From: Thalassobaculum sp. OXR-137
Lineage (GTDB): Bacteria; Pseudomonadota; Alphaproteobacteria; Thalassobaculales; Thalassobaculaceae
Assembly (NCBI RefSeq): GCF_034377285.1
Contig: NZ_CP139716.1
Coordinates: 62,001 to 126,000, forward strand
DNA length: 64,000 nt
Direction: 5' to 3'
The first letter of the stretch is position 1. The number at the start of each line of letters is the position of its first letter. The translations under genes and the position numbers were made by a program. The notes beneath the pieces are model-generated. The model saw nothing but the letters and a program-made list of their open reading frames with translations. It made no database searches and was not told where the DNA came from. Below are positions 1 to 64,000 of this stretch, one piece after another.

Positions 1-1
1 G

Positions 2-1078
2 CGCGAACGCGTGATGACGTGGCCTGGCCTGACCGGCGCCCGGCTGCTGCGAGAATTGCGGGACCTCGGCTATAGCGGCGGCTATACGGCGGTGACGGAT
101 TATCTGCGTGATATCCGTCCCGCGCCGACACCGGGTTATGAGATCCGCTTCGAGACACCTCCCGGTCAGCAAGGACAGGTCGACTTTGCTCAGTTCCAGG
201 TGGTGTTCACCGATGAGCCGGAACAGCCGCGGATCGTGTGGCTGTTCTCGCTGGTCCTGGGGCATAGCCGCCTGATCTGGGCACGGTTCGTCGCCCATCA
301 GGACCTAGCGACAGTGCTGCGCTGCCACGTCGCCGCCTTCGACGCGATCGGCGGCGTGCCACGCGAGCTTCTCTACGACCGCATGAAGACGGCGGTGATC
401 GGCGAAGCTGCTGACGGGGAGCCGCGCGGCATCGTCTACAACAGGGCCCTTGTGGATCTGGCCCGCCACTATGGCTTCCACCCGCGCGCGTGCCAGCCCT
501 ACCGGGCCAAGACCAAGGGCAAGGTCGAGCGGCCGTTCCGATACATCCGCGAGGACTTCTTCTTGGCCCGTTCGTTCCGCAACCTGGACGATCTGAACGA
601 GCAGCTGCGGCGCTGGCTGGACAGTGTCGCCAATCCCAGGGTGCATGCCACAACCCGGCGGGTCGTGAACGAGGCGTTCGCCGAGGAGAAGCCGCACCTG
701 CTGGTTCTGCCTCTGGCGCCGTTCCGCTCCGTACTACGTCTGGAGCGACGGATCTCCCGGGAAGGGATGGTAAGCGTCGGTGGCAACTTCTACAGCGTTC
801 CGGATGCCACCCGGCGGCGCACGGTCGAGGTGCACACGCTCGCCCAGGAGATCAGGATCTTCGAGGACGGCACGTTGATCGCGACCCATCCGGTCCTGGA
901 AGGCCGCCACCAGCGCCGGGTGGCTCCTGGACACCGAAAAGGAGGGGGCTCCACAGGACGAAGACGTGGAGCCGACGGAGATGTGGTCGTCAGCCGAACC
1001 GGCGACGTGGTCGCTCAGCGCTCCCTGGAGTTCTACGACGCTGTCGCTCGCCGTCTTGCCCGGGAGTGCCGGTCATGA
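2..1078 (+). CDS. istA: IS21-family transposase IstA (5' partial)
   Basis: DDE-type transposase that cuts and joins the IS21 ends together with IstB. The reading frame is open to the window edge, so the N-terminal HTH part is missing; the visible part starts in a region typical of about residue 75 of IstA (RLLRELRDLGYSGG). Catalytic-core motifs are visible: VDFAQ (first Asp), LLYDRMKTAV (second Asp) and KGKVERPFRYIRE (Glu). The C-terminal part has the Mu-type beta-barrel sequence (GNFYSVP). The stop codon overlaps the istB start by four bases (ATGA), which fits translational coupling. The gene looks intact apart from the window edge. Confidence 0.93.
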   Translation, partial: RERVMTWPGLTGARLLRELRDLGYSGGYTAVTDYLRDIRPAPTPGYEIRFETPPGQQGQVDFAQFQVVFTDEPEQPRIVWLFSLVLGHSRLIWARFVAHQDLATVLRCHVAAFDAIGGVPRELLYDRMKTAVIGEAADGEPRGIVYNRALVDLARHYGFHPRACQPYRAKTKGKVERPFRYIREDFFLARSFRNLDDLNEQLRRWLDSVANPRVHATTRRVVNEAFAEEKPHLLVLPLAPFRSVLRLERRISREGMVSVGGNFYSVPDATRRRTVEVHTLAQEIRIFEDGTLIATHPVLEGRHQRRVAPGHRKGGGSTGRRRGADGDVVVSRTGDVVAQRSLEFYDAVARRLARECRS

Positions 1079-1947
1079 GCGCTCCAGGTGATCTGACCCC
1101 GTCGACCCTGGAGCGGATCCGCCACGATCTGGTCGGTCTGAAAATGCCACGCGCCCTGGAAGCCCTCGATCAGGTCGTGCGCCGCCTCGAGCACGGGGAG
1201 ATCGGTGCTCTGGAGGCCATCGACATGCTGCTCGCCGAGGAACTGACCCTGCGCGAGAACAGCCGCATCAAGACGGCCCTGCGCATGGGCCGACTGGCGA
1301 CCATCAAGACGCTCTCAGGGTTCGACTTCTCCTTCCAGCCGTCGCTCGACCGCGATCGTATCCTCACCCTCGCACAACTCGGCTTTATCGGTCGCTGCGA
1401 GGTCGTCCACTTCCTCGGCCCGCCCGGCACCGGCAAGAGCCATCTGGCCATCGCCCTCGGCGTCGAGGCGGTGAAGGCAGGGCGCAGTGTCTACTTTTGC
1501 ACACTCGCCGACCTGCTCGGGCAACTCGCCCGCGCCGAGCGCGAGGGACGGCTGACGGAACGCATACGCTTCTTCTGTCGACCGGCTCTGCTGATCGTTG
1601 ACGAGATCGGCTACCTGCCCGTCGTTCCTGGGGGTGGCAACCTGTTCTTCCAGCTGGTCAACGCCCGATACGAGCGTGGTGCGATGGTCCTGACCTCCAA
1701 CCGCGGCTTTGCCGAATGGGGCGAGGTGTTCGGAGACCCGGTCGTCGCCACCGCACTCCTCGACCGCCTGCTGCATCATGCTCTGGTCATCCAGATCGAA
1801 GGCTCCAGCTACCGGTTGCGCCAGCACGCCGACCTCATGCCCGAGCACGTCCGCTCCAAGGCTACCATCACACCGCCGACCCCAGCACCGCTACGACGGC
1901 CAAGGGGACGGCCGCCCAAAAACGACCACATCACCGCGACAACCTGA
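1075..1947 (+). CDS. istB: IS21-family helper ATPase IstB
   Basis: AAA+ ATPase of 290 residues, related to DnaC, that assembles on target DNA and stimulates IstA. The Walker A motif GPPGTGKS is at residues 115-122 and the Walker B motif LLIVDEIGYL at about 172-181. The start is the ATG overlapping the istA stop; the longer open frame upstream (from 490) lies inside istA and is not used. The C-terminal tail is basic and proline-rich (RRPRGRPPK), which suggests DNA contact. Length and domain order are normal for the family. Confidence 0.95.
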   Translation: MSAPGDLTPSTLERIRHDLVGLKMPRALEALDQVVRRLEHGEIGALEAIDMLLAEELTLRENSRIKTALRMGRLATIKTLSGFDFSFQPSLDRDRILTLAQLGFIGRCEVVHFLGPPGTGKSHLAIALGVEAVKAGRSVYFCTLADLLGQLARAEREGRLTERIRFFCRPALLIVDEIGYLPVVPGGGNLFFQLVNARYERGAMVLTSNRGFAEWGEVFGDPVVATALLDRLLHHALVIQIEGSSYRLRQHADLMPEHVRSKATITPPTPAPLRRPRGRPPKNDHITATT

Positions 1948-2007
1948 CCGGCGAAACTGGGGAAATTTACTTCGGCGCTTCTGGGGAAATTACGGGCGGC
2001 ATTGACA

Positions 2008-2523
2008 GCCCTGGTCGACCCGGATCGTCTTCGGATAGCCGATCTGACCGCAGACCTGTTCCAGCGTCGCCACCACGTCTTCGCCCCGGTAGCTGAACCG
2101 CGGATCGAGCACCGGGACATAGCGCGAGTAGGTATCGACCACCGTCAGCACGGGGAGTTTGCGACCCGTCGCCAACTGGTCGTGCACGAAGTCCATCGCC
2201 CACACGTCCCTTGGCCCAACGGTCTCCGCGCGATCGTCACGCAGCTTGGCCTTCACCCGCCGCTTCGGCGTCTTGTTGCGCAGCTGCATGCCCAACTCCC
2301 TGTAAACGCGGTAGGTCTTCTTCATATTGATCGTCCAGCCTTCCCGCTTGAGAAGGACATGGACCCGTCGGTAGCCGAAGCGCACCCGGGTCTGACAGAT
2401 CTCCTTGATCCGCTGTTCCAAAGCGGCTTGGTCGGATCGACGCGAGGTGTATCGGTAGGTCTTGGGATCGAGCAGGATCGCCGCGCAGGCGCGGCGGATC
2501 GAGACCGCCCAGTCCGATCGCAT
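2008..2523 (-). pseudogene. IS3-family transposase OrfB, 3' truncated
   Basis: The leftward frame encodes the HTH_21 region (RIKEICQTRVRFGYRRVHVLL) and the start of the rve integrase core (DVWAMDFVHDQL, first Asp; VVDTYSRYV). It stops at RVDQG, where family members continue with the Ser-Glu-Phe segment. The five residues after that point come from the IS21 end. The last catalytic Glu is therefore absent and the protein cannot transpose the element. OrfB would normally be made by -1 frameshifting from orfA. Confidence 0.9.
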
Positions 2524-2560
2524 CGCATCGCATCGACCAGCGTTCTCTTCCGACCAGGCC

Positions 2561-2830
2561 TCAGAACTTTCGCTTGATGTCCTGCAACATCTCCTTGTCG
2601 AGCGCCAGATCGGCGACGATCTTCTTCAGGCGAGCATTCTCATGCGCGAGCTCTAGCTCGCGCATCCGCCGCATCTCCGACGGCATCATGCCCGCGTACT
2701 TCTTCTTCCAATTGAAGTAGGTCGCCTGGCTGATCACTGCCTGACGGCAAAGCTCCGCCACCGGTGTTCCTTCCTCGCCCTCCTTGATGATGAACGCCTT
2801 CTGCGCGTCCGTGAACTTGGATGCCTTCAT
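2561..2830 (-). CDS. IS3-family OrfA (HTH_Tnp_1)
   Basis: An 89-residue protein starting MKASKFTDAQKAF, typical of IS3-family OrfA. It has an N-terminal helix-turn-helix (VAELCRQAVISQATYFNWKKKY) followed by a leucine-zipper-like helix (ELAHENARLKKIVADLALDKEML). It binds the terminal repeats and is normally fused to OrfB by programmed frameshifting. The gene is intact, but its partner orfB is truncated, so it is probably inert or only a regulator of related IS copies. Confidence 0.9.
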   Translation of the reverse strand: MKASKFTDAQKAFIIKEGEEGTPVAELCRQAVISQATYFNWKKKYAGMMPSEMRRMRELELAHENARLKKIVADLALDKEMLQDIKRKF

Positions 2831-3053
2831 CGTCTTCCGCTCCTCTCCCAGCCAAGGAATCAGACCCGGAAAACTCTAACCAAATTCGAGGGCGTTTCGC
2901 GGAGGCACTTCACCGAAAGGCACGCTGGCAGCATAAGAGCACGAGCTCCCAGGTTTCAGGTCCCGCCCCCAGAGAAACAGATAAGGAGTAGTATGCTTCT
3001 CCTTCCGCTACCGTGATAGACACTCCGCTGAAGAGCAGTTCTAGGTCATCGCG

Positions 3054-3431
3054 ATGTCTCCACCGCCACCTAATGCCGAGACCGTCAACGATCGCGCCAA
3101 GCTGCTGTACCACCGCATCGTCGCCCGCCAGATTGCCACTGACCCCGATCTCATCGACCGCGCACGTCGGGTCATCTCCCAATGGCGCTCTATGGGCCAC
3201 CAGTACGACGTCTTCGACGAATGGGACCGTCTGCTCAATCTCGATCCCGCCCAGCTTCGGCGCCTGATAACCGAGCGGTCAGAGAACATGACGCGCTTGC
3301 GGATTAGCTCACCGCTGGGGATCGCGAGTGGCCTCTTCGTCAACGATGAAGCCTTGCGTCGCCGTATCCGCCGGAAGGCGAAGAATGGGTTGCTGCTCGT
3401 CGCCAAACGCCGGGCCGACGCGGTTGTCTGA
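3054..3431 (+). CDS. Hypothetical protein next to the exonuclease module
   Basis: A 125-residue, basic, mostly helical protein. I do not recognise a named family. The central part (VISQWRSMGHQYDVFDEWDRLL) is amphipathic, and the C-terminal region (TRLRISSPLG...RIRRKAKNGLLL) is positively charged, which suggests nucleic-acid contact. It converges on the leftward operon ending at 3441, with only 9 bp between the stops. A long leftward frame (2910-3200) overlaps it but has less natural composition. A modest AGG lies upstream of the ATG. Confidence 0.6.
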   Translation: MSPPPPNAETVNDRAKLLYHRIVARQIATDPDLIDRARRVISQWRSMGHQYDVFDEWDRLLNLDPAQLRRLITERSENMTRLRISSPLGIASGLFVNDEALRRRIRRKAKNGLLLVAKRRADAVV

Positions 3432-3440
3432 CCGGCTTCC

Positions 3441-4028
3441 TCAGTCGATCCTGGTCCTCAACAACTTCCGAAACTCCTCGCTCAACCCGGCCCCCAAGCC
3501 CCATTCGGCAGCTTGCTGGTCCGACCCAGCCAACCACTTTGGGAGCCAGCCCTGGTCGATTGCCTCCGGCTCAATCGGCTCCAGCCGAACCCGTTCCCGA
3601 AGAACCGTCAGAACCGTCTGAAGCCTCTCCTCCGCTTCCGGCTCCGGCGACATCGTCAGCGCTATCTCAGTCAAATATCCAAGTCGTCGGCGCCCGGCTC
3701 CGCTGAGGCTATCCGGATCCGGAATGGCCCCGGTCACCAGGAATGCCACCAGGCGATTCAAAGCCCGTCCGTCACCGCCGTTCCAGGCAAGCCTATCGTC
3801 CAGAAATGGAGAGAACTGAGTGCCCGTGGCAGACCGGCCGTCGAGGAACTGGTGAAGGGCCTCGTACGAGGCGTCCTCAAGTCCTCGTCCAGCCATCCGG
3901 TTGTAGGATGGCCCGCCGTCCACGGCGATGTTGCCGCAGCTGCACTCGACATAATCGTGGGTGTGTTTGCTTTCGATGATGTCGCCACATCGCAGGCATC
4001 GAGCAGCGTTCCGCGCAAGCTCCGCCAC
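3441..4028 (-). CDS. Small zinc-ribbon protein (DUF7695-like N terminus)
   Basis: About 195 residues. The N-terminal region has paired cysteines, CLRCG and CSCGN, spaced as a zinc ribbon, followed by DGGPSYNRMAG; this resembles the DUF7695 group. The C-terminal half is acidic and helical with no recognised fold. I chose the GTG at 4028 because GAGGAG lies 6-8 bases upstream. The ATG at 4220 would overlap the preceding gene by 118 bp and adds residues of poor composition. It is the last gene of the leftward operon. Function is unknown; the zinc site is inferred from the cysteines. Confidence 0.65.
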   Translation of the reverse strand: MAELARNAARCLRCGDIIESKHTHDYVECSCGNIAVDGGPSYNRMAGRGLEDASYEALHQFLDGRSATGTQFSPFLDDRLAWNGGDGRALNRLVAFLVTGAIPDPDSLSGAGRRRLGYLTEIALTMSPEPEAEERLQTVLTVLRERVRLEPIEPEAIDQGWLPKWLAGSDQQAAEWGLGAGLSEEFRKLLRTRID

Positions 4029-4102
4029 AGCAGTCTCCTCGGCCTCGAACCCCAACAAGCGACCAGACGACCGGGTCAGATCTCCCGATCCGAGTTCAAA
4101 CT

Positions 4103-4459
4103 CTAGTTGACCGAGAGCTTGAGTATCTCCTCCGGCAGGCCACGCTCGTCCATACCCTGGCCGAGCCGGTAGTATCGAGACATGGTGCGAACCCACCCGT
4201 GATCCGGCGCCACCACCCACAAGTCCGACGTCCGCCCGGGGCCATTGCCGATGCGAGGATGCCCAAGGATCAAACCAGTCAAGCAGGGAACCGGCACGTA
4301 GGTCTTGCTGTAATGGTCGATCAGTGGCGCTGCCGCGAGATCTGCCTCGGTTGGACCTTCACCTGCTCGAATAGCCTTCAGGTCGGCCAACAGGCGCTCG
4401 CACCGATCGATGTACAGTTCAATGTGAGGCGACAAACCTCGGGCCGTCAGAAAGATCAT
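4103..4459 (-). CDS. DUF6634-like protein (copy 2)
   Basis: A 118-residue protein. Motifs in order: CERLLADLKAIRAGEGPTEA, LAAAPLIDHY, PCLTGLILGHP and GWVRTMSRYYRLG. I recognise this pattern as the DUF6634 group of plasmid and prophage proteins of unknown function; the assignment is from memory. It is paralogous to the neighbouring gene at 4503-4811 (shared LLGDLKAIAAG and SGYYRLG-type endings). It lies third in the leftward operon. Confidence 0.75.
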   Translation of the reverse strand: MIFLTARGLSPHIELYIDRCERLLADLKAIRAGEGPTEADLAAAPLIDHYSKTYVPVPCLTGLILGHPRIGNGPGRTSDLWVVAPDHGWVRTMSRYYRLGQGMDERGLPEEILKLSVN

Positions 4460-4502
4460 CAGATCCTCCGTGATTGGTGTTTGCAGCTGATTTCAGGCTT
4501 CT

Positions 4503-4811
4503 TCACTTCCGGTCTGCGGGAACCCCCAACCGGTAATATCCTGAGCGCGTTCTCGCCCACCCAAGCTTTGGTGCATGCAACATAAGAAGATGCGCACCGG
4601 TGCTTTCCGAAGAATCAACCGGCTTTCCGTCAACCTGACCGGCCAGGCTGGGCAACGAGAGAGTGGAAACTTCATAGAGATCCAGGATCGGCGCCGCAGC
4701 CAATTCGGTCTCTGTCGGTCCGCCACCTGCCGCGATCGCCTTCAGATCGCCAAGCAGGCGCTCGAACACCTCGATCTCATAGCGGTACCTGTTCTTCTGG
4801 CTCGGTTTCAC
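4503..4811 (-). CDS. DUF6634-like protein (copy 1)
   Basis: About 102 residues from a GTG start at 4811, whose GTGA overlaps the TGA stop of the upstream exonuclease-like gene; this four-base overlap implies coupled translation. An ATG at 4907 also exists, but it would overlap the upstream gene by 100 bp. Motifs shared with the paralogue downstream are FERLLGDLKAIAAGGGPTET, LAAAPILDLY and WARTRSGYYRLG. Two tandem, diverged members of one small family in an operon suggest a duplicated regulator or a heterodimer (inference). Confidence 0.7.
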   Translation of the reverse strand: MKPSQKNRYRYEIEVFERLLGDLKAIAAGGGPTETELAAAPILDLYEVSTLSLPSLAGQVDGKPVDSSESTGAHLLMLHAPKLGWARTRSGYYRLGVPADRK

Positions 4812-5578
4812 GGTCCGCTGATCCCGTTGCCCGTACTCTCGTACAGGGGGCTGTGTGAACTTCGGACATTCAGGTGCGGCCGGTTCCCGGACGTGAGTTC
4901 GATGCACTCGTTGCTGGAATCAAGAAACTCACGGAAAGTTCCTAGATTCATTTGCTTTTTGTTGAACAACGTTAGGCCTGTCACCAACATCAATCCCAGT
5001 GCGTGAACTTCGAGCTTTCTAATACCGCTGAGGGTTTCGCTGGATGGAACGATGGCGTCCGCCAATGCGTCATCGAGTGTCAGCGGTGCACGGTCTGGGT
5101 ACTGGACTTGCCACAGGTCCACATGTTGGGCTCGTAGCAATCCGTACTGCAGTGGCGCTGAAGACCAGGTCAGATCGTCCGTCGATAGACCCCCGGCCCG
5201 AAAGCGCGATTGCAGGAACGGAACATCGAACTCCGTGCCTCTCCACGTGATCAGCAATGGCTGATTTGCATTCTGCAGAAACTCGTGCAGCGCCCGCAGC
5301 AGGGATTTCTCGTCCTCATGCATCGTGGAGTGCTCTTCGCCGGTACAGAATCCTTTGGTCATGTGCGCAGTGACGTGATCGATCTTGAGACCGACCCCAG
5401 TCGATCCGAAGGAAATGCGACCTCCAGCCAGCGCAAACGCACCTAAGTGCAGGCCGTTGGCGCCGCTCTGCCCAGGGACAAGGAATTCGGCGCTCCCGCT
5501 TTCCTTCGCGGACTGATCTCGGGCGCCGAGTACCAATGCCAGGGTCGTCCGGGTGCGCCCAGCTTCCGGTGAATCCAT
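4808..5578 (-). CDS. PolB-type 3'-5' exonuclease-like protein
   Basis: A 256-residue protein resembling the predicted 3'-5' exonucleases related to the PolB proofreading domain (RNase H fold). The segment LLITWRGTEFDVPFLQSRF corresponds to the second exonuclease motif (N/T-x-x-x-F-D), followed by HVDLWQVQYP and LTLDDALAD. The canonical first D-x-E motif is not evident in the N-terminal strand (TLALVLGARD), so catalysis is doubtful. It is the first gene of a leftward four-gene operon and is divergent from an XRE regulator; the 226 bp between them contains a strong inverted repeat. Confidence 0.7.
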   Translation of the reverse strand: MDSPEAGRTRTTLALVLGARDQSAKESGSAEFLVPGQSGANGLHLGAFALAGGRISFGSTGVGLKIDHVTAHMTKGFCTGEEHSTMHEDEKSLLRALHEFLQNANQPLLITWRGTEFDVPFLQSRFRAGGLSTDDLTWSSAPLQYGLLRAQHVDLWQVQYPDRAPLTLDDALADAIVPSSETLSGIRKLEVHALGLMLVTGLTLFNKKQMNLGTFREFLDSSNECIELTSGNRPHLNVRSSHSPLYESTGNGISGP

Positions 5579-5708
5579 CGCACCACCTCACGTCGTTGAA
5601 ATCACGAGCATTGGGTAGCTCGCCGATCAGGTGTCTGCCCGATTCGTTCAGACCGCCTCATCGTTGGCAGAGACCGTATCACCACGAGTCCCCCAATGAA
5701 ACCCATAA

Positions 5709-5755
5709 AAGTTATCTTTGATCACTTTTATGCATCATAGATAACTTCCTATAAT
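5709..5755. promoter_or_regulatory. Candidate operator/promoter between divergent operons
   Basis: A perfect 9-bp inverted repeat, AAGTTATCT (5709-5717) and AGATAACTT (5739-5747), lies in an AT-rich patch. A TATAAT box at 5750-5755 follows immediately on the rightward side. The arm overlapping the promoter spacer would let the XRE protein encoded 50 bp downstream repress its own promoter, and perhaps the leftward operon. The binding protein is inferred. Confidence 0.6.
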
Positions 5756-5804
5756 ATCCCATCGACGCTCTGGACCCAGACGACCGGAACCCAGAGCATG
5801 TCGA

Positions 5805-6104
5805 ATGCTTCCGAGTGTGCACATGCTACGGATCGCTCGCCTTACGTTACGGTGGAGCCAAAGACACCTAGCCGAGCGCGCAGGTGTCGCCCAGCCCGTG
5901 GTGGCTCGAATGGAAAAACTCAAAAGCAATCCGACTGCCAAAACGATGGCAACGCTCGCCAAAGCCCTGGAAGAAGGTGGTATCGATTTCCTTCCCGCTT
6001 CCGATCGGCATTGGGAGACCATTGCGCTCCGCAAGGATTTCCCACGCGAAACGTTAGAGGGTCCGCCCACGTCATCTGCTGGGAAGCCAGAGTCGAAGGA
6101 GTAA
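5805..6104 (+). CDS. XRE-family transcriptional regulator
   Basis: A 99-residue protein with a single Cro/CI-type helix-turn-helix: LRIARLTLRWSQRHLAERAGVAQPVVARMEKLKSN, then TAKTMATLAKALEEGGIDFLP, as in SinR-like and antitoxin regulators. It lies between two divergent exonuclease-type genes and just downstream of the 5709-5747 palindrome, so it is the likely local repressor. An internal ATG six codons later is an alternative start. Confidence 0.85.
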   Translation: MLPSVHMLRIARLTLRWSQRHLAERAGVAQPVVARMEKLKSNPTAKTMATLAKALEEGGIDFLPASDRHWETIALRKDFPRETLEGPPTSSAGKPESKE

Positions 6105-6223
6105 GTCCCATCGACCGTATGGATTTGAACTTAGTCCACATGTGTTCCATGCGTCGGTGAGATGGACTTACGACTGACGACACTCACTCCGGAATACCCA
6201 AGATCGCCACTCCGGGAATCGAT

Positions 6224-7147
6224 TTGATCAACCCAGCCGACTACAAATCCTTAGCCGACGCATTGGAGCGCAGCCCTGACTACCGCGTCCTGCGCCGGGT
6301 GGTCAGCCACGATCAGTTCGCAGCACCGATCGGCGAGACCAAGGTCGGTATCATCCTGGACACGGAAACGACCGGCCTGGATCCGCGCACCGATCAGATC
6401 ATCGAGTTGGCGATGCTCGCGTTCGAATACGACGAGCGCGACCAGGTTTGCCAAGTCCTAGAGCGGTACCAGTCGTTCAACGATCCCGGCCGACCAATCC
6501 CTCCCGAAGTGACGCAGCTAACCGGCATCAGCGACGACATGGTTGCCGGTCACTCCATCGACTTGGCTACGGTCGAGCGATTGGCTGAAACGGCCGTCAT
6601 CGTGATCGCCCACAACGCAGCCTTCGACAGGCGGTTTGCAGAGCGGCTTCATCCGATCTTCGGCAAACGCGGATGGGGTTGCTCGCTATCCGAAGTCCCA
6701 TGGAGCGACGCCGGGATCCGAAGTGCCAAGCTTGAGTATCTCGGCATGTGCTTCGGCTTGTTCCATGACGGGCACCGGGCGATCGCGGATTGCGAGATGC
6801 TGCTCGAGATCCTGGCCATGCCCTTCCCGAAAACCGAGACGCCGACGCTTGAACTGCTTCTTGAAGCCGCCCGGAAGCCGACGTTTCGGATCTGGGCGCT
6901 CGATAGTCCGTTCGAACTCAAGGACCTGCTTAAGGCACGGGGGTATCGCTGGAACGACGGAAGCGACGGCAATTCCAAGGCTTGGTATCGGGATGTTCCC
7001 GGAACCGACCTAGAAGCCGAGAGGACGTACCTACGGACAGAGATCTACTCAGGGCCGTTTCAACCCTACGTCGTTCGTATGACTGCCATGACCCGGTTCT
7101 CGAATAGGATCGGGGAAATCGACCATGCAGACGCAGCCGCCGCATGA
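6224..7147 (+). CDS. DnaQ-like DEDDh 3'-5' exonuclease
   Basis: A 307-residue protein whose first two-thirds is an exonuclease of the DNA polymerase III epsilon type. Motif I is ILDTETTGLDP (about residues 44-54), motif II is IAHNAAFDRRFAE, and motif III is HDGHRAIADCEML, with the DEDDh histidine. The C-terminal part (DSPFELKDLLKARGYRWND...KAWYRDV) resembles the small domain found after DnaQ folds on plasmids and in DUF5710-type proteins. It may degrade single-stranded DNA or RNA ends. It follows the XRE regulator by 119 bp. Confidence 0.88.
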   Translation: MINPADYKSLADALERSPDYRVLRRVVSHDQFAAPIGETKVGIILDTETTGLDPRTDQIIELAMLAFEYDERDQVCQVLERYQSFNDPGRPIPPEVTQLTGISDDMVAGHSIDLATVERLAETAVIVIAHNAAFDRRFAERLHPIFGKRGWGCSLSEVPWSDAGIRSAKLEYLGMCFGLFHDGHRAIADCEMLLEILAMPFPKTETPTLELLLEAARKPTFRIWALDSPFELKDLLKARGYRWNDGSDGNSKAWYRDVPGTDLEAERTYLRTEIYSGPFQPYVVRMTAMTRFSNRIGEIDHADAAAA

Positions 7148-7391
7148 GCAGTGCCAGTTGGTTCCTGGCAACCGATATCCGACCACTATGGTCTGGCCTC
7201 GATAAACGGCGCTTTCCCGGACCTGACACCCCGAAAGGTGCTTCATGTTTATCGACTGCTCGGCGCTCGAGCAGTCTGTCGGCGTCGAAGAACGCAGAGT
7301 GCATTCGCCAGTCCAACCCTGGCGCATCAGGTCATTGCTGGTGTGACCCAAGCCCTGGGCAACAGGCTCATCAGGCGGAAACGGGAGAGAC
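7148..7391 (+). other. Intergenic stretch without a convincing gene
   Basis: About 240 bp between the exonuclease and the amidohydrolase. Short frames run through it but lack ribosome sites and overlap the downstream start. A GGGAGA just before 7392 is the ribosome site of the amidohydrolase. Confidence 0.5.
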
Positions 7392-8213
7392 ATGCAGATC
7401 GTTGACGCGCAGATACATCTCTGGGGAACCGGCCTGCCAAGCAACATGGCTCACTGGCAGGTGACGTCGTTCTGTCCGGCAGAAGCCATTGCATTGATGG
7501 ACCAAGCCGGTGTCGATGCTGCGGTGATCCACCCACCATCATGGGATTCCGGCTCAACCGACCTCGCGATCGAGGCGGTCAAAGACTACCCCGGCCGTTT
7601 CGCCATCATCGGTGCCGTGGACCTGGGGCAACCGGACACCAGCCGAGCCTTAATGGAACGTTGGCGCGAACAACCAGGCATGCTTGGTTTGCGCTGCATG
7701 TTCCTTGAGGGCGAGGATCGCCAAAGACTGCACGATGGCGAACTGGGTTGGTTCTGGGACGCCGCCGAGCGTTTCGATATTCCTGTGACCACCTTGGCGA
7801 CCGGCTCGCTTGAACTCTTGGGAGAAATCGCTGCTGCATACCCTGGTCTGCGTCTGAGCATCGATCATCTCGGCGGCAGGGGAGGCAACACGACGCTCAA
7901 AGACGATGCCGCGATGACGCACATGCCCGACCTTCTGAAGCTTGCCAGACTGCCGAATGTCGCCGTCAAGGCAACCGGTGTACCGGGCTACTCCGGCGAG
8001 AGCTACCCCTTCCCGGTCATGAGCTCCTATGTCCGACAGGTCTTCGATGCCTTCGGTCCCGACCGGGTGTTCTGGGGGACCGATATTTCCAAGATGCCAT
8101 GCACCTGGCGCCAGTGCGTGACCATGTTCACCGAGGAGATGCCTTGGCTCACTGGCGATGACTTGTCCCGGGTCATGGGAAGCGCCGTACGCGACTGGTG
8201 GGGGTGGCCGTGA
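7392..8213 (+). CDS. Amidohydrolase family protein (amidohydrolase_2)
   Basis: A 273-residue TIM-barrel hydrolase of the amidohydrolase_2 group (2-pyrone-4,6-dicarboxylate lactonase or uronate-isomerase-like). It starts MQIVDAQIHLWG, a variant of the D-x-H metal site; SIDHLGGRGG carries a further His, and FWGTDISKMP the conserved Asp. The substrate cannot be told. It is metabolic in character and probably unrelated to the adjacent exonuclease module, likely cargo brought by an earlier rearrangement. GGGAGA precedes the ATG at good spacing. Confidence 0.85.
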   Translation: MQIVDAQIHLWGTGLPSNMAHWQVTSFCPAEAIALMDQAGVDAAVIHPPSWDSGSTDLAIEAVKDYPGRFAIIGAVDLGQPDTSRALMERWREQPGMLGLRCMFLEGEDRQRLHDGELGWFWDAAERFDIPVTTLATGSLELLGEIAAAYPGLRLSIDHLGGRGGNTTLKDDAAMTHMPDLLKLARLPNVAVKATGVPGYSGESYPFPVMSSYVRQVFDAFGPDRVFWGTDISKMPCTWRQCVTMFTEEMPWLTGDDLSRVMGSAVRDWWGWP

Positions 8214-8976
8214 AAGCCCGGTTGGGCAGACGAACGCGTGCTGCCTAAGGTTAACTGGCAGAGTAGCCTATCGCCGAGGTACCGCATCTCATCGACTGCG
8301 ATCTGAGTGCCTCGACATCGTCGATCATGGGGATGTCGGCATCGATAGTCGCACTCGGCACAACTCGAGCAGGTCGGTCGTCAACCCGTGTACATCGGAC
8401 AGCGACATGAGCCTGCGACCCAAAGCGGTTGCCGCAACCTGGGTGTTCGGGGTCGCGTCCGTCCGCGTGAACGAGAACGTCACTGACTAATCACTGGAAA
8501 CGCGGTGGATTACCTTGACCTGTAGCCCGTTCGAAACCGCTCTATCAAAGACGATTTCATCACATTGGAGTGCTTCAGAACGCGCACCCCAGAGAAGGCC
8601 AAGGCCTCGGGTCATGTTCGGAGTTCTTTGGATCGTATCGACATCTAACGGTAGGGCTTCTCGACGCTCAACCATCTACAGCGGATCGCGGACGGCGAAA
8701 TCCTCACGCCCGTCCAATTTGGTATTCATCACCACAGACTCGTCACGACACTGTGGATCTCCGATCGCCGCCATAATGCCTGCTCCCCCCGTTACTCAGG
8801 AAACTGGTAACCGGATCTGGAAGTTGTGTAACACATTATGGGAATTCGAAAATACGACTCTTTTATTACATTACGGCACTTGCGTAACACATTTCGGCAT
8901 TTTGGAATCACTTCACGCCATTTGGCATTACGCGTCGGAATTCCTTTCAAAGACACTCCTGGATAGCTTTTGTCAC
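8214..8976. other. 763-bp region with no supported gene
   Basis: Several short frames on both strands (up to 166 residues) have low-complexity or frameshifted composition and no recognisable motif. The last 150 bp is strikingly AT-rich compared with its surroundings and holds degenerate repeats. The region is probably decayed accessory DNA. Confidence 0.5.
8826..8930 (+). repeat. Degenerate AT-rich direct repeats
   Basis: Two blocks share the sequence GTAACACATT (8828-8837 and 8884-8893), each followed by GG-A-TT. Two further weaker matches to ACATT-CGGCA-TT start at 8868 and 8918. Spacing is irregular (35, 21 and 29 bp). They could be protein-binding sites, a decayed transposon end with several transposase sites, or iterons. 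No matching tniABQ-type gene is in the window. Confidence 0.4.
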
Positions 8977-10014
8977 CTAGCTCAAATTCGCAATTTGCGC
9001 TGCTGCATCGGGTGACTTCCCAAGACTACGTTCTAACCTCTCCCGCCAGCGCGGGCCGCGGGCGATTGCGTCCTCGTAGGCTTCCAGCAGGTCGGTGGGA
9101 CGGTCTTGCGAAAGGACCCCGATCATCAGTTCCGCCTGGAGTCGATCCTTACGCGCCTTCAGGCTTTCAGGCCCGTCCCGTCGGCGGTCGGCGACGATGA
9201 GTTTGTGGATGGCGAACCGCTCGGGTCGGGGAAGTTGCACGAGAATGCCGTCTCTGTAGACAGCAGCGGCGTGGATCGGTTCGGCGATGAGGAAATTCAG
9301 ATAGTGGAGCGTCTGGGCGCTGACGCCGAGCGCCGCCAGGTCCCGGAGCCCCTCCTCCGAGTCAAAGCTAGGCGCCAGGAACTCGACCAACGTCTGGCTC
9401 CGCGTTTGCCGCCATCGCCAGATCCGGCCGGCCTCTAAAGCCGGTACCGGTTCAAACTTGAAATCGTGAAGCACATCACCGATCGACGGCAGGACGCGTT
9501 CACCCAGAGCGAGGGACAATTTTTCAAAACTGGCGATGTCGATGTCGTTGGTCATCGCCGCCTGGTCCAATGTCAAGTTCAGTCCGAGCTCGCCTTCGTA
9601 GATCCGAAAGCCGGTGGTCCCAACCAGGACTCCGCCCAGTCGGAACACCCCTGCCCGCTCGAACGCAGCGAGCAGACTACCCGTGGCGCTGTCGATTCCC
9701 AGGAAGCGCTCGCTTCGAAGCAGCCGAACAAGCCGTGCGCGTTCCCGACGGCGTTCCTCACGATCGGCCTTCAGCGTCTCATGTTGTTCGATCCGCCGGA
9801 GCAGCTCTTCCGATTCTTCGCCGAGATAACGCTCCTTCATCTCGACGCCGACCCGATAGCGATCGTACCAATACGTTCGGGAGCCGCGTACTCTCGGCGT
9901 CGGGATCCCTCGGATCTGAGAGACCGCCTCGTCGAGCAGCAACGAAACGAGATCGTGATAAGCCGCAAGCGCGGTGGCCGAGTGACGGCGAAGAACTGGC
10001 AAGGGCTTGGCCAT
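8977..10014 (-). CDS. GSU2403-type nucleotidyltransferase-fold protein
   Basis: A 345-residue protein matching the NTP_transf_8 / GSU2403 group. An N-terminal helical region (RGSRTYWYDRYRVGVEMKERYLG) leads to a coiled-coil basic stretch (EERRRERARLVRLLRSE). The nucleotidyltransferase core follows, with VLVGTTGFRIYEG and the acidic pair MTNDIDIASF (D-x-D). FAIHKLIVADRRR lies near the C terminus. Members often sit on plasmids, sometimes in toxin-antitoxin-like settings. The start lies six bases from a perfect palindrome, implying tight control. It is downstream of parAB in the same orientation. Confidence 0.85.
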   Translation of the reverse strand: MAKPLPVLRRHSATALAAYHDLVSLLLDEAVSQIRGIPTPRVRGSRTYWYDRYRVGVEMKERYLGEESEELLRRIEQHETLKADREERRRERARLVRLLRSERFLGIDSATGSLLAAFERAGVFRLGGVLVGTTGFRIYEGELGLNLTLDQAAMTNDIDIASFEKLSLALGERVLPSIGDVLHDFKFEPVPALEAGRIWRWRQTRSQTLVEFLAPSFDSEEGLRDLAALGVSAQTLHYLNFLIAEPIHAAAVYRDGILVQLPRPERFAIHKLIVADRRRDGPESLKARKDRLQAELMIGVLSQDRPTDLLEAYEDAIARGPRWRERLERSLGKSPDAAAQIANLS

Positions 10015-10020
10015 TTAATA

Positions 10021-10044
10021 CCACGCAGGAAATGTCCTGCGTGG
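10021..10044. promoter_or_regulatory. Perfect 10-bp palindrome at the nucleotidyltransferase start
   Basis: CCACGCAGGA (10021-10030) and TCCTGCGTGG (10035-10044) are exact complements around AATG. The site sits six bases upstream of the leftward ATG, where the ribosome site should be, so a bound protein or an RNA hairpin could block expression. Confidence 0.7.
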
Positions 10045-10061
10045 CAAGATACCCCAAACAA

Positions 10062-10095
10062 GCGTACCACGCAAAAATTATTTCGCGTGGTACGC
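10062..10095. promoter_or_regulatory. Perfect 11-bp palindrome, second site of the pair
   Basis: GCGTACCACGC (10062-10072) and GCGTGGTACGC (10085-10095) are exact complements around an AT-rich 12-bp spacer. It shares the half-site CCACGC with the palindrome at 10021-10044. Two sites with the same half-site before one gene suggest an operator pair or a partition-type site next to parB. Confidence 0.7.
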
Positions 10096-10216
10096 CGGCA
10101 AACCATTCCGGCGCATAGGCCCTGGAAAAGTCAGAGACAGGCGTTCGCTCAAGTATCTCGGCAGATTAAATCGTTATTATACAATAACTTACGGCGTTCT
10201 CTCCAGAGAACCTATT

Positions 10217-11188
10217 TTACCCACCCCGTAAAATCTCTTCGATGCGTCCCGCCTGATCCGTCGACAGAGGCTGATCCAGCTTGATTGTCCAGGATGACTC
10301 AGTCCGCGTCACGACAGCCCGGCGCGCGCCTCCCGCATCGACGATCTCGACCTTTTCCCGCATCGACTTCGGCGCGCCCTGCCCTGCCCCGGCCTTCAGG
10401 ATGGCCGCAATCTGCTTGCCTGTGTCACCGAGGCTGGCCACCCGATCGAGAATGCCCTCAATCGCCTTGCGGCTGGGTCGGTCGGCCCAGGCATCGACGA
10501 TCTGCAGAGCAGCCGCCTTGGAAACCTTCCGGGGATCCGCAAGGACCTCTCGAATCTCAACTGGAAACCCAACACCGATCTTCTGAAGCTCGCTGACATA
10601 CCCTTTTGAAAACCCCGTGACCTTCAGCAAGTCGGTATTTGCCAGCCCGAACCTTTCCTTTACGGCGATCATCCAGACCCCGAGCTCCAGCGGCGTTGGA
10701 TTGAGCCTGAGGTTGTTCTCACTCCACATCGCCGCGAGAGCGTCGTGATCATCCAAGTCCTGAACGCGTGCGAGAATCGTCCGGCCAAGCTCTCGACATG
10801 CCCGCAATCGGCGACGGCCAGCGATGAGCTCATAGCCCTCCCCTCCCCGTCTCGGCCGGACTGTAACCGGCTGATCTTGTCCACGGCTCGCGATAGAGGC
10901 TTTGAGGTCCTCAAACTCCTGATCATCACCTCGGACTTCGAGGCGATCCGAAACCAAGCCATCTTCGATGGTCGACGGGTCGAGCTCGAGCAGCATTGAG
11001 CCGGAATGCACAGCCTTGTCTCGTTCCGCACGCAGCGCTTCGTTCTCGGCAGCGATCGATTTGACCGACGACGTAAACATCCCAGCAATCGGGGCCTGTG
11101 GACCGATATTTCGGGGTTGAGGTGGGTTCCCATCACCCTCCGGTCGACCAAAGGTCCTCGGACGCGACTTCTTCTGATCGGCCATCAC
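10217..11188 (-). CDS. parB: ParB/RepB-type partition protein
   Basis: A 323-residue protein with the ParB N-terminal nuclease-like fold: GQDQPVTVRPRRGGEGYELIAGRRRLRACREL carries the GERR-like box, here as AGRRR. An HTH follows (GVWMIAVKERFGLANTDLLKVTGFSKGYVSELQK). The C-terminal segment is a dimerisation region. It binds centromere-like sites and acts with ParA in plasmid segregation. Its ATG overlaps the parA stop (ATGA), as in parAB and repAB operons. RepB proteins of repABC plasmids have a similar architecture. Confidence 0.92.
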   Translation of the reverse strand: MMADQKKSRPRTFGRPEGDGNPPQPRNIGPQAPIAGMFTSSVKSIAAENEALRAERDKAVHSGSMLLELDPSTIEDGLVSDRLEVRGDDQEFEDLKASIASRGQDQPVTVRPRRGGEGYELIAGRRRLRACRELGRTILARVQDLDDHDALAAMWSENNLRLNPTPLELGVWMIAVKERFGLANTDLLKVTGFSKGYVSELQKIGVGFPVEIREVLADPRKVSKAAALQIVDAWADRPSRKAIEGILDRVASLGDTGKQIAAILKAGAGQGAPKSMREKVEIVDAGGARRAVVTRTESSWTIKLDQPLSTDQAGRIEEILRGG

Positions 11189-12420
11189 ACGGCCTCCCGC
11201 TTCTCATCCCAGCGGCGGCGCCAAAGAACTGTCCAGATGTCTTTCTCGATTTGCTTCATAGCCCTGGTGATACCTGCCATACCTGTTTTCATCGTCTTCC
11301 GCGCGACAGTATCTGGCAAGCTTGCATGCGGAAGCGTCTGGTCCGCAAAGGACGCCGTGATCAATTCTGTCTTCGGTACGACCTCACCATAGACCAGGTC
11401 GCGCCCAAACGTGTCGTAGACACTGGCCATGATTGCCTTTTCAGCCGGCGAGTTACCGTCGCATTTGCCCATCAACAGCCGCAGCATTGGGAAATTGAAC
11501 GCTTCCATGCCAACCGCTTCCTGGATCTGACGGCCGGTCGACGCCACAACAGACAGGAACTGGATTGTCGACCTAAGGTCCAGCATCGTCGGGGTGAAGG
11601 GCACAATCAGCCCTCCATCGCTCGCGGCATAAAGCGCCGAAATCGGTAGCAATCCGAGATCCGGCTTACAGTCGATCAACACCACATCATAGTCGGCCGA
11701 CACGTCACCGATAAAAGCGTCGATCAACGTATAGAACTGGAACGCCGAATCCTCACGGATCCGCGCGATCATCGAGAATTCGAGATCCTGCAGTTCGAAT
11801 GTGGCCGGCAAGATGTCCACACCGCTCATGTAGGTCTGCCGAATAAGACTCGATGCCTCCGCCCCATGATAGAAGCCTGCCAGACTATGGCCGGGTTCGA
11901 TGACCTGCTCTGCGGGGAAAACCCGCAACGTATTTGTCGCCGAGCCCTGAGGGTCCGCATCGATGATCAGCACCCGCAGCCCGCCATGCAGAGCCAGATG
12001 CGAGGCCGCGAGCAAGGTCGTCGTGGACTTGCCTGATCCGCCCTTATAGTTGGCGACGGCGATAACCGCGCATTCTTCGCCGATTATCGGTTGTCGAGCG
12101 GGTAGATACGAGATGTTTCCGGACGCCGCGAAAATGAGCCGCCGCATTTCCGCAATCTCGGCAGGCGAATAGACCATCGCTGGACCGCGCCGCCGACCGG
12201 CCGGAAAGTCAGGCAGATTCTCCGCGTAACGGGCAAGCGCCGGGCGTGAGACGTTCAGAAAGCCGGCAACTTCCTGGAAGGTATAGAGCCGAGGCCGCGA
12301 ATGAGATTCCGGTTGCCCTTCGCTCTCCGCAAGCAAACTCTGCGATCGGGACCAGGCGATATCCAGTGCCTGCTGACCTTGATCAACGAGATGTTCAACG
12401 TCCCCGAGCCTATCTGCCAT
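11185..12420 (-). CDS. parA: ParA/RepA-type partition ATPase
   Basis: About 411 residues. The N-terminal part holds a MerR-like DNA-binding region (YTFQEVAGFLNVSRPALARYAENL), as in P1-type ParA and RepA proteins that autorepress. The deviant Walker A motif is NYKGGSGKSTTT; DADPQGSATN (A') and VVLIDCKPDLGLL (Walker B) follow. I chose the ATG at 12420 because GAGG precedes it; an ATG 16 codons earlier is possible. It is divergent from the replication gene, with an inverted repeat between them, and starts the parA-parB operon. Confidence 0.93.
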   Translation of the reverse strand: MADRLGDVEHLVDQGQQALDIAWSRSQSLLAESEGQPESHSRPRLYTFQEVAGFLNVSRPALARYAENLPDFPAGRRRGPAMVYSPAEIAEMRRLIFAASGNISYLPARQPIIGEECAVIAVANYKGGSGKSTTTLLAASHLALHGGLRVLIIDADPQGSATNTLRVFPAEQVIEPGHSLAGFYHGAEASSLIRQTYMSGVDILPATFELQDLEFSMIARIREDSAFQFYTLIDAFIGDVSADYDVVLIDCKPDLGLLPISALYAASDGGLIVPFTPTMLDLRSTIQFLSVVASTGRQIQEAVGMEAFNFPMLRLLMGKCDGNSPAEKAIMASVYDTFGRDLVYGEVVPKTELITASFADQTLPHASLPDTVARKTMKTGMAGITRAMKQIEKDIWTVLWRRRWDEKREAV

Positions 12421-12540
12421 CTTGGCCTCGCATCGAAAATGTTGTGGATACCCGGCAGCTTCCAACACACCTCGTTGTAGCTAGGCACCACGCCCTTTGC
12501 ATTTTCGACTTGATCTTTCTTCCACGATCCTGTCAACCTT

Positions 12541-12579
12541 GTTGCACAAAGCGCTGTTTTGGCAGTGTTTTTGTGCAAC
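12541..12579. promoter_or_regulatory. Inverted repeat in the parA/rep intergenic region
   Basis: GTTGCACAAA (12541-12550) and TTTGTGCAAC (12570-12579) form a perfect 10-bp inverted repeat with a 19-bp spacer, between the divergent parA and rep genes. It is a candidate ParA operator or parS-like site. Confidence 0.6.
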
Positions 12580-12733
12580 CTAGTGAGACTGGAACGGAGG
12601 GAAACTGCCGAGTCGATGACCGAAAAAGCGAAAGCCCCCGGCGGCGGCAACCGACGAGGGCTCTCCGGCTCTGAACGACGAATCGCTCACAAGCTCAACA
12701 GAACTTCAGTGTAGCGAATCGGAAAGCAGGGTC

Positions 12734-12776
12734 AACGCCAAACCAAGTTTGGCGATGGCTTCGTTCGGCGTTTTTT
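12734..12776 (+). promoter_or_regulatory. Attenuator-like leader before the replication gene
   Basis: Two competing hairpins are visible. GCCAAAC/GTTTGGC (12737-12753) excludes AACGCC/GGCGTT (12734-12739 with 12767-12772). The second is followed by six T residues (12771-12776), a Rho-independent terminator shape. It ends seven bases before the rep ATG, so it could control initiator synthesis by attenuation or antisense RNA. No ribosome site is clear. Confidence 0.55.
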
Positions 12777-12783
12777 ACGCAAA

Positions 12784-13713
12784 ATGCACAATTCAGCAGC
12801 ACTGGCGCCTCCGCCCGCGCGATCGCGGCCGAACGCCGACGACCAGATTCGCATCTGGGTCGATCACCCGGATCTCGGTTCCGACGAACTTGCGGTTCTC
12901 ATCGGACTGAGCAGGTTCGCCCATTTCCACACCGGGGTTGCCTGGCCATCGAGCGAGCGGTTGCGCCAGAGCCTCGGGAAGAATGGACAAGCGTGGTCAA
13001 AGAAGCGCTTGCAGGCAGCCATCGACTATCTGGTCGCCCACGGCCACCTGCAGGTCACAACGAGACGTTCTGCGACCGGGCGAAATGGCGGCCGGATCTT
13101 CCGTATTGTCGCCGAGCGCTATGATGACGAGGAACTGCCAGAGTTCCGGACCGGAACCCTGGATGCTACCCAGGGTTCCGCTACAGCCCTACCCAGAGTT
13201 CCGGATCGGAACCCAGAACTAGACTCAAGAAAACAAACTCTCTCTCAACAGGTGCAAAACTGTGAAGAGGAGAAGACCGGCTCGGTTGTCACGCTGATAA
13301 CGACCGACTGGAAACCATCTGACGAATCTGTCGACCTCGTGACCGCCTGCCGTCCTGATCTGGACCAAACCGCCTTTCTGGCTCGGTTTCGTCTCAAGAA
13401 TGTGGGCAAAGGGCTTGTGGACCCGGATAGAACCTATCGGGCTTGGGCCGCTGCCGAGAGACATTGCAAATCCATCTCGAGGGCGAAATCGACTAAGGAT
13501 CTATGCCAGGCGGCTGCGTTGGTTCCATCACGTCGATCGCTGACAATGCACTCCGATCCTCTGGTCAGAGAGATTGCCGGTCGGCCAGCAACCGATTGGT
13601 TGGCTGAAGCGAAGCGTATTGTGGCTGAGATGCAATTGGACATCCGCGCCTTCGACCTCGCGAACGACCCAGTGAGGCTGGCCGGCGAGCTGCGGAAGGC
13701 TGGACTGCGATGA
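12784..13713 (+). CDS. Plasmid replication initiator-like winged-helix protein
   Basis: A 309-residue protein. The N-terminal segment (DLGSDELAVLIGLSRFAHFHTGVAWPSSERLRQSLG) with KKRLQAAIDYLVAHGHLQV is a winged helix of the helix_turn_helix_36 type found in plasmid initiators and in RepA/RepC-like proteins. The C-terminal half is less conserved. Divergence from parAB and the hairpin leader fit a replicon control region. The initiator function is inferred from context. A downstream origin has not been defined; the 13,714-13,825 gap holds no obvious iterons. Confidence 0.7.
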   Translation: MHNSAALAPPPARSRPNADDQIRIWVDHPDLGSDELAVLIGLSRFAHFHTGVAWPSSERLRQSLGKNGQAWSKKRLQAAIDYLVAHGHLQVTTRRSATGRNGGRIFRIVAERYDDEELPEFRTGTLDATQGSATALPRVPDRNPELDSRKQTLSQQVQNCEEEKTGSVVTLITTDWKPSDESVDLVTACRPDLDQTAFLARFRLKNVGKGLVDPDRTYRAWAAAERHCKSISRAKSTKDLCQAAALVPSRRSLTMHSDPLVREIAGRPATDWLAEAKRIVAEMQLDIRAFDLANDPVRLAGELRKAGLR

Positions 13714-13825
13714 AGCAGGCGCTCGGTCATGCCTATTCAATGATTTTAAGAGGTTATCTCGTTCTCTGCGGAGAACTGACCAGGTCCGACCAGGAGCTGA
13801 GATCGCTAAGTCAGCGAGGAAGTAT

Positions 13826-14926
13826 TTACCCGATAAGTCGAGTGACCTCAGCAACCCGACCTTTCTCCCTTACACCTTTCCATCGACAACTCCCTTTGCC
13901 AACTAGGCGGTCCAGGAACCTGAGGGCGGGTGGGCGGGTCACGCCAGAATCTAGCGCAAGCTGACCAGCCGTTGTGACGGGTCTTGCGCAGAGACAGTCG
14001 ATCATGGCTGTCCGGGAGCGGTCCCGTGTACCGCCGGCGTCGAACTCGAGTTGATCGAGGGCATGTGCGATCCGGATTACTTCCATGCGTGTAAGCTCGG
14101 CGGCGCGAGCGCAGACCCTAGCGATCCAGGCAAGCCCAGCGTCGACCTTATCGCCTTGAGGGTAGGGCAGTATCCGCAGGGCGGCAGCTGTGCAGAGAGC
14201 TCGATCGGCGGTCCATCCCAATCTCCATGCAGCCCATGACAGAGCCACTGCGGCGAACATCCGGCGTGGGTCAGTATCATTCAATGCGTCGACCTGACGT
14301 AACCACGCCGGATCGTCGCCGGCGAGAGAGTACGTCCGATCGGCAGCCGTGCCGGTAAGGTCGGACCGGGGAAGGGCGGCATCGATGACGCAATGCCATA
14401 TCTCGTAGAAGCGAATCAGGACGGGGCCGTCGGCGCGGACGATGGCTTCAAGTTCGGTGACCAGCCGACGAATCGCCTGGACACGGGGATCGGTGTCTCG
14501 GTTGGCGGGCCATTCGGTGATGTCGCGATCGAGGTGGAGGAGGGCGGTTTCCAGCGACGGTGTGTTTGGGTCGTCGAGGGCCCGCAAGGCTCTCAAGGCA
14601 CGAAGACCGGTCCCGGTAGGGCCGACGATTCGCGAATGGGTACGTTCTAGGTCGGCCAGGAGCAAGGTGTCCGCGTGAACCAGTTCGCCATGCAGTCGAG
14701 TGAGGTTGACCGCTTCGTGGATCCGCAACAGGGAACGCCGTCGCTCGGCCGGGACCCGATGCGATGCGCGCTCCAGTTCGAGCATGGCCCGGGTTGTTCC
14801 GTCCGTGGTGGCCACGACCAAGCGGGTTTCGGCAAGTGCATCAAGCCGGGTTTGGAGAGGACCGCGCTCGCTCTCCATTCCGGCGGATAATGCATCTAAG
14901 GACGCTATGATCTCAGAGGTATCCAT
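13826..14926 (-). CDS. Plasmid-borne helical protein with C-terminal winged helix
   Basis: A 366-residue protein, largely alpha-helical, rich in Arg, Ala and Leu. I do not recognise the family securely. The C-terminal 70 residues look like a winged HTH (PVTTAGQLALDSGVTRPPALRFLDRLVGKG), the arrangement seen in Fic-associated and RHH-like plasmid proteins. Upstream, its promoter region holds overlapping inverted repeats shared with the integrase promoter. It may be a regulator of the neighbouring recombinase or of plasmid maintenance (inference). Confidence 0.6.
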   Translation of the reverse strand: MDTSEIIASLDALSAGMESERGPLQTRLDALAETRLVVATTDGTTRAMLELERASHRVPAERRRSLLRIHEAVNLTRLHGELVHADTLLLADLERTHSRIVGPTGTGLRALRALRALDDPNTPSLETALLHLDRDITEWPANRDTDPRVQAIRRLVTELEAIVRADGPVLIRFYEIWHCVIDAALPRSDLTGTAADRTYSLAGDDPAWLRQVDALNDTDPRRMFAAVALSWAAWRLGWTADRALCTAAALRILPYPQGDKVDAGLAWIARVCARAAELTRMEVIRIAHALDQLEFDAGGTRDRSRTAMIDCLCARPVTTAGQLALDSGVTRPPALRFLDRLVGKGSCRWKGVREKGRVAEVTRLIG

Positions 14927-14948
14927 ATCAACACGAAAGATAACATGT

Positions 14949-15012
14949 CTTAACTATACATCTAGGGGATGATGCTAGTGATTAGCGATAACTTTCCTTA
15001 TCGATAGTTAAG
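14949..15012. promoter_or_regulatory. Nested inverted repeats in the divergent control region
   Basis: CTTAACTAT (14949-14957) and ATAGTTAAG (15004-15012) are exact complements. Inside them, TTTCCTTA (14993-15000) pairs with TAAGGAAA (15009-15016). The region lies between the leftward helical protein and the rightward integrase and probably controls both. Confidence 0.5.
14981..15008 (+). other. dif-like 28-bp recombination site candidate, left
   Basis: Two 11-bp arms, ATTAGCGATAA and TTATCGATAGT, match as inverted repeats at 9 of 11 positions around a 6-bp spacer CTTTCC. This 11-6-11 geometry, with inner ATAA/TTAT, is that of XerCD dif sites. It lies 65 bp upstream of the integrase gene. 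Confidence 0.5.
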
Positions 15013-15073
15013 GAAAAGACGGTAGAATCCGGCTCAGACGGCCCGCACGGCCGCAAAACCGGGAGCGCTGACG

Positions 15074-16186
15074 ATGAGTGACGCTGAGGGTGACACTGAG
15101 AGAGATGCTGGGCCGACGACGCTTCCCGCCCCGACCGCACCAGGCGTGGTCGAGCTCGACCCGTCACTCGATCGGGCGTTGATCGCGAACCTCGGCGATG
15201 CCGGCCGCAACAACGACGCCGCGCTCAGCGAAAACACCCGGCGCGCCTATGAAACCGGCTGGCGGCAGTACTGTGCCTGGTGCCGGGCGCGCTACCTGAC
15301 CCCGCTCACCGAACACCCGGAGCAGATCGCGACCTACCTGGCGTCGCTGGTGCCGTCGGGGGATGCGGCGGCGCGCAAGAAACTGTCGACGGTCAAACTG
15401 CGGCTGGCTGCCCTGAAGCACATGTTCCGGGAGCAGGGGCAGGTGCTCGACTGGAAACACCCGGCGATCCGCAACCAGCTAAAGGGCCTGGCCCGCAACA
15501 ACCCGGTCCTTGTGCGTCAGGAGGCCGTGCAGGCGCTGGGCATCGAGGATCTGACGACGATCGTGGCGGCCATCGATACGACCTGGCTGCGCGGCCTGCG
15601 CGACCGGGCGCTGATCCTGGTCGGCTACGCCGGCGCCCTGCGGCGCAGCGAGCTGGTGGGCATCGAGGTCGACCACCTGCAGGCCGTGGAAGGCGGCTAT
15701 GAAATATGGCTCGGCACGACGAAGACGGACGAGGGCGATCGCGACAATGTCTGTGTGATCGCCGAGACAGGCACAAACCTGTGTCCGGTGCGGGCGCTGA
15801 ACGACTGGATGGAGCGGAGCGGCGTGTCCGAAGGCCCGATCTTTAGGGCGTTCGATCCACGCGGAGCAATCAAGCACACGGCACTGACGGCGCAGAGCGT
15901 GCGACTGATCCTGAAGGCGCGGGCAGGGGAGGCGGGTTTGGATGTGCGGAGCACCTATCGCGGCGGCAAGACCATCACAGCACCGATCCGCTGGGGCGGC
16001 CACAGCCTGCGCCGGGGCATGGCGACGGCCGTGGCGGAGGCGACCGACGGGGATGTCACTGCCGTGCAGCGCGCCGGGCGCTGGAAGACGCCGGTGACGG
16101 CTCTGCGGTATGTGGAAGAGACCCGGCGGGTCGATCGAAGTGCCTCGGCGCTGGTGATGGGCGGTAAGCGAAAGACTTCCGACTAG
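15074..16186 (+). CDS. Tyrosine-type site-specific recombinase (copy 1, intact)
   Basis: A 370-residue integrase. The N-terminal SAM-like core-binding domain (ENTRRAYETGWRQYCAWC) spans about residues 50-150 and the catalytic domain about 165-355. Catalytic residues are visible: ALRRSEL (Arg), GGHSLRRGMATAV (His-x-x-Arg), then GRWK and ALRYVEET (Tyr). It probably acts on the dif-like sites that flank it, or mediates cassette movement (inference). A second copy at 41265-42335 has lost its first codons and was given a chimeric start by a transposon end. Confidence 0.95.
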   Translation: MSDAEGDTERDAGPTTLPAPTAPGVVELDPSLDRALIANLGDAGRNNDAALSENTRRAYETGWRQYCAWCRARYLTPLTEHPEQIATYLASLVPSGDAAARKKLSTVKLRLAALKHMFREQGQVLDWKHPAIRNQLKGLARNNPVLVRQEAVQALGIEDLTTIVAAIDTTWLRGLRDRALILVGYAGALRRSELVGIEVDHLQAVEGGYEIWLGTTKTDEGDRDNVCVIAETGTNLCPVRALNDWMERSGVSEGPIFRAFDPRGAIKHTALTAQSVRLILKARAGEAGLDVRSTYRGGKTITAPIRWGGHSLRRGMATAVAEATDGDVTAVQRAGRWKTPVTALRYVEETRRVDRSASALVMGGKRKTSD

Positions 16187-16211
16187 CCGTTTGTAGAGGC
16201 GGCGTCGGGAT

Positions 16212-16240
16212 GTGTCCGATAATCCTCTATTATCGCGCAC
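16212..16240 (+). other. dif-like 29-bp recombination site candidate, right
   Basis: Arms GTGTCCGATAA and TTATCGCGCAC match as inverted repeats at 9 of 11 positions around a 7-bp spacer (TCCTCTA). The inner CGATAA/TTATCG is identical to the left site at 14981-15008. It lies 26 bp after the integrase stop and is missing after the second integrase copy. Confidence 0.5.
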
Positions 16241-16590
16241 TTGGCAGAACGGCGACACAGCCGCCGAAATACGCCGAAACCAGCTCTGAAACGCCAACCG
16301 GTAGGAGGATGGGGCAGGGGAGGGGGCCTAACCGGCCCGACATGGGTTAAGCTCTATTGGGGGGCACCTCAAAGTTTGTTCGCTAAACCTCGCTAACTCG
16401 GACAAATCTTGAACGCGAATCATGCCGCGGGCCGTAGCCGTGCACCGGGGTTGTTCAGCGCCCGACAATTGCTCCAGGCGGCAGGCCACGTCCCCTGCCA
16501 GGCTCGGAACCGTTCAATTCGATGTCCCCCTTGATAATATCGAGGCTCACCCATATGATCTCGATAAGAGGTTCATATGACCCATATTGA
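16241..16590. other. Non-coding 350-bp stretch upstream of the toxin-antitoxin pair
   Basis: No supported gene. It contains a G-rich patch at about 16309-16328 that recurs next to the right-hand transposon copy (about 39275-39292), and the candidate operator of the Xre/RES pair at its right end. Confidence 0.5.
16552..16587. promoter_or_regulatory. Candidate operator of the Xre/RES operon
   Basis: CATATGATCTC (16552-16562) and GAGGTTCATATG (16568-16579) form an imperfect inverted repeat, followed by a further CCCATAT. It lies directly upstream of the antitoxin start, where autoregulation by the Xre-type antitoxin is expected. Confidence 0.5.
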
Positions 16591-16608
16591 ATGCAGCGGA
16601 GATCCGCC

Positions 16609-16998
16609 GTGAAAGTTGCCATCAGCACTCGCGAACCCGCCGATCTCGTCGAAGTGGCGCTCAAGGCCTATGCCCGGATCGCAGATTCTTGGAACCTCAG
16701 CCTGAAGGAAGCAGCAGGTCTAGCCGACATGTCTGAAAGCACCTGGAAACGAGCCAGGAGGCCCGGATTTGCTGGTGACCTGACCAAGGATCAATTCCTT
16801 CGTCTCAGCGCCGTTATCGGTATCTACAAATCGCTGGAGCTCTACTTCTCTGAACCTCTTGCACAAACGTGGTTCACCCGGCCGAACTCTGGTCCTTTAT
16901 TTCGTGGTCGTCGTCCAGTCGAAACGGCGATCGAGAATGGCTTGCCCCACATACTCGCCATTCGAACCTATCTCGATTCACTGCGTGGTGGAGCATGA
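16609..16998 (+). CDS. Xre/MbcA/ParS-type antitoxin
   Basis: About 129 residues. The central HTH (SLKEAAGLADMSESTWKRARRPGF) is followed by a C-terminal Xre/MbcA/ParS toxin-binding domain (DUF2384-like; GLYKSLELYFSEPLAQTWF-type segment, NGLPHILAIRTYLDSLRGG). I prefer the GTG at 16609 with GGAG seven bases upstream; an ATG at 16591 is in frame. The stop overlaps the toxin ATG (ATGA). It would neutralise the RES toxin and repress the operon. Confidence 0.88.
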   Translation: MKVAISTREPADLVEVALKAYARIADSWNLSLKEAAGLADMSESTWKRARRPGFAGDLTKDQFLRLSAVIGIYKSLELYFSEPLAQTWFTRPNSGPLFRGRRPVETAIENGLPHILAIRTYLDSLRGGA

Positions 16999-17696
16999 AG
17001 CAGTCCGAGATTTCGGATCGCGGTCTCGTTCGTCTCTTGCCCGCCACCTACCACAAACCACCCGCACTTCGTGGCATTGTCGATACCGACGATGAGCTTG
17101 AGATCCTGGCCGAGATTGAGGGCCTAACCAGTGGCCGCCTTCTTGCTGAGCGAGGCGAAAACCCACACCTGGATCCCCGGGAACTAGCTTGGCAGCGCAG
17201 ACGCCACGATCTGCGCATGTATGGTGACAGTCATGTCAACGCGGCCTTCACCTACACCCGGGTTGGCGGAAACCGCTTCAACTCAGAGAGCCGCGGTGCT
17301 TGGTACTGTGCATGGGACACCATGATCTCCATCAGCGAAGTGGCCTGGCACCGGACCCGGGAGCTGCAGTTCACCGGCTGTTTGGTCGATAATGCCCGCT
17401 ACGTCGAATTGCTCTCCGATTTCATCGGCGTGTTCGACGACATAACCGATGAACCCACCCACCCAGCACTCAACCCTGACACCCATATCGGATATCCCGA
17501 GGGCCAACTCTTGGCCCAGCACTTGCGTCAGAATGGCTCTCGTGGACTGATCTACCCGTCTGTTAGGGCGCCTGCGCCGGGCGGAAACTGCCTCGTGTGC
17601 TTCGATCCTCGAGCCATCCAGAACGTACGACCAGGCGCCTCCTGGGACATCTTGTGGCAGGGCACCCCGGAATACTCCGTCAACGCGGTGGCTTGA
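16995..17696 (+). CDS. RES-domain toxin
   Basis: A 233-residue toxin of the RES family, whose members deplete NAD+ by phosphorolysis or hydrolysis. Family motifs are visible: GGNRFNSESRGAWYCAWD (the R-x-x-S...WY region that names the fold) and GLIYPSVRAPAPGGNCLVCFDP (Ser and Asn near the active site). The start is the ATG that overlaps the antitoxin stop; the open frame to 16869 lies inside the antitoxin. With its partner it forms a type II pair that would stabilise the replicon. A transposon end begins immediately after its stop. Confidence 0.93.
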   Translation: MKQSEISDRGLVRLLPATYHKPPALRGIVDTDDELEILAEIEGLTSGRLLAERGENPHLDPRELAWQRRRHDLRMYGDSHVNAAFTYTRVGGNRFNSESRGAWYCAWDTMISISEVAWHRTRELQFTGCLVDNARYVELLSDFIGVFDDITDEPTHPALNPDTHIGYPEGQLLAQHLRQNGSRGLIYPSVRAPAPGGNCLVCFDPRAIQNVRPGASWDILWQGTPEYSVNAVA

Positions 17697-17896
17697 AAGG
17701 GTCACGACGACACGAAAGTGATCACCATCGGAGCGCAGGAAGCAGCACTTCAGGGTCCTGGATTGTTCTTCCTTAGCGTTGTTTAGCGTACTTTCAGCGC
17801 CCTGCCCTCAAGATTGCCGTTACAATCGCGCCGGAAGCCGCCGATGTGGTTCTGGAGCCGGCCGCGGACGCGGTGACAGTCCCGTCAACACATATC

Positions 17897-20800
17897 GGGG
17901 TTTCCGTACCAGATTTCCCCAAAGTAGCGGTAAGCCGTTGCAGTGTTTTCAATGGCTTAAGCGGGGTGTCAGAATCATGTTTTTAGTGTTTCCAACAGCT
18001 TAACGGTCATTTCTGTTCTTGCGCCCTCCAGCGTGGGCCAACCGGCCATATTCCTCGATCGCAAACCTGATCCGGCCGTTCATATTGATGTGTCGATGGG
18101 CGACCGGCGCGATATGCGTGAGGTGCGGCTCGGGCAGGGTACCGGCCGGCAACCTGTCGATGACCGTTTGCATCGCGCGGGTGTTCCACGCCATGACGAT
18201 GTTTGTGAGCAGCGTAAGTGCGCCGGAGATTGCCGTCGCCTGGGCAAGCGTGCGCCCATGCTTGGCCTCGATCCGTCCAGCCATCAGTGCCCGCTGCAGC
18301 AAATGGATCGACTCACCCTGTGACAATAGCCGATGCACCTCACGCCGGAAGTCCGGCTTGATCAGATAATCGAGCAGGAACAGGCTGCGCAGCACCTTGC
18401 CGAGATACGTACCGCACTCATAGACAGGTGTGCCTTGGGCGGCACTTCCGTGACGTTCGATGACTGTCGCCGGCGAACCGTAGCCAGCCTCGAGCGAGGC
18501 AACCATATGCAGGAGACCATCCCAGCCCTTGCGCGCCAAGCGGCTCGGCGTGATTTGCTCAACCCGGGGCACGAGTTGTTCGGGAACCCGGACGGAGGCC
18601 GGCAGATACAGTTTCCGACTTGCGAGATCGGCAAGCCGCGGCGATAGGTCAAAGCCCAGCAGTTTGGCCGTCGCCAGGGCGAAGTGCGTAAATCCGTGAG
18701 TGTCGACGGCCAATCGCTGCAGATCAGCCACCTTCTGTTTCAGCGCGCCCTCGAGGGCGGCACCGGCCTGCCGTCGATTAAGGACGATCGGTTGGTCATA
18801 GGCGATCGCCCACCGATCCAGCACATGGGTGTAGGTGCCGATCGCCGGCGTACGTCGCCGCGGCTCGATGCGAGCGGTCCACAGGTGTCGCGTTGCATCC
18901 AAGCTCATCATGTCTGCCGATGCCGCAACGCCAGTCCCCCACATTCCAGCCACAGGCTGGGACACCATATCGGCGGCGACCTGGTCGCATGCCGCGCGCA
19001 GCCGGCCGCTCTCCTCGATCCCGCGTATGGCGAGTTCGATGCGGTCGTCGCTGATCCCGTCCACCATCCGTGCCATGTCGGAGGCGGACTTGTCGGTCCC
19101 GAGTGCCAACAGGCCGGCATAGAGAGCCCCCAGTTCGTCCGGGCTCCGTGCTGGCCGTCCCAGTAGGGTGGTCGAGAAGCCGACCTGGGCATCGGTCTCT
19201 ACGATGACATCCGGCAATTGCGCGCTGCCGATCTCCTGGAACAACCGCACTCGTGTCTCGTCGACCGCCGGGTCCTTAGGCACCGCTTGGAGCCTGGGGA
19301 CCTGGAACCGATCGCCGGTGATACCGATCTCACCTGCGGCAATCGCTTCCTGCAGCATCTCCATTCGCAGACTGAGTGGTTCTTCGAACCGTCGAAGATA
19401 TGCGTCCAGGGACACCGGCCATCCGTGCCGACGCGTTGTCGTACCCCTGGCCGCCGCCCAGATCTCGGCGGGCATCAATTGATCGTCGATGCTTCGGTGA
19501 TGGATGCTGTGCGGTGCACTTACCGAGCCGTTGCGCAGGCTGCGCTTGAGCAGCATGGCGGTCGCGACTTCATAGGCCGCCAGCCTCGCCTCGTCACTGC
19601 TCGCAGCTGTGACCGTGCGTGCCGACGTCGGTGGGAACGGGTTGCTCTGCCATCGAGCCAGTTCTGAGGATCCAGCCCGGTAAACGTCCGCCAGAGTGCC
19701 GAGAGCGTCTCGCAGCGGATGTTCATCTGGAACCGCCAAGTCGAGCTCTCCGACCTGTCGCAGCAGCGTCCGCAGCCGCTTCGGCGCGGCGGCCATCTCA
19801 GCGCGGATCGCCTGCACCCTGCCTCCCGACGGCGACATCGACCGGAACGGCCCAACTGCCCGCTCTATCGCCGTGCGCAAGCCGTTCTCCGGCAGGCACG
19901 GATCGTCAAGCGCACCGATGATGGTGGCGACCCCGACACGATAGCGGTTTAGCTCTTCCAGAGCGCGCTCTTCGACCGTCCGGCGGGCCTGACTCCATAG
20001 CTGGCCGATCCGGCGGTTTGCCTGTTCAAGCACCGTGTCGGTCAACTCCAACAACTGGAGGCGGAGCCAACAGCCGATCTCGACAGTCCGCCGCGGCTCC
20101 CGCAATCGGGATAGAGTTGCCGCCTTGCGCCGTGCAATGCGCCCGCTGTGCTGTCGTATCCGATCGATTGTCAGGTCTGGAACGACAATGCGGTCCGCGC
20201 CGAGCCGGTGCAGCACGGCGATACGATCCTGGAGATCAGCGATGTCCTTGCGGCCATAGCCAGCGGGCGGAGCTCGCAACCAGTCGAGCAAGGCCTCCCC
20301 CGATCGCGGCCCACCATCCGAGAGTTGGGCTGCCCACGCTCCCGTCGCCTCCGAACCAACCACGATGCGTATGCTCCTGGCCAGTGCCTCGAGTGCATGG
20401 AGCTGCGCTGCGGCTGCCATCTCCTCCAATGGCCTGGTGCCGGGCAGAACGTACCGGCGGTCGTACAGCCAGATCCGCACATCCTGCACCAGATCGGCAC
20501 GCTCGAGCTGAGTGGTGGCCTGGCGCCGGAGGTGCGCTGTCAGTTTGCGTGCTGCGTGCTCGCCGAGCACTCGGAAGCCGACCGCGTCTGCAGCGATGCG
20601 TTGGTGCTGGAACAGGGTCATCCGTCGCCGGTAGATCGACCGCAACGTCGCGATCCGCGGCGCCGGCATTCCGGCGTGAGCCGCAGCGCAAGCCAGCACC
20701 GCCACGGGCAACCGTTCGAACAGAGCGAGCGGTCGCCCGGTCATCCGCAGAAAGCCGATCTGCAGGATCAAGCCCAATCGGGTTAGCGGTCGGCGCCGAG

Positions 20801-21098
20801 TGCCGATGAAAGTGCGTTCCTGCTCGCTGGGCTCGAAGAAGAACTCGATCTCGGCCGAGGTCAGCGATGCCGGGACGGTCTCCAGGCCCAGGTATTGCCT
20901 CCGCCAACTTTCCATCGATCACCCCGCACCGTGTCTGCGAAGAAGCGTAGGATGAATCTGTCTGCCGAGTCCCCAAGAACAGAAACAGCCTCTAACTTAT
21001 TGAAATCACGAAAAGTACGATTCCGCCCACGATTGTAAGTCATTGAAAAATCTCAAAAGCTATACCGCTACTTTGGGGAAATCTGGTACGGAAACCCC
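17897..21098 (-). mobile_element. Tn3-family transposon, 3,202 bp, copy 1
   Basis: Both ends begin GGGGTTTCCGTACCAGATTT; the inner part of the left repeat ends GCGGTAAG, completing a 38-bp Tn3-type repeat. The element encodes only tnpA. An identical 3,202-bp copy lies in inverted orientation at 36069-39270. The flanking bases (ATATC before, GAATC after) are not the 5-bp direct repeat expected after a simple insertion, so rearrangement has occurred since insertion. Confidence 0.92.
18000..20915 (-). CDS. tnpA: Tn3-family transposase TnpA (copy 1)
   Basis: A 971-residue transposase, normal length for Tn3. The N-terminal DUF4158-type region (LTSAEIEFFFEPSEQERTFI) precedes the DDE_Tnp_Tn3 domain. 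The catalytic region includes GTGVAASADMMSLDATRHLW (first Asp), TYTHVLDRWAIAYDQPIVLN, DTHGFTHFALATAKLLGF (second Asp) and AGRIEAKHGRTLAQA (Glu), then MAWNTRAMQ. It performs replicative transposition, leaving cointegrates; no resolvase is encoded within the 3.2-kb unit. The protein is identical to that of copy 2. Confidence 0.97.
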   Translation of the reverse strand: MESWRRQYLGLETVPASLTSAEIEFFFEPSEQERTFIGTRRRPLTRLGLILQIGFLRMTGRPLALFERLPVAVLACAAAHAGMPAPRIATLRSIYRRRMTLFQHQRIAADAVGFRVLGEHAARKLTAHLRRQATTQLERADLVQDVRIWLYDRRYVLPGTRPLEEMAAAAQLHALEALARSIRIVVGSEATGAWAAQLSDGGPRSGEALLDWLRAPPAGYGRKDIADLQDRIAVLHRLGADRIVVPDLTIDRIRQHSGRIARRKAATLSRLREPRRTVEIGCWLRLQLLELTDTVLEQANRRIGQLWSQARRTVEERALEELNRYRVGVATIIGALDDPCLPENGLRTAIERAVGPFRSMSPSGGRVQAIRAEMAAAPKRLRTLLRQVGELDLAVPDEHPLRDALGTLADVYRAGSSELARWQSNPFPPTSARTVTAASSDEARLAAYEVATAMLLKRSLRNGSVSAPHSIHHRSIDDQLMPAEIWAAARGTTTRRHGWPVSLDAYLRRFEEPLSLRMEMLQEAIAAGEIGITGDRFQVPRLQAVPKDPAVDETRVRLFQEIGSAQLPDVIVETDAQVGFSTTLLGRPARSPDELGALYAGLLALGTDKSASDMARMVDGISDDRIELAIRGIEESGRLRAACDQVAADMVSQPVAGMWGTGVAASADMMSLDATRHLWTARIEPRRRTPAIGTYTHVLDRWAIAYDQPIVLNRRQAGAALEGALKQKVADLQRLAVDTHGFTHFALATAKLLGFDLSPRLADLASRKLYLPASVRVPEQLVPRVEQITPSRLARKGWDGLLHMVASLEAGYGSPATVIERHGSAAQGTPVYECGTYLGKVLRSLFLLDYLIKPDFRREVHRLLSQGESIHLLQRALMAGRIEAKHGRTLAQATAISGALTLLTNIVMAWNTRAMQTVIDRLPAGTLPEPHLTHIAPVAHRHINMNGRIRFAIEEYGRLAHAGGRKNRNDR

Positions 21099-21143
21099 GA
21101 ATCCCGCCCATTGCTCGGGTGAAAGCAGCCGTCGTCGTGCCAT
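21099..21143 (-). pseudogene. tnpA: 5' stub of the outer transposon's tnpA
   Basis: Fifteen codons read MARRRLLSPEQWAGF and then run into the end of the inner transposon at 21098. The opening is typical of Tn3-family transposases, and a strong ribosome site (AAGGAGGG) precedes the ATG. It follows the resolvase gene on the same strand. Confidence 0.7.
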
Positions 21144-21209
21144 CTCGCCCTCCTTCCAGCTTGGCGGGAAAGATAGCGGCCCGGCAGCGCCGCCGGAACG
21201 GCTGGGTCA

Positions 21210-21791
21210 CTACGGCTGGTCGGCCAATAGGGCGGCTCGATGCGCGGCGACGATACGGGACACCGTCGGCTGGCTGATATCATAGAGCCGGGCCATCTCG
21301 GCGCCGGTCTTGCGGCCGGACAAGACGCTCTCGGCAATCTCCCGGCGCTTGGCGGCGTCGAGCGACTTGCGCCGGCCGCCGATCCGGCCCTCGGCGCGCG
21401 CCGCTGCTAGGCCGGCGTTGGTGCGCTGCTGGATCATTGCGCGCTCGAACTCGGCAAAGGCGCCGACCATGTGCAGCAGCATCCGGCCGGCCGGGCTTGT
21501 CGTTTCGATGGCCTCGGTGAGGCTGCGGAAGCCGGCGCCGGCCTTGCCGATCCGCTCCATCAGATGGATCACGTCCTTCATGGACCGCGACAGCCGGTCC
21601 AGCTTCCAGACCACCACCTCGTCTCCTGGACGCAGGTGGTCGAGGAGCCGAAGCAGCTCGGGGCGGTCCCACCGGCCGCCGGAAGCCGCCTCGGTGAAGA
21701 CCCGCTCGCAGCCGGCCTCCCCGAGCGCGCGGAGCTGTAGCGCATCGCTCTGGTCGTCTCCTTTCGAGACCCGGGCATAGCCGATCAGCAC
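21210..21791 (-). CDS. tnpR: Tn3-type serine recombinase (resolvase)
   Basis: A 193-residue resolvase/invertase. The catalytic Ser lies in IGYARVSKGDD; further motifs are VVWKLDRLSRS and AEFERAMIQQRTNAGL, and a C-terminal HTH (GAEMARLYDISQPTVSRIVAAH) binds res sites. It resolves cointegrates of the outer transposon. The ATG overlaps the vapC end by 7 bp, placing it in one operon with vapBC, an arrangement known in several Tn3 elements. Confidence 0.95.
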   Translation of the reverse strand: MLIGYARVSKGDDQSDALQLRALGEAGCERVFTEAASGGRWDRPELLRLLDHLRPGDEVVVWKLDRLSRSMKDVIHLMERIGKAGAGFRSLTEAIETTSPAGRMLLHMVGAFAEFERAMIQQRTNAGLAAARAEGRIGGRRKSLDAAKRREIAESVLSGRKTGAEMARLYDISQPTVSRIVAAHRAALLADQP

Positions 21792-22177
21792 GCCGGCACC
21801 ACGTTGGTCGCGGCGAAGTCGTCGCCCTTGAACAGCAGCGGTTCGCCGGTGTCGGATGCCAGTGCATAGGAGAAACAGTCGCCATAGTTCAGACCGGCCG
21901 GGTGACCGCTCCCCTTACCAAACTGGTCGTAGGCGTCGAGTGCGATGCGTGCCTGCTGCTCGGTGACGGGATCGATCTGGATCGCGTAGTCGACGACCAT
22001 TTGCTCCAGCGCGTGCCGCCAGGCGCCCGTCGGATCACGGCGCGCCACCAGTCCCGCTTCGACGAAGCTGGCGGCCGAGATCCGGCAGACGCTCGCGCCG
22101 GCGAGGGTAATAGCGAACGTCTGCGCTTCTGGCTCAGCATTCAGGATGGCGATGATCGCTGAGGTATCGACGACCAT
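21785..22177 (-). CDS. vapC: VapC-type PIN-domain ribonuclease toxin
   Basis: A 130-residue PIN domain. Acidic residues expected for the Mg2+ site are present: VVDTSAIIAIL (first Asp), FVEAGLV (Glu) and NYGDCFSYALA (Asp), then LLFKGDDFA. VapC toxins cleave tRNA or rRNA loops. It sits in the outer transposon between vapB and the resolvase, where it would addict cells to the transposon. Confidence 0.94.
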   Translation of the reverse strand: MVVDTSAIIAILNAEPEAQTFAITLAGASVCRISAASFVEAGLVARRDPTGAWRHALEQMVVDYAIQIDPVTEQQARIALDAYDQFGKGSGHPAGLNYGDCFSYALASDTGEPLLFKGDDFAATNVVPAC

Positions 22178-22180
22178 GGT

Positions 22181-22450
22181 TCAGCGCGGCAGGCCGCGGT
22201 CGTCGTAAAGGAAGGCGGTCGGATCGCCGCCGTCGTTCGGGAGCCGCGGCAGGGCCGCGACCATGGCCATTGTCCGCTCGACCTTGGCCTGCTGGGTCGG
22301 CGTCAGCGCCGCCTCAGCCGGGCGCTCGGTGCGGGCGAGTTCAGCGTGCACGGCGGCGCTCACCGCCTGCTCGACTGTCACGCCGCGCAGTTTTGCCAAA
22401 CGGTGCGCCTCGCGCTCGGTCTCCGCGTCCACCATGATTCCCATGGCCAA
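22181..22450 (-). CDS. vapB: VapB-type antitoxin (Rv0623-like)
   Basis: An 89-residue antitoxin of the PSK/Rv0623 group. The N-terminal ribbon-helix-helix-like part is GIMVDAETEREAHRLAKLRGVTVEQAVSAAV. The C-terminal toxin-binding tail ends LYDDRGLPR. It overlaps nothing upstream and precedes vapC by 3 bp. An in-frame ATG two codons later (22444) is also possible. Confidence 0.88.
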   Translation of the reverse strand: MAMGIMVDAETEREAHRLAKLRGVTVEQAVSAAVHAELARTERPAEAALTPTQQAKVERTMAMVAALPRLPNDGGDPTAFLYDDRGLPR

Positions 22451-22699
22451 CCTGCTTTCTCAAACGGCCGTTTGTGAACGGCCTTCGCCCGCACCCAAAT
22501 AGCTTAGAGCCGAGCCTTTCAAAATCCTATTGCAGAACGAGCGTCAAAGGCAATGGGTTTGTGCATGAATTGCTATCCCCGTCGGACAGCTCGAACTTGG
22601 ATGGTCACGCTTCGTTCTCACGAGCGGTACATGATGATCACTTTCGTGTCGTGACCCCAAACAGGAAAAACTTCGCTAAGCTGGGCGCCTAGATTCCCC

Positions 22700-23149
22700 C
22701 TACCCCTTCAGCAACCCAAAGAACCGTCTGGGCGGCTCTGCCGTATGTTGCGGGCGTTGGTCCGTGATTGCCGCCAGTGCCTGCCTGTGATCGGCGCTCT
22801 GGCGTTCGATCTGGCCGCGCAAGCTCTCGATCTGCTCGCTTGCCTGTTCCCTTTCACGCTCTCGTTCAAGGTTGGCATCCTCGATCTTCTCACGAAGCAT
22901 CTTAACTTCGACTTCCAAAGCACTGTTTTGGCTGTTTTTTGATGGTTCTTCGTGAGAGGTAGTCTTCGGTTCTGTGTGTTCGGTAGAACCAGTTCTGGGG
23001 AACACCCTAAAAAGTTCCGATGTTTCGATTTCCCAATGCCCTTTTTCGTTCTTTTCTGCACTCATACGCTTTGAATTTAAGGATTGTAAGAGTGTAGACT
23101 TAGCAACGCCCGCCTCTTTAGCCGCCTTGTTCAGAGATAGTTTTGCCAT
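22700..23149 (-). CDS. HTH plus coiled-coil plasmid protein
   Basis: A 149-residue protein. An N-terminal HTH (SLNKAAKEAGVAKSTLLQSLNSKRM) is followed by a Ser/Thr-rich linker and a long charged coiled coil (about residues 75-125: EVKMLREKIEDANLERERERE). It ends RFFGLLKG. The layout resembles KfrA-like or relaxosome DNA-binding proteins of mobilisable plasmids; the exact role is unknown. One copy of a 28-bp repeat lies 33 bp before the ATG and a second lies within the gene, which suggests autoregulation. Confidence 0.75.
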   Translation of the reverse strand: MAKLSLNKAAKEAGVAKSTLLQSLNSKRMSAEKNEKGHWEIETSELFRVFPRTGSTEHTEPKTTSHEEPSKNSQNSALEVEVKMLREKIEDANLEREREREQASEQIESLRGQIERQSADHRQALAAITDQRPQHTAEPPRRFFGLLKG

Positions 23150-23209
23150 AGTTTTTCCTGCCTATTATCGGTGGTCTGGTTCGGTTCTGCATGTTCGGTA
23201 GAACCAGTT
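22967..23209 (+). repeat. Two 28-bp direct repeats, one inside a gene
   Basis: The segments 22967-22994 and 23182-23209 are 26/28 identical and share CGGTTCTG and TGTTCGGTAGAACCAGTT. Each contains GGTTCT...AGAACC as an imperfect palindrome. One lies upstream of the HTH/coiled-coil gene, the other within its codons around residue 55, encoding a TEHTE-like linker. Confidence 0.7.
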
Positions 23210-23252
23210 TACATGAAAACCACTACGGCAGGGAAGGGAAGGGACAAAAGGT

Positions 23253-23490
23253 TCAAAATCCTTCAACAACCGCTTTGATTTTGAACGGGGTTTGTGGTGG
23301 CGGAAAACGGGGCAGGCCCAGCTTGCAGAACCACCCGTAGGCCAGGTTGAGATGAACATCCTCGACGAGCCGCCGTTCCGACCGAATGCCATACCACGTC
23401 TGTGACGAAACATCGAAATTCGGCAGCCCCCACGCCCAAGACAACGAAAGCGGGCATGGAGAAGCTACCGGATGATCGTCTTGCACTTCC
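23253..23490 (-). pseudogene. Transposase fragment (IS5/IS1182-like)
   Basis: A 5'- and 3'-truncated leftward fragment. Its segment RSERRLVEDVHLNLAYGWFCKLGL matches a conserved block of IS1182/IS5-group DDE transposases. The sequence before it (SWAWGLPNFDVSSQTWYG) and after it (PRFPPPQTPFK) looks frameshifted. It is a remnant of an IS near the end of the RND efflux operon. The family assignment is from memory of this block. Confidence 0.55.
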
Positions 23491-23542
23491 TGGATTGGAG
23501 ATATGACGTAGTTTAGAAGATAGGTCCTTCGGTGTGCCTCGG

Positions 23543-26500
23543 CTAAGATGTTGGCTGCGCACCATGCCTATGGACCGTTTCGACAAGCGAATGATGCCCA
23601 CCTTGTCTGGGTGCAAACCAGCGGTGCAGGGCGGGCATGACCAGTAGGGTCAGCACGGTTGACGAAACAAGCCCCCCGGTTACCACAGTGGCAAGCGGGC
23701 GTTGGACCTCGGCACCGACGCCGGTGGCGAAGAGCAATGGTGCCAGCCCAAGTGCCGTCGTCATGGCGGTCATCAGTACCGGACGCGCGCGCAGCCCTGC
23801 GGCCTCAATGGCCAAAGCCTCCAGATTGCGACCGGCGCGCGCAAAATCATCCATGAAACTGACCAATACCATACCGTTGCCCAACGCGATGCCGAACAAT
23901 GCGATAAACCCGACGGTAGCAGGCACCGACACCGGTAACCCTGTCAGCCAGAGCGCCATCGCACCACCTGTCAGCGCCAAGGGGATATTCAACAGGATGA
24001 GGATCGCTGATTTCAGGCGACCAAAGGTTACCAGAAGGATCAGCAGAACGATGCCCAACGTAATCGGAATAACCACTTTGAAACGGGCATTCGCCTGTTG
24101 CTGAAGCTCGAATTGGCCGCCCCAAACCAAACGATACCCGGGCGGTAGATCCAACTGAGCGTCCGTCAACGTCTGCGCTTCGGCAACGAAAGAGCCGATA
24201 TCGCGACCGCGCACGTTGGACTGGACCGTGATGAAGCGTTCGCCATCTTCGCGTGTGATCTGGCGTGGACCGATTACAGTTTCGATATTGGCCACTGTGT
24301 CCAGCGGCACCCGTGCGCCCGAAGGCGATTCCAGCACGATGCGTCTGATCGCCTCCGGTGTGTCGCGGCTTTCTTCGTCAAAACGCACCATTATCGGAAA
24401 CTGTCGCACGCCCTCGAACAGTGATCCGGCCTCGGCCCCGCCGACGGCTGCACGCAGCCCATCCAACGCTTCCTCAACATCAAGCCCGTAGCGACCAAGG
24501 ACTGACCGATCCACGGTTACCACAAGTTGCGGCGCACCGGTGATCTGGTCGGCCTGTACCTCGGCAGCCCCCTCAACCTGTTGCAGGAGTGATTGCAGGA
24601 CTTGTGATCGCTCCAACAGAATTTCGGAATCCGGTCCAAAGATTTTGACGGCCAGTTCGGCGCGTGTGCCGGTCAGCAATTCATCAACAGCCATCGCGAT
24701 GGGTTGGCCGATATTCACCACAATCCCCGGAAAGCTTTCCAGATCTTCCGAAATCGCCGTGCGCAAACCTTCGGCAGACAAGCCGGGCCGCCACTGATCG
24801 ACCGGGTTCAACTCGATGAAGGCTTCGGCGCTGTTGGTCGGGTCAGCATGCGCGCCAACCTCACCACGCCCAATACGGGTCACGATGGACTTGATTTCAG
24901 GAAAATTCTTTAACAGCCGCTTTTCCACAAGCGTCGTCGTCTTCGTCCCTTCGGTAAGCGAAATCGAGGGTGCCATGGTGACGCGCATCAGAATATCGCC
25001 TTCCTCCAACGACGGCGTAAATTCGGAACCAAGTCGCGATCCTGCAAAACCGCCCACCGCCAAAAATATGCCGCACAGGACAATGGCGAAAAAACGGTTA
25101 CGGACAAAGAACCCGGCCGCACCACTGACCATCGCGACAGTCCGCCCCGGCTTGTCAGGGGCCTTCTTGCCGGATCGGCGCATCACCGAAAAGGCCATGG
25201 AAGGCGCAATCAGGGCCGCATAGAACAGCGATCCGGTCATGGCGAGTGCAGCCGATGCCGCCAAGGGCCGGAAGGTTTTGCCCTCAACCCCTTGCAGCGA
25301 GAAAAGCGGCAGGAAAACAACGATAACCACGGCAACCGCCGCCACCAGAGGTGCGATTACCTCGGCGGTAGATCGGGCAACCAACATACGCGGCTCTTCA
25401 GAGCCGTCGTCTTCCTCAAAGCTGCGATCCACGTTTTCAGAGATAACAATCGCCCCGTCGACCATCATCCCGATGGCGATGGCGACCCCCCCTAATGACA
25501 TCAGATTGGCGCTGATGCCGAGCACGTACATTGCGATAAACGCAAAACCTACGGAAAACGGGATCGACAGGACCACAACCAGACTGGGACGCCAGCCGCC
25601 CAGGAAGACAAACACCACCAACGCTACGAGTACAGCCCCCTGCCACAACGCCGTCGTGACGGTTGCGGAGGCCTTGTTTACCAGCGTTCCCTGATCATAG
25701 TAGGGGACCGCCAGTACACCATCCGGCAGGCTTGCGTTGATTTCCTCAAAGCGCTTCTGGACCCGCGCGATGACATCGGATGTGTTGGTGCCATAAAGTT
25801 TCAGAACCAACCCTGCGACAACTTCGCCTTCACCATTGGCGGTTGCAAGACCTTGCCGAACGCCACCGCCAACGATGATGTGGCCCAGATCGCGCACGCG
25901 CACGGTGCGCCCGTCCTCCACGTTGACGACAATCTCTGCGAGATCAGAGATTGTCTTGGCAAGTCCAACGCCGCGCACCGTGTATTGTTCGGATCCGATT
26001 TCGAGGAATTGCGCCCCTTCGGTTTTGTTTCCGCGCTCTAATGCGCTGATCACATCGGCGATTTGAATATCATAGGCAAGCAGCGCATCGGGATCGAGCC
26101 TGACCTGATATTGCTTTTCATAGCCACCAAGGGACAAAACCTCGGTGACACCCGCCACGGTCTGCAACTGATACTTGACGATCCAGTCCTGAATTTCGCG
26201 CATCTCGACAAGGTTGCGTGCGCCGGTCTGATCTTCCAGACGGAAATACAGGATGAGGCCAAGCCCGGTTGAAATCGGACCCATTTGCGGGTCGCCAAAC
26301 CCGTCGGGGATGTTGCCACGCGCTTCGGCGAGCCGCTCGCCCACGACCTGACGGGCGAAATAGACATCCGTCCCGTCCTCGAAATAGATGTTCACCACCG
26401 ACAGCCCAAAATTCGATACCGACCGCATATTTTTGAGTTTGGGCAGGCCCGACATTGCCGTTTCGATTGGATAGGTCACATAGCGTTCAACCTCTTCGGG

Positions 26501-26668
26501 GGCGAGCCCTTCGGTTTCGGTGAAAACCTGAACCAGCGCGGGTGTCACGTCCGGAAAGGCATCAACAGGCAAGGCGCGAAACGCAAAAAGCCCGCCAAGC
26601 GTCATCGCAAAAGCCGCAATGGCCGCCAAAAGCCAGCCGCCTGCGATGCGGTGCATAAAATCAGTCAT
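23543..26668 (-). CDS. czcA: Heavy-metal efflux RND pump, CzcA/CusA family
   Basis: A 1041-residue inner-membrane proton/cation antiporter with twelve predicted membrane helices in two halves. It starts MTDFMHRIAGG..., with FRALPVDAFPDVTPALVQV as in the heavy-metal (HME-RND) group. The membrane acidic motif AIGMMVDGAIVISENV carries the proton-relay Asp. The form resembles CusA-type Cu/Ag pumps as much as CzcA, so the metal is not certain. It is the last gene of a three-gene leftward operon with the adaptor 11 bp upstream. No outer-membrane CzcC is present here. Confidence 0.95.
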   Translation of the reverse strand: MTDFMHRIAGGWLLAAIAAFAMTLGGLFAFRALPVDAFPDVTPALVQVFTETEGLAPEEVERYVTYPIETAMSGLPKLKNMRSVSNFGLSVVNIYFEDGTDVYFARQVVGERLAEARGNIPDGFGDPQMGPISTGLGLILYFRLEDQTGARNLVEMREIQDWIVKYQLQTVAGVTEVLSLGGYEKQYQVRLDPDALLAYDIQIADVISALERGNKTEGAQFLEIGSEQYTVRGVGLAKTISDLAEIVVNVEDGRTVRVRDLGHIIVGGGVRQGLATANGEGEVVAGLVLKLYGTNTSDVIARVQKRFEEINASLPDGVLAVPYYDQGTLVNKASATVTTALWQGAVLVALVVFVFLGGWRPSLVVVLSIPFSVGFAFIAMYVLGISANLMSLGGVAIAIGMMVDGAIVISENVDRSFEEDDGSEEPRMLVARSTAEVIAPLVAAVAVVIVVFLPLFSLQGVEGKTFRPLAASAALAMTGSLFYAALIAPSMAFSVMRRSGKKAPDKPGRTVAMVSGAAGFFVRNRFFAIVLCGIFLAVGGFAGSRLGSEFTPSLEEGDILMRVTMAPSISLTEGTKTTTLVEKRLLKNFPEIKSIVTRIGRGEVGAHADPTNSAEAFIELNPVDQWRPGLSAEGLRTAISEDLESFPGIVVNIGQPIAMAVDELLTGTRAELAVKIFGPDSEILLERSQVLQSLLQQVEGAAEVQADQITGAPQLVVTVDRSVLGRYGLDVEEALDGLRAAVGGAEAGSLFEGVRQFPIMVRFDEESRDTPEAIRRIVLESPSGARVPLDTVANIETVIGPRQITREDGERFITVQSNVRGRDIGSFVAEAQTLTDAQLDLPPGYRLVWGGQFELQQQANARFKVVIPITLGIVLLILLVTFGRLKSAILILLNIPLALTGGAMALWLTGLPVSVPATVGFIALFGIALGNGMVLVSFMDDFARAGRNLEALAIEAAGLRARPVLMTAMTTALGLAPLLFATGVGAEVQRPLATVVTGGLVSSTVLTLLVMPALHRWFAPRQGGHHSLVETVHRHGAQPTS

Positions 26669-26679
26669 AATCAGCTATC

Positions 26680-28206
26680 CTAATGTCCGTGGCCGTCGCC
26701 AAAGGCGTCTTTTTCAAGTTGGGCTTTGAGTGTGAAGGCCCCGTCAGAGACAAAGAGGTCGTCTTCCTCAAGGCCGCTGCGGATTTCCACATAGCCGCCA
26801 GCGGTTGTGCCGACCATGACGGCGCGCGGTGCGAACCCGCCGTCAACAGGGACAAAAACAGACGGACGGTTCTCTACCAGTTGCACGGCGGATTGTGGCA
26901 CGCGCAAAACCTCCGCGGCATTGCCGACGCTGAGATCTGCAATCACAAACTGGCCGGGGGTCAGGGTCCTGTCAGAGTTGTCGATGATGACACGCGCCGT
27001 CGCCGTGCGCGACACCTCATCAATAACGGGCAGGACAAATGCCACTGTTGATTGCGCAATGACATCGCCCGCGTCTGATTTCAGGGCAACCGGCGCGCCA
27101 ACGCGAACGCGGCTGATGTCTTGCTTGTAAACCGCGATATCGGCCCAAACCACGCTGTCATCGACAATCGTGAACAGCACCTTGGCGCTGGAATCCCCGG
27201 CTGTTACCGTTTCTCCCAGCGTCGCCGCACGTTGTACAATTGTTCCCGCAAGTGGTGCAGTCAGATAGGCATTGGCATTGTTGCCATCCGGAGCAGTGGC
27301 TATTTTTTCGAGAGCGGCGTGGTCAATTCCGACGGCATGCAGTTCGGTTTCCGCAGCTTCACTTTCGGTCTTTGCCGATTCATGCTCTGCGCGGGCCGTT
27401 TGGACATTTACCTCAGATGTGATCTTTTGCGCCCACAGCACTTCCAGGCGCGTCAACGACTGTGCCGCAAGGGCTTCGTTCGTTTTTGAAATCATCCATT
27501 TCGCTTTCAACCCTGCAAGCTCGCGGCTTGTGATCAGTGCCAGCGTATCTCCATAGGCAACGGTGTCGCCTTCACCAACCAAAAGCCGGTCGATGACTCC
27601 GCTCACCTTGGGCGTGACATTTGCCATCCGGTCTGCGTCAAAGCGGATTTCTGCTGGCAGGCTGAGGGACTCGCCCAAGGCTCCCAACTCAGCTTGCTCT
27701 AGTAAGATTCCGGCCTCTTTCGCGACTTCGGGGGCCAGTTTGACAACATCGCCACCGCCTTCATCGCCGTGTGCGCCCTCAGCTTCACCAGCGTGGTCGT
27801 CATCGCCATGCGCATCCTTGGCTTCACCGGCGTGGTCGTCATCGCCATGCGCGTCTTTGGCTTCACCGGCGTGGTCGTCATCGCCATGCGCGTCTTTGGC
27901 TTCACCGGCGTGGTCGTCATCGCCATGCGCGTCTTTGGCTTCACCGGCGTGGTCGTCATCGCCGTGCGCGTCTTTGGCTTCACCGGCGTGGTCGTCATCG
28001 CCGTGCGCGTCTTTGGCTTCATCGGCGTGGTCGTCATCACCGTGTGCATCTGCAGCTTCTCCGGCATGATCGTCATCTTGCGGCGCTGCTGCAGCTACTG
28101 CAGTCATTGGCAATGGCGTTTCCGCATTTCCAGTCGCGCCAGTGATCGGGACCAAGGCAAATACGCCCACCGTCAGCGCAGCCATGGTCATCGTTGTCAG
28201 TTTCAT
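26680..28206 (-). CDS. czcB: RND efflux periplasmic adaptor with His/Asp repeat tract
   Basis: About 508 residues. A signal peptide (MKLTTMTMAALTVGVFALVPITG) leads to eight near-identical 13-residue units (GDDDHAGEAKDAH) at residues 43-146. The usual CusB/HlyD core follows (lipoyl/hairpin region KVSGVIDRLLVGEGDTVAYGD, beta-barrel, C-terminal domain). The repeat tract is rich in His and Asp and could buffer periplasmic metal for the pump. I start it at 28206, with GGAG upstream, rather than at the in-frame ATG at 28254. It works with the RND pump encoded next. Confidence 0.93.
   Translation of the reverse strand: MKLTTMTMAALTVGVFALVPITGATGNAETPLPMTAVAAAAPQDDDHAGEAADAHGDDDHADEAKDAHGDDDHAGEAKDAHGDDDHAGEAKDAHGDDDHAGEAKDAHGDDDHAGEAKDAHGDDDHAGEAKDAHGDDDHAGEAEGAHGDEGGGDVVKLAPEVAKEAGILLEQAELGALGESLSLPAEIRFDADRMANVTPKVSGVIDRLLVGEGDTVAYGDTLALITSRELAGLKAKWMISKTNEALAAQSLTRLEVLWAQKITSEVNVQTARAEHESAKTESEAAETELHAVGIDHAALEKIATAPDGNNANAYLTAPLAGTIVQRAATLGETVTAGDSSAKVLFTIVDDSVVWADIAVYKQDISRVRVGAPVALKSDAGDVIAQSTVAFVLPVIDEVSRTATARVIIDNSDRTLTPGQFVIADLSVGNAAEVLRVPQSAVQLVENRPSVFVPVDGGFAPRAVMVGTTAGGYVEIRSGLEEDDLFVSDGAFTLKAQLEKDAFGDGHGH
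27769..28080 (-). repeat. Eight tandem 39-bp coding repeats
   Basis: Units encode GDDDHAGEAKDAH with few changes; five central units are identical at the protein level. They are in frame in the adaptor, so unit number can change without frameshift. Confidence 0.9.
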
Positions 28207-28406
28207 AATCGTACTCCAGGAATTGAATAGGTCACTGAAAACACGTCCAGGCACCTGTTGGAACTTCGTCTGCCATGATCAAACCGATGAAATGGCCCTG
28301 AAACAGATTCGGCTCAAACGGTTTGGTCTGCTGTGATATCTATGAGTTTCTACAAAGCCCGCTGCGACGCGGGATATGTAAAATACCACTCTGCAATGGG
28401 GGCAGA

Positions 28407-28766
28407 TCAGCCTCGCGGAGGACGGTAAAAACCTTGGAGCGTGGCAAGGACCACAGAGGCGTCAGCCCAGTGTCGCGATCGGTCTGCTGACGACTGATCG
28501 CATGCCAACTGCGCCTGCTTTGGTCCAATAATGTGGATATGGCAATCGTCAAAGCCATGGAATGCCTCACCATTTTCGCTAAATCTTTGATCATGAGTAG
28601 CTAAATCAAGATCACCCGTATCGGTAGCAAAAATAACTTTTTCAAAGACTGCTTCACTTGCCTCAAACACATGGGCATCGGCTTTTGCAATGCTGAAATT
28701 CAGAGCAGCCGAAAGCAATATGGCCAACCCGATTTTAGCAATACGAATGGCGGACAAATACTTCAT
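28407..28766 (-). CDS. Small exported protein upstream of the efflux operon
   Basis: About 119 residues. The start MKYLSAIRIAKIGLAILLSAALNFSIAKADA is a signal peptide. The mature part has DDCHIHIIGPKQAQLACDQ, with His and Cys that might bind metal. It resembles small proteins (CopL-like, DUF2946-like) found at the head of metal efflux operons. In-frame ATGs lie at 28787 and 28820; 28766 is chosen because the signal peptide begins there. A 200-bp gap separates it from the adaptor. Confidence 0.6.
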   Translation of the reverse strand: MKYLSAIRIAKIGLAILLSAALNFSIAKADAHVFEASEAVFEKVIFATDTGDLDLATHDQRFSENGEAFHGFDDCHIHIIGPKQAQLACDQSSADRSRHWADASVVLATLQGFYRPPRG

Positions 28767-29016
28767 ATTGGTTAGTTTACTGGGCATGTCGCCTATGATC
28801 CACCGGTTTTTAGTATCCACCCATTAGTCCAACCCACCCAATCAGACCCCTTGATAGCGATCCTTGGGGCGCATGCAGCGAAAGCTAACTTTGTCCCGCA
28901 CTGTGTGAATTCAGGCGCAGTGCAGCGAAGGTCGGTTACTGCTCTTCAAAACCTGACTGACATCGCCAGCCATAAGGCAGGGGAAGGGAGGTTTTGCTTG
29001 GTGCGCAGCACCAACC

Positions 29017-29412
29017 CTACCGCTCGATCCCATGCCCTCGGTCGCGATGGGCTTCGCGCTCAATCTCCTGCTGGCGTTCCAGCTCTTTCACCCGTTCCTG
29101 TTCTCGCGCGGCCTCCTGCGCGATGTGCCGTTCCTCGGCCTCACGGCCCTCGCGCAACGCGGCTGCACGCGCAGCAAGCTCGTCCGGATCTATTCCCGCC
29201 GCTGCCTCGCGCAGACGCGCCGCCAAATCCGGCGAAGCCTCCCGCTCCTGCACATCAACGTCCCGTTCCTTTTCACGGCCCTGCCGCGCCTCCCATGCGT
29301 CCCGCAACCGCGTGGCAAGGTCAGGCTCCTCCTCTCGGCCATCACGCCCCCCCGCAAGCGCCAGCTCGGACTGTCCCGATCCTAGACGCGCTCTGCTGCG
29401 CGGTCCAGCCAA
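29017..29412 (-). CDS. Possible C-terminal extension of the relaxase (shifted frame)
   Basis: A charged, coiled-coil-rich frame of about 131 residues (ATRLRDAWEARQGREKERDVDV; EEERHIAQEAAREQERVKELERQQE). It overlaps the relaxase end by 31 bp and has no good start codon (only TTG) or ribosome site. It is probably the C-terminal tail of the relaxase reached by a frameshift, or a separate small helical partner. MobA/MobL proteins commonly end in such a tail. It may be a sequencing or evolutionary frameshift. Confidence 0.5.
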   Translation of the reverse strand: MAGPRSRARLGSGQSELALAGGRDGREEEPDLATRLRDAWEARQGREKERDVDVQEREASPDLAARLREAAAGIDPDELAARAAALREGREAEERHIAQEAAREQERVKELERQQEIEREAHRDRGHGIER

Positions 29413-30245
29413 TTACGAACCTGTCCGGTCAGCTCCTGCACCACCTGCCTGACCTCGGCGGCACGGTCCTTGACCTCGTGCCAGACGCGCACGGCGGCAA
29501 CCTCGACCCCGCGCTCCTTGAGCTGCCATGCGCCAAGGGAAAGCTGGGGCAGGGGCGGGCGATCCAGAGACATGGCTCGCACGGTCTCGTGCAGCTCCGC
29601 GCCCTCGTCGCCGCGCTCCCGCGCCGCCGATGCCAGCTCAAGCGCCTCGTCGCGCTGCGCTACGAGCGTTCGATGATCTACGCGGTCCTCGATGCCGGCG
29701 CGTTCAAGGGCCGCGTTGCTGTCCCGCGCCCACGCCTCCCGCCAGCCCTCAAGAACCTCGACCTTGTTCCAGTCGCGGTTCTTGGTGGTAAAGCCCTCTG
29801 TATCCACCTCACGGGTGGTCAGCAGAATGTGGGCGTGATGATTGCGCTCGTCCCCCTCGCGCCCCGGCGCGTGCAGGGCGATATCAGCCACCATGCCACG
29901 GTCCACGAACTGCGTCTGTGCGTAGTCGCGGACCAGGGCGACCCGCTGCGCATGGGTCAGCTCGTCGGGAAGGGCCACACGAACCTCGCGGGCGACCTGG
30001 CTGTTCTTGCGGGTCTCGGCTTCCTCGACGCGGTTCCACAGCTCGGATCGGTCACGGACCCAATCCGGCGCATGATCCGGTGCGAGGATTTCGGTGTAAT
30101 CGACACCACCCCGCGCCGCGTAATCGAAGGTAAGTCCGGTGCGGCGGTCTTCGATACGCTCCGCCACACGGTAGGCGGAAGCCGCCGTGGCGCTGCGGCC
30201 CTGACTGCGGGAAATCATCGTTGCGCGTAAATGATAGATTGCCAT
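29382..30245 (-). CDS. mobL: MobA/MobL-type relaxase
   Basis: A 287-residue relaxase, the enzyme that nicks oriT and covalently pilots DNA transfer. The N terminus is MAIYHLRATMISRSQGRSATAASAYR, typical of the MobA/MobL family. The metal-binding histidines are in GDERNHHAHILLTTREV (about residue 132). It is divergent from a MobC-like gene, with a hairpin and nic-like sequence in between that I call oriT. The frame stops at AERV, short of the usual coiled tail. Confidence 0.93.
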   Translation of the reverse strand: MAIYHLRATMISRSQGRSATAASAYRVAERIEDRRTGLTFDYAARGGVDYTEILAPDHAPDWVRDRSELWNRVEEAETRKNSQVAREVRVALPDELTHAQRVALVRDYAQTQFVDRGMVADIALHAPGREGDERNHHAHILLTTREVDTEGFTTKNRDWNKVEVLEGWREAWARDSNAALERAGIEDRVDHRTLVAQRDEALELASAARERGDEGAELHETVRAMSLDRPPLPQLSLGAWQLKERGVEVAAVRVWHEVKDRAAEVRQVVQELTGQVRNWLDRAAERV

Positions 30246-30301
30246 TCGGGGGCTGCACTTTGCTTAGGGGTTAAGGGGAAACGCTAGTCTCCCCTACCCA
30301 C

Positions 30302-30332
30302 ACAAACGCGCAGCGTTTGTATAAGTGGGCAC
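30302..30332 (+). other. oriT: Candidate origin of transfer (oriT)
   Basis: A perfect 8-bp inverted repeat, ACAAACGC (30302-30309) and GCGTTTGT (30313-30320), is followed at once by ATAAGTGGGCAC (30321-30332). That resembles the nic region TAAGTGCGCCCT of IncQ/RSF1010-type oriTs. It lies between the divergent relaxase and MobC-like genes. The exact nick site is inferred. Confidence 0.65.
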
Positions 30333-30400
30333 TTCGTGTCTTGTTCTCTACATAAGCCGTAGCCTAAAAGCAACTTAGGGCAGTAGCAAAGGGGACCAGA

Positions 30401-30661
30401 ATGGCGCGGACAATAGATCAGCAGATTGCATCAACGCAGGCTAAGCTCGCCCGCCTCAAAACCCGCCAGAAGGCCAGCGAGACCCGCCGAAAAATTATCG
30501 TCGGGGCCATCGTAACCAATGCCGCTTTGAAAGACCCCAAGATTGCCCAATGGATGGCAGCAACCCTGCGCAAGAACGCTACCCGTGAAGTCGATCAGAA
30601 AGAACTAGTTGGGCTGCTGGAAGATCTCGATCAGGTCGCGGCGAAGGCGGATCAGACATGA
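30401..30661 (+). CDS. MobC-like relaxosome accessory protein
   Basis: An 86-residue, basic helical protein: DQQIASTQAKLARLKTRQKASETRRKIIVGAIVTNAAL. Size, charge and position beside the relaxase and oriT fit MobC-type accessory proteins (conjugal transfer protein TraD-like). The ATG is well placed 80 bp after oriT. It overlaps the next start by 4 bp (ATGA), so it begins the operon ending with the coupling protein. Confidence 0.8.
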   Translation: MARTIDQQIASTQAKLARLKTRQKASETRRKIIVGAIVTNAALKDPKIAQWMAATLRKNATREVDQKELVGLLEDLDQVAAKADQT

Positions 30662-30849
30662 GCAAGGATCCGTTCCAGATACTCGCCGATGAGCTGACCT
30701 TGATCCGCAAAGACATGGACCAGCTCCAACGCACCAGCCTCGACAAGGACGAGGCGAAAAAGCTGAACCAGATCGTGACGGCAGCAGTCCTGAAAATGGC
30801 GAAGGCGGCGGAGGATGCGCCGGGGAGCGCCGGGGAGGCCGGCTCATGA
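30658..30849 (+). CDS. Small mobilisation operon protein
   Basis: A 63-residue, charged, helical protein (LIRKDMDQLQRTSLDKDEAKKLNQIV), not recognised. Both start and stop overlap the neighbouring genes by ATGA-type overlaps, so it is translated as part of the mob/tra operon. It may be a coupling or relaxosome bridge protein (inference). Confidence 0.75.
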   Translation: MSKDPFQILADELTLIRKDMDQLQRTSLDKDEAKKLNQIVTAAVLKMAKAAEDAPGSAGEAGS

Positions 30850-32495
30850 ATCAGGCGACACTTGCATGGGCCGCGTTCAAAAACATGCTGCGCGCTGCCG
30901 CCCGCGATCCGGTATGGGCGTTGATTAGCGTCATTCTCTCGCCGCTCCGGGGCGGGCGCTATCTGCTGCAAGTCGGCGCTTTCATTCTGTTCATTACGCT
31001 CGTTCTCGCCGCCATCGCCAACGGCATCCCGCAAGAATGGTGGATCGCCAGAACGATTGCCGGCCTGTTCGTCATTGCCGTCTTTCTCATCCTCGTCTTC
31101 CGCGTCCTCACCAATCCCATGATTGAGCATTTCGGGGACATGGAAGGCGAAACCCACGGCTCGGCCCGCTTCGCCACCAACAAGGAAGTGGCTCCCTTCA
31201 CCCGCGCCGATACCGGCCTGCTGATCGGCCGGGACGCCAAAACGAAAAAGCCGCTGCGCTATGACGGCCCGGCCCATCTTCTGACCATGGCACCGACGCG
31301 CACCGGCAAGGGCGTCGGAACCATCATCCCCAATCTGCTCACCGCCGACCGCTCCGTGATCTGCATCGACCCCAAGGGCGAGAATGCGAAAATCGCAGGC
31401 CGCGCCCGTGAAAAGTTCGGGCCGGTCCATGTCCTCGATCCTTTCGGCGTTACCGGCCTGCCCTCGGCCGCCTTCAATCCGCTCGACCAACTCGACCTGG
31501 CCGGCCTCGATGTGGCCGAAGACGCAAGCACCCTGGCCGACGCCCTCGTGTTCGATGAACCGGGCATGGCCGGCGAAGCCCATTGGAACGAGGAAGCCAA
31601 GGCGCTGATTGCTGGCCTCATCCTCCATATAGCCGCCCAGGAGCCGCGTGAGCGCCGAAACCTCGCCACCCTGCGCGACTATCTCACACTCGCCCCGGAA
31701 GCCTTCTCCACGCTCCTGAAGGACATGCAGGCATCCCCTGAAGCGGCCGGCCTGGTCGCCCGCGCCGCAAACCGACACCTCGGCAAATCCGACCGGGAAG
31801 CGGCCGGCGTCCTCTCGGCCGCGCAACGCCATACCCATTTCCTCGACAGCCCGCGCATGGTCGCCGTCCTCGGCCGCGCCGATTTCCGCTTTGCCGATCT
31901 CAAGCGCCGCAACGTCTCCGTCTTCCTCGTCCTGCCGCCCGATCGCCTGTCCACCTATTCGCGCTGGCTGCGCCTGCTCGTCGCCCAAAGCCTCACCGAC
32001 ATGGCCCGCGATCCCGCCAAGCCGGCCGTGCCGGTCCTCTATCTGCTCGATGAGTTCGCCGCCCTCGGCCACCTCGCCCCCGTCGAGCGCGCCATGGGCC
32101 TCATGGCCGGCTACGGCGTCCAGCTCTGGCCGATCCTGCAAGACGTTCACCAGCTCCGCGCCACCTACGGCCAGCGCGCCGGCACATTCCTGTCGAACGC
32201 TGGCGTCCTACAGGTCTTCGGCGTCAACGATCACGATAGCGCCCGCCTCGTCTCCGATCTGCTCGGGCAAGAGACGGTCGTGTTCCAGACCATGAGCCGC
32301 GCCCTCGATGCCGAAAAGACCGGCATCACCTACGGCGAGCAACACACCGCCCGCCCGCTGCTGACCCCGGATGAGGTCCGCAACCTGCCGCAAAATCTCG
32401 AATTGCTGTTCCTCGCCGGGCAACGGCCCATCGTCGCCGGCAAGCTCGCCTATTACGCCGATTCCGAGTTCCGGGGGCTGTTCGACCAGGCATGA
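30846..32495 (+). CDS. traG: TraG/VirD4-type coupling protein
   Basis: A 549-residue ATPase that links the relaxosome to a conjugation channel. Two N-terminal membrane helices (about residues 38-57 and 63-90) are followed by the Walker A region MAPTRTGKGVGTIIPNLLT and ICIDPKGENAKIA, then Walker B VPVLYLLDEFAALGH and the C-terminal VVFQTM region. No mating-pore (T4SS) genes are in this window, so the plasmid is mobilisable or its T4SS lies elsewhere. Confidence 0.96.
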   Translation: MNQATLAWAAFKNMLRAAARDPVWALISVILSPLRGGRYLLQVGAFILFITLVLAAIANGIPQEWWIARTIAGLFVIAVFLILVFRVLTNPMIEHFGDMEGETHGSARFATNKEVAPFTRADTGLLIGRDAKTKKPLRYDGPAHLLTMAPTRTGKGVGTIIPNLLTADRSVICIDPKGENAKIAGRAREKFGPVHVLDPFGVTGLPSAAFNPLDQLDLAGLDVAEDASTLADALVFDEPGMAGEAHWNEEAKALIAGLILHIAAQEPRERRNLATLRDYLTLAPEAFSTLLKDMQASPEAAGLVARAANRHLGKSDREAAGVLSAAQRHTHFLDSPRMVAVLGRADFRFADLKRRNVSVFLVLPPDRLSTYSRWLRLLVAQSLTDMARDPAKPAVPVLYLLDEFAALGHLAPVERAMGLMAGYGVQLWPILQDVHQLRATYGQRAGTFLSNAGVLQVFGVNDHDSARLVSDLLGQETVVFQTMSRALDAEKTGITYGEQHTARPLLTPDEVRNLPQNLELLFLAGQRPIVAGKLAYYADSEFRGLFDQA

Positions 32496-32896
32496 AAGAT
32501 GAAACCATGACCGACAGCGATGCGCCCGAATGGCCCGATCCCGCCGACAGGACCCATGCCGTCGAACAAGCCAAGCGGCTCCGCAACCAGGTCAACGAGG
32601 GCGGGTTGCGGTTTGAAGCCTATTTGCCGCCGTCTCTGGCCCTGTGGCTGCTCGACCTGATCGAACAGGGCAAGTTCCTTGATCCGTCCGAAGCCGTGTT
32701 CGTGATCCTGGGCGAACATAAGGAGCTGGAACCCCATGCCGATCTGCGCCAGGAACTGCTCAAGCGCAGCATACAGGCGGCGGCCGATGATCCCCGGCCG
32801 GGTATTTCGGGCGAGGAAATAAAAGCACGGTTGCGCGAGAAGTTCAAAAACCCCCTGCCCGAGCCGGCCAGATGGGAAAAGCGGTCCCGGCGCTGA
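32492..32896 (+). CDS. Conserved protein at the end of the mob operon
   Basis: A 134-residue soluble protein (WPDPADRTHAVEQAKRLRNQV; LRFEAYLPPSLALWLLDLIEQGKFLDPSEAVFVILGEHKEL). The region is similar to proteins often found immediately after traG on mobilisable alphaproteobacterial plasmids. ATGA overlap with the traG stop indicates translational coupling. An in-frame ATG (32507) is the alternative start. Function not known. Confidence 0.78.
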   Translation: MKDETMTDSDAPEWPDPADRTHAVEQAKRLRNQVNEGGLRFEAYLPPSLALWLLDLIEQGKFLDPSEAVFVILGEHKELEPHADLRQELLKRSIQAAADDPRPGISGEEIKARLREKFKNPLPEPARWEKRSRR

Positions 32897-33002
32897 CGCA
32901 CCGGGGCTTTGTCACTGGCGGCCCTCCGGCTCACTACAGCGCGACGTGGGGGCGCGTTCGCCTCCGGGCCGGTCGCGGCTTCCGCCGCTCGGCACGACGC
33001 TA

Positions 33003-33054
33003 GCCCCCGGCCGGCCAGCTCTCATCATCTAGGGCCGTAGGGACGGCCGGGGGC
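33003..33054. terminator. GC-rich hairpin after the mob operon
   Basis: GCCCCCGGCCG (33003-33013) and CGGCCGGGGGC (33044-33054) are exact complements with a 30-bp loop. There is no T-tract. It could act as a terminator or barrier between the convergent mob operon and the HigBA pair. Confidence 0.45.
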
Positions 33055-33096
33055 GGGTTGCTTACACGCTTACATGCAAGCATGATCGCGCCCCTA

Positions 33097-33429
33097 TTAA
33101 TGCAGCGCCTCAATGCCTCGCCGGCGAATGACGTTCAACAAGGCCAGCGCCGGCCCCTTGGCCTGCGCCTCGCCGCGCTCAAGCTGCGACACATAGCCGG
33201 GCGTCACGTTGAGATAACGGCCGAAGGCGGCTTGGCTAAGGTGCGCCCGCTCGCGCACGGCCCGCACGTCCGCGCCCGTCATCGGCGCTTCGGTCGGCAG
33301 GGCCTTCTCTCCAAGATGCCGCGCCGTGATCTTCTCATAGGTCGCCTCGTCCATGATCCCGAGGCGGCGCTGCGCGCCGGCCATTTCCGCGATTTCGCGG
33401 GAAAGGCGGCTAGGCTTCGTCGTCGTCAT
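33097..33429 (-). CDS. HigA-type XRE antitoxin
   Basis: A 110-residue protein with a C-terminal Cro/CI HTH: VRAVRERAHLSQAAFGRYLNVTPGYVSQLERGEAQAKGPAL. The leader has a helical N-terminal part. It overlaps the toxin gene upstream by 20 bp, with the toxin first, as in higBA loci. It would repress the promoter containing the palindromes at 33805-33843. Confidence 0.87.
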   Translation of the reverse strand: MTTTKPSRLSREIAEMAGAQRRLGIMDEATYEKITARHLGEKALPTEAPMTGADVRAVRERAHLSQAAFGRYLNVTPGYVSQLERGEAQAKGPALALLNVIRRRGIEALH

Positions 33430-33793
33430 GCTCGATCTCCTTCAAATCTCCGTCCTCAATGGCTTGCCCGACCAACTCGGCCGACGCGGCAAGCCAATTA
33501 GCGCCGATCGTGCGCAGGGCTTCCAGCTCGTCAGCGTCGATGTTGTCACGGTCGCTCTTGGCGAACGCATACAGAAACACCGCGCGACCAGCGGCCCGAT
33601 AGGCGACGATCATCCGAAACCCGCCGGAGCGTCCCTGACCGGGCCGCGCCACGCGTTGCTTGATGAGGCCGCCACCAAGATCGGCGTCGATCGTGCCGCG
33701 CTCGGCCCGCTCTATCGCCTCGCCCAAGCTGGCGTCAGCAATCCGTTGCCTGCGAGCGAACCGCACAACGCCTCTGGTCAAGAAAATCCGCAC
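33410..33793 (-). CDS. RelE/HigB-type toxin
   Basis: About 127 residues from the GTG at 33793, preceded by GGAGG; the in-frame ATG at 33829 lies inside the operator palindrome. It has the mRNA-interferase fold of the HigB group: GGLIKQRVARPGQGRSGGFRMIVAYRAAGRAVFLYAFAKSDR. The RelE-like core (K...R...F.Y) is recognisable. A plasmid-stability role is inferred from the pairing with the XRE gene. Confidence 0.85.
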   Translation of the reverse strand: MRIFLTRGVVRFARRQRIADASLGEAIERAERGTIDADLGGGLIKQRVARPGQGRSGGFRMIVAYRAAGRAVFLYAFAKSDRDNIDADELEALRTIGANWLAASAELVGQAIEDGDLKEIEHDDDEA

Positions 33794-33804
33794 GGAGCCT
33801 CCGC

Positions 33805-33843
33805 TATAACACTCTAAACTATAGTGCATATTGTTATAGTTTC
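33805..33843. promoter_or_regulatory. Overlapping palindromes, likely operator of the HigBA pair
   Basis: CTATAACA (33805-33812) pairs with TGTTATAG (33833-33840), and AAACTATA (33817-33824) pairs with TATAGTTT (33836-33843). They lie just upstream of the toxin start in AT-rich sequence, suited to autorepression. Confidence 0.6.
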
Positions 33844-34162
33844 AATCCCCATCCTCACGGACAACCGGATAATTGTGTTTGGCGAAAAGCAGGTTCAGCG
33901 CCTCGGCAACAAGCCGCTCCTTCGGAATCTTCTTGCCCTTCTCGTCCCTGCTGCGAAAGCTGATTTCGTCCAGCGTCTCCCAATAGACCGGCGGCAGGAA
34001 ATGCGTTCTGCCGAGCTTGTTCGCACGCGAGGGCGCAACATAGCTCCCGGCCGGCTGCGCGGCTGGCACGCTACCTTTCGGCTCTGGCGGGGCCTCCGGA
34101 GCAGATGCGGACTGCTCTGCGGTCTTGATCGCCGTGGCGAGAAGCGAAGGCTTGCGGCTCAT
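33842..34162 (-). CDS. Partner protein of ParA (RHH/ParG-like)
   Basis: A 106-residue protein with a basic, disordered N-terminal tail (SRKPSLLATAIKTAEQSASAPE) and a C-terminal region (THFLPPVYWETLDEISF...IPKERLVAEALNLLFAKH) compatible with a ribbon-helix-helix. Its start overlaps the parA stop (ATGA). Small RHH proteins behind a ParA act as the centromere-binding partner. Direct CATG-rich repeats before parA may be the site. Confidence 0.7.
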   Translation of the reverse strand: MSRKPSLLATAIKTAEQSASAPEAPPEPKGSVPAAQPAGSYVAPSRANKLGRTHFLPPVYWETLDEISFRSRDEKGKKIPKERLVAEALNLLFAKHNYPVVREDGD

Positions 34163-34818
34163 GCTTTCATCCTTTCATGCTTTCCTGTAATCATGCTTGC
34201 CTGCTCTGAAAGGAACGTGAACAGGCCGGCGACTTCCTGGGCCGCACGTCCCTGCGGTTCCAGCTCTTGCGGCGTCTGCCCCAAGGCCGGGGCGTCCTCA
34301 TAGGTTTTCAGCCGCGACACATGGATGGGGGCGACCTTCACGTCAAAGCTCGCGGCAATCGCAGCGGCATCGTCAACCGCCCTGCCCCCAGCGTTCGGAT
34401 GCACCAGATTGAGCACAACGAACGTTGGCGGACTGCCGGCGATATCCAGCAGCCGCTTTAGCGGCTCCAAAGTTTCGATCGAAAATATCTGCGCCTGCGA
34501 CGGAACCAGCACTATATCGGCGTGCTTGGCCGCTTCGGTGGAGGCGCTGTCCATCTTGCCCGGCGTGTCGATGAACACCCAATCCATACCAAGGCCGCGA
34601 TAGGCGTCCAACGAGCGCCGGATAGCGCCGGCCTGGATCGAGGCAACGTCCGGGCCGTCGCCCTCGCGTCGGTCGAACCAGTTGACGGCGTTTGTCTGTG
34701 GGTCGAGGTCGAGCAGGGCTGCTTTTTTCCCGGCCAGGTGAGCCGCGACCGCAAGCGCCGTCGCGATCGTGGTCTTGCCGGTCCCGCCCTTCTGCGTGCA
34801 GAACGCCACTGTAATCAT
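34159..34818 (-). CDS. parA: ParA-family ATPase (second, small type)
   Basis: A 219-residue Walker-type ATPase: FCTQKGGTGKTTIATALA (deviant Walker A), LLDLDPQTNAVNWFDRR (A'), VFIDTPGKMDSAS (Walker B). It lacks the N-terminal HTH of the larger ParA at 11185-12420, so it is type Ib-like, partnered by the small RHH-like protein downstream. It is a separate partition system from the larger parAB. Confidence 0.93.
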   Translation of the reverse strand: MITVAFCTQKGGTGKTTIATALAVAAHLAGKKAALLDLDPQTNAVNWFDRREGDGPDVASIQAGAIRRSLDAYRGLGMDWVFIDTPGKMDSASTEAAKHADIVLVPSQAQIFSIETLEPLKRLLDIAGSPPTFVVLNLVHPNAGGRAVDDAAAIAASFDVKVAPIHVSRLKTYEDAPALGQTPQELEPQGRAAQEVAGLFTFLSEQASMITGKHERMKA

Positions 34819-34896
34819 GATTGCATCCTTTCATGAAATAAAGGCTACATGCTTTTTCCCCTACATGACAACATGCTTTCATGTAAGAACGGTTAA
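34819..34896. repeat. CATG-rich repeats, candidate partition site
   Basis: Short palindromes and direct repeats built on TACATG/CATGTA recur (for example ACATG-CTTT-CATGT near 34872). Similar motifs appear at about 34163-34196, 35606-35630 and 33061-33084. Clustering around the small ParA locus suggests centromere-like binding sites. Confidence 0.45.
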
Positions 34897-35550
34897 CTAC
34901 TCCACTCCCTCGGCGGCGGCCAGCGGCTCGTCGCACTCGCCACAAATCAAGCGGACATCAGGTTTCGCCCAGGCGTTCAACTCGCATGACGGGCAGGTGT
35001 AACGGGTCTTGCTGGCGGACTTCGCCTTGCGCGCCTTCCGGGCGTCGGCGTCGTCCCAAAGCTCGACATAGAGGGCGGTAAAGTCGGCCAGCGCCGACAA
35101 CTCGGCAAAGACACGGGCATAGCGGCCGCCCTCGACAATGTAGTGGCTGCATGACTGCCCGGTTTCCTTGCCGCCAGGCTGTCCGGTATCCGAAGGCTGC
35201 AAGCCGATCTCGTGCATTTTCGCGGCCCATTCCTTGTTGTGGTAGCCGGCGCGCGACGGCTTGCCGAAATGGTGCTGCCAAAGGTGCGCCATCTCATGGG
35301 CGAGAGTGGAAAGGCTCTGCTCGTCGGTTCGGCTTTTGAAATGCGACGGATTCAGCGCGATCTCGTCGGTGATCTCCGCGCCGTCCTTCGATCCGAACCG
35401 GCCGCCCGCGAAATAGCCATAGGCTTTGTTCTTGCGCTGCAACGTCACGAGGCAGCCCGGCAGCTCGCCGCCGAACAGACGATCATTGAAAAAGGCGAAT
35501 GCCCGATTCAGCGCGGCGTAGGTTTTTGCAGTCGGATTGGCGGGGGACAT
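34897..35550 (-). CDS. SprT-like zinc metalloprotease-domain protein
   Basis: About 217 residues. It starts at 35550 with AGAGG upstream (the frame open to 35766 is shadow). The SprT core has NDRLFGGELPGCLVTLQRKNKAYGYFAG and the HExxH-type motif STLAHEMAHLWQHHFGKPSRAGYHNKEWA, followed by a C-terminal zinc ribbon (CPSCELNAW...LICGECDEPL). Members of this family cut DNA-bound proteins or act as plasmid-encoded proteases. It is commonly carried on mobilisable plasmids next to parA. Confidence 0.9.
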   Translation of the reverse strand: MSPANPTAKTYAALNRAFAFFNDRLFGGELPGCLVTLQRKNKAYGYFAGGRFGSKDGAEITDEIALNPSHFKSRTDEQSLSTLAHEMAHLWQHHFGKPSRAGYHNKEWAAKMHEIGLQPSDTGQPGGKETGQSCSHYIVEGGRYARVFAELSALADFTALYVELWDDADARKARKAKSASKTRYTCPSCELNAWAKPDVRLICGECDEPLAAAEGVE

Positions 35551-35722
35551 AGCGGCCTCTTTGTATCGTACGAAACAACAATCGCACATTTCAAGCCAAT
35601 ATGCACACATGATTACATGGTTACATGTTCTTGCGCCGCCTTTGCCGCCTCTTTCTCTCGAAAGCCCATGCGACGTTGGCCGCAGGCGAGGCGGTTGGTG
35701 ATTTTGCTCTGAGGGTGCCGGG

Positions 35723-35775
35723 CCGGACCGCCTATCACGCGGTCCGGAACCGCCGCAGGGCCGCATAAGCGGCCC
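35723..35775. terminator. Two consecutive perfect hairpins
   Basis: CCGGACCGC/GCGGTCCGG (35723-35747, 9-bp arms) and GGGCCGC/GCGGCCC (35758-35775, ATAA loop). They lie between the truncated gene at 35792 and the SprT-like gene. They have terminator-like form without a T-run. Confidence 0.5.
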
Positions 35776-35791
35776 GAACAGCGGCGTCCGC

Positions 35792-36068
35792 TTATGTTTT
35801 CCCTCTTAGATAAAGATCAGATGGGGATTCAGTCTGCTTGGCGGACTCACGTTTCTGCACAGCTTTTCCAAGAGCCGCGAGCGCCCGTCCTAGTGCGTTA
35901 TCGCCAGCCTCGAACAGCGCTAGAGCATCAAGGGGCAGGGCCTTCCTGTAGGCGTCCATCTCGGCCGTGCGGGCGGCCTGGCTGGCAACATGATCGTCAG
36001 GTGGGGGAGGGGCCTTGCCGAACCGGCCGAGAAGCCGCAGCGCCTTTTCCGGCAGCGACAGCCGATAG
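35792..36068 (-). pseudogene. Gene cut by Tn3 copy 2 (N terminus lost)
   Basis: Ninety-two codons of an unrecognised helical protein (PEKALRLLGRFGKAPPPPDDHVASQAARTAEM...) run up to the transposon end. A frame that starts inside the transposon (ATG at 36124) continues through the terminal repeat into this fragment, so a 110-residue chimeric protein is possible. The first part of the host gene is missing and was not found elsewhere in the window. Confidence 0.7.
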
Positions 36069-39000
36069 GGGGTTTCCGTACCAGATTTCCCCAAAGTAGC
36101 GGTATAGCTTTTGAGATTTTTCAATGACTTACAATCGTGGGCGGAATCGTACTTTTCGTGATTTCAATAAGTTAGAGGCTGTTTCTGTTCTTGGGGACTC
36201 GGCAGACAGATTCATCCTACGCTTCTTCGCAGACACGGTGCGGGGTGATCGATGGAAAGTTGGCGGAGGCAATACCTGGGCCTGGAGACCGTCCCGGCAT
36301 CGCTGACCTCGGCCGAGATCGAGTTCTTCTTCGAGCCCAGCGAGCAGGAACGCACTTTCATCGGCACTCGGCGCCGACCGCTAACCCGATTGGGCTTGAT
36401 CCTGCAGATCGGCTTTCTGCGGATGACCGGGCGACCGCTCGCTCTGTTCGAACGGTTGCCCGTGGCGGTGCTGGCTTGCGCTGCGGCTCACGCCGGAATG
36501 CCGGCGCCGCGGATCGCGACGTTGCGGTCGATCTACCGGCGACGGATGACCCTGTTCCAGCACCAACGCATCGCTGCAGACGCGGTCGGCTTCCGAGTGC
36601 TCGGCGAGCACGCAGCACGCAAACTGACAGCGCACCTCCGGCGCCAGGCCACCACTCAGCTCGAGCGTGCCGATCTGGTGCAGGATGTGCGGATCTGGCT
36701 GTACGACCGCCGGTACGTTCTGCCCGGCACCAGGCCATTGGAGGAGATGGCAGCCGCAGCGCAGCTCCATGCACTCGAGGCACTGGCCAGGAGCATACGC
36801 ATCGTGGTTGGTTCGGAGGCGACGGGAGCGTGGGCAGCCCAACTCTCGGATGGTGGGCCGCGATCGGGGGAGGCCTTGCTCGACTGGTTGCGAGCTCCGC
36901 CCGCTGGCTATGGCCGCAAGGACATCGCTGATCTCCAGGATCGTATCGCCGTGCTGCACCGGCTCGGCGCGGACCGCATTGTCGTTCCAGACCTGACAAT
37001 CGATCGGATACGACAGCACAGCGGGCGCATTGCACGGCGCAAGGCGGCAACTCTATCCCGATTGCGGGAGCCGCGGCGGACTGTCGAGATCGGCTGTTGG
37101 CTCCGCCTCCAGTTGTTGGAGTTGACCGACACGGTGCTTGAACAGGCAAACCGCCGGATCGGCCAGCTATGGAGTCAGGCCCGCCGGACGGTCGAAGAGC
37201 GCGCTCTGGAAGAGCTAAACCGCTATCGTGTCGGGGTCGCCACCATCATCGGTGCGCTTGACGATCCGTGCCTGCCGGAGAACGGCTTGCGCACGGCGAT
37301 AGAGCGGGCAGTTGGGCCGTTCCGGTCGATGTCGCCGTCGGGAGGCAGGGTGCAGGCGATCCGCGCTGAGATGGCCGCCGCGCCGAAGCGGCTGCGGACG
37401 CTGCTGCGACAGGTCGGAGAGCTCGACTTGGCGGTTCCAGATGAACATCCGCTGCGAGACGCTCTCGGCACTCTGGCGGACGTTTACCGGGCTGGATCCT
37501 CAGAACTGGCTCGATGGCAGAGCAACCCGTTCCCACCGACGTCGGCACGCACGGTCACAGCTGCGAGCAGTGACGAGGCGAGGCTGGCGGCCTATGAAGT
37601 CGCGACCGCCATGCTGCTCAAGCGCAGCCTGCGCAACGGCTCGGTAAGTGCACCGCACAGCATCCATCACCGAAGCATCGACGATCAATTGATGCCCGCC
37701 GAGATCTGGGCGGCGGCCAGGGGTACGACAACGCGTCGGCACGGATGGCCGGTGTCCCTGGACGCATATCTTCGACGGTTCGAAGAACCACTCAGTCTGC
37801 GAATGGAGATGCTGCAGGAAGCGATTGCCGCAGGTGAGATCGGTATCACCGGCGATCGGTTCCAGGTCCCCAGGCTCCAAGCGGTGCCTAAGGACCCGGC
37901 GGTCGACGAGACACGAGTGCGGTTGTTCCAGGAGATCGGCAGCGCGCAATTGCCGGATGTCATCGTAGAGACCGATGCCCAGGTCGGCTTCTCGACCACC
38001 CTACTGGGACGGCCAGCACGGAGCCCGGACGAACTGGGGGCTCTCTATGCCGGCCTGTTGGCACTCGGGACCGACAAGTCCGCCTCCGACATGGCACGGA
38101 TGGTGGACGGGATCAGCGACGACCGCATCGAACTCGCCATACGCGGGATCGAGGAGAGCGGCCGGCTGCGCGCGGCATGCGACCAGGTCGCCGCCGATAT
38201 GGTGTCCCAGCCTGTGGCTGGAATGTGGGGGACTGGCGTTGCGGCATCGGCAGACATGATGAGCTTGGATGCAACGCGACACCTGTGGACCGCTCGCATC
38301 GAGCCGCGGCGACGTACGCCGGCGATCGGCACCTACACCCATGTGCTGGATCGGTGGGCGATCGCCTATGACCAACCGATCGTCCTTAATCGACGGCAGG
38401 CCGGTGCCGCCCTCGAGGGCGCGCTGAAACAGAAGGTGGCTGATCTGCAGCGATTGGCCGTCGACACTCACGGATTTACGCACTTCGCCCTGGCGACGGC
38501 CAAACTGCTGGGCTTTGACCTATCGCCGCGGCTTGCCGATCTCGCAAGTCGGAAACTGTATCTGCCGGCCTCCGTCCGGGTTCCCGAACAACTCGTGCCC
38601 CGGGTTGAGCAAATCACGCCGAGCCGCTTGGCGCGCAAGGGCTGGGATGGTCTCCTGCATATGGTTGCCTCGCTCGAGGCTGGCTACGGTTCGCCGGCGA
38701 CAGTCATCGAACGTCACGGAAGTGCCGCCCAAGGCACACCTGTCTATGAGTGCGGTACGTATCTCGGCAAGGTGCTGCGCAGCCTGTTCCTGCTCGATTA
38801 TCTGATCAAGCCGGACTTCCGGCGTGAGGTGCATCGGCTATTGTCACAGGGTGAGTCGATCCATTTGCTGCAGCGGGCACTGATGGCTGGACGGATCGAG
38901 GCCAAGCATGGGCGCACGCTTGCCCAGGCGACGGCAATCTCCGGCGCACTTACGCTGCTCACAAACATCGTCATGGCGTGGAACACCCGCGCGATGCAAA

Positions 39001-39270
39001 CGGTCATCGACAGGTTGCCGGCCGGTACCCTGCCCGAGCCGCACCTCACGCATATCGCGCCGGTCGCCCATCGACACATCAATATGAACGGCCGGATCAG
39101 GTTTGCGATCGAGGAATATGGCCGGTTGGCCCACGCTGGAGGGCGCAAGAACAGAAATGACCGTTAAGCTGTTGGAAACACTAAAAACATGATTCTGACA
39201 CCCCGCTTAAGCCATTGAAAACACTGCAACGGCTTACCGCTACTTTGGGGAAATCTGGTACGGAAACCCC
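36069..39270 (+). mobile_element. Tn3-family transposon, 3,202 bp, copy 2
   Basis: The element has the same length and ends as the copy at 17897-21098 and lies in opposite orientation. Flanks (GATAG before, TAGAA after) are not a direct repeat. It interrupts the gene at 35792-36068. The two copies bound about 15 kb that holds the second plasmid backbone and the RND operon. Confidence 0.92.
36252..39167 (+). CDS. tnpA: Tn3-family transposase TnpA (copy 2)
   Basis: A 971-residue transposase identical in sequence to the copy-1 protein, including all overlapping frames, so the two DNA copies must have separated recently or are kept alike by recombination. Domain content is as for copy 1: N-terminal DUF4158-like region and C-terminal DDE domain (SADMMSLDATRHLW and DTHGFTHFALA motifs). 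It is complete and probably active. Transposition would be replicative, and recombination between the inverted copies would flip the 15-kb interval. Confidence 0.97.
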   Translation: MESWRRQYLGLETVPASLTSAEIEFFFEPSEQERTFIGTRRRPLTRLGLILQIGFLRMTGRPLALFERLPVAVLACAAAHAGMPAPRIATLRSIYRRRMTLFQHQRIAADAVGFRVLGEHAARKLTAHLRRQATTQLERADLVQDVRIWLYDRRYVLPGTRPLEEMAAAAQLHALEALARSIRIVVGSEATGAWAAQLSDGGPRSGEALLDWLRAPPAGYGRKDIADLQDRIAVLHRLGADRIVVPDLTIDRIRQHSGRIARRKAATLSRLREPRRTVEIGCWLRLQLLELTDTVLEQANRRIGQLWSQARRTVEERALEELNRYRVGVATIIGALDDPCLPENGLRTAIERAVGPFRSMSPSGGRVQAIRAEMAAAPKRLRTLLRQVGELDLAVPDEHPLRDALGTLADVYRAGSSELARWQSNPFPPTSARTVTAASSDEARLAAYEVATAMLLKRSLRNGSVSAPHSIHHRSIDDQLMPAEIWAAARGTTTRRHGWPVSLDAYLRRFEEPLSLRMEMLQEAIAAGEIGITGDRFQVPRLQAVPKDPAVDETRVRLFQEIGSAQLPDVIVETDAQVGFSTTLLGRPARSPDELGALYAGLLALGTDKSASDMARMVDGISDDRIELAIRGIEESGRLRAACDQVAADMVSQPVAGMWGTGVAASADMMSLDATRHLWTARIEPRRRTPAIGTYTHVLDRWAIAYDQPIVLNRRQAGAALEGALKQKVADLQRLAVDTHGFTHFALATAKLLGFDLSPRLADLASRKLYLPASVRVPEQLVPRVEQITPSRLARKGWDGLLHMVASLEAGYGSPATVIERHGSAAQGTPVYECGTYLGKVLRSLFLLDYLIKPDFRREVHRLLSQGESIHLLQRALMAGRIEAKHGRTLAQATAISGALTLLTNIVMAWNTRAMQTVIDRLPAGTLPEPHLTHIAPVAHRHINMNGRIRFAIEEYGRLAHAGGRKNRNDR

Positions 39271-39341
39271 TAGAAGGGCAGGGGAGGGGGCGTGCCATCC
39301 TCGACACGCAACCGTCGGAACCCATCCGACGAGACCCTAAA

Positions 39342-40869
39342 GGGGTTTCCGTACCATTTTCCCTGAAAGTACCGGGGACTGCTTGAAACGTGGGGGTCAG
39401 GCGGCTTTCCAGTTTGTCGTTGCCATCTTGTACGAGGCTTGGTTCATGAAGTTCGCGCGTACGGTGACGACGGCGTGTGCGCCGGCGGTTGACCAGCGCA
39501 TCTGCTGCAGTTTGTTCATGCGCCGGTTCACCAAGGCATTCGCCAAGCCCTCCGAGGTCGATGTACCGACCGGCTGCGCGGCCCGCTGGCGCCGGGCGTA
39601 ATCGACCAGATAGGAGCTCTGGCCATTGATGTAGTCTGCGAAATTGCCGATGGCTGTGCGCAGTCGCCGGGCTGGCGCTGCCGTTCGGCCGGACCGTGCC
39701 CGACCGGCATCGAAGGCGCGCAGTCGGCGCTCGATCTGCACAAGCGCATCGCGGGCCCTGTCTGTTTGGCCGTTCCAAAGCCGCCAGTGCAGGCTGTCGA
39801 GCAGACGCCCGATCGCTGGCCGAGCGCGGTACTCTCGTTCGGTGAGGACGCGCAGTCCCTTGGCCGTGGTCTTCGCGACCTGCACGCGCCGCGCCAGGTG
39901 CGGCCAGTCGAGAACGGGCCGCTCCTCGATGTTCGCCCTCAGAAGGTATCGGCGCAGCATCTTGTCGCCGTCCGTAAAGGCGGTGACCGCCGTCGCATCG
40001 TGCCGGCCGAGCTGACGAAGAGCGTCGACGATCAGGTCCGCCGGCATCTCGAGCGCCGCGATCGCCCCGCCGATCCGGTGGCTCCGCCCGTTGTCGGCGA
40101 CACCGATGCCGATCAGCACCTCGTGATGGCGGGGTCCGCGGGTCGCACAACTGCGCACGAAGGTGGTGTCGACCCCAAGGTCGATCGACCGCGCCGGCGT
40201 CTCGGTCCTGGCTTTCCCTAGCGGTCGCGCCGAGATCCGCTCCGCCTCGTCGAATATCCGCCGTCGCACGGTGTCCGCACATCCACCCGATGCCTGCGGG
40301 AACAACTCTTCGACCAACCCGGCGGCCGCGCGGAAGCTCATCCAGGCACCGAGGCGAGCCAGCAGCAGCCGGTACTCTGCGGTCGAGCGTGCCGATCCGG
40401 CCAGCAGTGGCGGCACTGGTTCCACTCTCCCGGTGCGCATGAGGCGTGGGACACGGATCGTCAGCGTGCCGTGGAGGCTCTGGATCCTGCGAAGCCGGTA
40501 GTCCTTCAGCCGCACCGTCGGATCGAGCCGGCGCCGCAGGTCGGCCTTCGCCCGTAGAGCATCCTCCTGGAGCGCCACGACAGCGCGCTGAATGTCACCG
40601 AGTATCCGCTGCGCAGTGCCGTGGTTGAGACCGATGTCCTCGACGCTTGCCGGAGCGACGATCTCATCGAGCCGCGCAACCGCGATGCGCCGTGAGGCTG
40701 TGCCCCGGCCCGTCTCAACCAGTTCCAGCTTCCAACCCATTTAATGCTCCCGACGCCGTCGATCCCTCGATCTTCTCAACCGACCGTCTGCGACGAAGGG
40801 CCTGTCAGGAGCAACCCCCACGTTCCAATCGGTCCCGGCACTTTTTGCAAGAATGGTACGGCAACCCCC
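39342..40869 (-). mobile_element. ISKra4-like insertion sequence
   Basis: A transposase gene lies between ends that both start with G-rich repeats: read inward, GGGGGTTGCCGTACCATTCT from 40869 and GGGGTTTCCGTACCATTTTC from 39342. They keep similar spacing through AACGTGGGGGT. The right end interrupts tnpA directly after the codons LSC. A decayed piece of the same IS lies at 55435-55573. The exact left boundary is uncertain because it coincides with a Tn3 end. Confidence 0.65.
39397..40740 (-). CDS. ISKra4-family-like transposase
   Basis: A 447-residue transposase. Motifs: an N-terminal HTH-like region (IAVARLDEIVAPASVEDIGLNHGTA), SIDLGVDTTFVRSC as a probable first Asp region, ADNGRSHRIGG, and the C-terminal block ALVNRRMNKLQQMRWSTAGAHAVV typical of ISKra4 and related groups (the RM-x-K-x-QQMRW motif). 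The gene appears intact. The family call rests on these motifs, not on a database search. Confidence 0.75.
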   Translation of the reverse strand: MGWKLELVETGRGTASRRIAVARLDEIVAPASVEDIGLNHGTAQRILGDIQRAVVALQEDALRAKADLRRRLDPTVRLKDYRLRRIQSLHGTLTIRVPRLMRTGRVEPVPPLLAGSARSTAEYRLLLARLGAWMSFRAAAGLVEELFPQASGGCADTVRRRIFDEAERISARPLGKARTETPARSIDLGVDTTFVRSCATRGPRHHEVLIGIGVADNGRSHRIGGAIAALEMPADLIVDALRQLGRHDATAVTAFTDGDKMLRRYLLRANIEERPVLDWPHLARRVQVAKTTAKGLRVLTEREYRARPAIGRLLDSLHWRLWNGQTDRARDALVQIERRLRAFDAGRARSGRTAAPARRLRTAIGNFADYINGQSSYLVDYARRQRAAQPVGTSTSEGLANALVNRRMNKLQQMRWSTAGAHAVVTVRANFMNQASYKMATTNWKAA

Positions 40870-41097
40870 ACACGAGAGTACTGCCGCTGGTAGACGCTCG
40901 AACGCGGAGAGTGGCCGCCCGGTCAACCGGAGAAAGCCGATCTGCAGGATCAGACCGAGGCGGGTCAGCGGCCGTCGGCGGTTACCGACGAACGCTTGGT
41001 CCTGCTCGGTTGGCGCGAAGAAGAACTCGATCTCGGCCAACGTCAACGATGCCGGCACCGCATCCAAACCAAGGAACTGCTGGCGCCAGCTCTCCAT
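40870..41097 (-). pseudogene. tnpA: Tn3-type tnpA 5' fragment
   Basis: The first 76 codons of a TnpA (MESWRQQFLGLDAVPASLTL...) are about three-quarters similar to the 971-residue TnpA (MESWRRQYLGLETVPASLT...). They stop at AAVLSC, where the ISKra4-like end begins. The rest of the gene is absent. No stop codon is met until after the IS end, so the terminal part is a chimera. Confidence 0.85.
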
Positions 41098-41264
41098 CGT
41101 CTACCCCGCATCATATGGACGACGAGCGTAGGGTGATTCGGTCGGATGAGTCTCAGAGAACAGAAATGGCGTCTAAGTTATTGAAAAAGCGCATAATCCA
41201 ATTTGGCCGAATTCTCTAACACATTGATTAATAAAGGCAATCCCTACCGGTACTTTCAGGGAAA

Positions 41265-42335
41265 ATGGTACGGAAACCCCCGACGGCACCAGGCGTGGTC
41301 GAGCTCGACCCGTCACTCGATCGGGCGTTGATCGCGAACCTCGGCGATGCCGGCCGCAACAACGACGCGGCCTTGAGCGAAAACACCCGGCGCGCCTATG
41401 AAACCGGCTGGCGGCAATACTGCGCCTGGTGCCGGCCGCGCTACCTGACCCCGCTCACCGAACACCCCGAGCAGATCGCGACATTTTTAGCGTCGCTGGT
41501 GCCGTCGGGGGATGCGGCGGCGCGCAAGAAGCTGTCGACGGTCAAACTGCGGTTGGCGGCGCTGAAGCACTTCTTCCGCGAGGCGGGGCAGGGGCTCGAC
41601 TGGAAACACCCGGCGATCCGCAACCAGCTGAAGGGCCTGGCCCGCAACAACCCGGTCCTGGTGCGTCAGGAGCCCGTGCAGGCGCTGGGCATCGAGGATC
41701 TGACGACGATCGTGGCGGCCATTGTTACGACTTGGCTGCGCGGCCTGCGCGACCGGGCGCTGATCCTGGTCGGTTATGCCGGGGCGCTGCGCCGAAGCGA
41801 ACTGGTCGCGATAGACGCGGATCACCTGCAGGCGGTCGACGGCGGATATGAGATCTGGTTGGGAACCACGAAGACGGACGAGGGCGATCGCGACAACGTC
41901 TGTGTGATCGCAGAGACGGGTACGAGCCTGTGTCCGGTTCGGGCGGTGAACGACTGGATGGAGCGGGCCGGCGTATCGGAGGGTCCGGTCTTCCGGGCGT
42001 TCGATCCGCTGGGCGGCCTCAAACATACGGCCCTGACAGCGCAGAGTGTACGGCTGATCCTGAAGGAGCGGGCAGGGGAGGTGGGTCTCGATGTCCGGAG
42101 CACCTACCGGGGCGGCAAGACCATCACAGCACCAATACGCTGGGGCGGCCACAGCCTGCGCCGGGGCATGGCGACGGCCGTGGCGGAGGCGACCGACGGG
42201 GATGTCACTGCCGTGCAGCGCGCCGGGCGCTGGAAGACGCCGGTGACGGCTCTGCGGTATGTGGAAGAGACCCGGCGGGTCGATCGAAGCGCCTCCGCCC
42301 TGGTGATGGGCGGTAAGCGAAAGACATCTGACTAG
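41265..42335 (+). CDS. Tyrosine recombinase copy 2, chimeric start
   Basis: A 356-residue integrase, more than 90% like copy 1 (15074-16186) over its shared part, with intact catalytic residues (ALRRSEL; GGHSLRRGMA; LRYVEE). The first 22 codons of copy 1 are replaced by MVRKPPT, which is read from the Tn3-like terminal repeat (41247-41280). Homology to copy 1 resumes at about 41287 and ends at about 42344 (copy 1: to 16195). It may still be translated if the transposon supplies a promoter and start. The dif-like sites that flank copy 1 are absent. Confidence 0.9.
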   Translation: MVRKPPTAPGVVELDPSLDRALIANLGDAGRNNDAALSENTRRAYETGWRQYCAWCRPRYLTPLTEHPEQIATFLASLVPSGDAAARKKLSTVKLRLAALKHFFREAGQGLDWKHPAIRNQLKGLARNNPVLVRQEPVQALGIEDLTTIVAAIVTTWLRGLRDRALILVGYAGALRRSELVAIDADHLQAVDGGYEIWLGTTKTDEGDRDNVCVIAETGTSLCPVRAVNDWMERAGVSEGPVFRAFDPLGGLKHTALTAQSVRLILKERAGEVGLDVRSTYRGGKTITAPIRWGGHSLRRGMATAVAEATDGDVTAVQRAGRWKTPVTALRYVEETRRVDRSASALVMGGKRKTSD

Positions 42336-42385
42336 CCGTTTGTATGGGTGATGGCGGAGAGAGGGCACCGGCGTTGGTCCGACGA

Positions 42386-42399
42386 GGGGTTTCCGTACC
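42386..42399 (+). repeat. Isolated Tn3-type end sequence
   Basis: GGGGTTTCCGTACC is identical to the first 14 bp of the Tn3-type ends in this window. After it the sequence diverges (GGAATCCCAGG). It lies 31 bp from the end of merR and may be one terminus of a transposon carrying the mer and copper genes, whose other end is outside the window or decayed. Confidence 0.5.
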
Positions 42400-42429
42400 G
42401 GAATCCCAGGGCTGGGTCGTCATGGTGTT

Positions 42430-42843
42430 TCACGAAGTCAGTGCCTCCAGCACGGGACAATCGGACAGCTCGTCGCCGGAACATTGTGCTGCTGTGTCGG
42501 CCAGCACTCGCTCGATGCGCTTGAGATCAGCGATCTTCTCACGCACATCAGCAAGATGCCGTTCCGTGCGCTCCTTCACTTCGGCGCAAGTCTGCGTACC
42601 GCGATCGACGAGGGAGAGCAGCCCGCGGATATCGTCGAGCGAGAAGCCCAACTCACGCGCCCGCAAAATGAACCGCAACCGCTCCACATGGCGGTCATCA
42701 TAGACGCGATAACCCGCTTCCGTGCGCGGCGGCTCCGGCATCATGCCGATCTTCTCGTAGTAGCGGATGGTCTCCAGGTTGCAGCCGGTCCGGCGCGCCA
42801 GCGCGGCCCTGCGCAATCCCTTCCCTGACGTGTCGTTTCTCAT
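42430..42843 (-). CDS. merR: Mercury-responsive regulator MerR
   Basis: A 137-residue MerR protein: N-terminal winged helix (LRRAALARRTGCNLETIRYYEKIGMM), then the dimerisation helix. The three Hg(II)-binding cysteines are present: TQTCAEVKERTERHL, AAQCSGD and SDCPVL. It represses and, with Hg(II), activates the divergent merTPFA promoter. The Cys pattern distinguishes it from CueR and SoxR. The -10 region of the mer promoter lies 45 bp upstream. Confidence 0.93.
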   Translation of the reverse strand: MRNDTSGKGLRRAALARRTGCNLETIRYYEKIGMMPEPPRTEAGYRVYDDRHVERLRFILRARELGFSLDDIRGLLSLVDRGTQTCAEVKERTERHLADVREKIADLKRIERVLADTAAQCSGDELSDCPVLEALTS

Positions 42844-42861
42844 CTTTTCTGCAATAGCCCC

Positions 42862-42892
42862 TTGAGCCTGTAGTTACTACAGACCCTATCTT
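42862..42892 (+). promoter_or_regulatory. mer operator-promoter
   Basis: A -35 element TTGAGC (42862-42867) and a -10 element TATCTT (42887-42892) are separated by 19 bp that contain the dyad CTGTAGTTACTACAG. The over-long spacer with a central dyad is the classic MerR-controlled promoter, twisted into register by Hg-MerR. Confidence 0.88.
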
Positions 42893-42923
42893 GAATGAAC
42901 AAGAAGATCGAGGACAGAACGAC

Positions 42924-43322
42924 ATGCATGAGGTGCAGACCGGCTCCGAGGTCCACCAAACCCCGGAAAATGCCGGTGACAACAGAAAGCGCCGGTATGC
43001 CGCCGGCGGGCTGATCGGCGCGGTGCTGGCATCGTCCTGCTGCATCGCGCCGCTGGTGTTGCTGACGCTTGGCGTCTCGGGCGCGTGGATCGGCAATCTG
43101 ACCGCGCTGGAGCCTTACAAGCCCTACTTCGCTGCGATGACCCTCGTCTTCATCGGGCTCGGCTTCTACCAAATGTATGTGAAGCCGAAAAAGGCGTGTG
43201 CGGACGGCGGTTACTGCGCGCGGCCGCAGGCCTCAATCATCACCCAAACGGCCCTCTGGATCGGGACGGTGCTGCTCGTTCTGGCGCTGACGATCAACTG
43301 GTGGGCGCCGCTGTTTTACTAG
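42924..43322 (+). CDS. merT: Mercury transporter MerT
   Basis: A 132-residue inner-membrane protein with three helices (GGLIGAVLASSCCIAPLVLLTLGV, YFAAMTLVFIGLGFYQMYV, TALWIGTVLLVLALTIN). The CC pair in helix 1 and the cytoplasmic cysteines (KKACADGGYC) pass Hg(II) from MerP to MerA. The start at 42924 (MHEVQ) has GAGGA upstream; the frame from 42891 would begin inside the -10 box. Confidence 0.93.
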   Translation: MHEVQTGSEVHQTPENAGDNRKRRYAAGGLIGAVLASSCCIAPLVLLTLGVSGAWIGNLTALEPYKPYFAAMTLVFIGLGFYQMYVKPKKACADGGYCARPQASIITQTALWIGTVLLVLALTINWWAPLFY

Positions 43323-43333
43323 GAGACGAACAT

Positions 43334-43663
43334 ATGAAACGACCCCTCATCACAGCCGCGGCGGCAGCCATCCTGCCCATTGGCGCCGCGCTTTTCCTGG
43401 TGCCGCAGTCGCAGGTAAACGCGCAGTCGACAACCGCAGCGACGGAAACCGCCACGGAAACCTTCACCATAGAGAAAATGACCTGCGCCATGTGCCCGAT
43501 CACCGTGCGCAAGGCCATGGAAGGGGTCGAGGGGGTGCGCTCCGTCGAAGTGGACTTCGAAGCCAAGACGGCCACGGCCGTGTTCGACCCGAGCACCACG
43601 TCCACGGCGGATATCGCCGCTGCGTCGACGAATGCGGGATATCCCGCCCAGCCGAAATCGTGA
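43334..43663 (+). CDS. merP: Periplasmic mercury-binding protein MerP
   Basis: A 109-residue protein: signal peptide (ITAAAAAILPIGAALFLVP) then an HMA fold with the metal site KMTCAMCPITVRKAMEGV. It binds Hg(II) in the periplasm and hands it to MerT. AGGAGA precedes the ATG. Confidence 0.94.
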   Translation: MKRPLITAAAAAILPIGAALFLVPQSQVNAQSTTAATETATETFTIEKMTCAMCPITVRKAMEGVEGVRSVEVDFEAKTATAVFDPSTTSTADIAAASTNAGYPAQPKS

Positions 43664-43673
43664 GGGCGGGCAT

Positions 43674-43922
43674 ATGAAAGACGCCACGCTCATCAAGACC
43701 GGTGTCATCGGCACCGTCATCGCCGCTATCTGCTGCTTCACGCCGGTGCTGGTCATCGGGCTGGGCGTGGTCGGGCTGTCGGCTTGGCTCGGCTGGCTCG
43801 ACTATGTGCTGCTGCCCGCGCTGGCGGTTTTTGTCGGCATCACGGCCTACGGCCTTTGGCGGCGGCAACGGGCTGCCGCCTGCTGCACGACTGATACCAA
43901 TGCAATACAGGAGAACACCTGA
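43674..43922 (+). CDS. merF: Mercury transporter MerF
   Basis: An 82-residue protein with two membrane helices (LIKTGVIGTVIAAICCFTPVL, VLLPALAVFVGITAYGLW). Vicinal cysteine pairs ICC in helix 1 and ACC near the C terminus carry Hg(II). MerF works in parallel with MerT. I start it at MKDATLIKTG; an upstream in-frame ATG at 43632 is inside merP. Confidence 0.9.
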   Translation: MKDATLIKTGVIGTVIAAICCFTPVLVIGLGVVGLSAWLGWLDYVLLPALAVFVGITAYGLWRRQRAAACCTTDTNAIQENT

Positions 43923-43923
43923 C

Positions 43924-45348
43924 ATGACTGACTGCCGCACGCCGCCGTCAGACGGACGCTACGACCTCGCCGTTGTGGGTGCTGGCTCCGCGGGATTCTC
44001 CGCCGCCATCACCGCGGCCGAACAGGGAGCGAATGTGGCGCTGATCGGCCACGGCACCATCGGCGGCACCTGCGTCAATGTCGGCTGCGTCCCATCGAAG
44101 ACAATGATCCGCGCCGCCGAGGCGCTGCATGGCGCGCGCGCTGCGAGCCGCTTTCCCGGCCTCGCCGGAGAGGCCCAGGTGGCGGACTGGCAAGCTCTTG
44201 TGAGCGCCAAGGATGAACTGGTGACGAGCCTCCGTCAGGGCAAGTACATCGACCTGCTGTCCGCCTGGCCGGGCATTTCCTATCTCGACGGTGCCGCACG
44301 CCTGACCACAGACGGCATCGCCGTGAACGGACAGGTGATGCCGGTAGGCAAGGCCATCATCACGACCGGCGCCGCGCCGGCAACGCCGGACATCCCCGGC
44401 ATCGACGACGTGCCGTGGCTGTCCAGCACCACCGCACTGGAACTGACCGAGCTTCCCCGCTCTCTGATCGTGGTCGGCGGCGGCTACATCGGCTGCGAGC
44501 TTGCCCAGATGTTCGCACGGATGGGCGCAGAGGTGACGCTGGTGACCCGATCGCGTCTGCTGCCCGAGGCCGAGCCGGGAGTCTCGGACGCCCTGACCGG
44601 GTACCTGCGCGACGAGGGCCTGGCCGTGCGTGATAGCCTCGCCTATCGGCGGATCGTGCAAGCAAATGGCGCGGTTGCCCTGACCGTGGAAGTCGACGGC
44701 CGGGAGGAAACGCTGACGGCAGACCGGGTGCTCGTAACGACCGGGCGGTCGCCCAACACGCGCGGGCTCGACCTTCCGGAAAACGGCATCCAGCTCGCCA
44801 ACAACGGTGGCATCGCGATCGATGAGCGGATGCGCACCTCCAAGGCCGGTCTCTATGCCGCCGGCGACGTGACCGGTCGCGACCAGTTCGTCTACATGGC
44901 CGCCTACGGCGCCAAGCTCGCCGCACTCAACGCGCTGAACGGCGACAGCCTCGTCTACGACAACACCGCCATGCCCTGGGTGGTGTTCACCGACCCGCAG
45001 GTGGCGGGCGTGGGTCTGAGCGAAGCCGCTGCCAATGCAGAGGGCTTCGCCGTCAAGACCTCGATCCTGCCGCTCGACCAGGTGCCCCGGGCGCTTGCGG
45101 CGCGCGATACGCGCGGGCTCGTCAAGCTGATCGCGGACGCGGGCACCGACCGGCTGTTGGGCGGCCAGATCCTCGCGCCTGAAGGCGCCGACAGCATCCA
45201 GACGCTGGCCCTCGCCCTCAAGACCGGCATGACGGCGAAGGCGCTCGGTGAGACGATATTCCCCTATCTGACGACCGTCGAAGCGCTGAAACTTGCCGCC
45301 CAGACTTTCGACAAGGACGTCGCGATGCTGTCCTGCTGTGCGGGATAG
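43924..45348 (+). CDS. merA: Mercuric reductase MerA (short form)
   Basis: A 474-residue flavoprotein reducing Hg(II) to volatile Hg(0) with NADPH. FAD-binding DLAVVGAGSAGFSAAI, redox disulfide GGTCVNVGCVPSK, NADPH site IVVGGGYIGCELAQ, and C-terminal cysteine pair SCCAG are all visible. It lacks the N-terminal HMA domain present in many MerA proteins. The gene order merR<->merTPFA is typical of Gram-negative mer operons. Confidence 0.97.
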   Translation: MTDCRTPPSDGRYDLAVVGAGSAGFSAAITAAEQGANVALIGHGTIGGTCVNVGCVPSKTMIRAAEALHGARAASRFPGLAGEAQVADWQALVSAKDELVTSLRQGKYIDLLSAWPGISYLDGAARLTTDGIAVNGQVMPVGKAIITTGAAPATPDIPGIDDVPWLSSTTALELTELPRSLIVVGGGYIGCELAQMFARMGAEVTLVTRSRLLPEAEPGVSDALTGYLRDEGLAVRDSLAYRRIVQANGAVALTVEVDGREETLTADRVLVTTGRSPNTRGLDLPENGIQLANNGGIAIDERMRTSKAGLYAAGDVTGRDQFVYMAAYGAKLAALNALNGDSLVYDNTAMPWVVFTDPQVAGVGLSEAAANAEGFAVKTSILPLDQVPRALAARDTRGLVKLIADAGTDRLLGGQILAPEGADSIQTLALALKTGMTAKALGETIFPYLTTVEALKLAAQTFDKDVAMLSCCAG

Positions 45349-45413
45349 ACCCATCTCGGAGACCGCGACACCTTGCGCCTCGACAGTCCACAGCCCGCAC
45401 CGTATAAAGATCC

Positions 45414-45755
45414 ATGCTCGTGCGAACCCGCATTTTTATCCTCGCTTTGCTCACCCTCTTTGCGGTGGGCATCGTCGAGCATTCTGCGGGCGCGACATCC
45501 ATGTCGCTCAAGATGGCCCTGGGCGATGCCGGCATAACCGATATGGCGGACTGTGAGGGCTGCGGCACCGACACTGACGGCGAGGACAACGGACCGACCT
45601 GCGACATCGTCTGTACGGTCTCGTTCGCTGCGAGCCTGGGCCAGGTCAACCCGTTCAGCCCCCACTTTGCGCACGTGGCCAGGCCACTGCTGGTTCAACG
45701 CTTGGCGGGCCGGACTGGTCTGCCGGAGCCTTACCCTCCCCGAACCCTCATCTGA
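45414..45755 (+). CDS. Small secreted protein at the head of the copper cluster
   Basis: A 113-residue protein with a signal peptide (RIFILALLTLFAVGIVEHSAGA) and a mature part rich in Asp and Cys (ADCEGCGTDTDGEDNGPTCDIVC). It resembles CopL-like or DUF2946-type exported proteins at the front of copper operons. Possible copper binding via CxxC is inferred. The next gene starts 141 bp downstream. Confidence 0.65.
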   Translation: MLVRTRIFILALLTLFAVGIVEHSAGATSMSLKMALGDAGITDMADCEGCGTDTDGEDNGPTCDIVCTVSFAASLGQVNPFSPHFAHVARPLLVQRLAGRTGLPEPYPPRTLI

Positions 45756-45896
45756 TCGGACGCGGGTCGAGGTACGCCTTGATCGCTGCGTCGGAACACG
45801 ATTGCCGGGCGTTCGCGCCGGCTGTCGCGCTGACTCCATGCACGGATTGAGATCCGTGCGGGTGCTGCAATCCCGACATCAGATGAGACCACGACA

Positions 45897-47357
45897 ATGT
45901 CCCCCATCCACGACCTGCCGCTGTCACGGCGACGCCTGCTGACGGCGCTTGCCACCGCCACCGGCACCGCGAGCCTGGCGATGCCGGGCTTCATGACAGA
46001 TCCCGCGGGCGCGGCCACGACGAGAGAAATCTCGCTGCGCGCCGCACCCGGTCGGACACGTCTCGTGCCTGAGCCGCACGGCAAAACGCCGGCCTGGTGC
46101 TACAACGGCACCGTTCCCGGTCCGGAAATCCGCGTGCGGCAGGGCGAGCGTCTGCGCGTCACGGTAGAGAACGCCCTGGCCGAGAAGACCACCGTCCACT
46201 GGCACGGGCTGCGCGTGCCGAACGCGATGGACGGCGTGCCGCATCTTACCCAGCGGCCGATCGGCGTTGGGGAGACCTTCCATTACGAGTTCGACGCGGT
46301 CGATGCCGGGACGTTCTGGTATCACCCGCACCAGCGCAGCTTTGAGCAGGTCGGGCGCGGTCTCTACGGGCCTTTGATCATCGAGGAGGCCGAGCCACTT
46401 CGTGTGGACCGCGAGGTGACCTGGGTGCTGGACGACTGGCGGCTGACGCAGTCCGCCGAGATCAGCGAGGATTTCGGCAACCGCCACGATATGAGCCACG
46501 GTGGCCGGGTCGGCAATACAGCCACAATAAATGGCCGGGCGCCGGACGAATTCGCGGTGCGGCGCGGCGAGCGGGTTAGGTTGCGGCTCGTCAACGCCGC
46601 GAACGCTCGCATTTTCGGTCTCGATTTCCAGGATCACGCGCCCACGGTCATTGCCCTCGACGGCCAGCCGGTCACCCCGCACGAACCGGCAGGCGGTCTT
46701 GTCGTTCTCGGACCGGCGATGCGCGCCGATCTTATCCTCGACATGACTGCAGAGCCGGGCAGCCGGGCGCAGGTCATCGACAGATTCTATCAGGACCTCG
46801 AATACCGGCTAATCGACCTCGCCTATGACGACGCGCCGCTCAGGGACAGCGCACCCAATTGGTCCGTCGCCCTGCCGGCCAACCCCCTGCCGGAGCCCGA
46901 TCCCGCAACGGTCCGCCGGCATGAGATCGTTTTCAACGGCGGCATGATGGGCGACATGGTGATGCGCGAGATGGGCGGCAGCATGGGAGAAGGCGGTTCG
47001 AGCGGCATGATGGGCATGATGCACGGCGACGGCATCTGGTTCATCAACGGCAAGGCCGCAGAGGGGCACGTCCTCGACCCGATGCTGACGCTCGAACGCG
47101 ACAGAAGCCACGTGATCGCGATGACCAACGCGACCGCCTGGCATCATCCGATCCATCTGCATGGTCATTCGTTCCGTGTCATTTCGCGCAACGGCGCGCC
47201 GACGATACACCGCGAATGGCAGGACACCGTCCTGATGGCGCCGCGCGAGCGGGTCGAGATCACCTTCGTCGCAGACAACCCAGGCGACTGGATGTTCCAT
47301 TGCCACATTCTCGAACACCAGGCGGGCGGAATGATGGGCGTCATCCGCGTCGCCTGA
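45897..47357 (+). CDS. Multicopper oxidase (CueO/CopA-like), Tat-exported
   Basis: A 486-residue three-cupredoxin oxidase. The Tat signal is SRRRLLTALATATGTASLAM. Copper ligands are present: HWHGL, WYHPHQ, HPIHLHGH and HCHILEHQAGGM (T1/T2/T3 sites). A Met-rich insertion (GGMMGDMVMREMGGSMGEGGS) could bind Cu(I) for oxidation. It would oxidise Cu(I) to less toxic Cu(II) in the periplasm. It precedes DUF411 by 22 bp. Confidence 0.95.
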   Translation: MSPIHDLPLSRRRLLTALATATGTASLAMPGFMTDPAGAATTREISLRAAPGRTRLVPEPHGKTPAWCYNGTVPGPEIRVRQGERLRVTVENALAEKTTVHWHGLRVPNAMDGVPHLTQRPIGVGETFHYEFDAVDAGTFWYHPHQRSFEQVGRGLYGPLIIEEAEPLRVDREVTWVLDDWRLTQSAEISEDFGNRHDMSHGGRVGNTATINGRAPDEFAVRRGERVRLRLVNAANARIFGLDFQDHAPTVIALDGQPVTPHEPAGGLVVLGPAMRADLILDMTAEPGSRAQVIDRFYQDLEYRLIDLAYDDAPLRDSAPNWSVALPANPLPEPDPATVRRHEIVFNGGMMGDMVMREMGGSMGEGGSSGMMGMMHGDGIWFINGKAAEGHVLDPMLTLERDRSHVIAMTNATAWHHPIHLHGHSFRVISRNGAPTIHREWQDTVLMAPRERVEITFVADNPGDWMFHCHILEHQAGGMMGVIRVA

Positions 47358-47379
47358 CACGACTTGGAAGGAATAAACC

Positions 47380-47826
47380 ATGCGCAAGTCCATCATCGCC
47401 GTTTTGGCCGCCTCTGTATTGGGCGTCGCCGGCTATCTCACGCTCGGCACCGCCGTGCAGGCCGAAGAGGTGACCCTCTACAAGAACCCGCAGTGCGGCT
47501 GCTGCGAAGGCTATGCCGACTACCTTCGGGAAAACGGCTTCGACGTCACCGTCGAGCCGACCCACGAACTCGTGCCCATGAGCCGCTCGTCCGGGATTCC
47601 AGACGGCTTCCAGGGCTGCCATCTCGCCTTCATCGACGACTATGTGGTCAGCGGCCACGTGCCTGTTGCGACTATTGACCGCCTGCTCGCCGAGCGGCCG
47701 GGTATCAAGGGAATCACGCTACCCGGCATGCCGCAGGGCTCGCCCGGCATGAGCGGGGTCAAGACCGGCGCCTTCGAGATCTACGCCATCGGCGACGGCG
47801 CCCCGCACCTTTACGCGACCGAGTAA
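47380..47826 (+). CDS. DUF411 metal-binding protein
   Basis: A 148-residue exported protein with a signal peptide (IIAVLAASVLGVAGYLTLGTA). The DUF411 signature is YKNPQCGCCEGYADYLRENG, followed by GCHLAFIDDYVVSGHVP. Members bind copper and occur with copper-resistance oxidases; a periplasmic copper chaperone role is inferred. Confidence 0.92.
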   Translation: MRKSIIAVLAASVLGVAGYLTLGTAVQAEEVTLYKNPQCGCCEGYADYLRENGFDVTVEPTHELVPMSRSSGIPDGFQGCHLAFIDDYVVSGHVPVATIDRLLAERPGIKGITLPGMPQGSPGMSGVKTGAFEIYAIGDGAPHLYATE

Positions 47827-47835
47827 GGAAAAGAC

Positions 47836-47997
47836 ATGAACAACGCACCGACCGGTATGGGCATGGGCGGCCAGATGATGGACGCTATGGGCGGAATGAT
47901 GATGTGGGGCATGGGCCTTGTGTGGCTGCTCGTGATCGTCTTACTCGTCCTCGGAGTCGCAGCTCTTATAAAATACCTCTTCCGAGGCGAACGTTGA
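47836..47997 (+). CDS. Small Met-rich membrane protein
   Basis: A 53-residue protein. The N-terminal half is Met- and Gly-rich (MGMGGQMMDAMGGMMMWGMG), followed by one membrane helix (LVWLLVIVLLVLGVAALI) and a basic end. It is the type of short protein found in cop/cus loci. AAGGAAAAG precedes its ATG. Its TGA overlaps the TTG start of the next gene. Confidence 0.78.
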   Translation: MNNAPTGMGMGGQMMDAMGGMMMWGMGLVWLLVIVLLVLGVAALIKYLFRGER

Positions 47998-48461
47998 AGG
48001 CGCGGATCGCTTTCGGCGTTGTGTCGCTGCTCGGCGGAGGCGCTGCGGCCAGCCTGCTCTGGGTCGAACTTGACCGGAACGGTTCGACGGGGCCGTCCGC
48101 AGAACGCCTGGAACGCGGACAAGCAATTTACGCAGAGAACTGTGCCTCCTGCCATGGCGCAGAACTGGAAGGTCAGCCGAACTGGCGGCGCCGCCTGCCG
48201 ACCGGTCGCATGCCGGCACCGCCCCATGATGCATCCGGGCACACGTGGCATCACCCCGACGACGTGCTGTTCCGCATCACCAAGGAAGGGCCTGCCGCTG
48301 TTGTCGGCGGCAGCTATGAGAGCGACATGCCGGGCTTCGGCGGCGTGCTCTCCGACGACGAGATTCTCGCTGTCCTGGCCTTCATCGAGAGTACTTGGCC
48401 CGAGCGCGAGCGAACGCATCAGGCCGAGATCAGCCGTCGGGAAAAGGAGGGCAATCGATGA
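47994..48461 (+). CDS. Membrane-anchored c-type cytochrome
   Basis: A 155-residue protein. The TTG at 47994 overlaps the previous stop; no ATG is available nearby. An N-terminal helix (IAFGVVSLLGGGAAASLLWVEL) anchors it. The haem motif CASCHGAELEG lies at about residues 48-58, and a Met ligand in ESDMPGFGGVLSDDEI is of the usual mono-haem cytochrome c type. It may carry electrons from the copper oxidase or assist periplasmic redox. Confidence 0.88.
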   Translation: MKARIAFGVVSLLGGGAAASLLWVELDRNGSTGPSAERLERGQAIYAENCASCHGAELEGQPNWRRRLPTGRMPAPPHDASGHTWHHPDDVLFRITKEGPAAVVGGSYESDMPGFGGVLSDDEILAVLAFIESTWPERERTHQAEISRREKEGNR

Positions 48462-49003
48462 AGGTCGCGATTGCACTCGGATTTGTACTCGGGCTCATTT
48501 TCCCATCGGTAACGGCAGCGTCCGAACCGACTGCCGTCCCACTCCACGACACGCCGCGGCCTCTCTCTCAAATTTCGTTCACTAACGAACGCGGCGATAT
48601 GCTCACGCTCGACCGTTGGCAGGGAAAGATCGTCCTTCTGAACGTCTGGGCGACGTGGTGCGGTCCTTGCCGTGAAGAGATGCCAACACTGGACCGGCTC
48701 CAGGAGACGCTCGGAGGGGAGCATTTCGATGTCGTGGCGCTGTCGATAGACCGCGCCGGTGCCGGCGTCGTGCGCCGGTTCTTCGACGAGATCGGTATCA
48801 CCCATCTGGACATCTTCATCGACGAGACGATGAAGGCATCGCGCGATCTGAAGATTCTCGGCCTTCCAGGGACACTTCTCATCGGACCGAATCGCCAGGA
48901 GCTCGGTCGGCTGATCGGGCCAGCAGAATGGGACACACCGGCGATGATCGCCTTATTCAAAGCTGTGATCGCCAAATACACCGAAAAGGAACCCAACCAA
49001 TGA
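48458..49003 (+). CDS. TlpA-family thiol-disulfide protein
   Basis: A 181-residue periplasmic thioredoxin-like protein: signal peptide (VAIALGFVLGLIFPSVTAA) and active site WATWCGPCREEMPTL. Starts ATGA with the stop of the cytochrome gene; AAGGAGG upstream. It is likely a reductant for metallochaperones or haem ligation in this cluster. Confidence 0.93.
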   Translation: MKVAIALGFVLGLIFPSVTAASEPTAVPLHDTPRPLSQISFTNERGDMLTLDRWQGKIVLLNVWATWCGPCREEMPTLDRLQETLGGEHFDVVALSIDRAGAGVVRRFFDEIGITHLDIFIDETMKASRDLKILGLPGTLLIGPNRQELGRLIGPAEWDTPAMIALFKAVIAKYTEKEPNQ

Positions 49004-49296
49004 TCACAGACCGAAATGCCGCAGAACCTGCCCCACGTCTGCCTTTATCACTCTGGCTGCCTTGGCTATCAAGACGGCGGATTGTCCTTTTTCTGGCCCT
49101 CGGGACCGTGGGCGCGGGATTGGCACTCAACTGGGACTGGCTGACTGCCGTGGGTGCCGCACCAATTTTACTCAGCCTTGCGCCTTGTGCCGCGATGTGC
49201 GCCCTCGGCCTGTGCATGCGTGGCGGCGGTGCAAGGTCCTGCGCCACCCACGGCAAGGCGGACGCAGCGTCACAATCGCTTCATCGACAAGAGTGA
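49000..49296 (+). CDS. Small Cys-containing membrane protein
   Basis: A 98-residue protein with membrane helices at about residues 28-45 and 48-66 (IVLFLALGTVGAGLAL; LTAVGAAPILLSLAPCAAMCALG). Cysteines APCAAMC and LCMRGG suggest metal passage. The start overlaps the previous stop (ATGA). Not recognised as a named family. Confidence 0.72.
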   Translation: MITDRNAAEPAPRLPLSLWLPWLSRRRIVLFLALGTVGAGLALNWDWLTAVGAAPILLSLAPCAAMCALGLCMRGGGARSCATHGKADAASQSLHRQE

Positions 49297-49344
49297 CGCG
49301 GCCAATAGGTATCACCGGCCGGCCAGATATTCCGGAGAGACAAC

Positions 49345-50037
49345 ATGTATTTCGCACGATTTGCCGCATTGGCAATTGCAACGGTCACCTTCGCCGTGCC
49401 GGCAATGGCGCATCATCCCGGTGCCGATCTCGACAAGTTCATGGGCAGCAAGGAGCAGTTCTTTCAGGCCATCGACAGCCCGGCACCACCGTTCAAACTG
49501 GCCGATGCCGATGGAAATACCGTCCGTCTGTCAGACTTCGCCGACAAGATCGTCGTGCTCAACTTCGTCTTCGCCAGCTGCACCGATGTCTGCCCGCTCC
49601 ATTCCGCACTAATCGCGGATGTCCAGTCCAAAATCAACGGCACACCAATGGAGGACATGGTCCAATTCATAACCGTGACGACCGATCCTGAAGTCGACAC
49701 GCCGGACATTCTGCGGCGCTATGGCGAGGCACATGGCCTCGATCCCCGCAACTGGATGTTTCTTACCCGACGCCCCGGCGATCCCGAGGATGCGACGCGC
49801 GCTCTATCGGAGACCTATAACGTCAAGTTCGAGCCGCTCGATGACGGGCAGCAGATGCACGGGGTGGCCACCCACGTGATCGACAGAGGCGGGCGGTTCG
49901 CAGCAAAATTCCACGGGCTGCGGTTCGAGCCGTTGAACCTCGTGCTTTACATCAACGGGCTCACCAATGCCCCCGACCGCCCCGCGAAGCCGGGGGCGCC
50001 TGACTGGTGGGAGAACCTCAAGGGGTTGTTTCAATGA
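49345..50037 (+). CDS. SCO1/SenC-type copper chaperone
   Basis: A 230-residue exported thioredoxin-fold protein. Signal peptide FAALAIATVTFAVPAMA; copper site FASCTDVCPLHS (CxxxCP) with a distal His in GVATHVIDRGG. SCO proteins deliver or reduce copper for cytochrome oxidases. Within this cluster it fits copper handling. Its TGA lies in the ATGA overlap with the next start. Confidence 0.93.
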   Translation: MYFARFAALAIATVTFAVPAMAHHPGADLDKFMGSKEQFFQAIDSPAPPFKLADADGNTVRLSDFADKIVVLNFVFASCTDVCPLHSALIADVQSKINGTPMEDMVQFITVTTDPEVDTPDILRRYGEAHGLDPRNWMFLTRRPGDPEDATRALSETYNVKFEPLDDGQQMHGVATHVIDRGGRFAAKFHGLRFEPLNLVLYINGLTNAPDRPAKPGAPDWWENLKGLFQ

Positions 50038-50543
50038 CAGGCGCCCATCGGGACATGGACCCTATGCGCGGTGAAGGCGCGGTCGGATGGCTTTCGGCGC
50101 TGCGCCGCTATATCACCTTTGTCGCCTTCGCGAACCTGATCTGGGAATTCGCACATATGCCACTCTATACGCTGTGGGAAACAGGGTCGGCAGGGGAGAT
50201 CATCTTCGCAGCCATCCATTGCACTGGTGGCGATATCCTCATCGCGCTCAGCGTCGTCATGCTGTCCCTGTTCCTTTTCGGCGACGGAGCGTGGCCCACG
50301 GAACGCAAGGTTCCTGTATTTGCGGGCACCGTCGTCTTTGGGCTTGCTTATACGATTTTCAGCGAATGGCTGAACATCGAGATACGGGAAGCCTGGGCCT
50401 ATCGCGAACTGATGCCCGCAATCCCGATTCTGGACGTCGGACTCAGCCCGGTCCTGCAATGGATCATCGTCCCGCTCGCCGGTTTCAGTCTTGCCAGGGC
50501 GCTCCCAACGGTGCGTCGAAAGCCAGTGATCGTCGATGCTTGA
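50034..50543 (+). CDS. Polytopic membrane protein of the copper cluster
   Basis: A 169-residue protein with four predicted helices (FVAFANLIWEFAHMPLYTLW, GGDILIALSVVMLSLFLFG, VFAGTVVFGLAYTIFSEW, LSPVLQWIIVPLAGFSLA). His and Trp residues in helix 1 may coordinate metal. I do not recognise it. It is translationally coupled to the SCO gene and overlaps the CcdA gene by 8 bp. Confidence 0.78.
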   Translation: MTGAHRDMDPMRGEGAVGWLSALRRYITFVAFANLIWEFAHMPLYTLWETGSAGEIIFAAIHCTGGDILIALSVVMLSLFLFGDGAWPTERKVPVFAGTVVFGLAYTIFSEWLNIEIREAWAYRELMPAIPILDVGLSPVLQWIIVPLAGFSLARALPTVRRKPVIVDA

Positions 50544-51273
50544 TCTGTCTGGGATCGGCCTGATCGCCGCGTTTCTGGCTGGCGCCGTATCGTTCGTCTC
50601 GCCCTGCGTGCTGCCGTTGGTGCCGGGCTACGTCTCCTATGTCGCCGGGCATACGACGAGCACCGTGTACATCGAGCCGTCCGACCATCGACGGCAGGCA
50701 ATCAGCATGGGCCTCTACTTCGTCGTCGGGTTCTCCACAATCTTCATGGCTCTGGGCGCAAGCGCGACTGCGCTCGGCCAGATGCTGCTGAGCTACCGGT
50801 ATGAGCTCAATCTCGTGGGCGGTGCGATCGTGATCTTGTTCGGTCTGTTCATGATCGGCATGGCAAAAATCACGGTGATGCAACGAGAGTTCCGGTTCCA
50901 CCTGTCCGTTCCGGGTGGACGGCCGCTTTCTGCCTATGTCCTCGGCATTGCCTTCGGATTCGGCTGGACGCCCTGTATTGGGCCGATTCTCGGCGCCATC
51001 CTGACGGCCAGCGCCGCATCCGCGACCGTCGCGGAAGGCGTCGCCCTGCTCGCCATCTATTCCGCCGGACTGGGTATCCCGTTTCTGTTCGCCGCCGCTT
51101 TCACCGACCGCCTCGCAAGGCGCTTGCGCACCATTGGACGCGTCGGCCGCCGGCTCCAACAAATCGCAGGGGGCGTTATGGTCGCGATGGGGATCACCAT
51201 GATGACCGGTCAGCTCTCGGCATTCTCATACTGGCTGCTCGACGCATTCCCACTGCTTGGGCGTATCGGATAA
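50536..51273 (+). CDS. ccdA: CcdA/DsbD-type thiol transporter
   Basis: A 245-residue inner-membrane protein with six helices and the two cysteines of CcdA: FVSPCVLPLVPGYVSY and GWTPCIGPILG. It moves electrons across the membrane to periplasmic thiol proteins such as the TlpA-like protein encoded in the same operon. Confidence 0.93.
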   Translation: MLDLSGIGLIAAFLAGAVSFVSPCVLPLVPGYVSYVAGHTTSTVYIEPSDHRRQAISMGLYFVVGFSTIFMALGASATALGQMLLSYRYELNLVGGAIVILFGLFMIGMAKITVMQREFRFHLSVPGGRPLSAYVLGIAFGFGWTPCIGPILGAILTASAASATVAEGVALLAIYSAGLGIPFLFAAAFTDRLARRLRTIGRVGRRLQQIAGGVMVAMGITMMTGQLSAFSYWLLDAFPLLGRIG

Positions 51274-51381
51274 CGCCGCACAAGCCCAACAGAAGGGTGG
51301 TGCCCCCACCGGTACATTCCCTGCCATCTAATGCCGCCGTCTGAGGCGCTTTGCCTGCTGCTTTCACGATCGAATCAGACA

Positions 51382-51413
51382 TTGACCCTGCACCATAGTA
51401 CAGGGTCCAGAAT
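51382..51413 (+). promoter_or_regulatory. MerR-type promoter for the second metal unit
   Basis: TTGACC (51382-51387) is followed by a dyad GACCCTG/CAGGGTC (51384-51407) and a weak CAGAAT (51408-51413), giving a 20-bp spacer. The design resembles promoters of CueR and ZntR. The regulator is encoded 21 bp downstream, after GGAGG. Confidence 0.7.
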
Positions 51414-51433
51414 AAGCAATAAGGAGGAAGCAC

Positions 51434-52108
51434 ATGGCTACCCCAACGATCGGCAGGGCGGCGAAGGCGGCAGGCGTGCGGATCGCGACGATCCGGTTCT
51501 ATGAGCGCCGGGGCTTGATTGCGCAGCCACGCAAGCCGGAGAACGGATACCGAACCTATTCGCCAGAGACGGTGGACCGCATTCGGTTCATCCGGCAGGC
51601 GCAGGAGATCGGTTTTTCGCTGGCGGAGATCGAAGAGCTTCTGTCGTTGCGCGCCGACCCCAACGCCGACTGCGCCGATGTGCGCGGTCGCGCGATCGAG
51701 AAGCGCGCCGAGGTGCAGACCAAGCTCGATCGGCTTTCGCAAATGCGCGAGGCGCTCGACGACTTGATCGCGAGCTGTCCGGGCGGCGGCGACGTCAAGG
51801 CCTGCACGATCCTCGACGCCATGCAGCGCGAAGCGAGCGCCGCCGATCCCGAGTCCCCAACGTCCACGTTCGAGAAAGGCAGCCGAGCGATGAAGACCAC
51901 GATCCTGACCATCGAGGGCATGCACTGCGACGGGTGTGCCCGCACGATTGAGGCGCTGCTCTCGCGCGTCCCGGGCGTGCGCAAGGCCGAAGCCTCGTTC
52001 GACGAGCGCCAGGCGCGCGTTTTGCACGACCAGACCTCGTCCTCGGCGGGCGACCTTGCGGCGGCGATTGCCAAGGGCGGCTTCACGGCGGGCGAATCCG
52101 ACAAATGA
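51434..52108 (+). CDS. MerR-family regulator fused to a C-terminal HMA domain
   Basis: A 224-residue protein. Residues 1-130 are a MerR regulator (TIGRAAKAAGVRIATIRFYERRGLI; metal-loop cysteines DCADV, SCPGGGDVKACTI). Residues about 153-220 are an HMA domain (ILTIEGMHCDGCARTIEALLSRV). An internal ATG at the junction (51889) with a GAGCG upstream could give a separate HMA protein. The fusion suggests that metal capture is tied directly to transcription. It heads an operon with a CcdA-like protein and a P1B ATPase. Confidence 0.9.
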   Translation: MATPTIGRAAKAAGVRIATIRFYERRGLIAQPRKPENGYRTYSPETVDRIRFIRQAQEIGFSLAEIEELLSLRADPNADCADVRGRAIEKRAEVQTKLDRLSQMREALDDLIASCPGGGDVKACTILDAMQREASAADPESPTSTFEKGSRAMKTTILTIEGMHCDGCARTIEALLSRVPGVRKAEASFDERQARVLHDQTSSSAGDLAAAIAKGGFTAGESDK

Positions 52109-52791
52109 TCGAGCCGAGCTTCCTTGGCGTGGTCGCGATCCCGGCCGGCCTCGGCCTGATCGGATTTGTCGAGCCCTGCTCGATCGGGTCGAGCCTCGTC
52201 TTCGTGAAGTATCTCGAAGGCAAGAGCGCGGCGGCTAAGCTCGCGGAGACCGCCCTGTTCGCGTTCGCGCGCGCGATTTTCATCGGAGTGCTGGGCGTTC
52301 TTGCCGCCGTGATCGGCTCGATGTTCCTTGACCTCCAGAAGAGCGGCTGGCTGATGCTGGGCGCCCTCTATGTCGCGCTGGGTCTGCTGCTCGCGACGGG
52401 GCGCGCCCGCGCCTTGATGGTCTCGCTGGGACCCAGCCTCAAGCGGCTGAGCGGGCTCGGCGGGTCCGCGAGTCTCGGCCTGCTGTTCGGACTCAATATC
52501 CCGGCCTGCGCCGCGCCACTTCTCCTGGCGCTTCTGGCGGGGGCAGCTGCCTCGGGCGCGGCGACCGCCCTGGCGGGCTTCGTCGCCTTGGCCGTCTTCG
52601 GCCTGTTCCTGTCACTGCCGCTGGTCGCCGTGGTGTTGATCCCGGCGGCGCGCGGTCTGCTCGACCGTTTCGCCGCACTCTCGGGACGGTATCCGATCGT
52701 GGCGGGGCTGGTCCTCATCGCGCTCGGCGCGTGGTCGATCTGGTTCGGTCTGTTCGCCGACATCGATCCGGTGAAGGCCTCCGCCGCATGA
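52105..52791 (+). CDS. CcdA/DsbD-like membrane protein
   Basis: A 228-residue six-helix protein with DsbD-type cysteines (IGFVEPCSIGSSL, LNIPACAAPLLLALL). ATG overlaps the previous stop. It lies between a metal regulator and a metal ATPase; it may reduce or carry metal or thiols for the ATPase. It has a high Ala/Leu content but a consistent helix pattern. Confidence 0.87.
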   Translation: MIEPSFLGVVAIPAGLGLIGFVEPCSIGSSLVFVKYLEGKSAAAKLAETALFAFARAIFIGVLGVLAAVIGSMFLDLQKSGWLMLGALYVALGLLLATGRARALMVSLGPSLKRLSGLGGSASLGLLFGLNIPACAAPLLLALLAGAAASGAATALAGFVALAVFGLFLSLPLVAVVLIPAARGLLDRFAALSGRYPIVAGLVLIALGAWSIWFGLFADIDPVKASAA

Positions 52792-52804
52792 AAGGACGCA
52801 TGCC

Positions 52805-55243
52805 ATGAAGACAACCACTGTCTCCCATAAGGCATCGACGCCGTGGAGCGAGGAGCCTTCCGAGCGCCCGGGCCGCGCGCGCATCGGCGGGCTGCACTGC
52901 TCGCTATGCACCGGCACCATCGAAAAAGCGCTCGGCCGGCAGGCGGGCGTCGACAAGGTCGCAGTCAGCCTGACCCACGAGCAGGCGCTGGTCGAATACG
53001 ATCCGCAGGCGACGACACCGGACGCTCTGCTCGGGACGCTTCGCGACATCGGCTACACGATCCACGACCCGAACAAGCTGCGCCCCTTCGAGGAGGAGGA
53101 GCGCGAGCTCGTCACCGAGGGTCGCCGGTTCCTCACCGCGACGGCGTTCAGCTTGCTTTCCATCGCCTTAATCACCGATCCGGCCGGCCCCCTGTCCTTG
53201 ATCCTGCCGGCGCTGGCGACGGTCAGCCTCGTCGCCTTCGTTTTCCTGGTGCTCCGGGCGCGTGGGCTGTGGCCTGCGAGCGCCGGGGCGGGAAGTCTCG
53301 GCGCGGTCACGATTGGTCTGCTCGCCCTCAAGAGCGACGGGACACTTGCCGGCGCCACGCCTTGGATCGTCGGCGGAATCGCCGCCGCCCTCGTCTTCGG
53401 CGTCGCCCGGCACATCCTGGTGATGGCATTTCAGGCGCTGCGCCGCGGCATCCTGAACCAGCACGTGCTGCTGGAGGCCGGCGCCTTCGCCGGACTGGCC
53501 GGCGGATTCATCGGCCTCGCTCTGGACCGTCCTGGCTATCCGACTGCGCCGTTCTTCGCAGTCGCGGTCATGGTCGCGACCTATCACATCTTCTCCGAGT
53601 GGCTGTCGCTGATCGTCAAGACGCGATCCTCGCAAGCGGTCAAGCGTCTGCTCGACCTTCAGCCGGACACCGCCCGCGTTCAGCGCGACGGCCGCGAAAC
53701 GGAGGTCGCGCTTTCGGAGGTGGCACAAGAGGACGTGGTGCGCGTCCGGCCCGGCGAGCGCTTGCCCGTGGACGGCGAGGTCGTCGAGGGCCGCTCGGCG
53801 GTGGACCAGTCGCTGGTCACCGGCGAGCCGATGCCGGTCGAGCGGCAGGAGGGCGACACGGTCATCGGCGGCACCATCAACGGCAACGGCACCCTGCTGA
53901 TCCGGGTCACGGCCGTCGGCACGGAGAGCTTCTTGCAACGCGTCGCGCGCGAAGTCGAAGATGCCCGTGCCCTCAAGCCCGGCCTGCTGCATCTCGTGGA
54001 CCGCGTGCTCAGGGTCTACACGCCTGCCGTGCTCACAATTTCGGTCGTCTCTTTCCTCGGTTGGGCGCTTCTGCCGCAAATGTTCGGCTTTACGCCGGAC
54101 TTACAGCGCGCGGTGTTTGCGGGCCTCAGCGTGCTCGTAATGGGCTATCCATGCGCCGTCGGCATCTCTGCGCCGCTGTCGATCGTGCGCGGGGCAGGGG
54201 AGGCGGCTGAGAAGGGCATCCTGATGCGCACCGGCGAGGCGTTCCAGGGCTACCGGCTGGTTCGCCAGATTGCCTTCGACAAGACCGGTACGCTGACCGA
54301 GGGGCGCCCGCGCGTCCAGGAGGTCGAGGCGGTGTCGGGGGATACCGATGGGCTTCTCGCCCTCGCCGCAGCCGCCGAAGCGGCATCGGAACATCCTCTG
54401 GCTGAAGCCGTGGTTGAGGCAGCCTTCGAGGCGGGCCTGACACCGCCCGACGCCGAGACCTTCGAAGCGACGCCGGGCAAGGGCGTCACAGCACGTATCG
54501 ACGGCACGACCGTGCTGGTCGGCAACCCACGCTTCATATCGGAGAGCGGTGTCGAGCTCACGTCGATGGAACGACGGATTTGCATACTTGAGGACAAGGG
54601 ACGCACGGTCATTGTAGTCGTTCGGGACGGCGAGTTCATTGGACTTCTGGCGCTCGGCGACGCACCGCGTGACGATGCGGCCAATACAATCACCCGGCTT
54701 CGCGACGCCGGTGTTCGCACCGTGCTCGTCACCGGCGATAACGAGCGAACAGCAGCCCGCGTCGCCAAAGATCTCGGACTCGACGAGGTGCATGCCGGGG
54801 TGCTGCCGGGGGAAAAGGCCGAGCTGATCCGAGATCTCCAGAAACGCGGGCGCACGGCGATGGTCGGCGACGGGATCAACGACGCGCCAGCACTGATGCA
54901 AGCCGATGTCGGCATCGCCATGGGCTCGGGCACCGACATCGCCATCGACGCCGCCGACATCATCATTCTCAACGACCACATATCGAACGTCGCCGAGGCG
55001 CGCGAAATCAGCCGCGAGGGATATCGGAAAATGCTCCAGAATGTCTCGCTCGCCGTCCTGTTCAACGGCATCGGCGTACCGGTCGCCGCGACAGGCCTTC
55101 TCTATCCCGTCTGGGCGATGGTCGCCATGGCCGCGAGCGTGACCGCGATCTTTGTCAACTCGCTCTGGGGCCGGCCTAGCCTGTTCTTTGACGCGATCCT
55201 CAGCGTCGGACGGCCGTTGCCGGAGCGCGAAGAGCCGGCTTGA
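52805..55243 (+). CDS. P1B-type metal-exporting ATPase with YPC motif
   Basis: An 812-residue ATPase. The N-terminal HMA domain has IGGLHCSLCTGTIEKAL; the actuator has VTGEPMPVE; phosphorylation site DKTGTLTEG; hinge GDGINDAPAL. The transmembrane metal motif in helix 6 is MGYPCAVGISAPLS, so YPC replaces the CPC of copper or the SPC/TPC of other classes. The substrate cannot be assigned from this motif alone. Its regulator and CcdA-like partner precede it. Confidence 0.94.
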   Translation: MKTTTVSHKASTPWSEEPSERPGRARIGGLHCSLCTGTIEKALGRQAGVDKVAVSLTHEQALVEYDPQATTPDALLGTLRDIGYTIHDPNKLRPFEEEERELVTEGRRFLTATAFSLLSIALITDPAGPLSLILPALATVSLVAFVFLVLRARGLWPASAGAGSLGAVTIGLLALKSDGTLAGATPWIVGGIAAALVFGVARHILVMAFQALRRGILNQHVLLEAGAFAGLAGGFIGLALDRPGYPTAPFFAVAVMVATYHIFSEWLSLIVKTRSSQAVKRLLDLQPDTARVQRDGRETEVALSEVAQEDVVRVRPGERLPVDGEVVEGRSAVDQSLVTGEPMPVERQEGDTVIGGTINGNGTLLIRVTAVGTESFLQRVAREVEDARALKPGLLHLVDRVLRVYTPAVLTISVVSFLGWALLPQMFGFTPDLQRAVFAGLSVLVMGYPCAVGISAPLSIVRGAGEAAEKGILMRTGEAFQGYRLVRQIAFDKTGTLTEGRPRVQEVEAVSGDTDGLLALAAAAEAASEHPLAEAVVEAAFEAGLTPPDAETFEATPGKGVTARIDGTTVLVGNPRFISESGVELTSMERRICILEDKGRTVIVVVRDGEFIGLLALGDAPRDDAANTITRLRDAGVRTVLVTGDNERTAARVAKDLGLDEVHAGVLPGEKAELIRDLQKRGRTAMVGDGINDAPALMQADVGIAMGSGTDIAIDAADIIILNDHISNVAEAREISREGYRKMLQNVSLAVLFNGIGVPVAATGLLYPVWAMVAMAASVTAIFVNSLWGRPSLFFDAILSVGRPLPEREEPA

Positions 55244-55392
55244 TGGATGAAAAAACGGTCGGAATTGAAGGCTCCGGCCACCCACGACGGCGCTGCCCCA
55301 ACTGGCTGGGCGCGGCGATCGGCCTCGGCCTGCTCGCCTGGCGATCACACTGGAGCAGGCCATCCGGGGCTGGATGTGGCGCCAGATCCTGA
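55243..55392 (+). CDS. Small ORF after the ATPase, possibly truncated
   Basis: Forty-nine codons starting MDEKTVGIEGSGHPRRR; its ATG shares one base with the ATPase stop. The segment NWLGAAIGLGLLAW is membrane-like. It ends shortly before a decayed ISKra4-like fragment, so it may be the truncated or frameshifted start of a gene once in the operon. Function unknown. Confidence 0.45.
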   Translation: MDEKTVGIEGSGHPRRRCPNWLGAAIGLGLLAWRSHWSRPSGAGCGARS

Positions 55393-55434
55393 CGCCTGTC
55401 GGCGACGGCCGGACATCGCACCTGGAGACTGATT

Positions 55435-55573
55435 GGAACGTGGGGAGTGCTCCTGACAGACCGTTCGTCGCGTACGGTTGGGTGAGAGAGAACGAGGGAT
55501 TGGTGGGGCCGGGAGCATAGGATGGGTTAGAAGCTGGAATTGGTCGAGACGGGCGGGGGCATGACGAGGTGGC
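55435..55573 (+). pseudogene. Remnant of the ISKra4-like element
   Basis: About 140 bp match the upstream end and first codons of the ISKra4-like transposase (39342-40869 element), including TTGGAACGTGGGG, GCTCCTGACAG, GGGAGCAT and ATGGGTT-GAAGCTGGAA. The transposase Trp3 codon is TAG here and the frame is shifted afterwards. It lies between the ATPase and the leftward cyclase gene and marks a past insertion or rearrangement. Confidence 0.75.
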
Positions 55574-55604
55574 AGCTCCACCGTCCACTCCTCACAATGG
55601 CCGT

Positions 55605-56888
55605 TCAGCGCATCAGGCCCATCGCTTCTATGGGAGTAGTTCGACCACGAAGCGTGTGCTCGCCGAGTGCAGACCATCTCGCCCCGTCATTCGGTATCCC
55701 GGCTTCGTTCAGTAGCGTCCGCGAAGTGACGAGGGGACAATCCGTTTCACGACTGAGCCGCTCCAGCCGCTCGGCCACGTTCACCGTATCTCCGATGACG
55801 GTATATTCGAGCAGCCGCCCGCTTCCCAGGACGCCTACAAACACTTCGCCGTAGTGACCGCCGATGCCGATCTCGATTCCCGCTTCACCTGAACTCATTC
55901 GCTCCTTTGACCACTCTGCCACCGTCTTCAGGACATCTACGCCGCACTCAACGGCGCCCCTAGCGTCATCAGGACCTGAGATTGGTGCGCCGAAAACAAC
56001 CATCACCGCATCGCCGATGAACTTGTCAACGGTTCCACCGTGGCGGAAAACGCATTCGGTGACACGCTCCCTGAACTCGGACAACATCGTGCCGAGTTCC
56101 TCCGGGGACATGGTCTCGGCCATCGACGTGAAGCCCTTAATATCGACGAACAGGACCGCCACGGGCTGTCTCAGGCCGGATGAAAGGCCATTGAGTTCGT
56201 CGCGGCTCAACCTCTCAGCGATCCGCGGGGAAAAGAAGCGGGAAAGACGGGCGCTGCGCGCCGCCTGATCGATAGAACGGAGTAGCAGCCGCCTGGTTCG
56301 GTAAACGCCTAGTACCAGGATCGTGCCAGCCGTCGCGACCAGCACCGGTGGCAGGACATCGAATGCGAAGATCTCCCCCATGGGCCGAAGCCCCGTTGCA
56401 GCCATGCGTTGCGGCATCGCCATAGGCATACCCGGGAACGGCAGCAACGATGTTACAAGCACCGAAATCAAGAAGAGCGCCACGATGTACGCGATAAGCG
56501 CCGGCTGGTAGCGCATCGACGCATGGATCAGGACCACGAACATCAGCGTGGAGGCAGGCACGGAGCCCATCCCCGCACTCAATCCCATCGTGTTTGCCAT
56601 GATGTGCATGTGGGTCACGATCAGGACCACGTCGAATGTAGCAAACGCGAAGGGCAAGATCGGGTGATACAACCTGCGCCAGGCCAGAACCAGGCTCGCC
56701 CCTGTGGCTAAGCCGTACAGACCGATATCGATCACCGCCCCCTGGTGGATCCCACCATCAGTCGCGGACAGTGCAACTGTCGCCACAAGGACCACGAAGA
56801 TACCGACCCGAACGAATGCCGAGAGTAGGTCGGCTTGCATTTCCGATGCCCGTAGCTCCGGGAGTCGATCTAGTGCGAACCGTTTCAT
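55605..56888 (-). CDS. Class III adenylate/guanylate cyclase with membrane domain
   Basis: A 427-residue protein. An N-terminal region of about six helices (to residue 200) is followed by a catalytic domain: VLFVDIKGFTSMAE (metal Asp), KFIGDAVMVVFGAP, GHYGEVFVGVLGS and YTVIGDTVNVAERLERL. It would make cAMP (or cGMP) in response to a membrane signal. It overlaps the permease stop (ATGA) and is last in an operon with an APC permease. A role in metal stress is unclear. Confidence 0.93.
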   Translation of the reverse strand: MKRFALDRLPELRASEMQADLLSAFVRVGIFVVLVATVALSATDGGIHQGAVIDIGLYGLATGASLVLAWRRLYHPILPFAFATFDVVLIVTHMHIMANTMGLSAGMGSVPASTLMFVVLIHASMRYQPALIAYIVALFLISVLVTSLLPFPGMPMAMPQRMAATGLRPMGEIFAFDVLPPVLVATAGTILVLGVYRTRRLLLRSIDQAARSARLSRFFSPRIAERLSRDELNGLSSGLRQPVAVLFVDIKGFTSMAETMSPEELGTMLSEFRERVTECVFRHGGTVDKFIGDAVMVVFGAPISGPDDARGAVECGVDVLKTVAEWSKERMSSGEAGIEIGIGGHYGEVFVGVLGSGRLLEYTVIGDTVNVAERLERLSRETDCPLVTSRTLLNEAGIPNDGARWSALGEHTLRGRTTPIEAMGLMR

Positions 56889-58210
56889 CCGTGCCCCGCA
56901 TCATGGCCGTTGTCGCCCTCGCCCAGCCATCGGCGGAGATAGATCCGCTGAAAGGCGAAGACACAGACCATGGCGACAACCGCAATGACGACGATGACCG
57001 GATCCGACTGCCATTTCATCACCGCGAACGCGCCGAGAACTAAGACGTCCAATAGGATCGCAATGAGCATCACCCAGCCCTGCGCGCCGATCTCGTGCTT
57101 CAGCCACCGGTACACGCCAACATGGATCGCGATGTCCATGACCAAGTAGAAAAAAGCGCCGAGTGAGGCGATACGACTGAGGTCGAAAAAAACAGTGAGC
57201 ACCGCTGCGGCGACCACGGTATAGACCAGGGTATGGTCGCGGATCCCACCAGGCATGCCGAAATGGCTGTGTGGTATCATCTTCATGTCGGTCAGCATGG
57301 CGAGCATCCGCGACACCGCGAAGATGCTGGCAAGCAGACCGGACGCGGTCGCCAGAACGGCGAGGGCGACCGTAAAATAGAAGCCGTATAACCCGAGTGT
57401 CGGTTGCGCCGCCTCCGCGAGAGCGTAATCCTTTGCAGCGACGATCTCGTCGAGCGAAAGACTGGAGCCGACCGCGAAGGCGACGAGCAGGTAGACGACA
57501 ACGCAGACAAGGATCGATACGGTGATCGCGCGGCCGACATTGCGATGCGGATCTACCATCTCAGCGCCGCTGTTGGTGATCGTCGTGAAGCCCTTGAACG
57601 CCAGAATTGAGAGCGCCATCGACGCCACGAAGCCCGTCAACGGCAGGTCGTCGGCTCTGGCTCGTGGTTCGAAGGAGAAGCCCCCGGCCCAAAGCGCCGC
57701 CGCCCCGAAGAACGCGATCCCCCCGATCTTCAAGGCCGCCATGATCAGCGACACGAGGCCGACGGACCGGTTTCCGGAGACGTTAACCAGATAGGCGAAG
57801 ACAATGAGGCCGACCCCCAGAACCGGCACGAGCGGGCTGTCAGTGCCAATGTCGAAAGGCCGAAGCACATAGGTTCCGAAGGTTCGCGCGACTAGGCTTT
57901 CGTTGATGACCATGGACAGCGCCATGAGAACCGCCGCGCCGGCCGCAATCCCGCCAGGGCCGTAGGCTTTCTGGAGGATCATCCCGATGCCACCGGCCGA
58001 AGGATACGCGTTCGACATCTTCACGTAGGTGTAAGCGCTGAACCCGGTCACCAGCGCACCGGCAACGAAAGACAGCGGAAACAACGGACCCGCCAGATCT
58101 GCGATCTGCCCGGTGAGGGCGAAGATTCCGGCGCCGATCATCACGCCAGTTCCCATCGAGATGCCGTCGATCAGCGTGATGCTGTTCTTCTGGTAAGTGC
58201 TGGAGGCCAT
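56885..58210 (-). CDS. APC-superfamily permease
   Basis: About 441 residues, start at 58210 (MASSTYQKN) with GGGGAC upstream; the longer frame to 58315 is not needed. Twelve helices; TM1 consensus ISMGTGVMIGAGIFALTGQ matches amino acid permeases. A region (ILAFKGFTTITNSGAEM) carries the conserved Phe-Gly-Thr pattern of TM6. Substrate not assigned. The next gene, the cyclase, overlaps by ATGA. Confidence 0.9.
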   Translation of the reverse strand: MASSTYQKNSITLIDGISMGTGVMIGAGIFALTGQIADLAGPLFPLSFVAGALVTGFSAYTYVKMSNAYPSAGGIGMILQKAYGPGGIAAGAAVLMALSMVINESLVARTFGTYVLRPFDIGTDSPLVPVLGVGLIVFAYLVNVSGNRSVGLVSLIMAALKIGGIAFFGAAALWAGGFSFEPRARADDLPLTGFVASMALSILAFKGFTTITNSGAEMVDPHRNVGRAITVSILVCVVVYLLVAFAVGSSLSLDEIVAAKDYALAEAAQPTLGLYGFYFTVALAVLATASGLLASIFAVSRMLAMLTDMKMIPHSHFGMPGGIRDHTLVYTVVAAAVLTVFFDLSRIASLGAFFYLVMDIAIHVGVYRWLKHEIGAQGWVMLIAILLDVLVLGAFAVMKWQSDPVIVVIAVVAMVCVFAFQRIYLRRWLGEGDNGHDAGHG

Positions 58211-58286
58211 GTCGTCCCCGGTGTTCTGTATAGGTCCAGGCCGTTCGGGTGTTGCCGCCCGAACGGCTGATACGGTAGCCGGGTGT

Positions 58287-58976
58287 TCAGAGTCCCCAGG
58301 CCCAGGCTGGAACATGCCCCAGTTGCAGGTGGACTTCCGACACGCCCGGGGTTTCTTCGACCGCGACCTTCACCGCACGGCTTTCGTCGTCTGTGTCAGT
58401 CACACCCCAGACCGTCACGACCGCGTCCCTAACGGTGACGTTCAGCAGGGATGGGTCTACCCCTGGAGTCGCGCGGATCGCGTTGACGACGGCCACGCGA
58501 AGCGCACGGTCGTCGCCACTGGGAGCGGACATCTTCTCTGCTGAAGCCAGCCCGTGCAGGAGATTGGCGCGGCTGACGATTCCCATTACCCGGCCGTCCT
58601 CGACCACCGGAACACGCTTGATCCGGCGGGTCTCCAGAGTCTTCGCGATCTCGTGCACCGGCGTCGTTGGCGCAACAGTGACGACATCCCGGGTCATGAT
58701 GTCCTCGGCCTTTGTGCCATGCACCTTCACGAAATCTGCGGCAGCTGTGCTTGACCCTGTGAATGCCTCAAGCCACCAGGAACCTCTACGGTCACCTTCA
58801 TTCTGCAGCCGCCTCATCAGGTCGCCTTCGCTGACCAACCCGGCCAAGCGATTGTGGGGGTCAACAACCGGAACTGCACTGATCCGGTTGTTGAGCAGGG
58901 TTTGAGCGATTTCTTCGACGGTGGTTCCGGGGGAGACCGTCACCACGCGGTCCGTCATGACATCTATTGCAAGCAT
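58287..58976 (-). CDS. CBS-CBS-BON domain protein
   Basis: A 229-residue soluble protein. Two CBS domains (about residues 1-60, MLAIDVMTDRVVTVSPGTTVEEIAQTLL, and 85-140, EDIMTRDVVTVAPTTPVHEIAKTL) precede a BON domain (LRVAVVNAIRATPGVDPSLLNVTV). Such proteins sense adenosine nucleotides or bind membranes. It heads the leftward operon with the permease and cyclase. Confidence 0.95.
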   Translation of the reverse strand: MLAIDVMTDRVVTVSPGTTVEEIAQTLLNNRISAVPVVDPHNRLAGLVSEGDLMRRLQNEGDRRGSWWLEAFTGSSTAAADFVKVHGTKAEDIMTRDVVTVAPTTPVHEIAKTLETRRIKRVPVVEDGRVMGIVSRANLLHGLASAEKMSAPSGDDRALRVAVVNAIRATPGVDPSLLNVTVRDAVVTVWGVTDTDDESRAVKVAVEETPGVSEVHLQLGHVPAWAWGL

Positions 58977-59098
58977 GGATCCTCACCTTGCTCATGTGCC
59001 CGCTGACACCGGAGAACGAGTAGCCGAACTCGTACCAAGCGGGCGCTAGGACCAGCCGAACCGTGAAGACCAGTGTGTCCGCTCGGTACGGCCGGGGG

Positions 59099-59136
59099 CG
59101 GTGATCGGGCGCCACGACGATGTTGCCCGATCACCG
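59099..59136 (-). terminator. Stem-loop after copB
   Basis: CGGTGATCGGGC (59099-59110) and GCCCGATCACCG (59125-59136) form a perfect 12-bp stem with a 14-nt loop, 28 bp after the copB stop. No T-tract follows. It likely ends the copper operon transcript or separates it from the CBS-BON operon. Confidence 0.65.
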
Positions 59137-59163
59137 GACTTGGTCGGATGGCGCGTCAGCGGG

Positions 59164-59865
59164 TCAGAACAGCATCTTCGTGCCGACTACGAAGAACAGG
59201 TTGTCCCTCGCCTCGCCCTCCGCCCGGGCGAGATCGGCTGTCTCACCGAACCGGCGCTCGTAATGGGCGCCGATATATGGCGAGACCGCACGGTCCAGAA
59301 GATCGTAGCTGAGGCGGGCACCGAGCTCGAGTTTCGGCGCAAAGGCGCCGACCCCAAGTTCCGCGTCGTCCCCCAGCGGGGTATCCAACTCGACGCTTGG
59401 CGTCAGTATGATTCGGTTGGTTATAAGCCCCTCGTACTCGGCCTCGATCCGCACGAAGGAGGTCTCTCCGACATAGAGATCGGCATCGATCTCAAACCAT
59501 TGCGGAGCCAGGCCCTTCACCCCGACCACACCGTAGGCGCGATCCTCGCCGCGAGGCGTATCCAGCCGGACGCCGACCACCGCATCGAAGAAGGTGGAGA
59601 TCGGCTTCTGAAGACGAAGCTGGTTCTCTAGGGTTTCAAACTGTTTGCCTTCGGTGAGGTACTCCGCCTCGCTGCGCCAGACGACTTTTAGCTCGTCGGT
59701 CCCCACCAGGGCGTCGAAATCCCAGGCATAGAGGTCCGACCCGTCGTCGAACCGACGCTCGGCCTGTTCGACCTGCAGGCCGTAGATCAGAGGTTCGGCC
59801 GAGGCCGGGACCGTCCAGAGGAGCGCCGGAACCAACGCCGCGGTTACAAGTATATTTCTGCGCAT
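59164..59865 (-). CDS. copB: Copper resistance outer-membrane protein CopB
   Basis: A 233-residue protein: signal peptide (ILVTAALVPALLWTVPASA) and a CopB-type barrel (EPLIYGLQVEQAERRFDDGSD; YLTEGKQFETLENQLRLQKPIS; ending in LFFVVGTKMLF with a C-terminal aromatic as in outer-membrane barrels). I start it at MRRNILVTAA (59865), not at the frame to 60096, which lies within copA. Acts with CopA to sequester copper. Confidence 0.93.
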   Translation of the reverse strand: MRRNILVTAALVPALLWTVPASAEPLIYGLQVEQAERRFDDGSDLYAWDFDALVGTDELKVVWRSEAEYLTEGKQFETLENQLRLQKPISTFFDAVVGVRLDTPRGEDRAYGVVGVKGLAPQWFEIDADLYVGETSFVRIEAEYEGLITNRIILTPSVELDTPLGDDAELGVGAFAPKLELGARLSYDLLDRAVSPYIGAHYERRFGETADLARAEGEARDNLFFVVGTKMLF

Positions 59866-59869
59866 GATG

Positions 59870-61699
59870 TTAGCCTCCGGTGGCGTGGTTCGAGGTGGTG
59901 TCGAGGTCGGCGCTCTTGCCGACCGGCCCACCTTCCACGACGACCTTGCGGAACATGCCGCTGTCGGCGTGATAGGAGAGATGGCAGTGGAAGGCCCACT
60001 GACCGGGCGCGTCGACCTCCGTCTCCATGAAGACCGTCGTGCCGGGCGCGACGCTGACCACATGCTTGATCGGGTTCCACTTGCCCTGTCCGACATCGAG
60101 GATCGACCACATTCCGTGCAGGTGCATCGGGTGGGTCATCATCGTCTCGTTGACGAACTTGAAGCGAACCCGCTCGCCGTACTGCAGCCGGATCGGCTCG
60201 GCGTCAGAGAATTTCACGCCGTTGATTGACCAGATGTAGCGCTCCATGTTGCCGGTCAGGCGCAGCTCAATCTCTCGGGTCGCGTCGCGGTGCTCGTAGA
60301 GTGGCTTCTGCGCCTTCAGGTCGGCATAGGACAGGAACTTGCCGCCATCCGCCGCCTGGGGGGTGAGACCGCTGCCGGGGGCGTAGAACGGATCGGCCGG
60401 TGCCGCCGCCATGGTCCCGTGGTCCATACCCTGCATGACCGAGCCGTCGGACATGATGTGCGTCGGCTGTCCCGAACTTTGGCCCATGGTTCCATGTCCC
60501 ATAGCGCTATGGTCCATCGTGCCATGGTTCATGCCTTGCATGACCCTGCTGTCGGGCATGGTGTGCGTCGGCTGATTTGAGCCATGATCCATCGCGCCCT
60601 GGCCCATCGCGCCCTGATCCATGGACCCGTGCTCGCCATGGGCCATGCCCATATCCGCCATGGTCAGGAGCGGCGGTTCGCGCAGGTCCGGCACCTCCGC
60701 CTCCATCCCCGACCGGGGCGCCAGGGTGCCGCGCGCGAAAGCCGTGCGGCCCATGGATTCCGCGAAGACCGTATAGGCCCGGTCCTCGGTCGGTCGCACG
60801 ATCACGTCATAGGTCTCGGCCACGGCGATCCGCAGTTCGTCGACGGTCACCGGCTGCACGTTGTTGCCGTCGGCCTGCACCACGGTCATCTGCAGCCCGG
60901 GAATGCGGATATCGAAATAGGTCATCGCCGAGGAATTGATGAAGCGCAGCCGGATCCGCTCGCCTGGCTCGAACAGACCGGTCCAGTTCTGCGATGGGCC
61001 CATGCCGTTGATCAGCGGCGTGAAGCCCTGAAGGTCCTCCACATCCGTCGGCATCATGCGCATCTCGCCCCAGGCGCTGCGGTCGTCGAGGGCGGAGGCC
61101 AGCCCCCGGTCCCGGCTGTCGTCCAGGAAGTCAAGCAGGGTGCGCTGCTGCCGGTTGTAGTAGTCCGGCATAAGCTTCAGGTTCCGCATGATCCGGTCAC
61201 CGGAGTGGGGGTGGGCGTCGGTGAGCTGGACGACATACTCGCGGTTGAAGCGGAACGGCTCGCGTTCCTTCGGCTCGATGACGATCGCCCCATAGGCCCC
61301 GTCCGGCTCCTGGAAGCCCGAATGGCTGTGAAACCAGTAGGTGCCGCTCTGCACGATGGGGAAACGGTATGTGAAGGTCTCGCCCGACTTGATTCCCTCA
61401 TAGGAAATGCCCGGCACGCCGTCCTGTTGGTACGGCAGGATCAGCCCGTGCCAGTGAATGGACGTGTCCTCATCGAGGTTGTTGGTCACGTTGATCGTGA
61501 CCTCCTCGCCTTCCTTGAAGCGCAGGACCGTTGGCGTCGATGATCCGTTGTAGCCGATCCCGGTCTTGCTGAAGTCGCCGGTCTCGAGCGTGATCCGGTC
61601 GACGGTGATATCGTATTCGCCGGCAAGGCTGCCGGTCGCGAAGGAGGTGGCGATCGCCACTCCGAGCGCGCAGGCCCGGGCATAGGAACGTGGTCTCAC
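59870..61699 (-). CDS. copA: Copper resistance multicopper oxidase CopA
   Basis: A 609-residue multicopper oxidase. Signal peptide MRPRSYARACALGVAIATSFA; copper ligands SIHWHGLI, WFHSHSG, MTHPMHLHGMWSIL and AFHCHLSYHADSGM. The Met/His-rich insertion around residues 355-430 (MGQGAMDHG..., VMQGMNHGTM and VMQGMDHGTM) has an internal duplication and binds several copper ions in homologues. It precedes copB by 4 bp. Confidence 0.96.
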   Translation of the reverse strand: MRPRSYARACALGVAIATSFATGSLAGEYDITVDRITLETGDFSKTGIGYNGSSTPTVLRFKEGEEVTINVTNNLDEDTSIHWHGLILPYQQDGVPGISYEGIKSGETFTYRFPIVQSGTYWFHSHSGFQEPDGAYGAIVIEPKEREPFRFNREYVVQLTDAHPHSGDRIMRNLKLMPDYYNRQQRTLLDFLDDSRDRGLASALDDRSAWGEMRMMPTDVEDLQGFTPLINGMGPSQNWTGLFEPGERIRLRFINSSAMTYFDIRIPGLQMTVVQADGNNVQPVTVDELRIAVAETYDVIVRPTEDRAYTVFAESMGRTAFARGTLAPRSGMEAEVPDLREPPLLTMADMGMAHGEHGSMDQGAMGQGAMDHGSNQPTHTMPDSRVMQGMNHGTMDHSAMGHGTMGQSSGQPTHIMSDGSVMQGMDHGTMAAAPADPFYAPGSGLTPQAADGGKFLSYADLKAQKPLYEHRDATREIELRLTGNMERYIWSINGVKFSDAEPIRLQYGERVRFKFVNETMMTHPMHLHGMWSILDVGQGKWNPIKHVVSVAPGTTVFMETEVDAPGQWAFHCHLSYHADSGMFRKVVVEGGPVGKSADLDTTSNHATGG

Positions 61700-61775
61700 G
61701 GCTTGTCTCCGTATGGCAGAGTTGATGTGGAGGCCGGGCCGCGCTTTCGGCGGCCCGGCGGCAACGTGAGAAAGA

Positions 61776-62348
61776 TCAGTGGCTGATCTTGATGTCGCCC
61801 ATCATCCCGGACTCATAATGGCCCGGAACGTTGCAAGCGAACTGCAGATCTTGCGCCTCGGAGAAACGCCAGATCACCTCACCAGACTTCCCCGGTTCAA
61901 CGAGCACGCTGTTGCCTTCGTCGTGCATGCCGTGGCCCATGGACGCCTTCATCTTCTCGGCAGCGGCCTGGTCGATCCGATCCGGAAGCAGAACGCCGTG
62001 TTCGACCATCATCATCATTTCGGGGGCGTGGGACTTGTGCATCTCGGCGGTAGCGATGGCGAACTCGTGGACGAATTCGCCTTCGTTTTTGATAAGGAAC
62101 CGAATTGTCTCACCCGCTGAAACGGAGACCGACTCGGGCTCGTAGTAGTTTTCGTGCATGCTGATTCTGACGGTCCGGCTGGCTTCGTAGGGCTTACCGG
62201 GCTGTCCGATGGAGGTCGTGGATCCATGGCTGTCGGCGCTGCCATGTCCTCCGTGGGAGGCGGTTTGCGCCGCGGCGATTCCGGCGGACGATACAGTGAG
62301 GGCGAGCGCGACCGCAGCGGCGCGCATCATCATGCGGTAGGTCATCAA
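61776..62348 (-). CDS. Cupredoxin-domain copper protein
   Basis: A 190-residue exported protein: signal peptide (AAAVALALTVSSAGIAAAQ), then a cupredoxin with His-rich N terminus (SHGGHGSADSHGSTT). Copper ligands: EFVHEFAIAT (His) and FACNVPGHYESGM (Cys, His, Met). It would accept or buffer periplasmic copper for CopA. It lies first among the cupredoxin/copAB genes. Confidence 0.92.
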   Translation of the reverse strand: MMTYRMMMRAAAVALALTVSSAGIAAAQTASHGGHGSADSHGSTTSIGQPGKPYEASRTVRISMHENYYEPESVSVSAGETIRFLIKNEGEFVHEFAIATAEMHKSHAPEMMMMVEHGVLLPDRIDQAAAEKMKASMGHGMHDEGNSVLVEPGKSGEVIWRFSEAQDLQFACNVPGHYESGMMGDIKISH

Positions 62349-62420
62349 GAAGATCCTCGCGAATAGGCATTTGAATCGGATGGTTTCAGAGGCCGATGAA
62401 CTGGGCCTCCGGAGTTCCGA

Positions 62421-62765
62421 TCAGCCGCGAGGAGGTGGCGTTGTCGCCTCCGCATGCAGCCCAGCGGCCAATTGGTCGGAAGGCGCCGACCAGGCTTGCC
62501 GGGCAAAGGTAGGACGGGACACAGACTTCATTTCCGGTGTGACATAGCCAGTGCAGCTGTGCCCCGCGATGGCACAAGACGTATGGTAACCAGCCCGGTC
62601 TTGCATACGCTCACCGGGACCATGCACGTGCCCTGACATGACCGTTTCTGCTACCGGCGGCACCGACATGGTCCCGGCTCCGTTGCGATGCATATCCGTC
62701 ATCCCCATCAGCCCCGCGGAGAGGGCGACCAGGAGCACGGTGGCGATGGCGATGAAGCGCTTCAT
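62421..62765 (-). CDS. Small exported CopL-like protein
   Basis: About 114 residues starting MKRFIAIATVLLVALSAGLMG. The mature part has Met/His (MTDMHRNGAGTMS, MSGHVHGPGERM) and Cys residues (CAIAGHSCTG). It resembles small periplasmic proteins that start copper operons. In-frame ATG at 62801 is possible but lacks a signal peptide. Confidence 0.65.
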   Translation of the reverse strand: MKRFIAIATVLLVALSAGLMGMTDMHRNGAGTMSVPPVAETVMSGHVHGPGERMQDRAGYHTSCAIAGHSCTGYVTPEMKSVSRPTFARQAWSAPSDQLAAGLHAEATTPPPRG

Positions 62766-62856
62766 GACGGTCAAATAGGGCTTCCAGTACCGGAAGGTCA
62801 AGGGCCGTCTGCGCCCGTCTGCACGGGCGGGCAGGTGAGGGTCGAATGGTCGGTCA

Positions 62857-63768
62857 CTACCGATTGGCGCCTGATCGCTGTTTCTCCGGATCCATCAGGT
62901 ATTCGACCAGGGCCGCGATATCCGCATCGCTCCAGTACCGCGTGCCGTCGCGGATCACTTCGGCCATCGTTCCGCCCAGGCTGTCGCCGGAGGGCGTCAA
63001 ACCCGTTCTGAAGGCATAGCCCAGATCGTCGGCGGTCCATCCCTCGCGCGCCAGGGCTTCGGGCGTGATCGCCGGGATCTTCTCGTTTCCGGGACCGGTG
63101 CCGCCCTCAAACTTGCGGTCGGAATCGAGGCCGCCGAGCCCGGTCCGTGGCGTATGGCAGGCTCCGCAATGGGCTGCGGCCTCCGCCAGATAACGCCCGC
63201 GAAGCCAGGCGTCCGACGAGCCTTCCACCGGTGCCTGTGGCCCGGACTTGAAATACAGCCGCTTCCACAGCCCGACGCCGCGGGCCCAGTTGAACGGGAA
63301 CCGCAGCCGATGCTCGGGCGGACCGCCGGCGACGGCGGGGACCGAGTTGACGGCGGCCCAGAGGTCGACCACGTCCTGATCGGTCAGCCGTGTGTAAAAG
63401 CTGTAAGGAAAGACCGGAAAGAGGTGGCCGCCGTCCGGCGCTTCTCCGGCCGTCAGCGATCGGGAGAAATCCGCCAGCGTCCAGGACCCGATCCCGTCCT
63501 CGGGGTGGGGCGTGATGTTCGGCGCGAAGAAGCTGCCGAACTCCGTGTCGATCCCGGCGCCACCGGCCAGCACGGCACCGTCGCCCGCCGGGTCGGTGTG
63601 GCAGGCGATGCAGCCCGACAGGCGCGCCACATAGGCGCCGCGGTTTACGTCGCCGGAGAGGCTCGCCAGGTTGCGCTGGGGCACGCTTGGACTGGCAGTG
63701 AGCCACGCGAAGGCACCGCCGCCCAGAAGGACGGCGGCGCCGACGATCAGCCATAAGGTCCGGGCCAT
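62857..63768 (-). CDS. Dihaem cytochrome c
   Basis: A 303-residue protein with an N-terminal membrane anchor (LWLIVGAAVLLGGGAFAWLT) and two haem motifs, GCIACHTDPAG (about residue 57) and HCGACHTPRTG (about residue 205). It belongs to the cytochrome c family near copper oxidases or alcohol-dehydrogenase-like systems. A role in copper-linked electron transfer is inferred. Confidence 0.92.
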   Translation of the reverse strand: MARTLWLIVGAAVLLGGGAFAWLTASPSVPQRNLASLSGDVNRGAYVARLSGCIACHTDPAGDGAVLAGGAGIDTEFGSFFAPNITPHPEDGIGSWTLADFSRSLTAGEAPDGGHLFPVFPYSFYTRLTDQDVVDLWAAVNSVPAVAGGPPEHRLRFPFNWARGVGLWKRLYFKSGPQAPVEGSSDAWLRGRYLAEAAAHCGACHTPRTGLGGLDSDRKFEGGTGPGNEKIPAITPEALAREGWTADDLGYAFRTGLTPSGDSLGGTMAEVIRDGTRYWSDADIAALVEYLMDPEKQRSGANR

Positions 63769-64000
63769 CAGTTCTGCTTCTTGCGGAAGCTCTGGTGGCA
63801 GGCCGAGCAGGTATCGGCCAGATGGAAGAACACCCCGTCAGGCGGCATCTGCGCCAGCATCTCGGCGGTCGGACCCTGTCCCCCGCCCATCATGCCGCCG
63901 CCCATCATTCCCCCTCCGGACATGCCCTGGCCATGCATCATCCCCTGGCCCATCATTCCGCCCTGGGCGCCGCCCGCCGGCCGTTGATTGTCGGCTGCGG
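63768..64000 (-). CDS. Cytochrome c'-like protein (5' partial)
   Basis: C-terminal part of a longer gene that runs off the window. A Met- and Gly-rich stretch (HGQGMSGGGMMGGGMMGGG) is followed by FHLADTCSACHQSFRKKQN, the CxxCH-xx-FR ending of class II cytochromes c. Its stop overlaps the start of the dihaem cytochrome gene by one base. Confidence 0.82.
   Translation of the reverse strand, partial: AADNQRPAGGAQGGMMGQGMMHGQGMSGGGMMGGGMMGGGQGPTAEMLAQMPPDGVFFHLADTCSACHQSFRKKQN

What the first reader, a model, noticed from the sequence alone, without database searches (positions are those of the whole stretch)
3054..7147. Divergent two-exonuclease module with DUF6634 paralogues
A PolB-exonuclease-like gene, two DUF6634-like paralogues and a zinc protein run leftward from one promoter region. 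An XRE regulator and a DnaQ-like exonuclease run rightward. ATGA/GTGA overlaps and one operator suggest a single system. I know of no described system with this combination; its location beside mobile elements and plasmid maintenance genes suggests a defence, entry-control or addiction role. The function is inference.
Basis: partly seen in the sequence, partly recalled or inferred. Interest (0 to 1): 0.7.

Follow-up and report, generated by a model that had tools for sequence, protein, structure and literature searches.

The report
Regulated DUF6634 module on a plasmid
A small cluster of genes beside one switch protein on a marine bacterium's plasmid is a real, conserved unit, a cut-down relative of a widespread and little-studied gene set on mobile DNA, and it may protect its carrier against other invading DNA, though that is not shown.

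Summary
The genes are real and the neighbourhood is conserved: two other Thalassobaculum genomes keep amidohydrolase - DnaQ - XRE // [AAA+] - [exo] - DUF6634 - DUF6634 - zinc protein, and Nisaea keeps XRE // AAA+ - exo - DUF6634. Corrections: (1) only DnaQ looks like an intact exonuclease; the PolB-type protein keeps the fold and the Exo II aspartate but has no D-x-E and no Exo III motif. (2) An AAA+ ATPase of the unit is missing in the window and deleted in frame in one relative; 45 of 70 DUF6634 loci examined have an AAA+ gene within 3.5 kb, often an FtsH-like protease. (3) Gene 3054-3431 runs rightward. Additions: a palindrome at the XRE start codon is kept in four of four loci (one with a mismatch), and a 127-bp non-coding element follows DnaQ or XRE in the same four; the one further copy found lies 289 bp from a CBASS operon. 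Best reading: an XRE-controlled mobile accessory module, more likely for conflict with phages or plasmids than housekeeping. Anatomy is well supported, function inferred. The DnaQ family occurs on many plasmids in other settings, so 'two-exonuclease system' is not supported as stated.

The parts
3441..4028 (-). Zinc-ribbon protein, 195 aa, DUF7695 N-terminus with an extra C-terminal part; GTG start
   Evidence: Pfam PF24749 75.3 bits (run on the longer frame 3441-4220); start chosen by alignment with the L006 and L016 homologues, 61-62% identity
4103..4459 (-). DUF6634 paralogue #2, 118 aa, the most constrained gene of the leftward run (dN/dS 0.08-0.11, dS 1.3-1.7)
   Evidence: Pfam PF20339 53.1 bits; AlphaFold model pLDDT 87.5
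4503..4811 (-). DUF6634 paralogue #1, 102 aa, GTG start overlapping the exo stop by GTGA
   Evidence: Pfam PF20339 32.3 bits (longer frame)
4808..5578 (-). PolB-exonuclease-fold protein, 256 aa, Exo I and Exo III motifs absent (probable pseudo-exonuclease)
   Evidence: Pfam RNase_H_2 24.6 (cut-off 22) and DNA_pol_B_exo1 23.4 (cut-off 23), PolB_exo2 20.8 below its cut-off of 24
5704..5747 (.). AT-rich intergenic stretch with two overlapping 9-bp inverted repeats, followed by TATAAT at 5750; possible second operator, weak
   Evidence: no sigma-70 consensus site by scan
5795..5809 (.). Palindrome AGCAT-N5-ATGCT overlapping the XRE start codon; proposed autoregulatory operator
   Evidence: same place in L007 and L016, one mismatch in L006; one match in the window, 0.03 expected
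5805..6104 (+). XRE/Cro-type regulator, 99 aa
   Evidence: Pfam HTH_3 36.8 bits
6224..7147 (+). DnaQ-like DEDDh 3'-5' exonuclease, 307 aa; DTE, NAAFD and HRAIAD present
   Evidence: NF006615 383 bits; motif positions
7150..7276 (+). Conserved 127-bp element, probably non-coding, single copy in this genome; predicted hairpin at its 3' end
   Evidence: no Rfam match at the gathering threshold
7392..8213 (+). Amidohydrolase (PF04909); syntenic neighbour in three Thalassobaculum genomes, probably not functionally part of the unit
3054..3431 (+). Convergent gene of unknown family, 125 aa; syntenic in L006, fragments in G003; boundary rather than a part

Best explanation
The stretch is a mobile, XRE-controlled accessory module of Thalassobaculum and relatives, a reduced member of a wider alphaproteobacterial set in which DUF6634 proteins sit beside an AAA+ ATPase or FtsH-like AAA+ protease. 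Shown: conserved order, open reading frames with low dN/dS, one exonuclease with all catalytic motifs (DnaQ), one degenerate exonuclease, no ATPase gene here, a conserved palindrome at the XRE start codon, a conserved 127-bp element downstream. Inferred: XRE represses both divergent units through that region; when repression is lifted, DUF6634, the zinc-ribbon protein and the pseudo-exonuclease act as recognition or adaptor parts for foreign DNA or a phage protein, with DnaQ as the only nuclease and, in full versions, the AAA+ protein as motor or protease. The most likely benefit is defence of the carrier element or host against competing mobile DNA.
For: Synteny in two congeners and part of it in Nisaea. 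The four of 36 genomes of the order with DUF6634 are the four of 61 relatives with the 127-bp element. Of six genomes of the genus, the same three have DUF6634 and the close DnaQ; a fourth keeps only fragments of the zinc gene and the 3054-type gene in what I found. dN/dS between window and congeners 0.08-0.27 for DUF6634, zinc and DnaQ genes (dS 0.68-1.68, partly saturated). AAA+ gene within 3.5 kb in 45 of 70 DUF6634 loci, 40 of the 54 not at an edge; XRE in 12, TnsB-like in 13, TnsA-like in 12, metallophosphoesterase in 13 of 70. As a small control, the same AAA+ profiles found nothing in seven stretches of 14-20 kb fetched for DnaQ or zinc-gene matches nor in L128. Palindrome kept. The only other copy of the element found lies 289 bp from a CBASS operon with cyclase, E2, phospholipase and CapP-like genes.
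Against: PADLOC has no match (E up to 1) for the DUF6634, zinc, exo and 3054 proteins; DnaQ and XRE match only broad models. DnaQ relatives lie in other contexts, once joined to dinB. The ATPase that marks the wider set is missing here, so the module may be decaying. DnaQ is near only 4 of 70 DUF6634 loci, the zinc protein near 3, the degenerate exo near 3. 25 of 70 loci show no AAA+ nearby, 14 of them not at an edge. One element beside one CBASS is a single case; the XRE palindrome is not found at that locus even with one mismatch, nor at nine XRE genes of other DUF6634 loci.
Confidence: 0.42

Rival explanations
1. A plasmid or island DNA-maintenance module: DnaQ proofreads or repairs element DNA, the leftward proteins help replication or recombination, and XRE only keeps dosage low. 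No defence role.
For: The DnaQ family is on 371 plasmid records, once overlapping dinB beside SOS genes (Caulobacter sp. S6) and once within 5 kb of a polymerase Y gene (Microvirga terrae); the window has ParA/ParB-like genes at 10217-12468; a dUTPase-like frame lies near the L006 copy (name by eye).
Against: No replication or recombination family passes its cut-off among the leftward genes other than the exonuclease-domain matches of exo; transposon-type genes and, once, CBASS nearby.
Confidence: 0.3
2. Two independent units that happen to be neighbours: XRE-DnaQ (an old plasmid gene) and a decaying DUF6634 remnant whose ATPase is gone.
For: ATPase not found in the window and deleted in frame in L006; DnaQ rarely near DUF6634 elsewhere; Nisaea has XRE next to the ATPase without DnaQ nearby.
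Against: The genes are open and dN/dS is 0.08-0.27 between window and L006, both without the ATPase, though part of that divergence may be older than the loss; DnaQ and DUF6634 are present or absent together in the genus.
Confidence: 0.2
3. An addiction (toxin-antitoxin-like) module: one leftward product is toxic and XRE restrains it.
For: The small XRE has weak likeness to HipB-type antitoxins (TIGR03070 23.4 bits, cut-off 71.65); a HipA-like frame lies near the T. litoreum copy (L016 4349-5704, by eye).
Against: No toxin family found in the leftward genes; four leftward genes is unusual for such a pair (recalled).
Confidence: 0.08

Closest known systems
DUF6634 - AAA+/FtsH-like loci of Alphaproteobacteria (annotated only as DUF6634 family protein, AAA family ATPase, metallophosphoesterase, 3'-5' exonuclease; e.g. 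Methylorubrum extorquens pCMU01)
   Same: DUF6634, a divergent HTH gene, a PolB_exo2-type exonuclease in the neighbourhood
   Different: The window has no AAA+ gene and no metallophosphoesterase nearby, has tandem DUF6634, DUF7695 and DnaQ, and its exonuclease is degenerate
NF006615 (PRK09182) 3'-5' exonuclease
   Same: Match above cut-off, DEDDh residues present
   Different: Here between an XRE gene and the 127-bp element; the four plasmid copies whose surroundings I read have other neighbours
PF10108 / PolB-type DEDD exonucleases
   Same: Fold, profile match 97.2% over the middle part with the Exo II aspartate
   Different: No D-x-E and no Exo III motif
Small phage proteins with the DUF6634 fold
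   Same: Five BFVD models at E 0.001 or better, two of them named, both uncharacterised proteins of Rhizobium and Sinorhizobium phages
   Different: No sequence match of DUF6634 #2 in the phage collection, no significant profile match in phage phiM9

Membership tests
DEDD 3'-5' exonuclease, PolB_exo2 branch (gene 4808-5578) | RNase H-like exonuclease fold | tested here: met
   AlphaFold pLDDT 72.8 from 5 sequences; Foldseek to family B polymerases E 1.6e-5, TMq 0.43; hhalign 97.2% with intact relatives, window residues 44-185 only
DEDD 3'-5' exonuclease, PolB_exo2 branch (gene 4808-5578) | Exo I D-x-E | tested here: not met
   No D-x-E before Exo II in the window protein. In the MAFFT register R-D-Q stands where intact relatives have D-I-E or D-L-E; hhalign does not align this part. 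A one-column shift would give D-Q-S here, D-Q-D in L033 and D-P-E in the Nisaea copy, so Exo I may survive in Nisaea
DEDD 3'-5' exonuclease, PolB_exo2 branch (gene 4808-5578) | Exo II aspartate | tested here: met
   D118, invariant in six sequences, same register in hhalign; the Exo II asparagine is R here
DEDD 3'-5' exonuclease, PolB_exo2 branch (gene 4808-5578) | Exo III Y-x3-D (or H-x4-D) | tested here: not met
   None after Exo II in the window, L033 and L036 proteins; YCETD or YCKAD in L027, L056, L061
DEDDh exonuclease NF006615 (gene 6224-7147) | Model score and DEDDh residues | tested here: met
   383.1 bits against 207; DTE, NAAFD, HRAIAD in sequence
DUF6634 (PF20339) | Score over the curated cut-off | tested here: met
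   53.1 and 32.3 bits against 27
DUF7695 (PF24749) | Score over the curated cut-off | tested here: met
   75.3 bits against 25
AAA+ - DUF6634 locus type | AAA+ ATPase next to DUF6634 | tested here: not met
   None by profile in the first 20 kb or by tblastn in the window (best E 0.43); best in the genome is part of an 821-aa frame on another contig
Known defence systems in PADLOC-DB 2.0.0 | A specific model matches the genes | tested here: not met
   Only general XRE and DEDDh-type matches
Tn7-like cargo | TnsA/TnsB-like genes near the module | tested here: not met
   None within 3.5 kb in the window; the contig beyond was not examined for a distant transposon
SANTA / RFTS-type domain (DUF6634) | Same fold | tested here: inconclusive
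   Best PDB matches Z 5.3 or lower, rmsd 4-5 A over 63-71 residues for the top five; Foldseek best E 0.19; no SANTA match by Pfam in 57 members

The most novel reading that the evidence does not exclude
An undescribed defence module with its own conserved non-coding element: XRE controls a divergent pair of units in which a degenerate PolB-type exonuclease and DUF6634 paralogues with a fold shared with small phage proteins act as sensor or decoy, DnaQ (and, in full versions, an AAA+ protease) acts as effector, and the 127-bp element, shared with a CBASS locus, is an RNA or a recombination site that moves such modules about.
Probability: 0.13. Interest if true: 0.85.

Novelty: new variant of a known kind. 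Interest (0 to 1): 0.5.

Why it matters
It ties DUF6634, DUF7695 and a degenerate PolB-type exonuclease to one regulated, mobile unit and to a wider AAA+/FtsH-like set in Alphaproteobacteria, and it gives a concrete, testable operator and a conserved 127-bp element shared with a CBASS locus. If it is a defence module it would be a new one; if not, it still names the partners needed to work out DUF6634.

Tried and rejected
Exo protein in plasmids by tblastn: no match. Zinc protein in plasmids: six records, at most 34% of the query covered, 38-48% identity, all Pasteurellaceae-type hosts. First genome-contig scan with exo alone: 27 stretches, no relative. DUF6634 #2 in the phage collection: none; in viral contigs two loci. 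The 127-bp element: no match in plasmids or phages by blastn, none for one exact 25-base pattern in viral contigs, none in Rfam at gathering; by covariance model in 385 class genomes two hits, both Thalassobaculum, with stricter filters. The model found it in 5 of 84 sources, all five being copies it was built from, so none in the other DUF6634 or DnaQ loci given. An RNA structure for the element is not established: z -3.3 for one strand, but one compensatory pair in five sequences and a covariation term of +0.44. The idea that the element marks one slot with exchangeable modules was dropped, because a 941-bp stretch shared by the two Nisaea loci lies on different sides of the element. DUF6634 as a SANTA domain: weak fold match, no sequence support. 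An ORF in phage phiM9 with a TS...T..SRYxL stretch was seen by eye (L122 10065-10490), but the family profile gave E about 20, so it is no evidence; whether it is the BFVD protein was not tested. PADLOC on an FtsH-like protein gave general AAA hits such as IetA. My first reading, that Exo I is lost in all three exo homologues, did not hold up on recheck and was narrowed.

Papers: no hit for DUF6634, for DUF7695, or for three narrow multi-term searches (FtsH with Tn7-like cargo; FtsH with DnaQ and metallophosphoesterase; PolB exonuclease with defence island). A search on SANTA and RFTS listed 12 of 4,932 papers, none with the words SANTA domain; listing only. PMC12016528 was seen as search listing, passages and section 13; the word exonuclease does not occur in its main text. 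No other paper was opened.

Rows dropped before the count: L033, L034 and L036 (same loci as L006, L016, L007), short search loci L001-L005, L008-L014, L020, L021 and L028-L030 (the last three are further DUF6634 loci, each with an AAA+ match), L019 (match below cut-off, none in my scan) and L026 (fetched for its ATPase). The 70 are a mixture: 56 of the 59 loci, 2 viral contigs, 5 of the 26 plasmid hits, and 7 from whole genomes including the window, two of these (L006, L007) fetched through exo. 'Edge' means DUF6634 within 2.5 kb of the end of the stretch. The labels TnsA-like and TnsB-like rest on Pfam matches near or under cut-off for the representatives scanned (TnsA-like 13.5 bits against 26.5 and none; Mu-transpos_C 23.8 and 21.0 against 21.7); TniQ and TniB representatives pass theirs.


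Full report
Where it is. The window is bases 62001-126000 of contig C2 (169,010 bp) of a 5,646,840-bp genome in 3 contigs.

Genes. Leftward: exo 4808-5578, DUF6634 #1 4503-4811, DUF6634 #2 4103-4459, DUF7695 zinc protein 3441-4028. Rightward: XRE 5805-6104, DnaQ 6224-7147, then an amidohydrolase 7392-8213. The gene 3054-3431 is convergent and matched no family in Pfam, NCBIfam, PADLOC or PHROGs.

Synteny. L006 (MAG, same genus) and L016 (T. litoreum) keep amidohydrolase, DnaQ and XRE, divergent from DUF6634, DUF6634 and the zinc gene; identity to the window is 58-89% for all but XRE (38-48%) and exo (29%, L006). L016 has a 518-aa AAA+ ATPase and a third DUF6634 but no exo found; L006 has exo and a 122-aa frame that matches only the two ends of the ATPase, so the P-loop is deleted; Nisaea has XRE // ATPase - exo - DUF6634. 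In the window no ATPase trace was found between XRE and exo, and the best match elsewhere in the genome is part of an 821-aa frame on another contig. In a fourth congener, G003, I found only pieces of the zinc gene and the 3054-type gene and no DUF6634.

Selection. Between window and the two congeners dN/dS is 0.08-0.11 for DUF6634 #2, 0.20-0.27 for #1, 0.25-0.27 for the zinc protein, 0.11-0.14 for DnaQ and 0.09-0.10 for the amidohydrolase; XRE and exo are too diverged for a useful value. dS is often above 1, so values are rough, and part of the divergence may predate the loss of the ATPase.

The exonucleases. DnaQ has all DEDDh motifs. The exo protein has the PolB exonuclease fold and matches intact PolB_exo2 relatives from other DUF6634 neighbourhoods (L027, L056, L061) with 97.2% profile probability, but only over residues 44-185. 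It keeps the Exo II aspartate, has R for the Exo II asparagine, and has no D-x-E before and no Y-x3-D or H-x4-D after. The homologues in L033 and Nisaea also lack Exo III; the Nisaea copy has a D-P-E that could serve as Exo I. I read the window protein as a binding protein rather than a nuclease; this is inference from residues.

Wider family. One scan gave 59 DUF6634 loci with named organisms; with loci from other searches I counted 70. Within 3.5 kb, 45 of 70 have an AAA+ gene (40 of 54 not at an edge), 30 best matched by the FtsH-like profile and 15 by the profile of the Thalassobaculum kind. In an earlier clustering, 26 of 30 FtsH-like frames from 28 loci keep HExxH; the other four are short frames or N-terminal halves of split ones. 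Also within 3.5 kb: metallophosphoesterase 13, TnsB-like 13, TnsA-like 12, XRE 12, DnaQ 4 (window, two congeners, Nitrobacter vulgaris), zinc 3, degenerate exo 3, intact PolB_exo2 2. The same AAA+ profiles found nothing in seven stretches fetched for DnaQ or zinc matches, a small control.

DUF6634. The model of #2 is confident (pLDDT 87.5): two helices and a set of six short strands, plus a C-terminal helix. No PDB match at E 0.001; the best are SANTA and DNMT1 RFTS domains at Z about 5, which may be chance. Among viral models five match at E 0.001 or better; the two with names are uncharacterised proteins of Rhizobium and Sinorhizobium phages. A phage-related origin is thus possible.

Regulation. 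The palindrome AGCAT-N5-ATGCT overlaps the XRE start codon in the window, L007 and L016, with one mismatch in L006; the window has one such site against 0.03 expected. XRE genes of nine other DUF6634 loci do not carry it, nor does L128. The inverted repeats at 5704-5747 are weaker evidence.

The 127-bp element. After DnaQ (in Nisaea, after XRE) lies a stretch 84-89% identical to the window copy, with a 2-nt gap in the Nisaea copies that speaks against coding. Among 61 relatives it is in four genomes, the four of the order that have DUF6634. The one extra copy found is in Nisaea contig C82, 289 bp from a CBASS operon: cyclase, E2, phospholipase, and a CapP-like gene beside an XRE-like frame. 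The two Nisaea loci share 225 bp around the element and a further 941-bp stretch placed differently. What the element is remains open: an RNA, a terminator with an unusually conserved body, or a recombination site.

Conclusion.

Noticed in passing
window 7150-7276 and L128 8628-8752: 127-bp conserved element also present 289 bp from a CBASS operon in Nisaea; nature unknown.
   Followed up: partly
L128 4157-8338: CBASS-type operon (cyclase, E2, phospholipase) with CapP-like metallopeptidase and an XRE-like frame in a Nisaea MAG.
   Followed up: yes
L128 11033-12126: Pair that looks like an Xre/MbcA antitoxin and RES toxin near the CBASS operon (by eye; no PADLOC match).
   Followed up: no
L015 2780-5677 and other DUF6634 loci: TnsA/TnsB-like genes close to DUF6634-AAA+ genes; 12 and 13 of 70 loci within 3.5 kb; the labels rest on weak Pfam matches.
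   Followed up: partly
XRE genes of L044, L054, L058, L059, L078, L082: Apparent start codons lie in a shared ATGGTTAAC (GTGGTTAAC in L082) stretch, perhaps another operator-at-start-codon arrangement.
   Followed up: no
window 8977-10014: NTP_transf_8 nucleotidyltransferase (210.6 bits) beside the ParA/ParB-like genes at 10217-12468.
   Followed up: no
window 11-2830: IS21-like istA/istB and IS3-like genes (names recalled from the sequences) next to the module.
   Followed up: no
L016 4349-5704: HipA-like frame beyond the amidohydrolase in T. litoreum (by eye).
   Followed up: no
L006 8843-9292 and 9774-11792: dUTPase-like and tyrosine-recombinase-like frames beyond the module in the MAG (by eye).
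   Followed up: no
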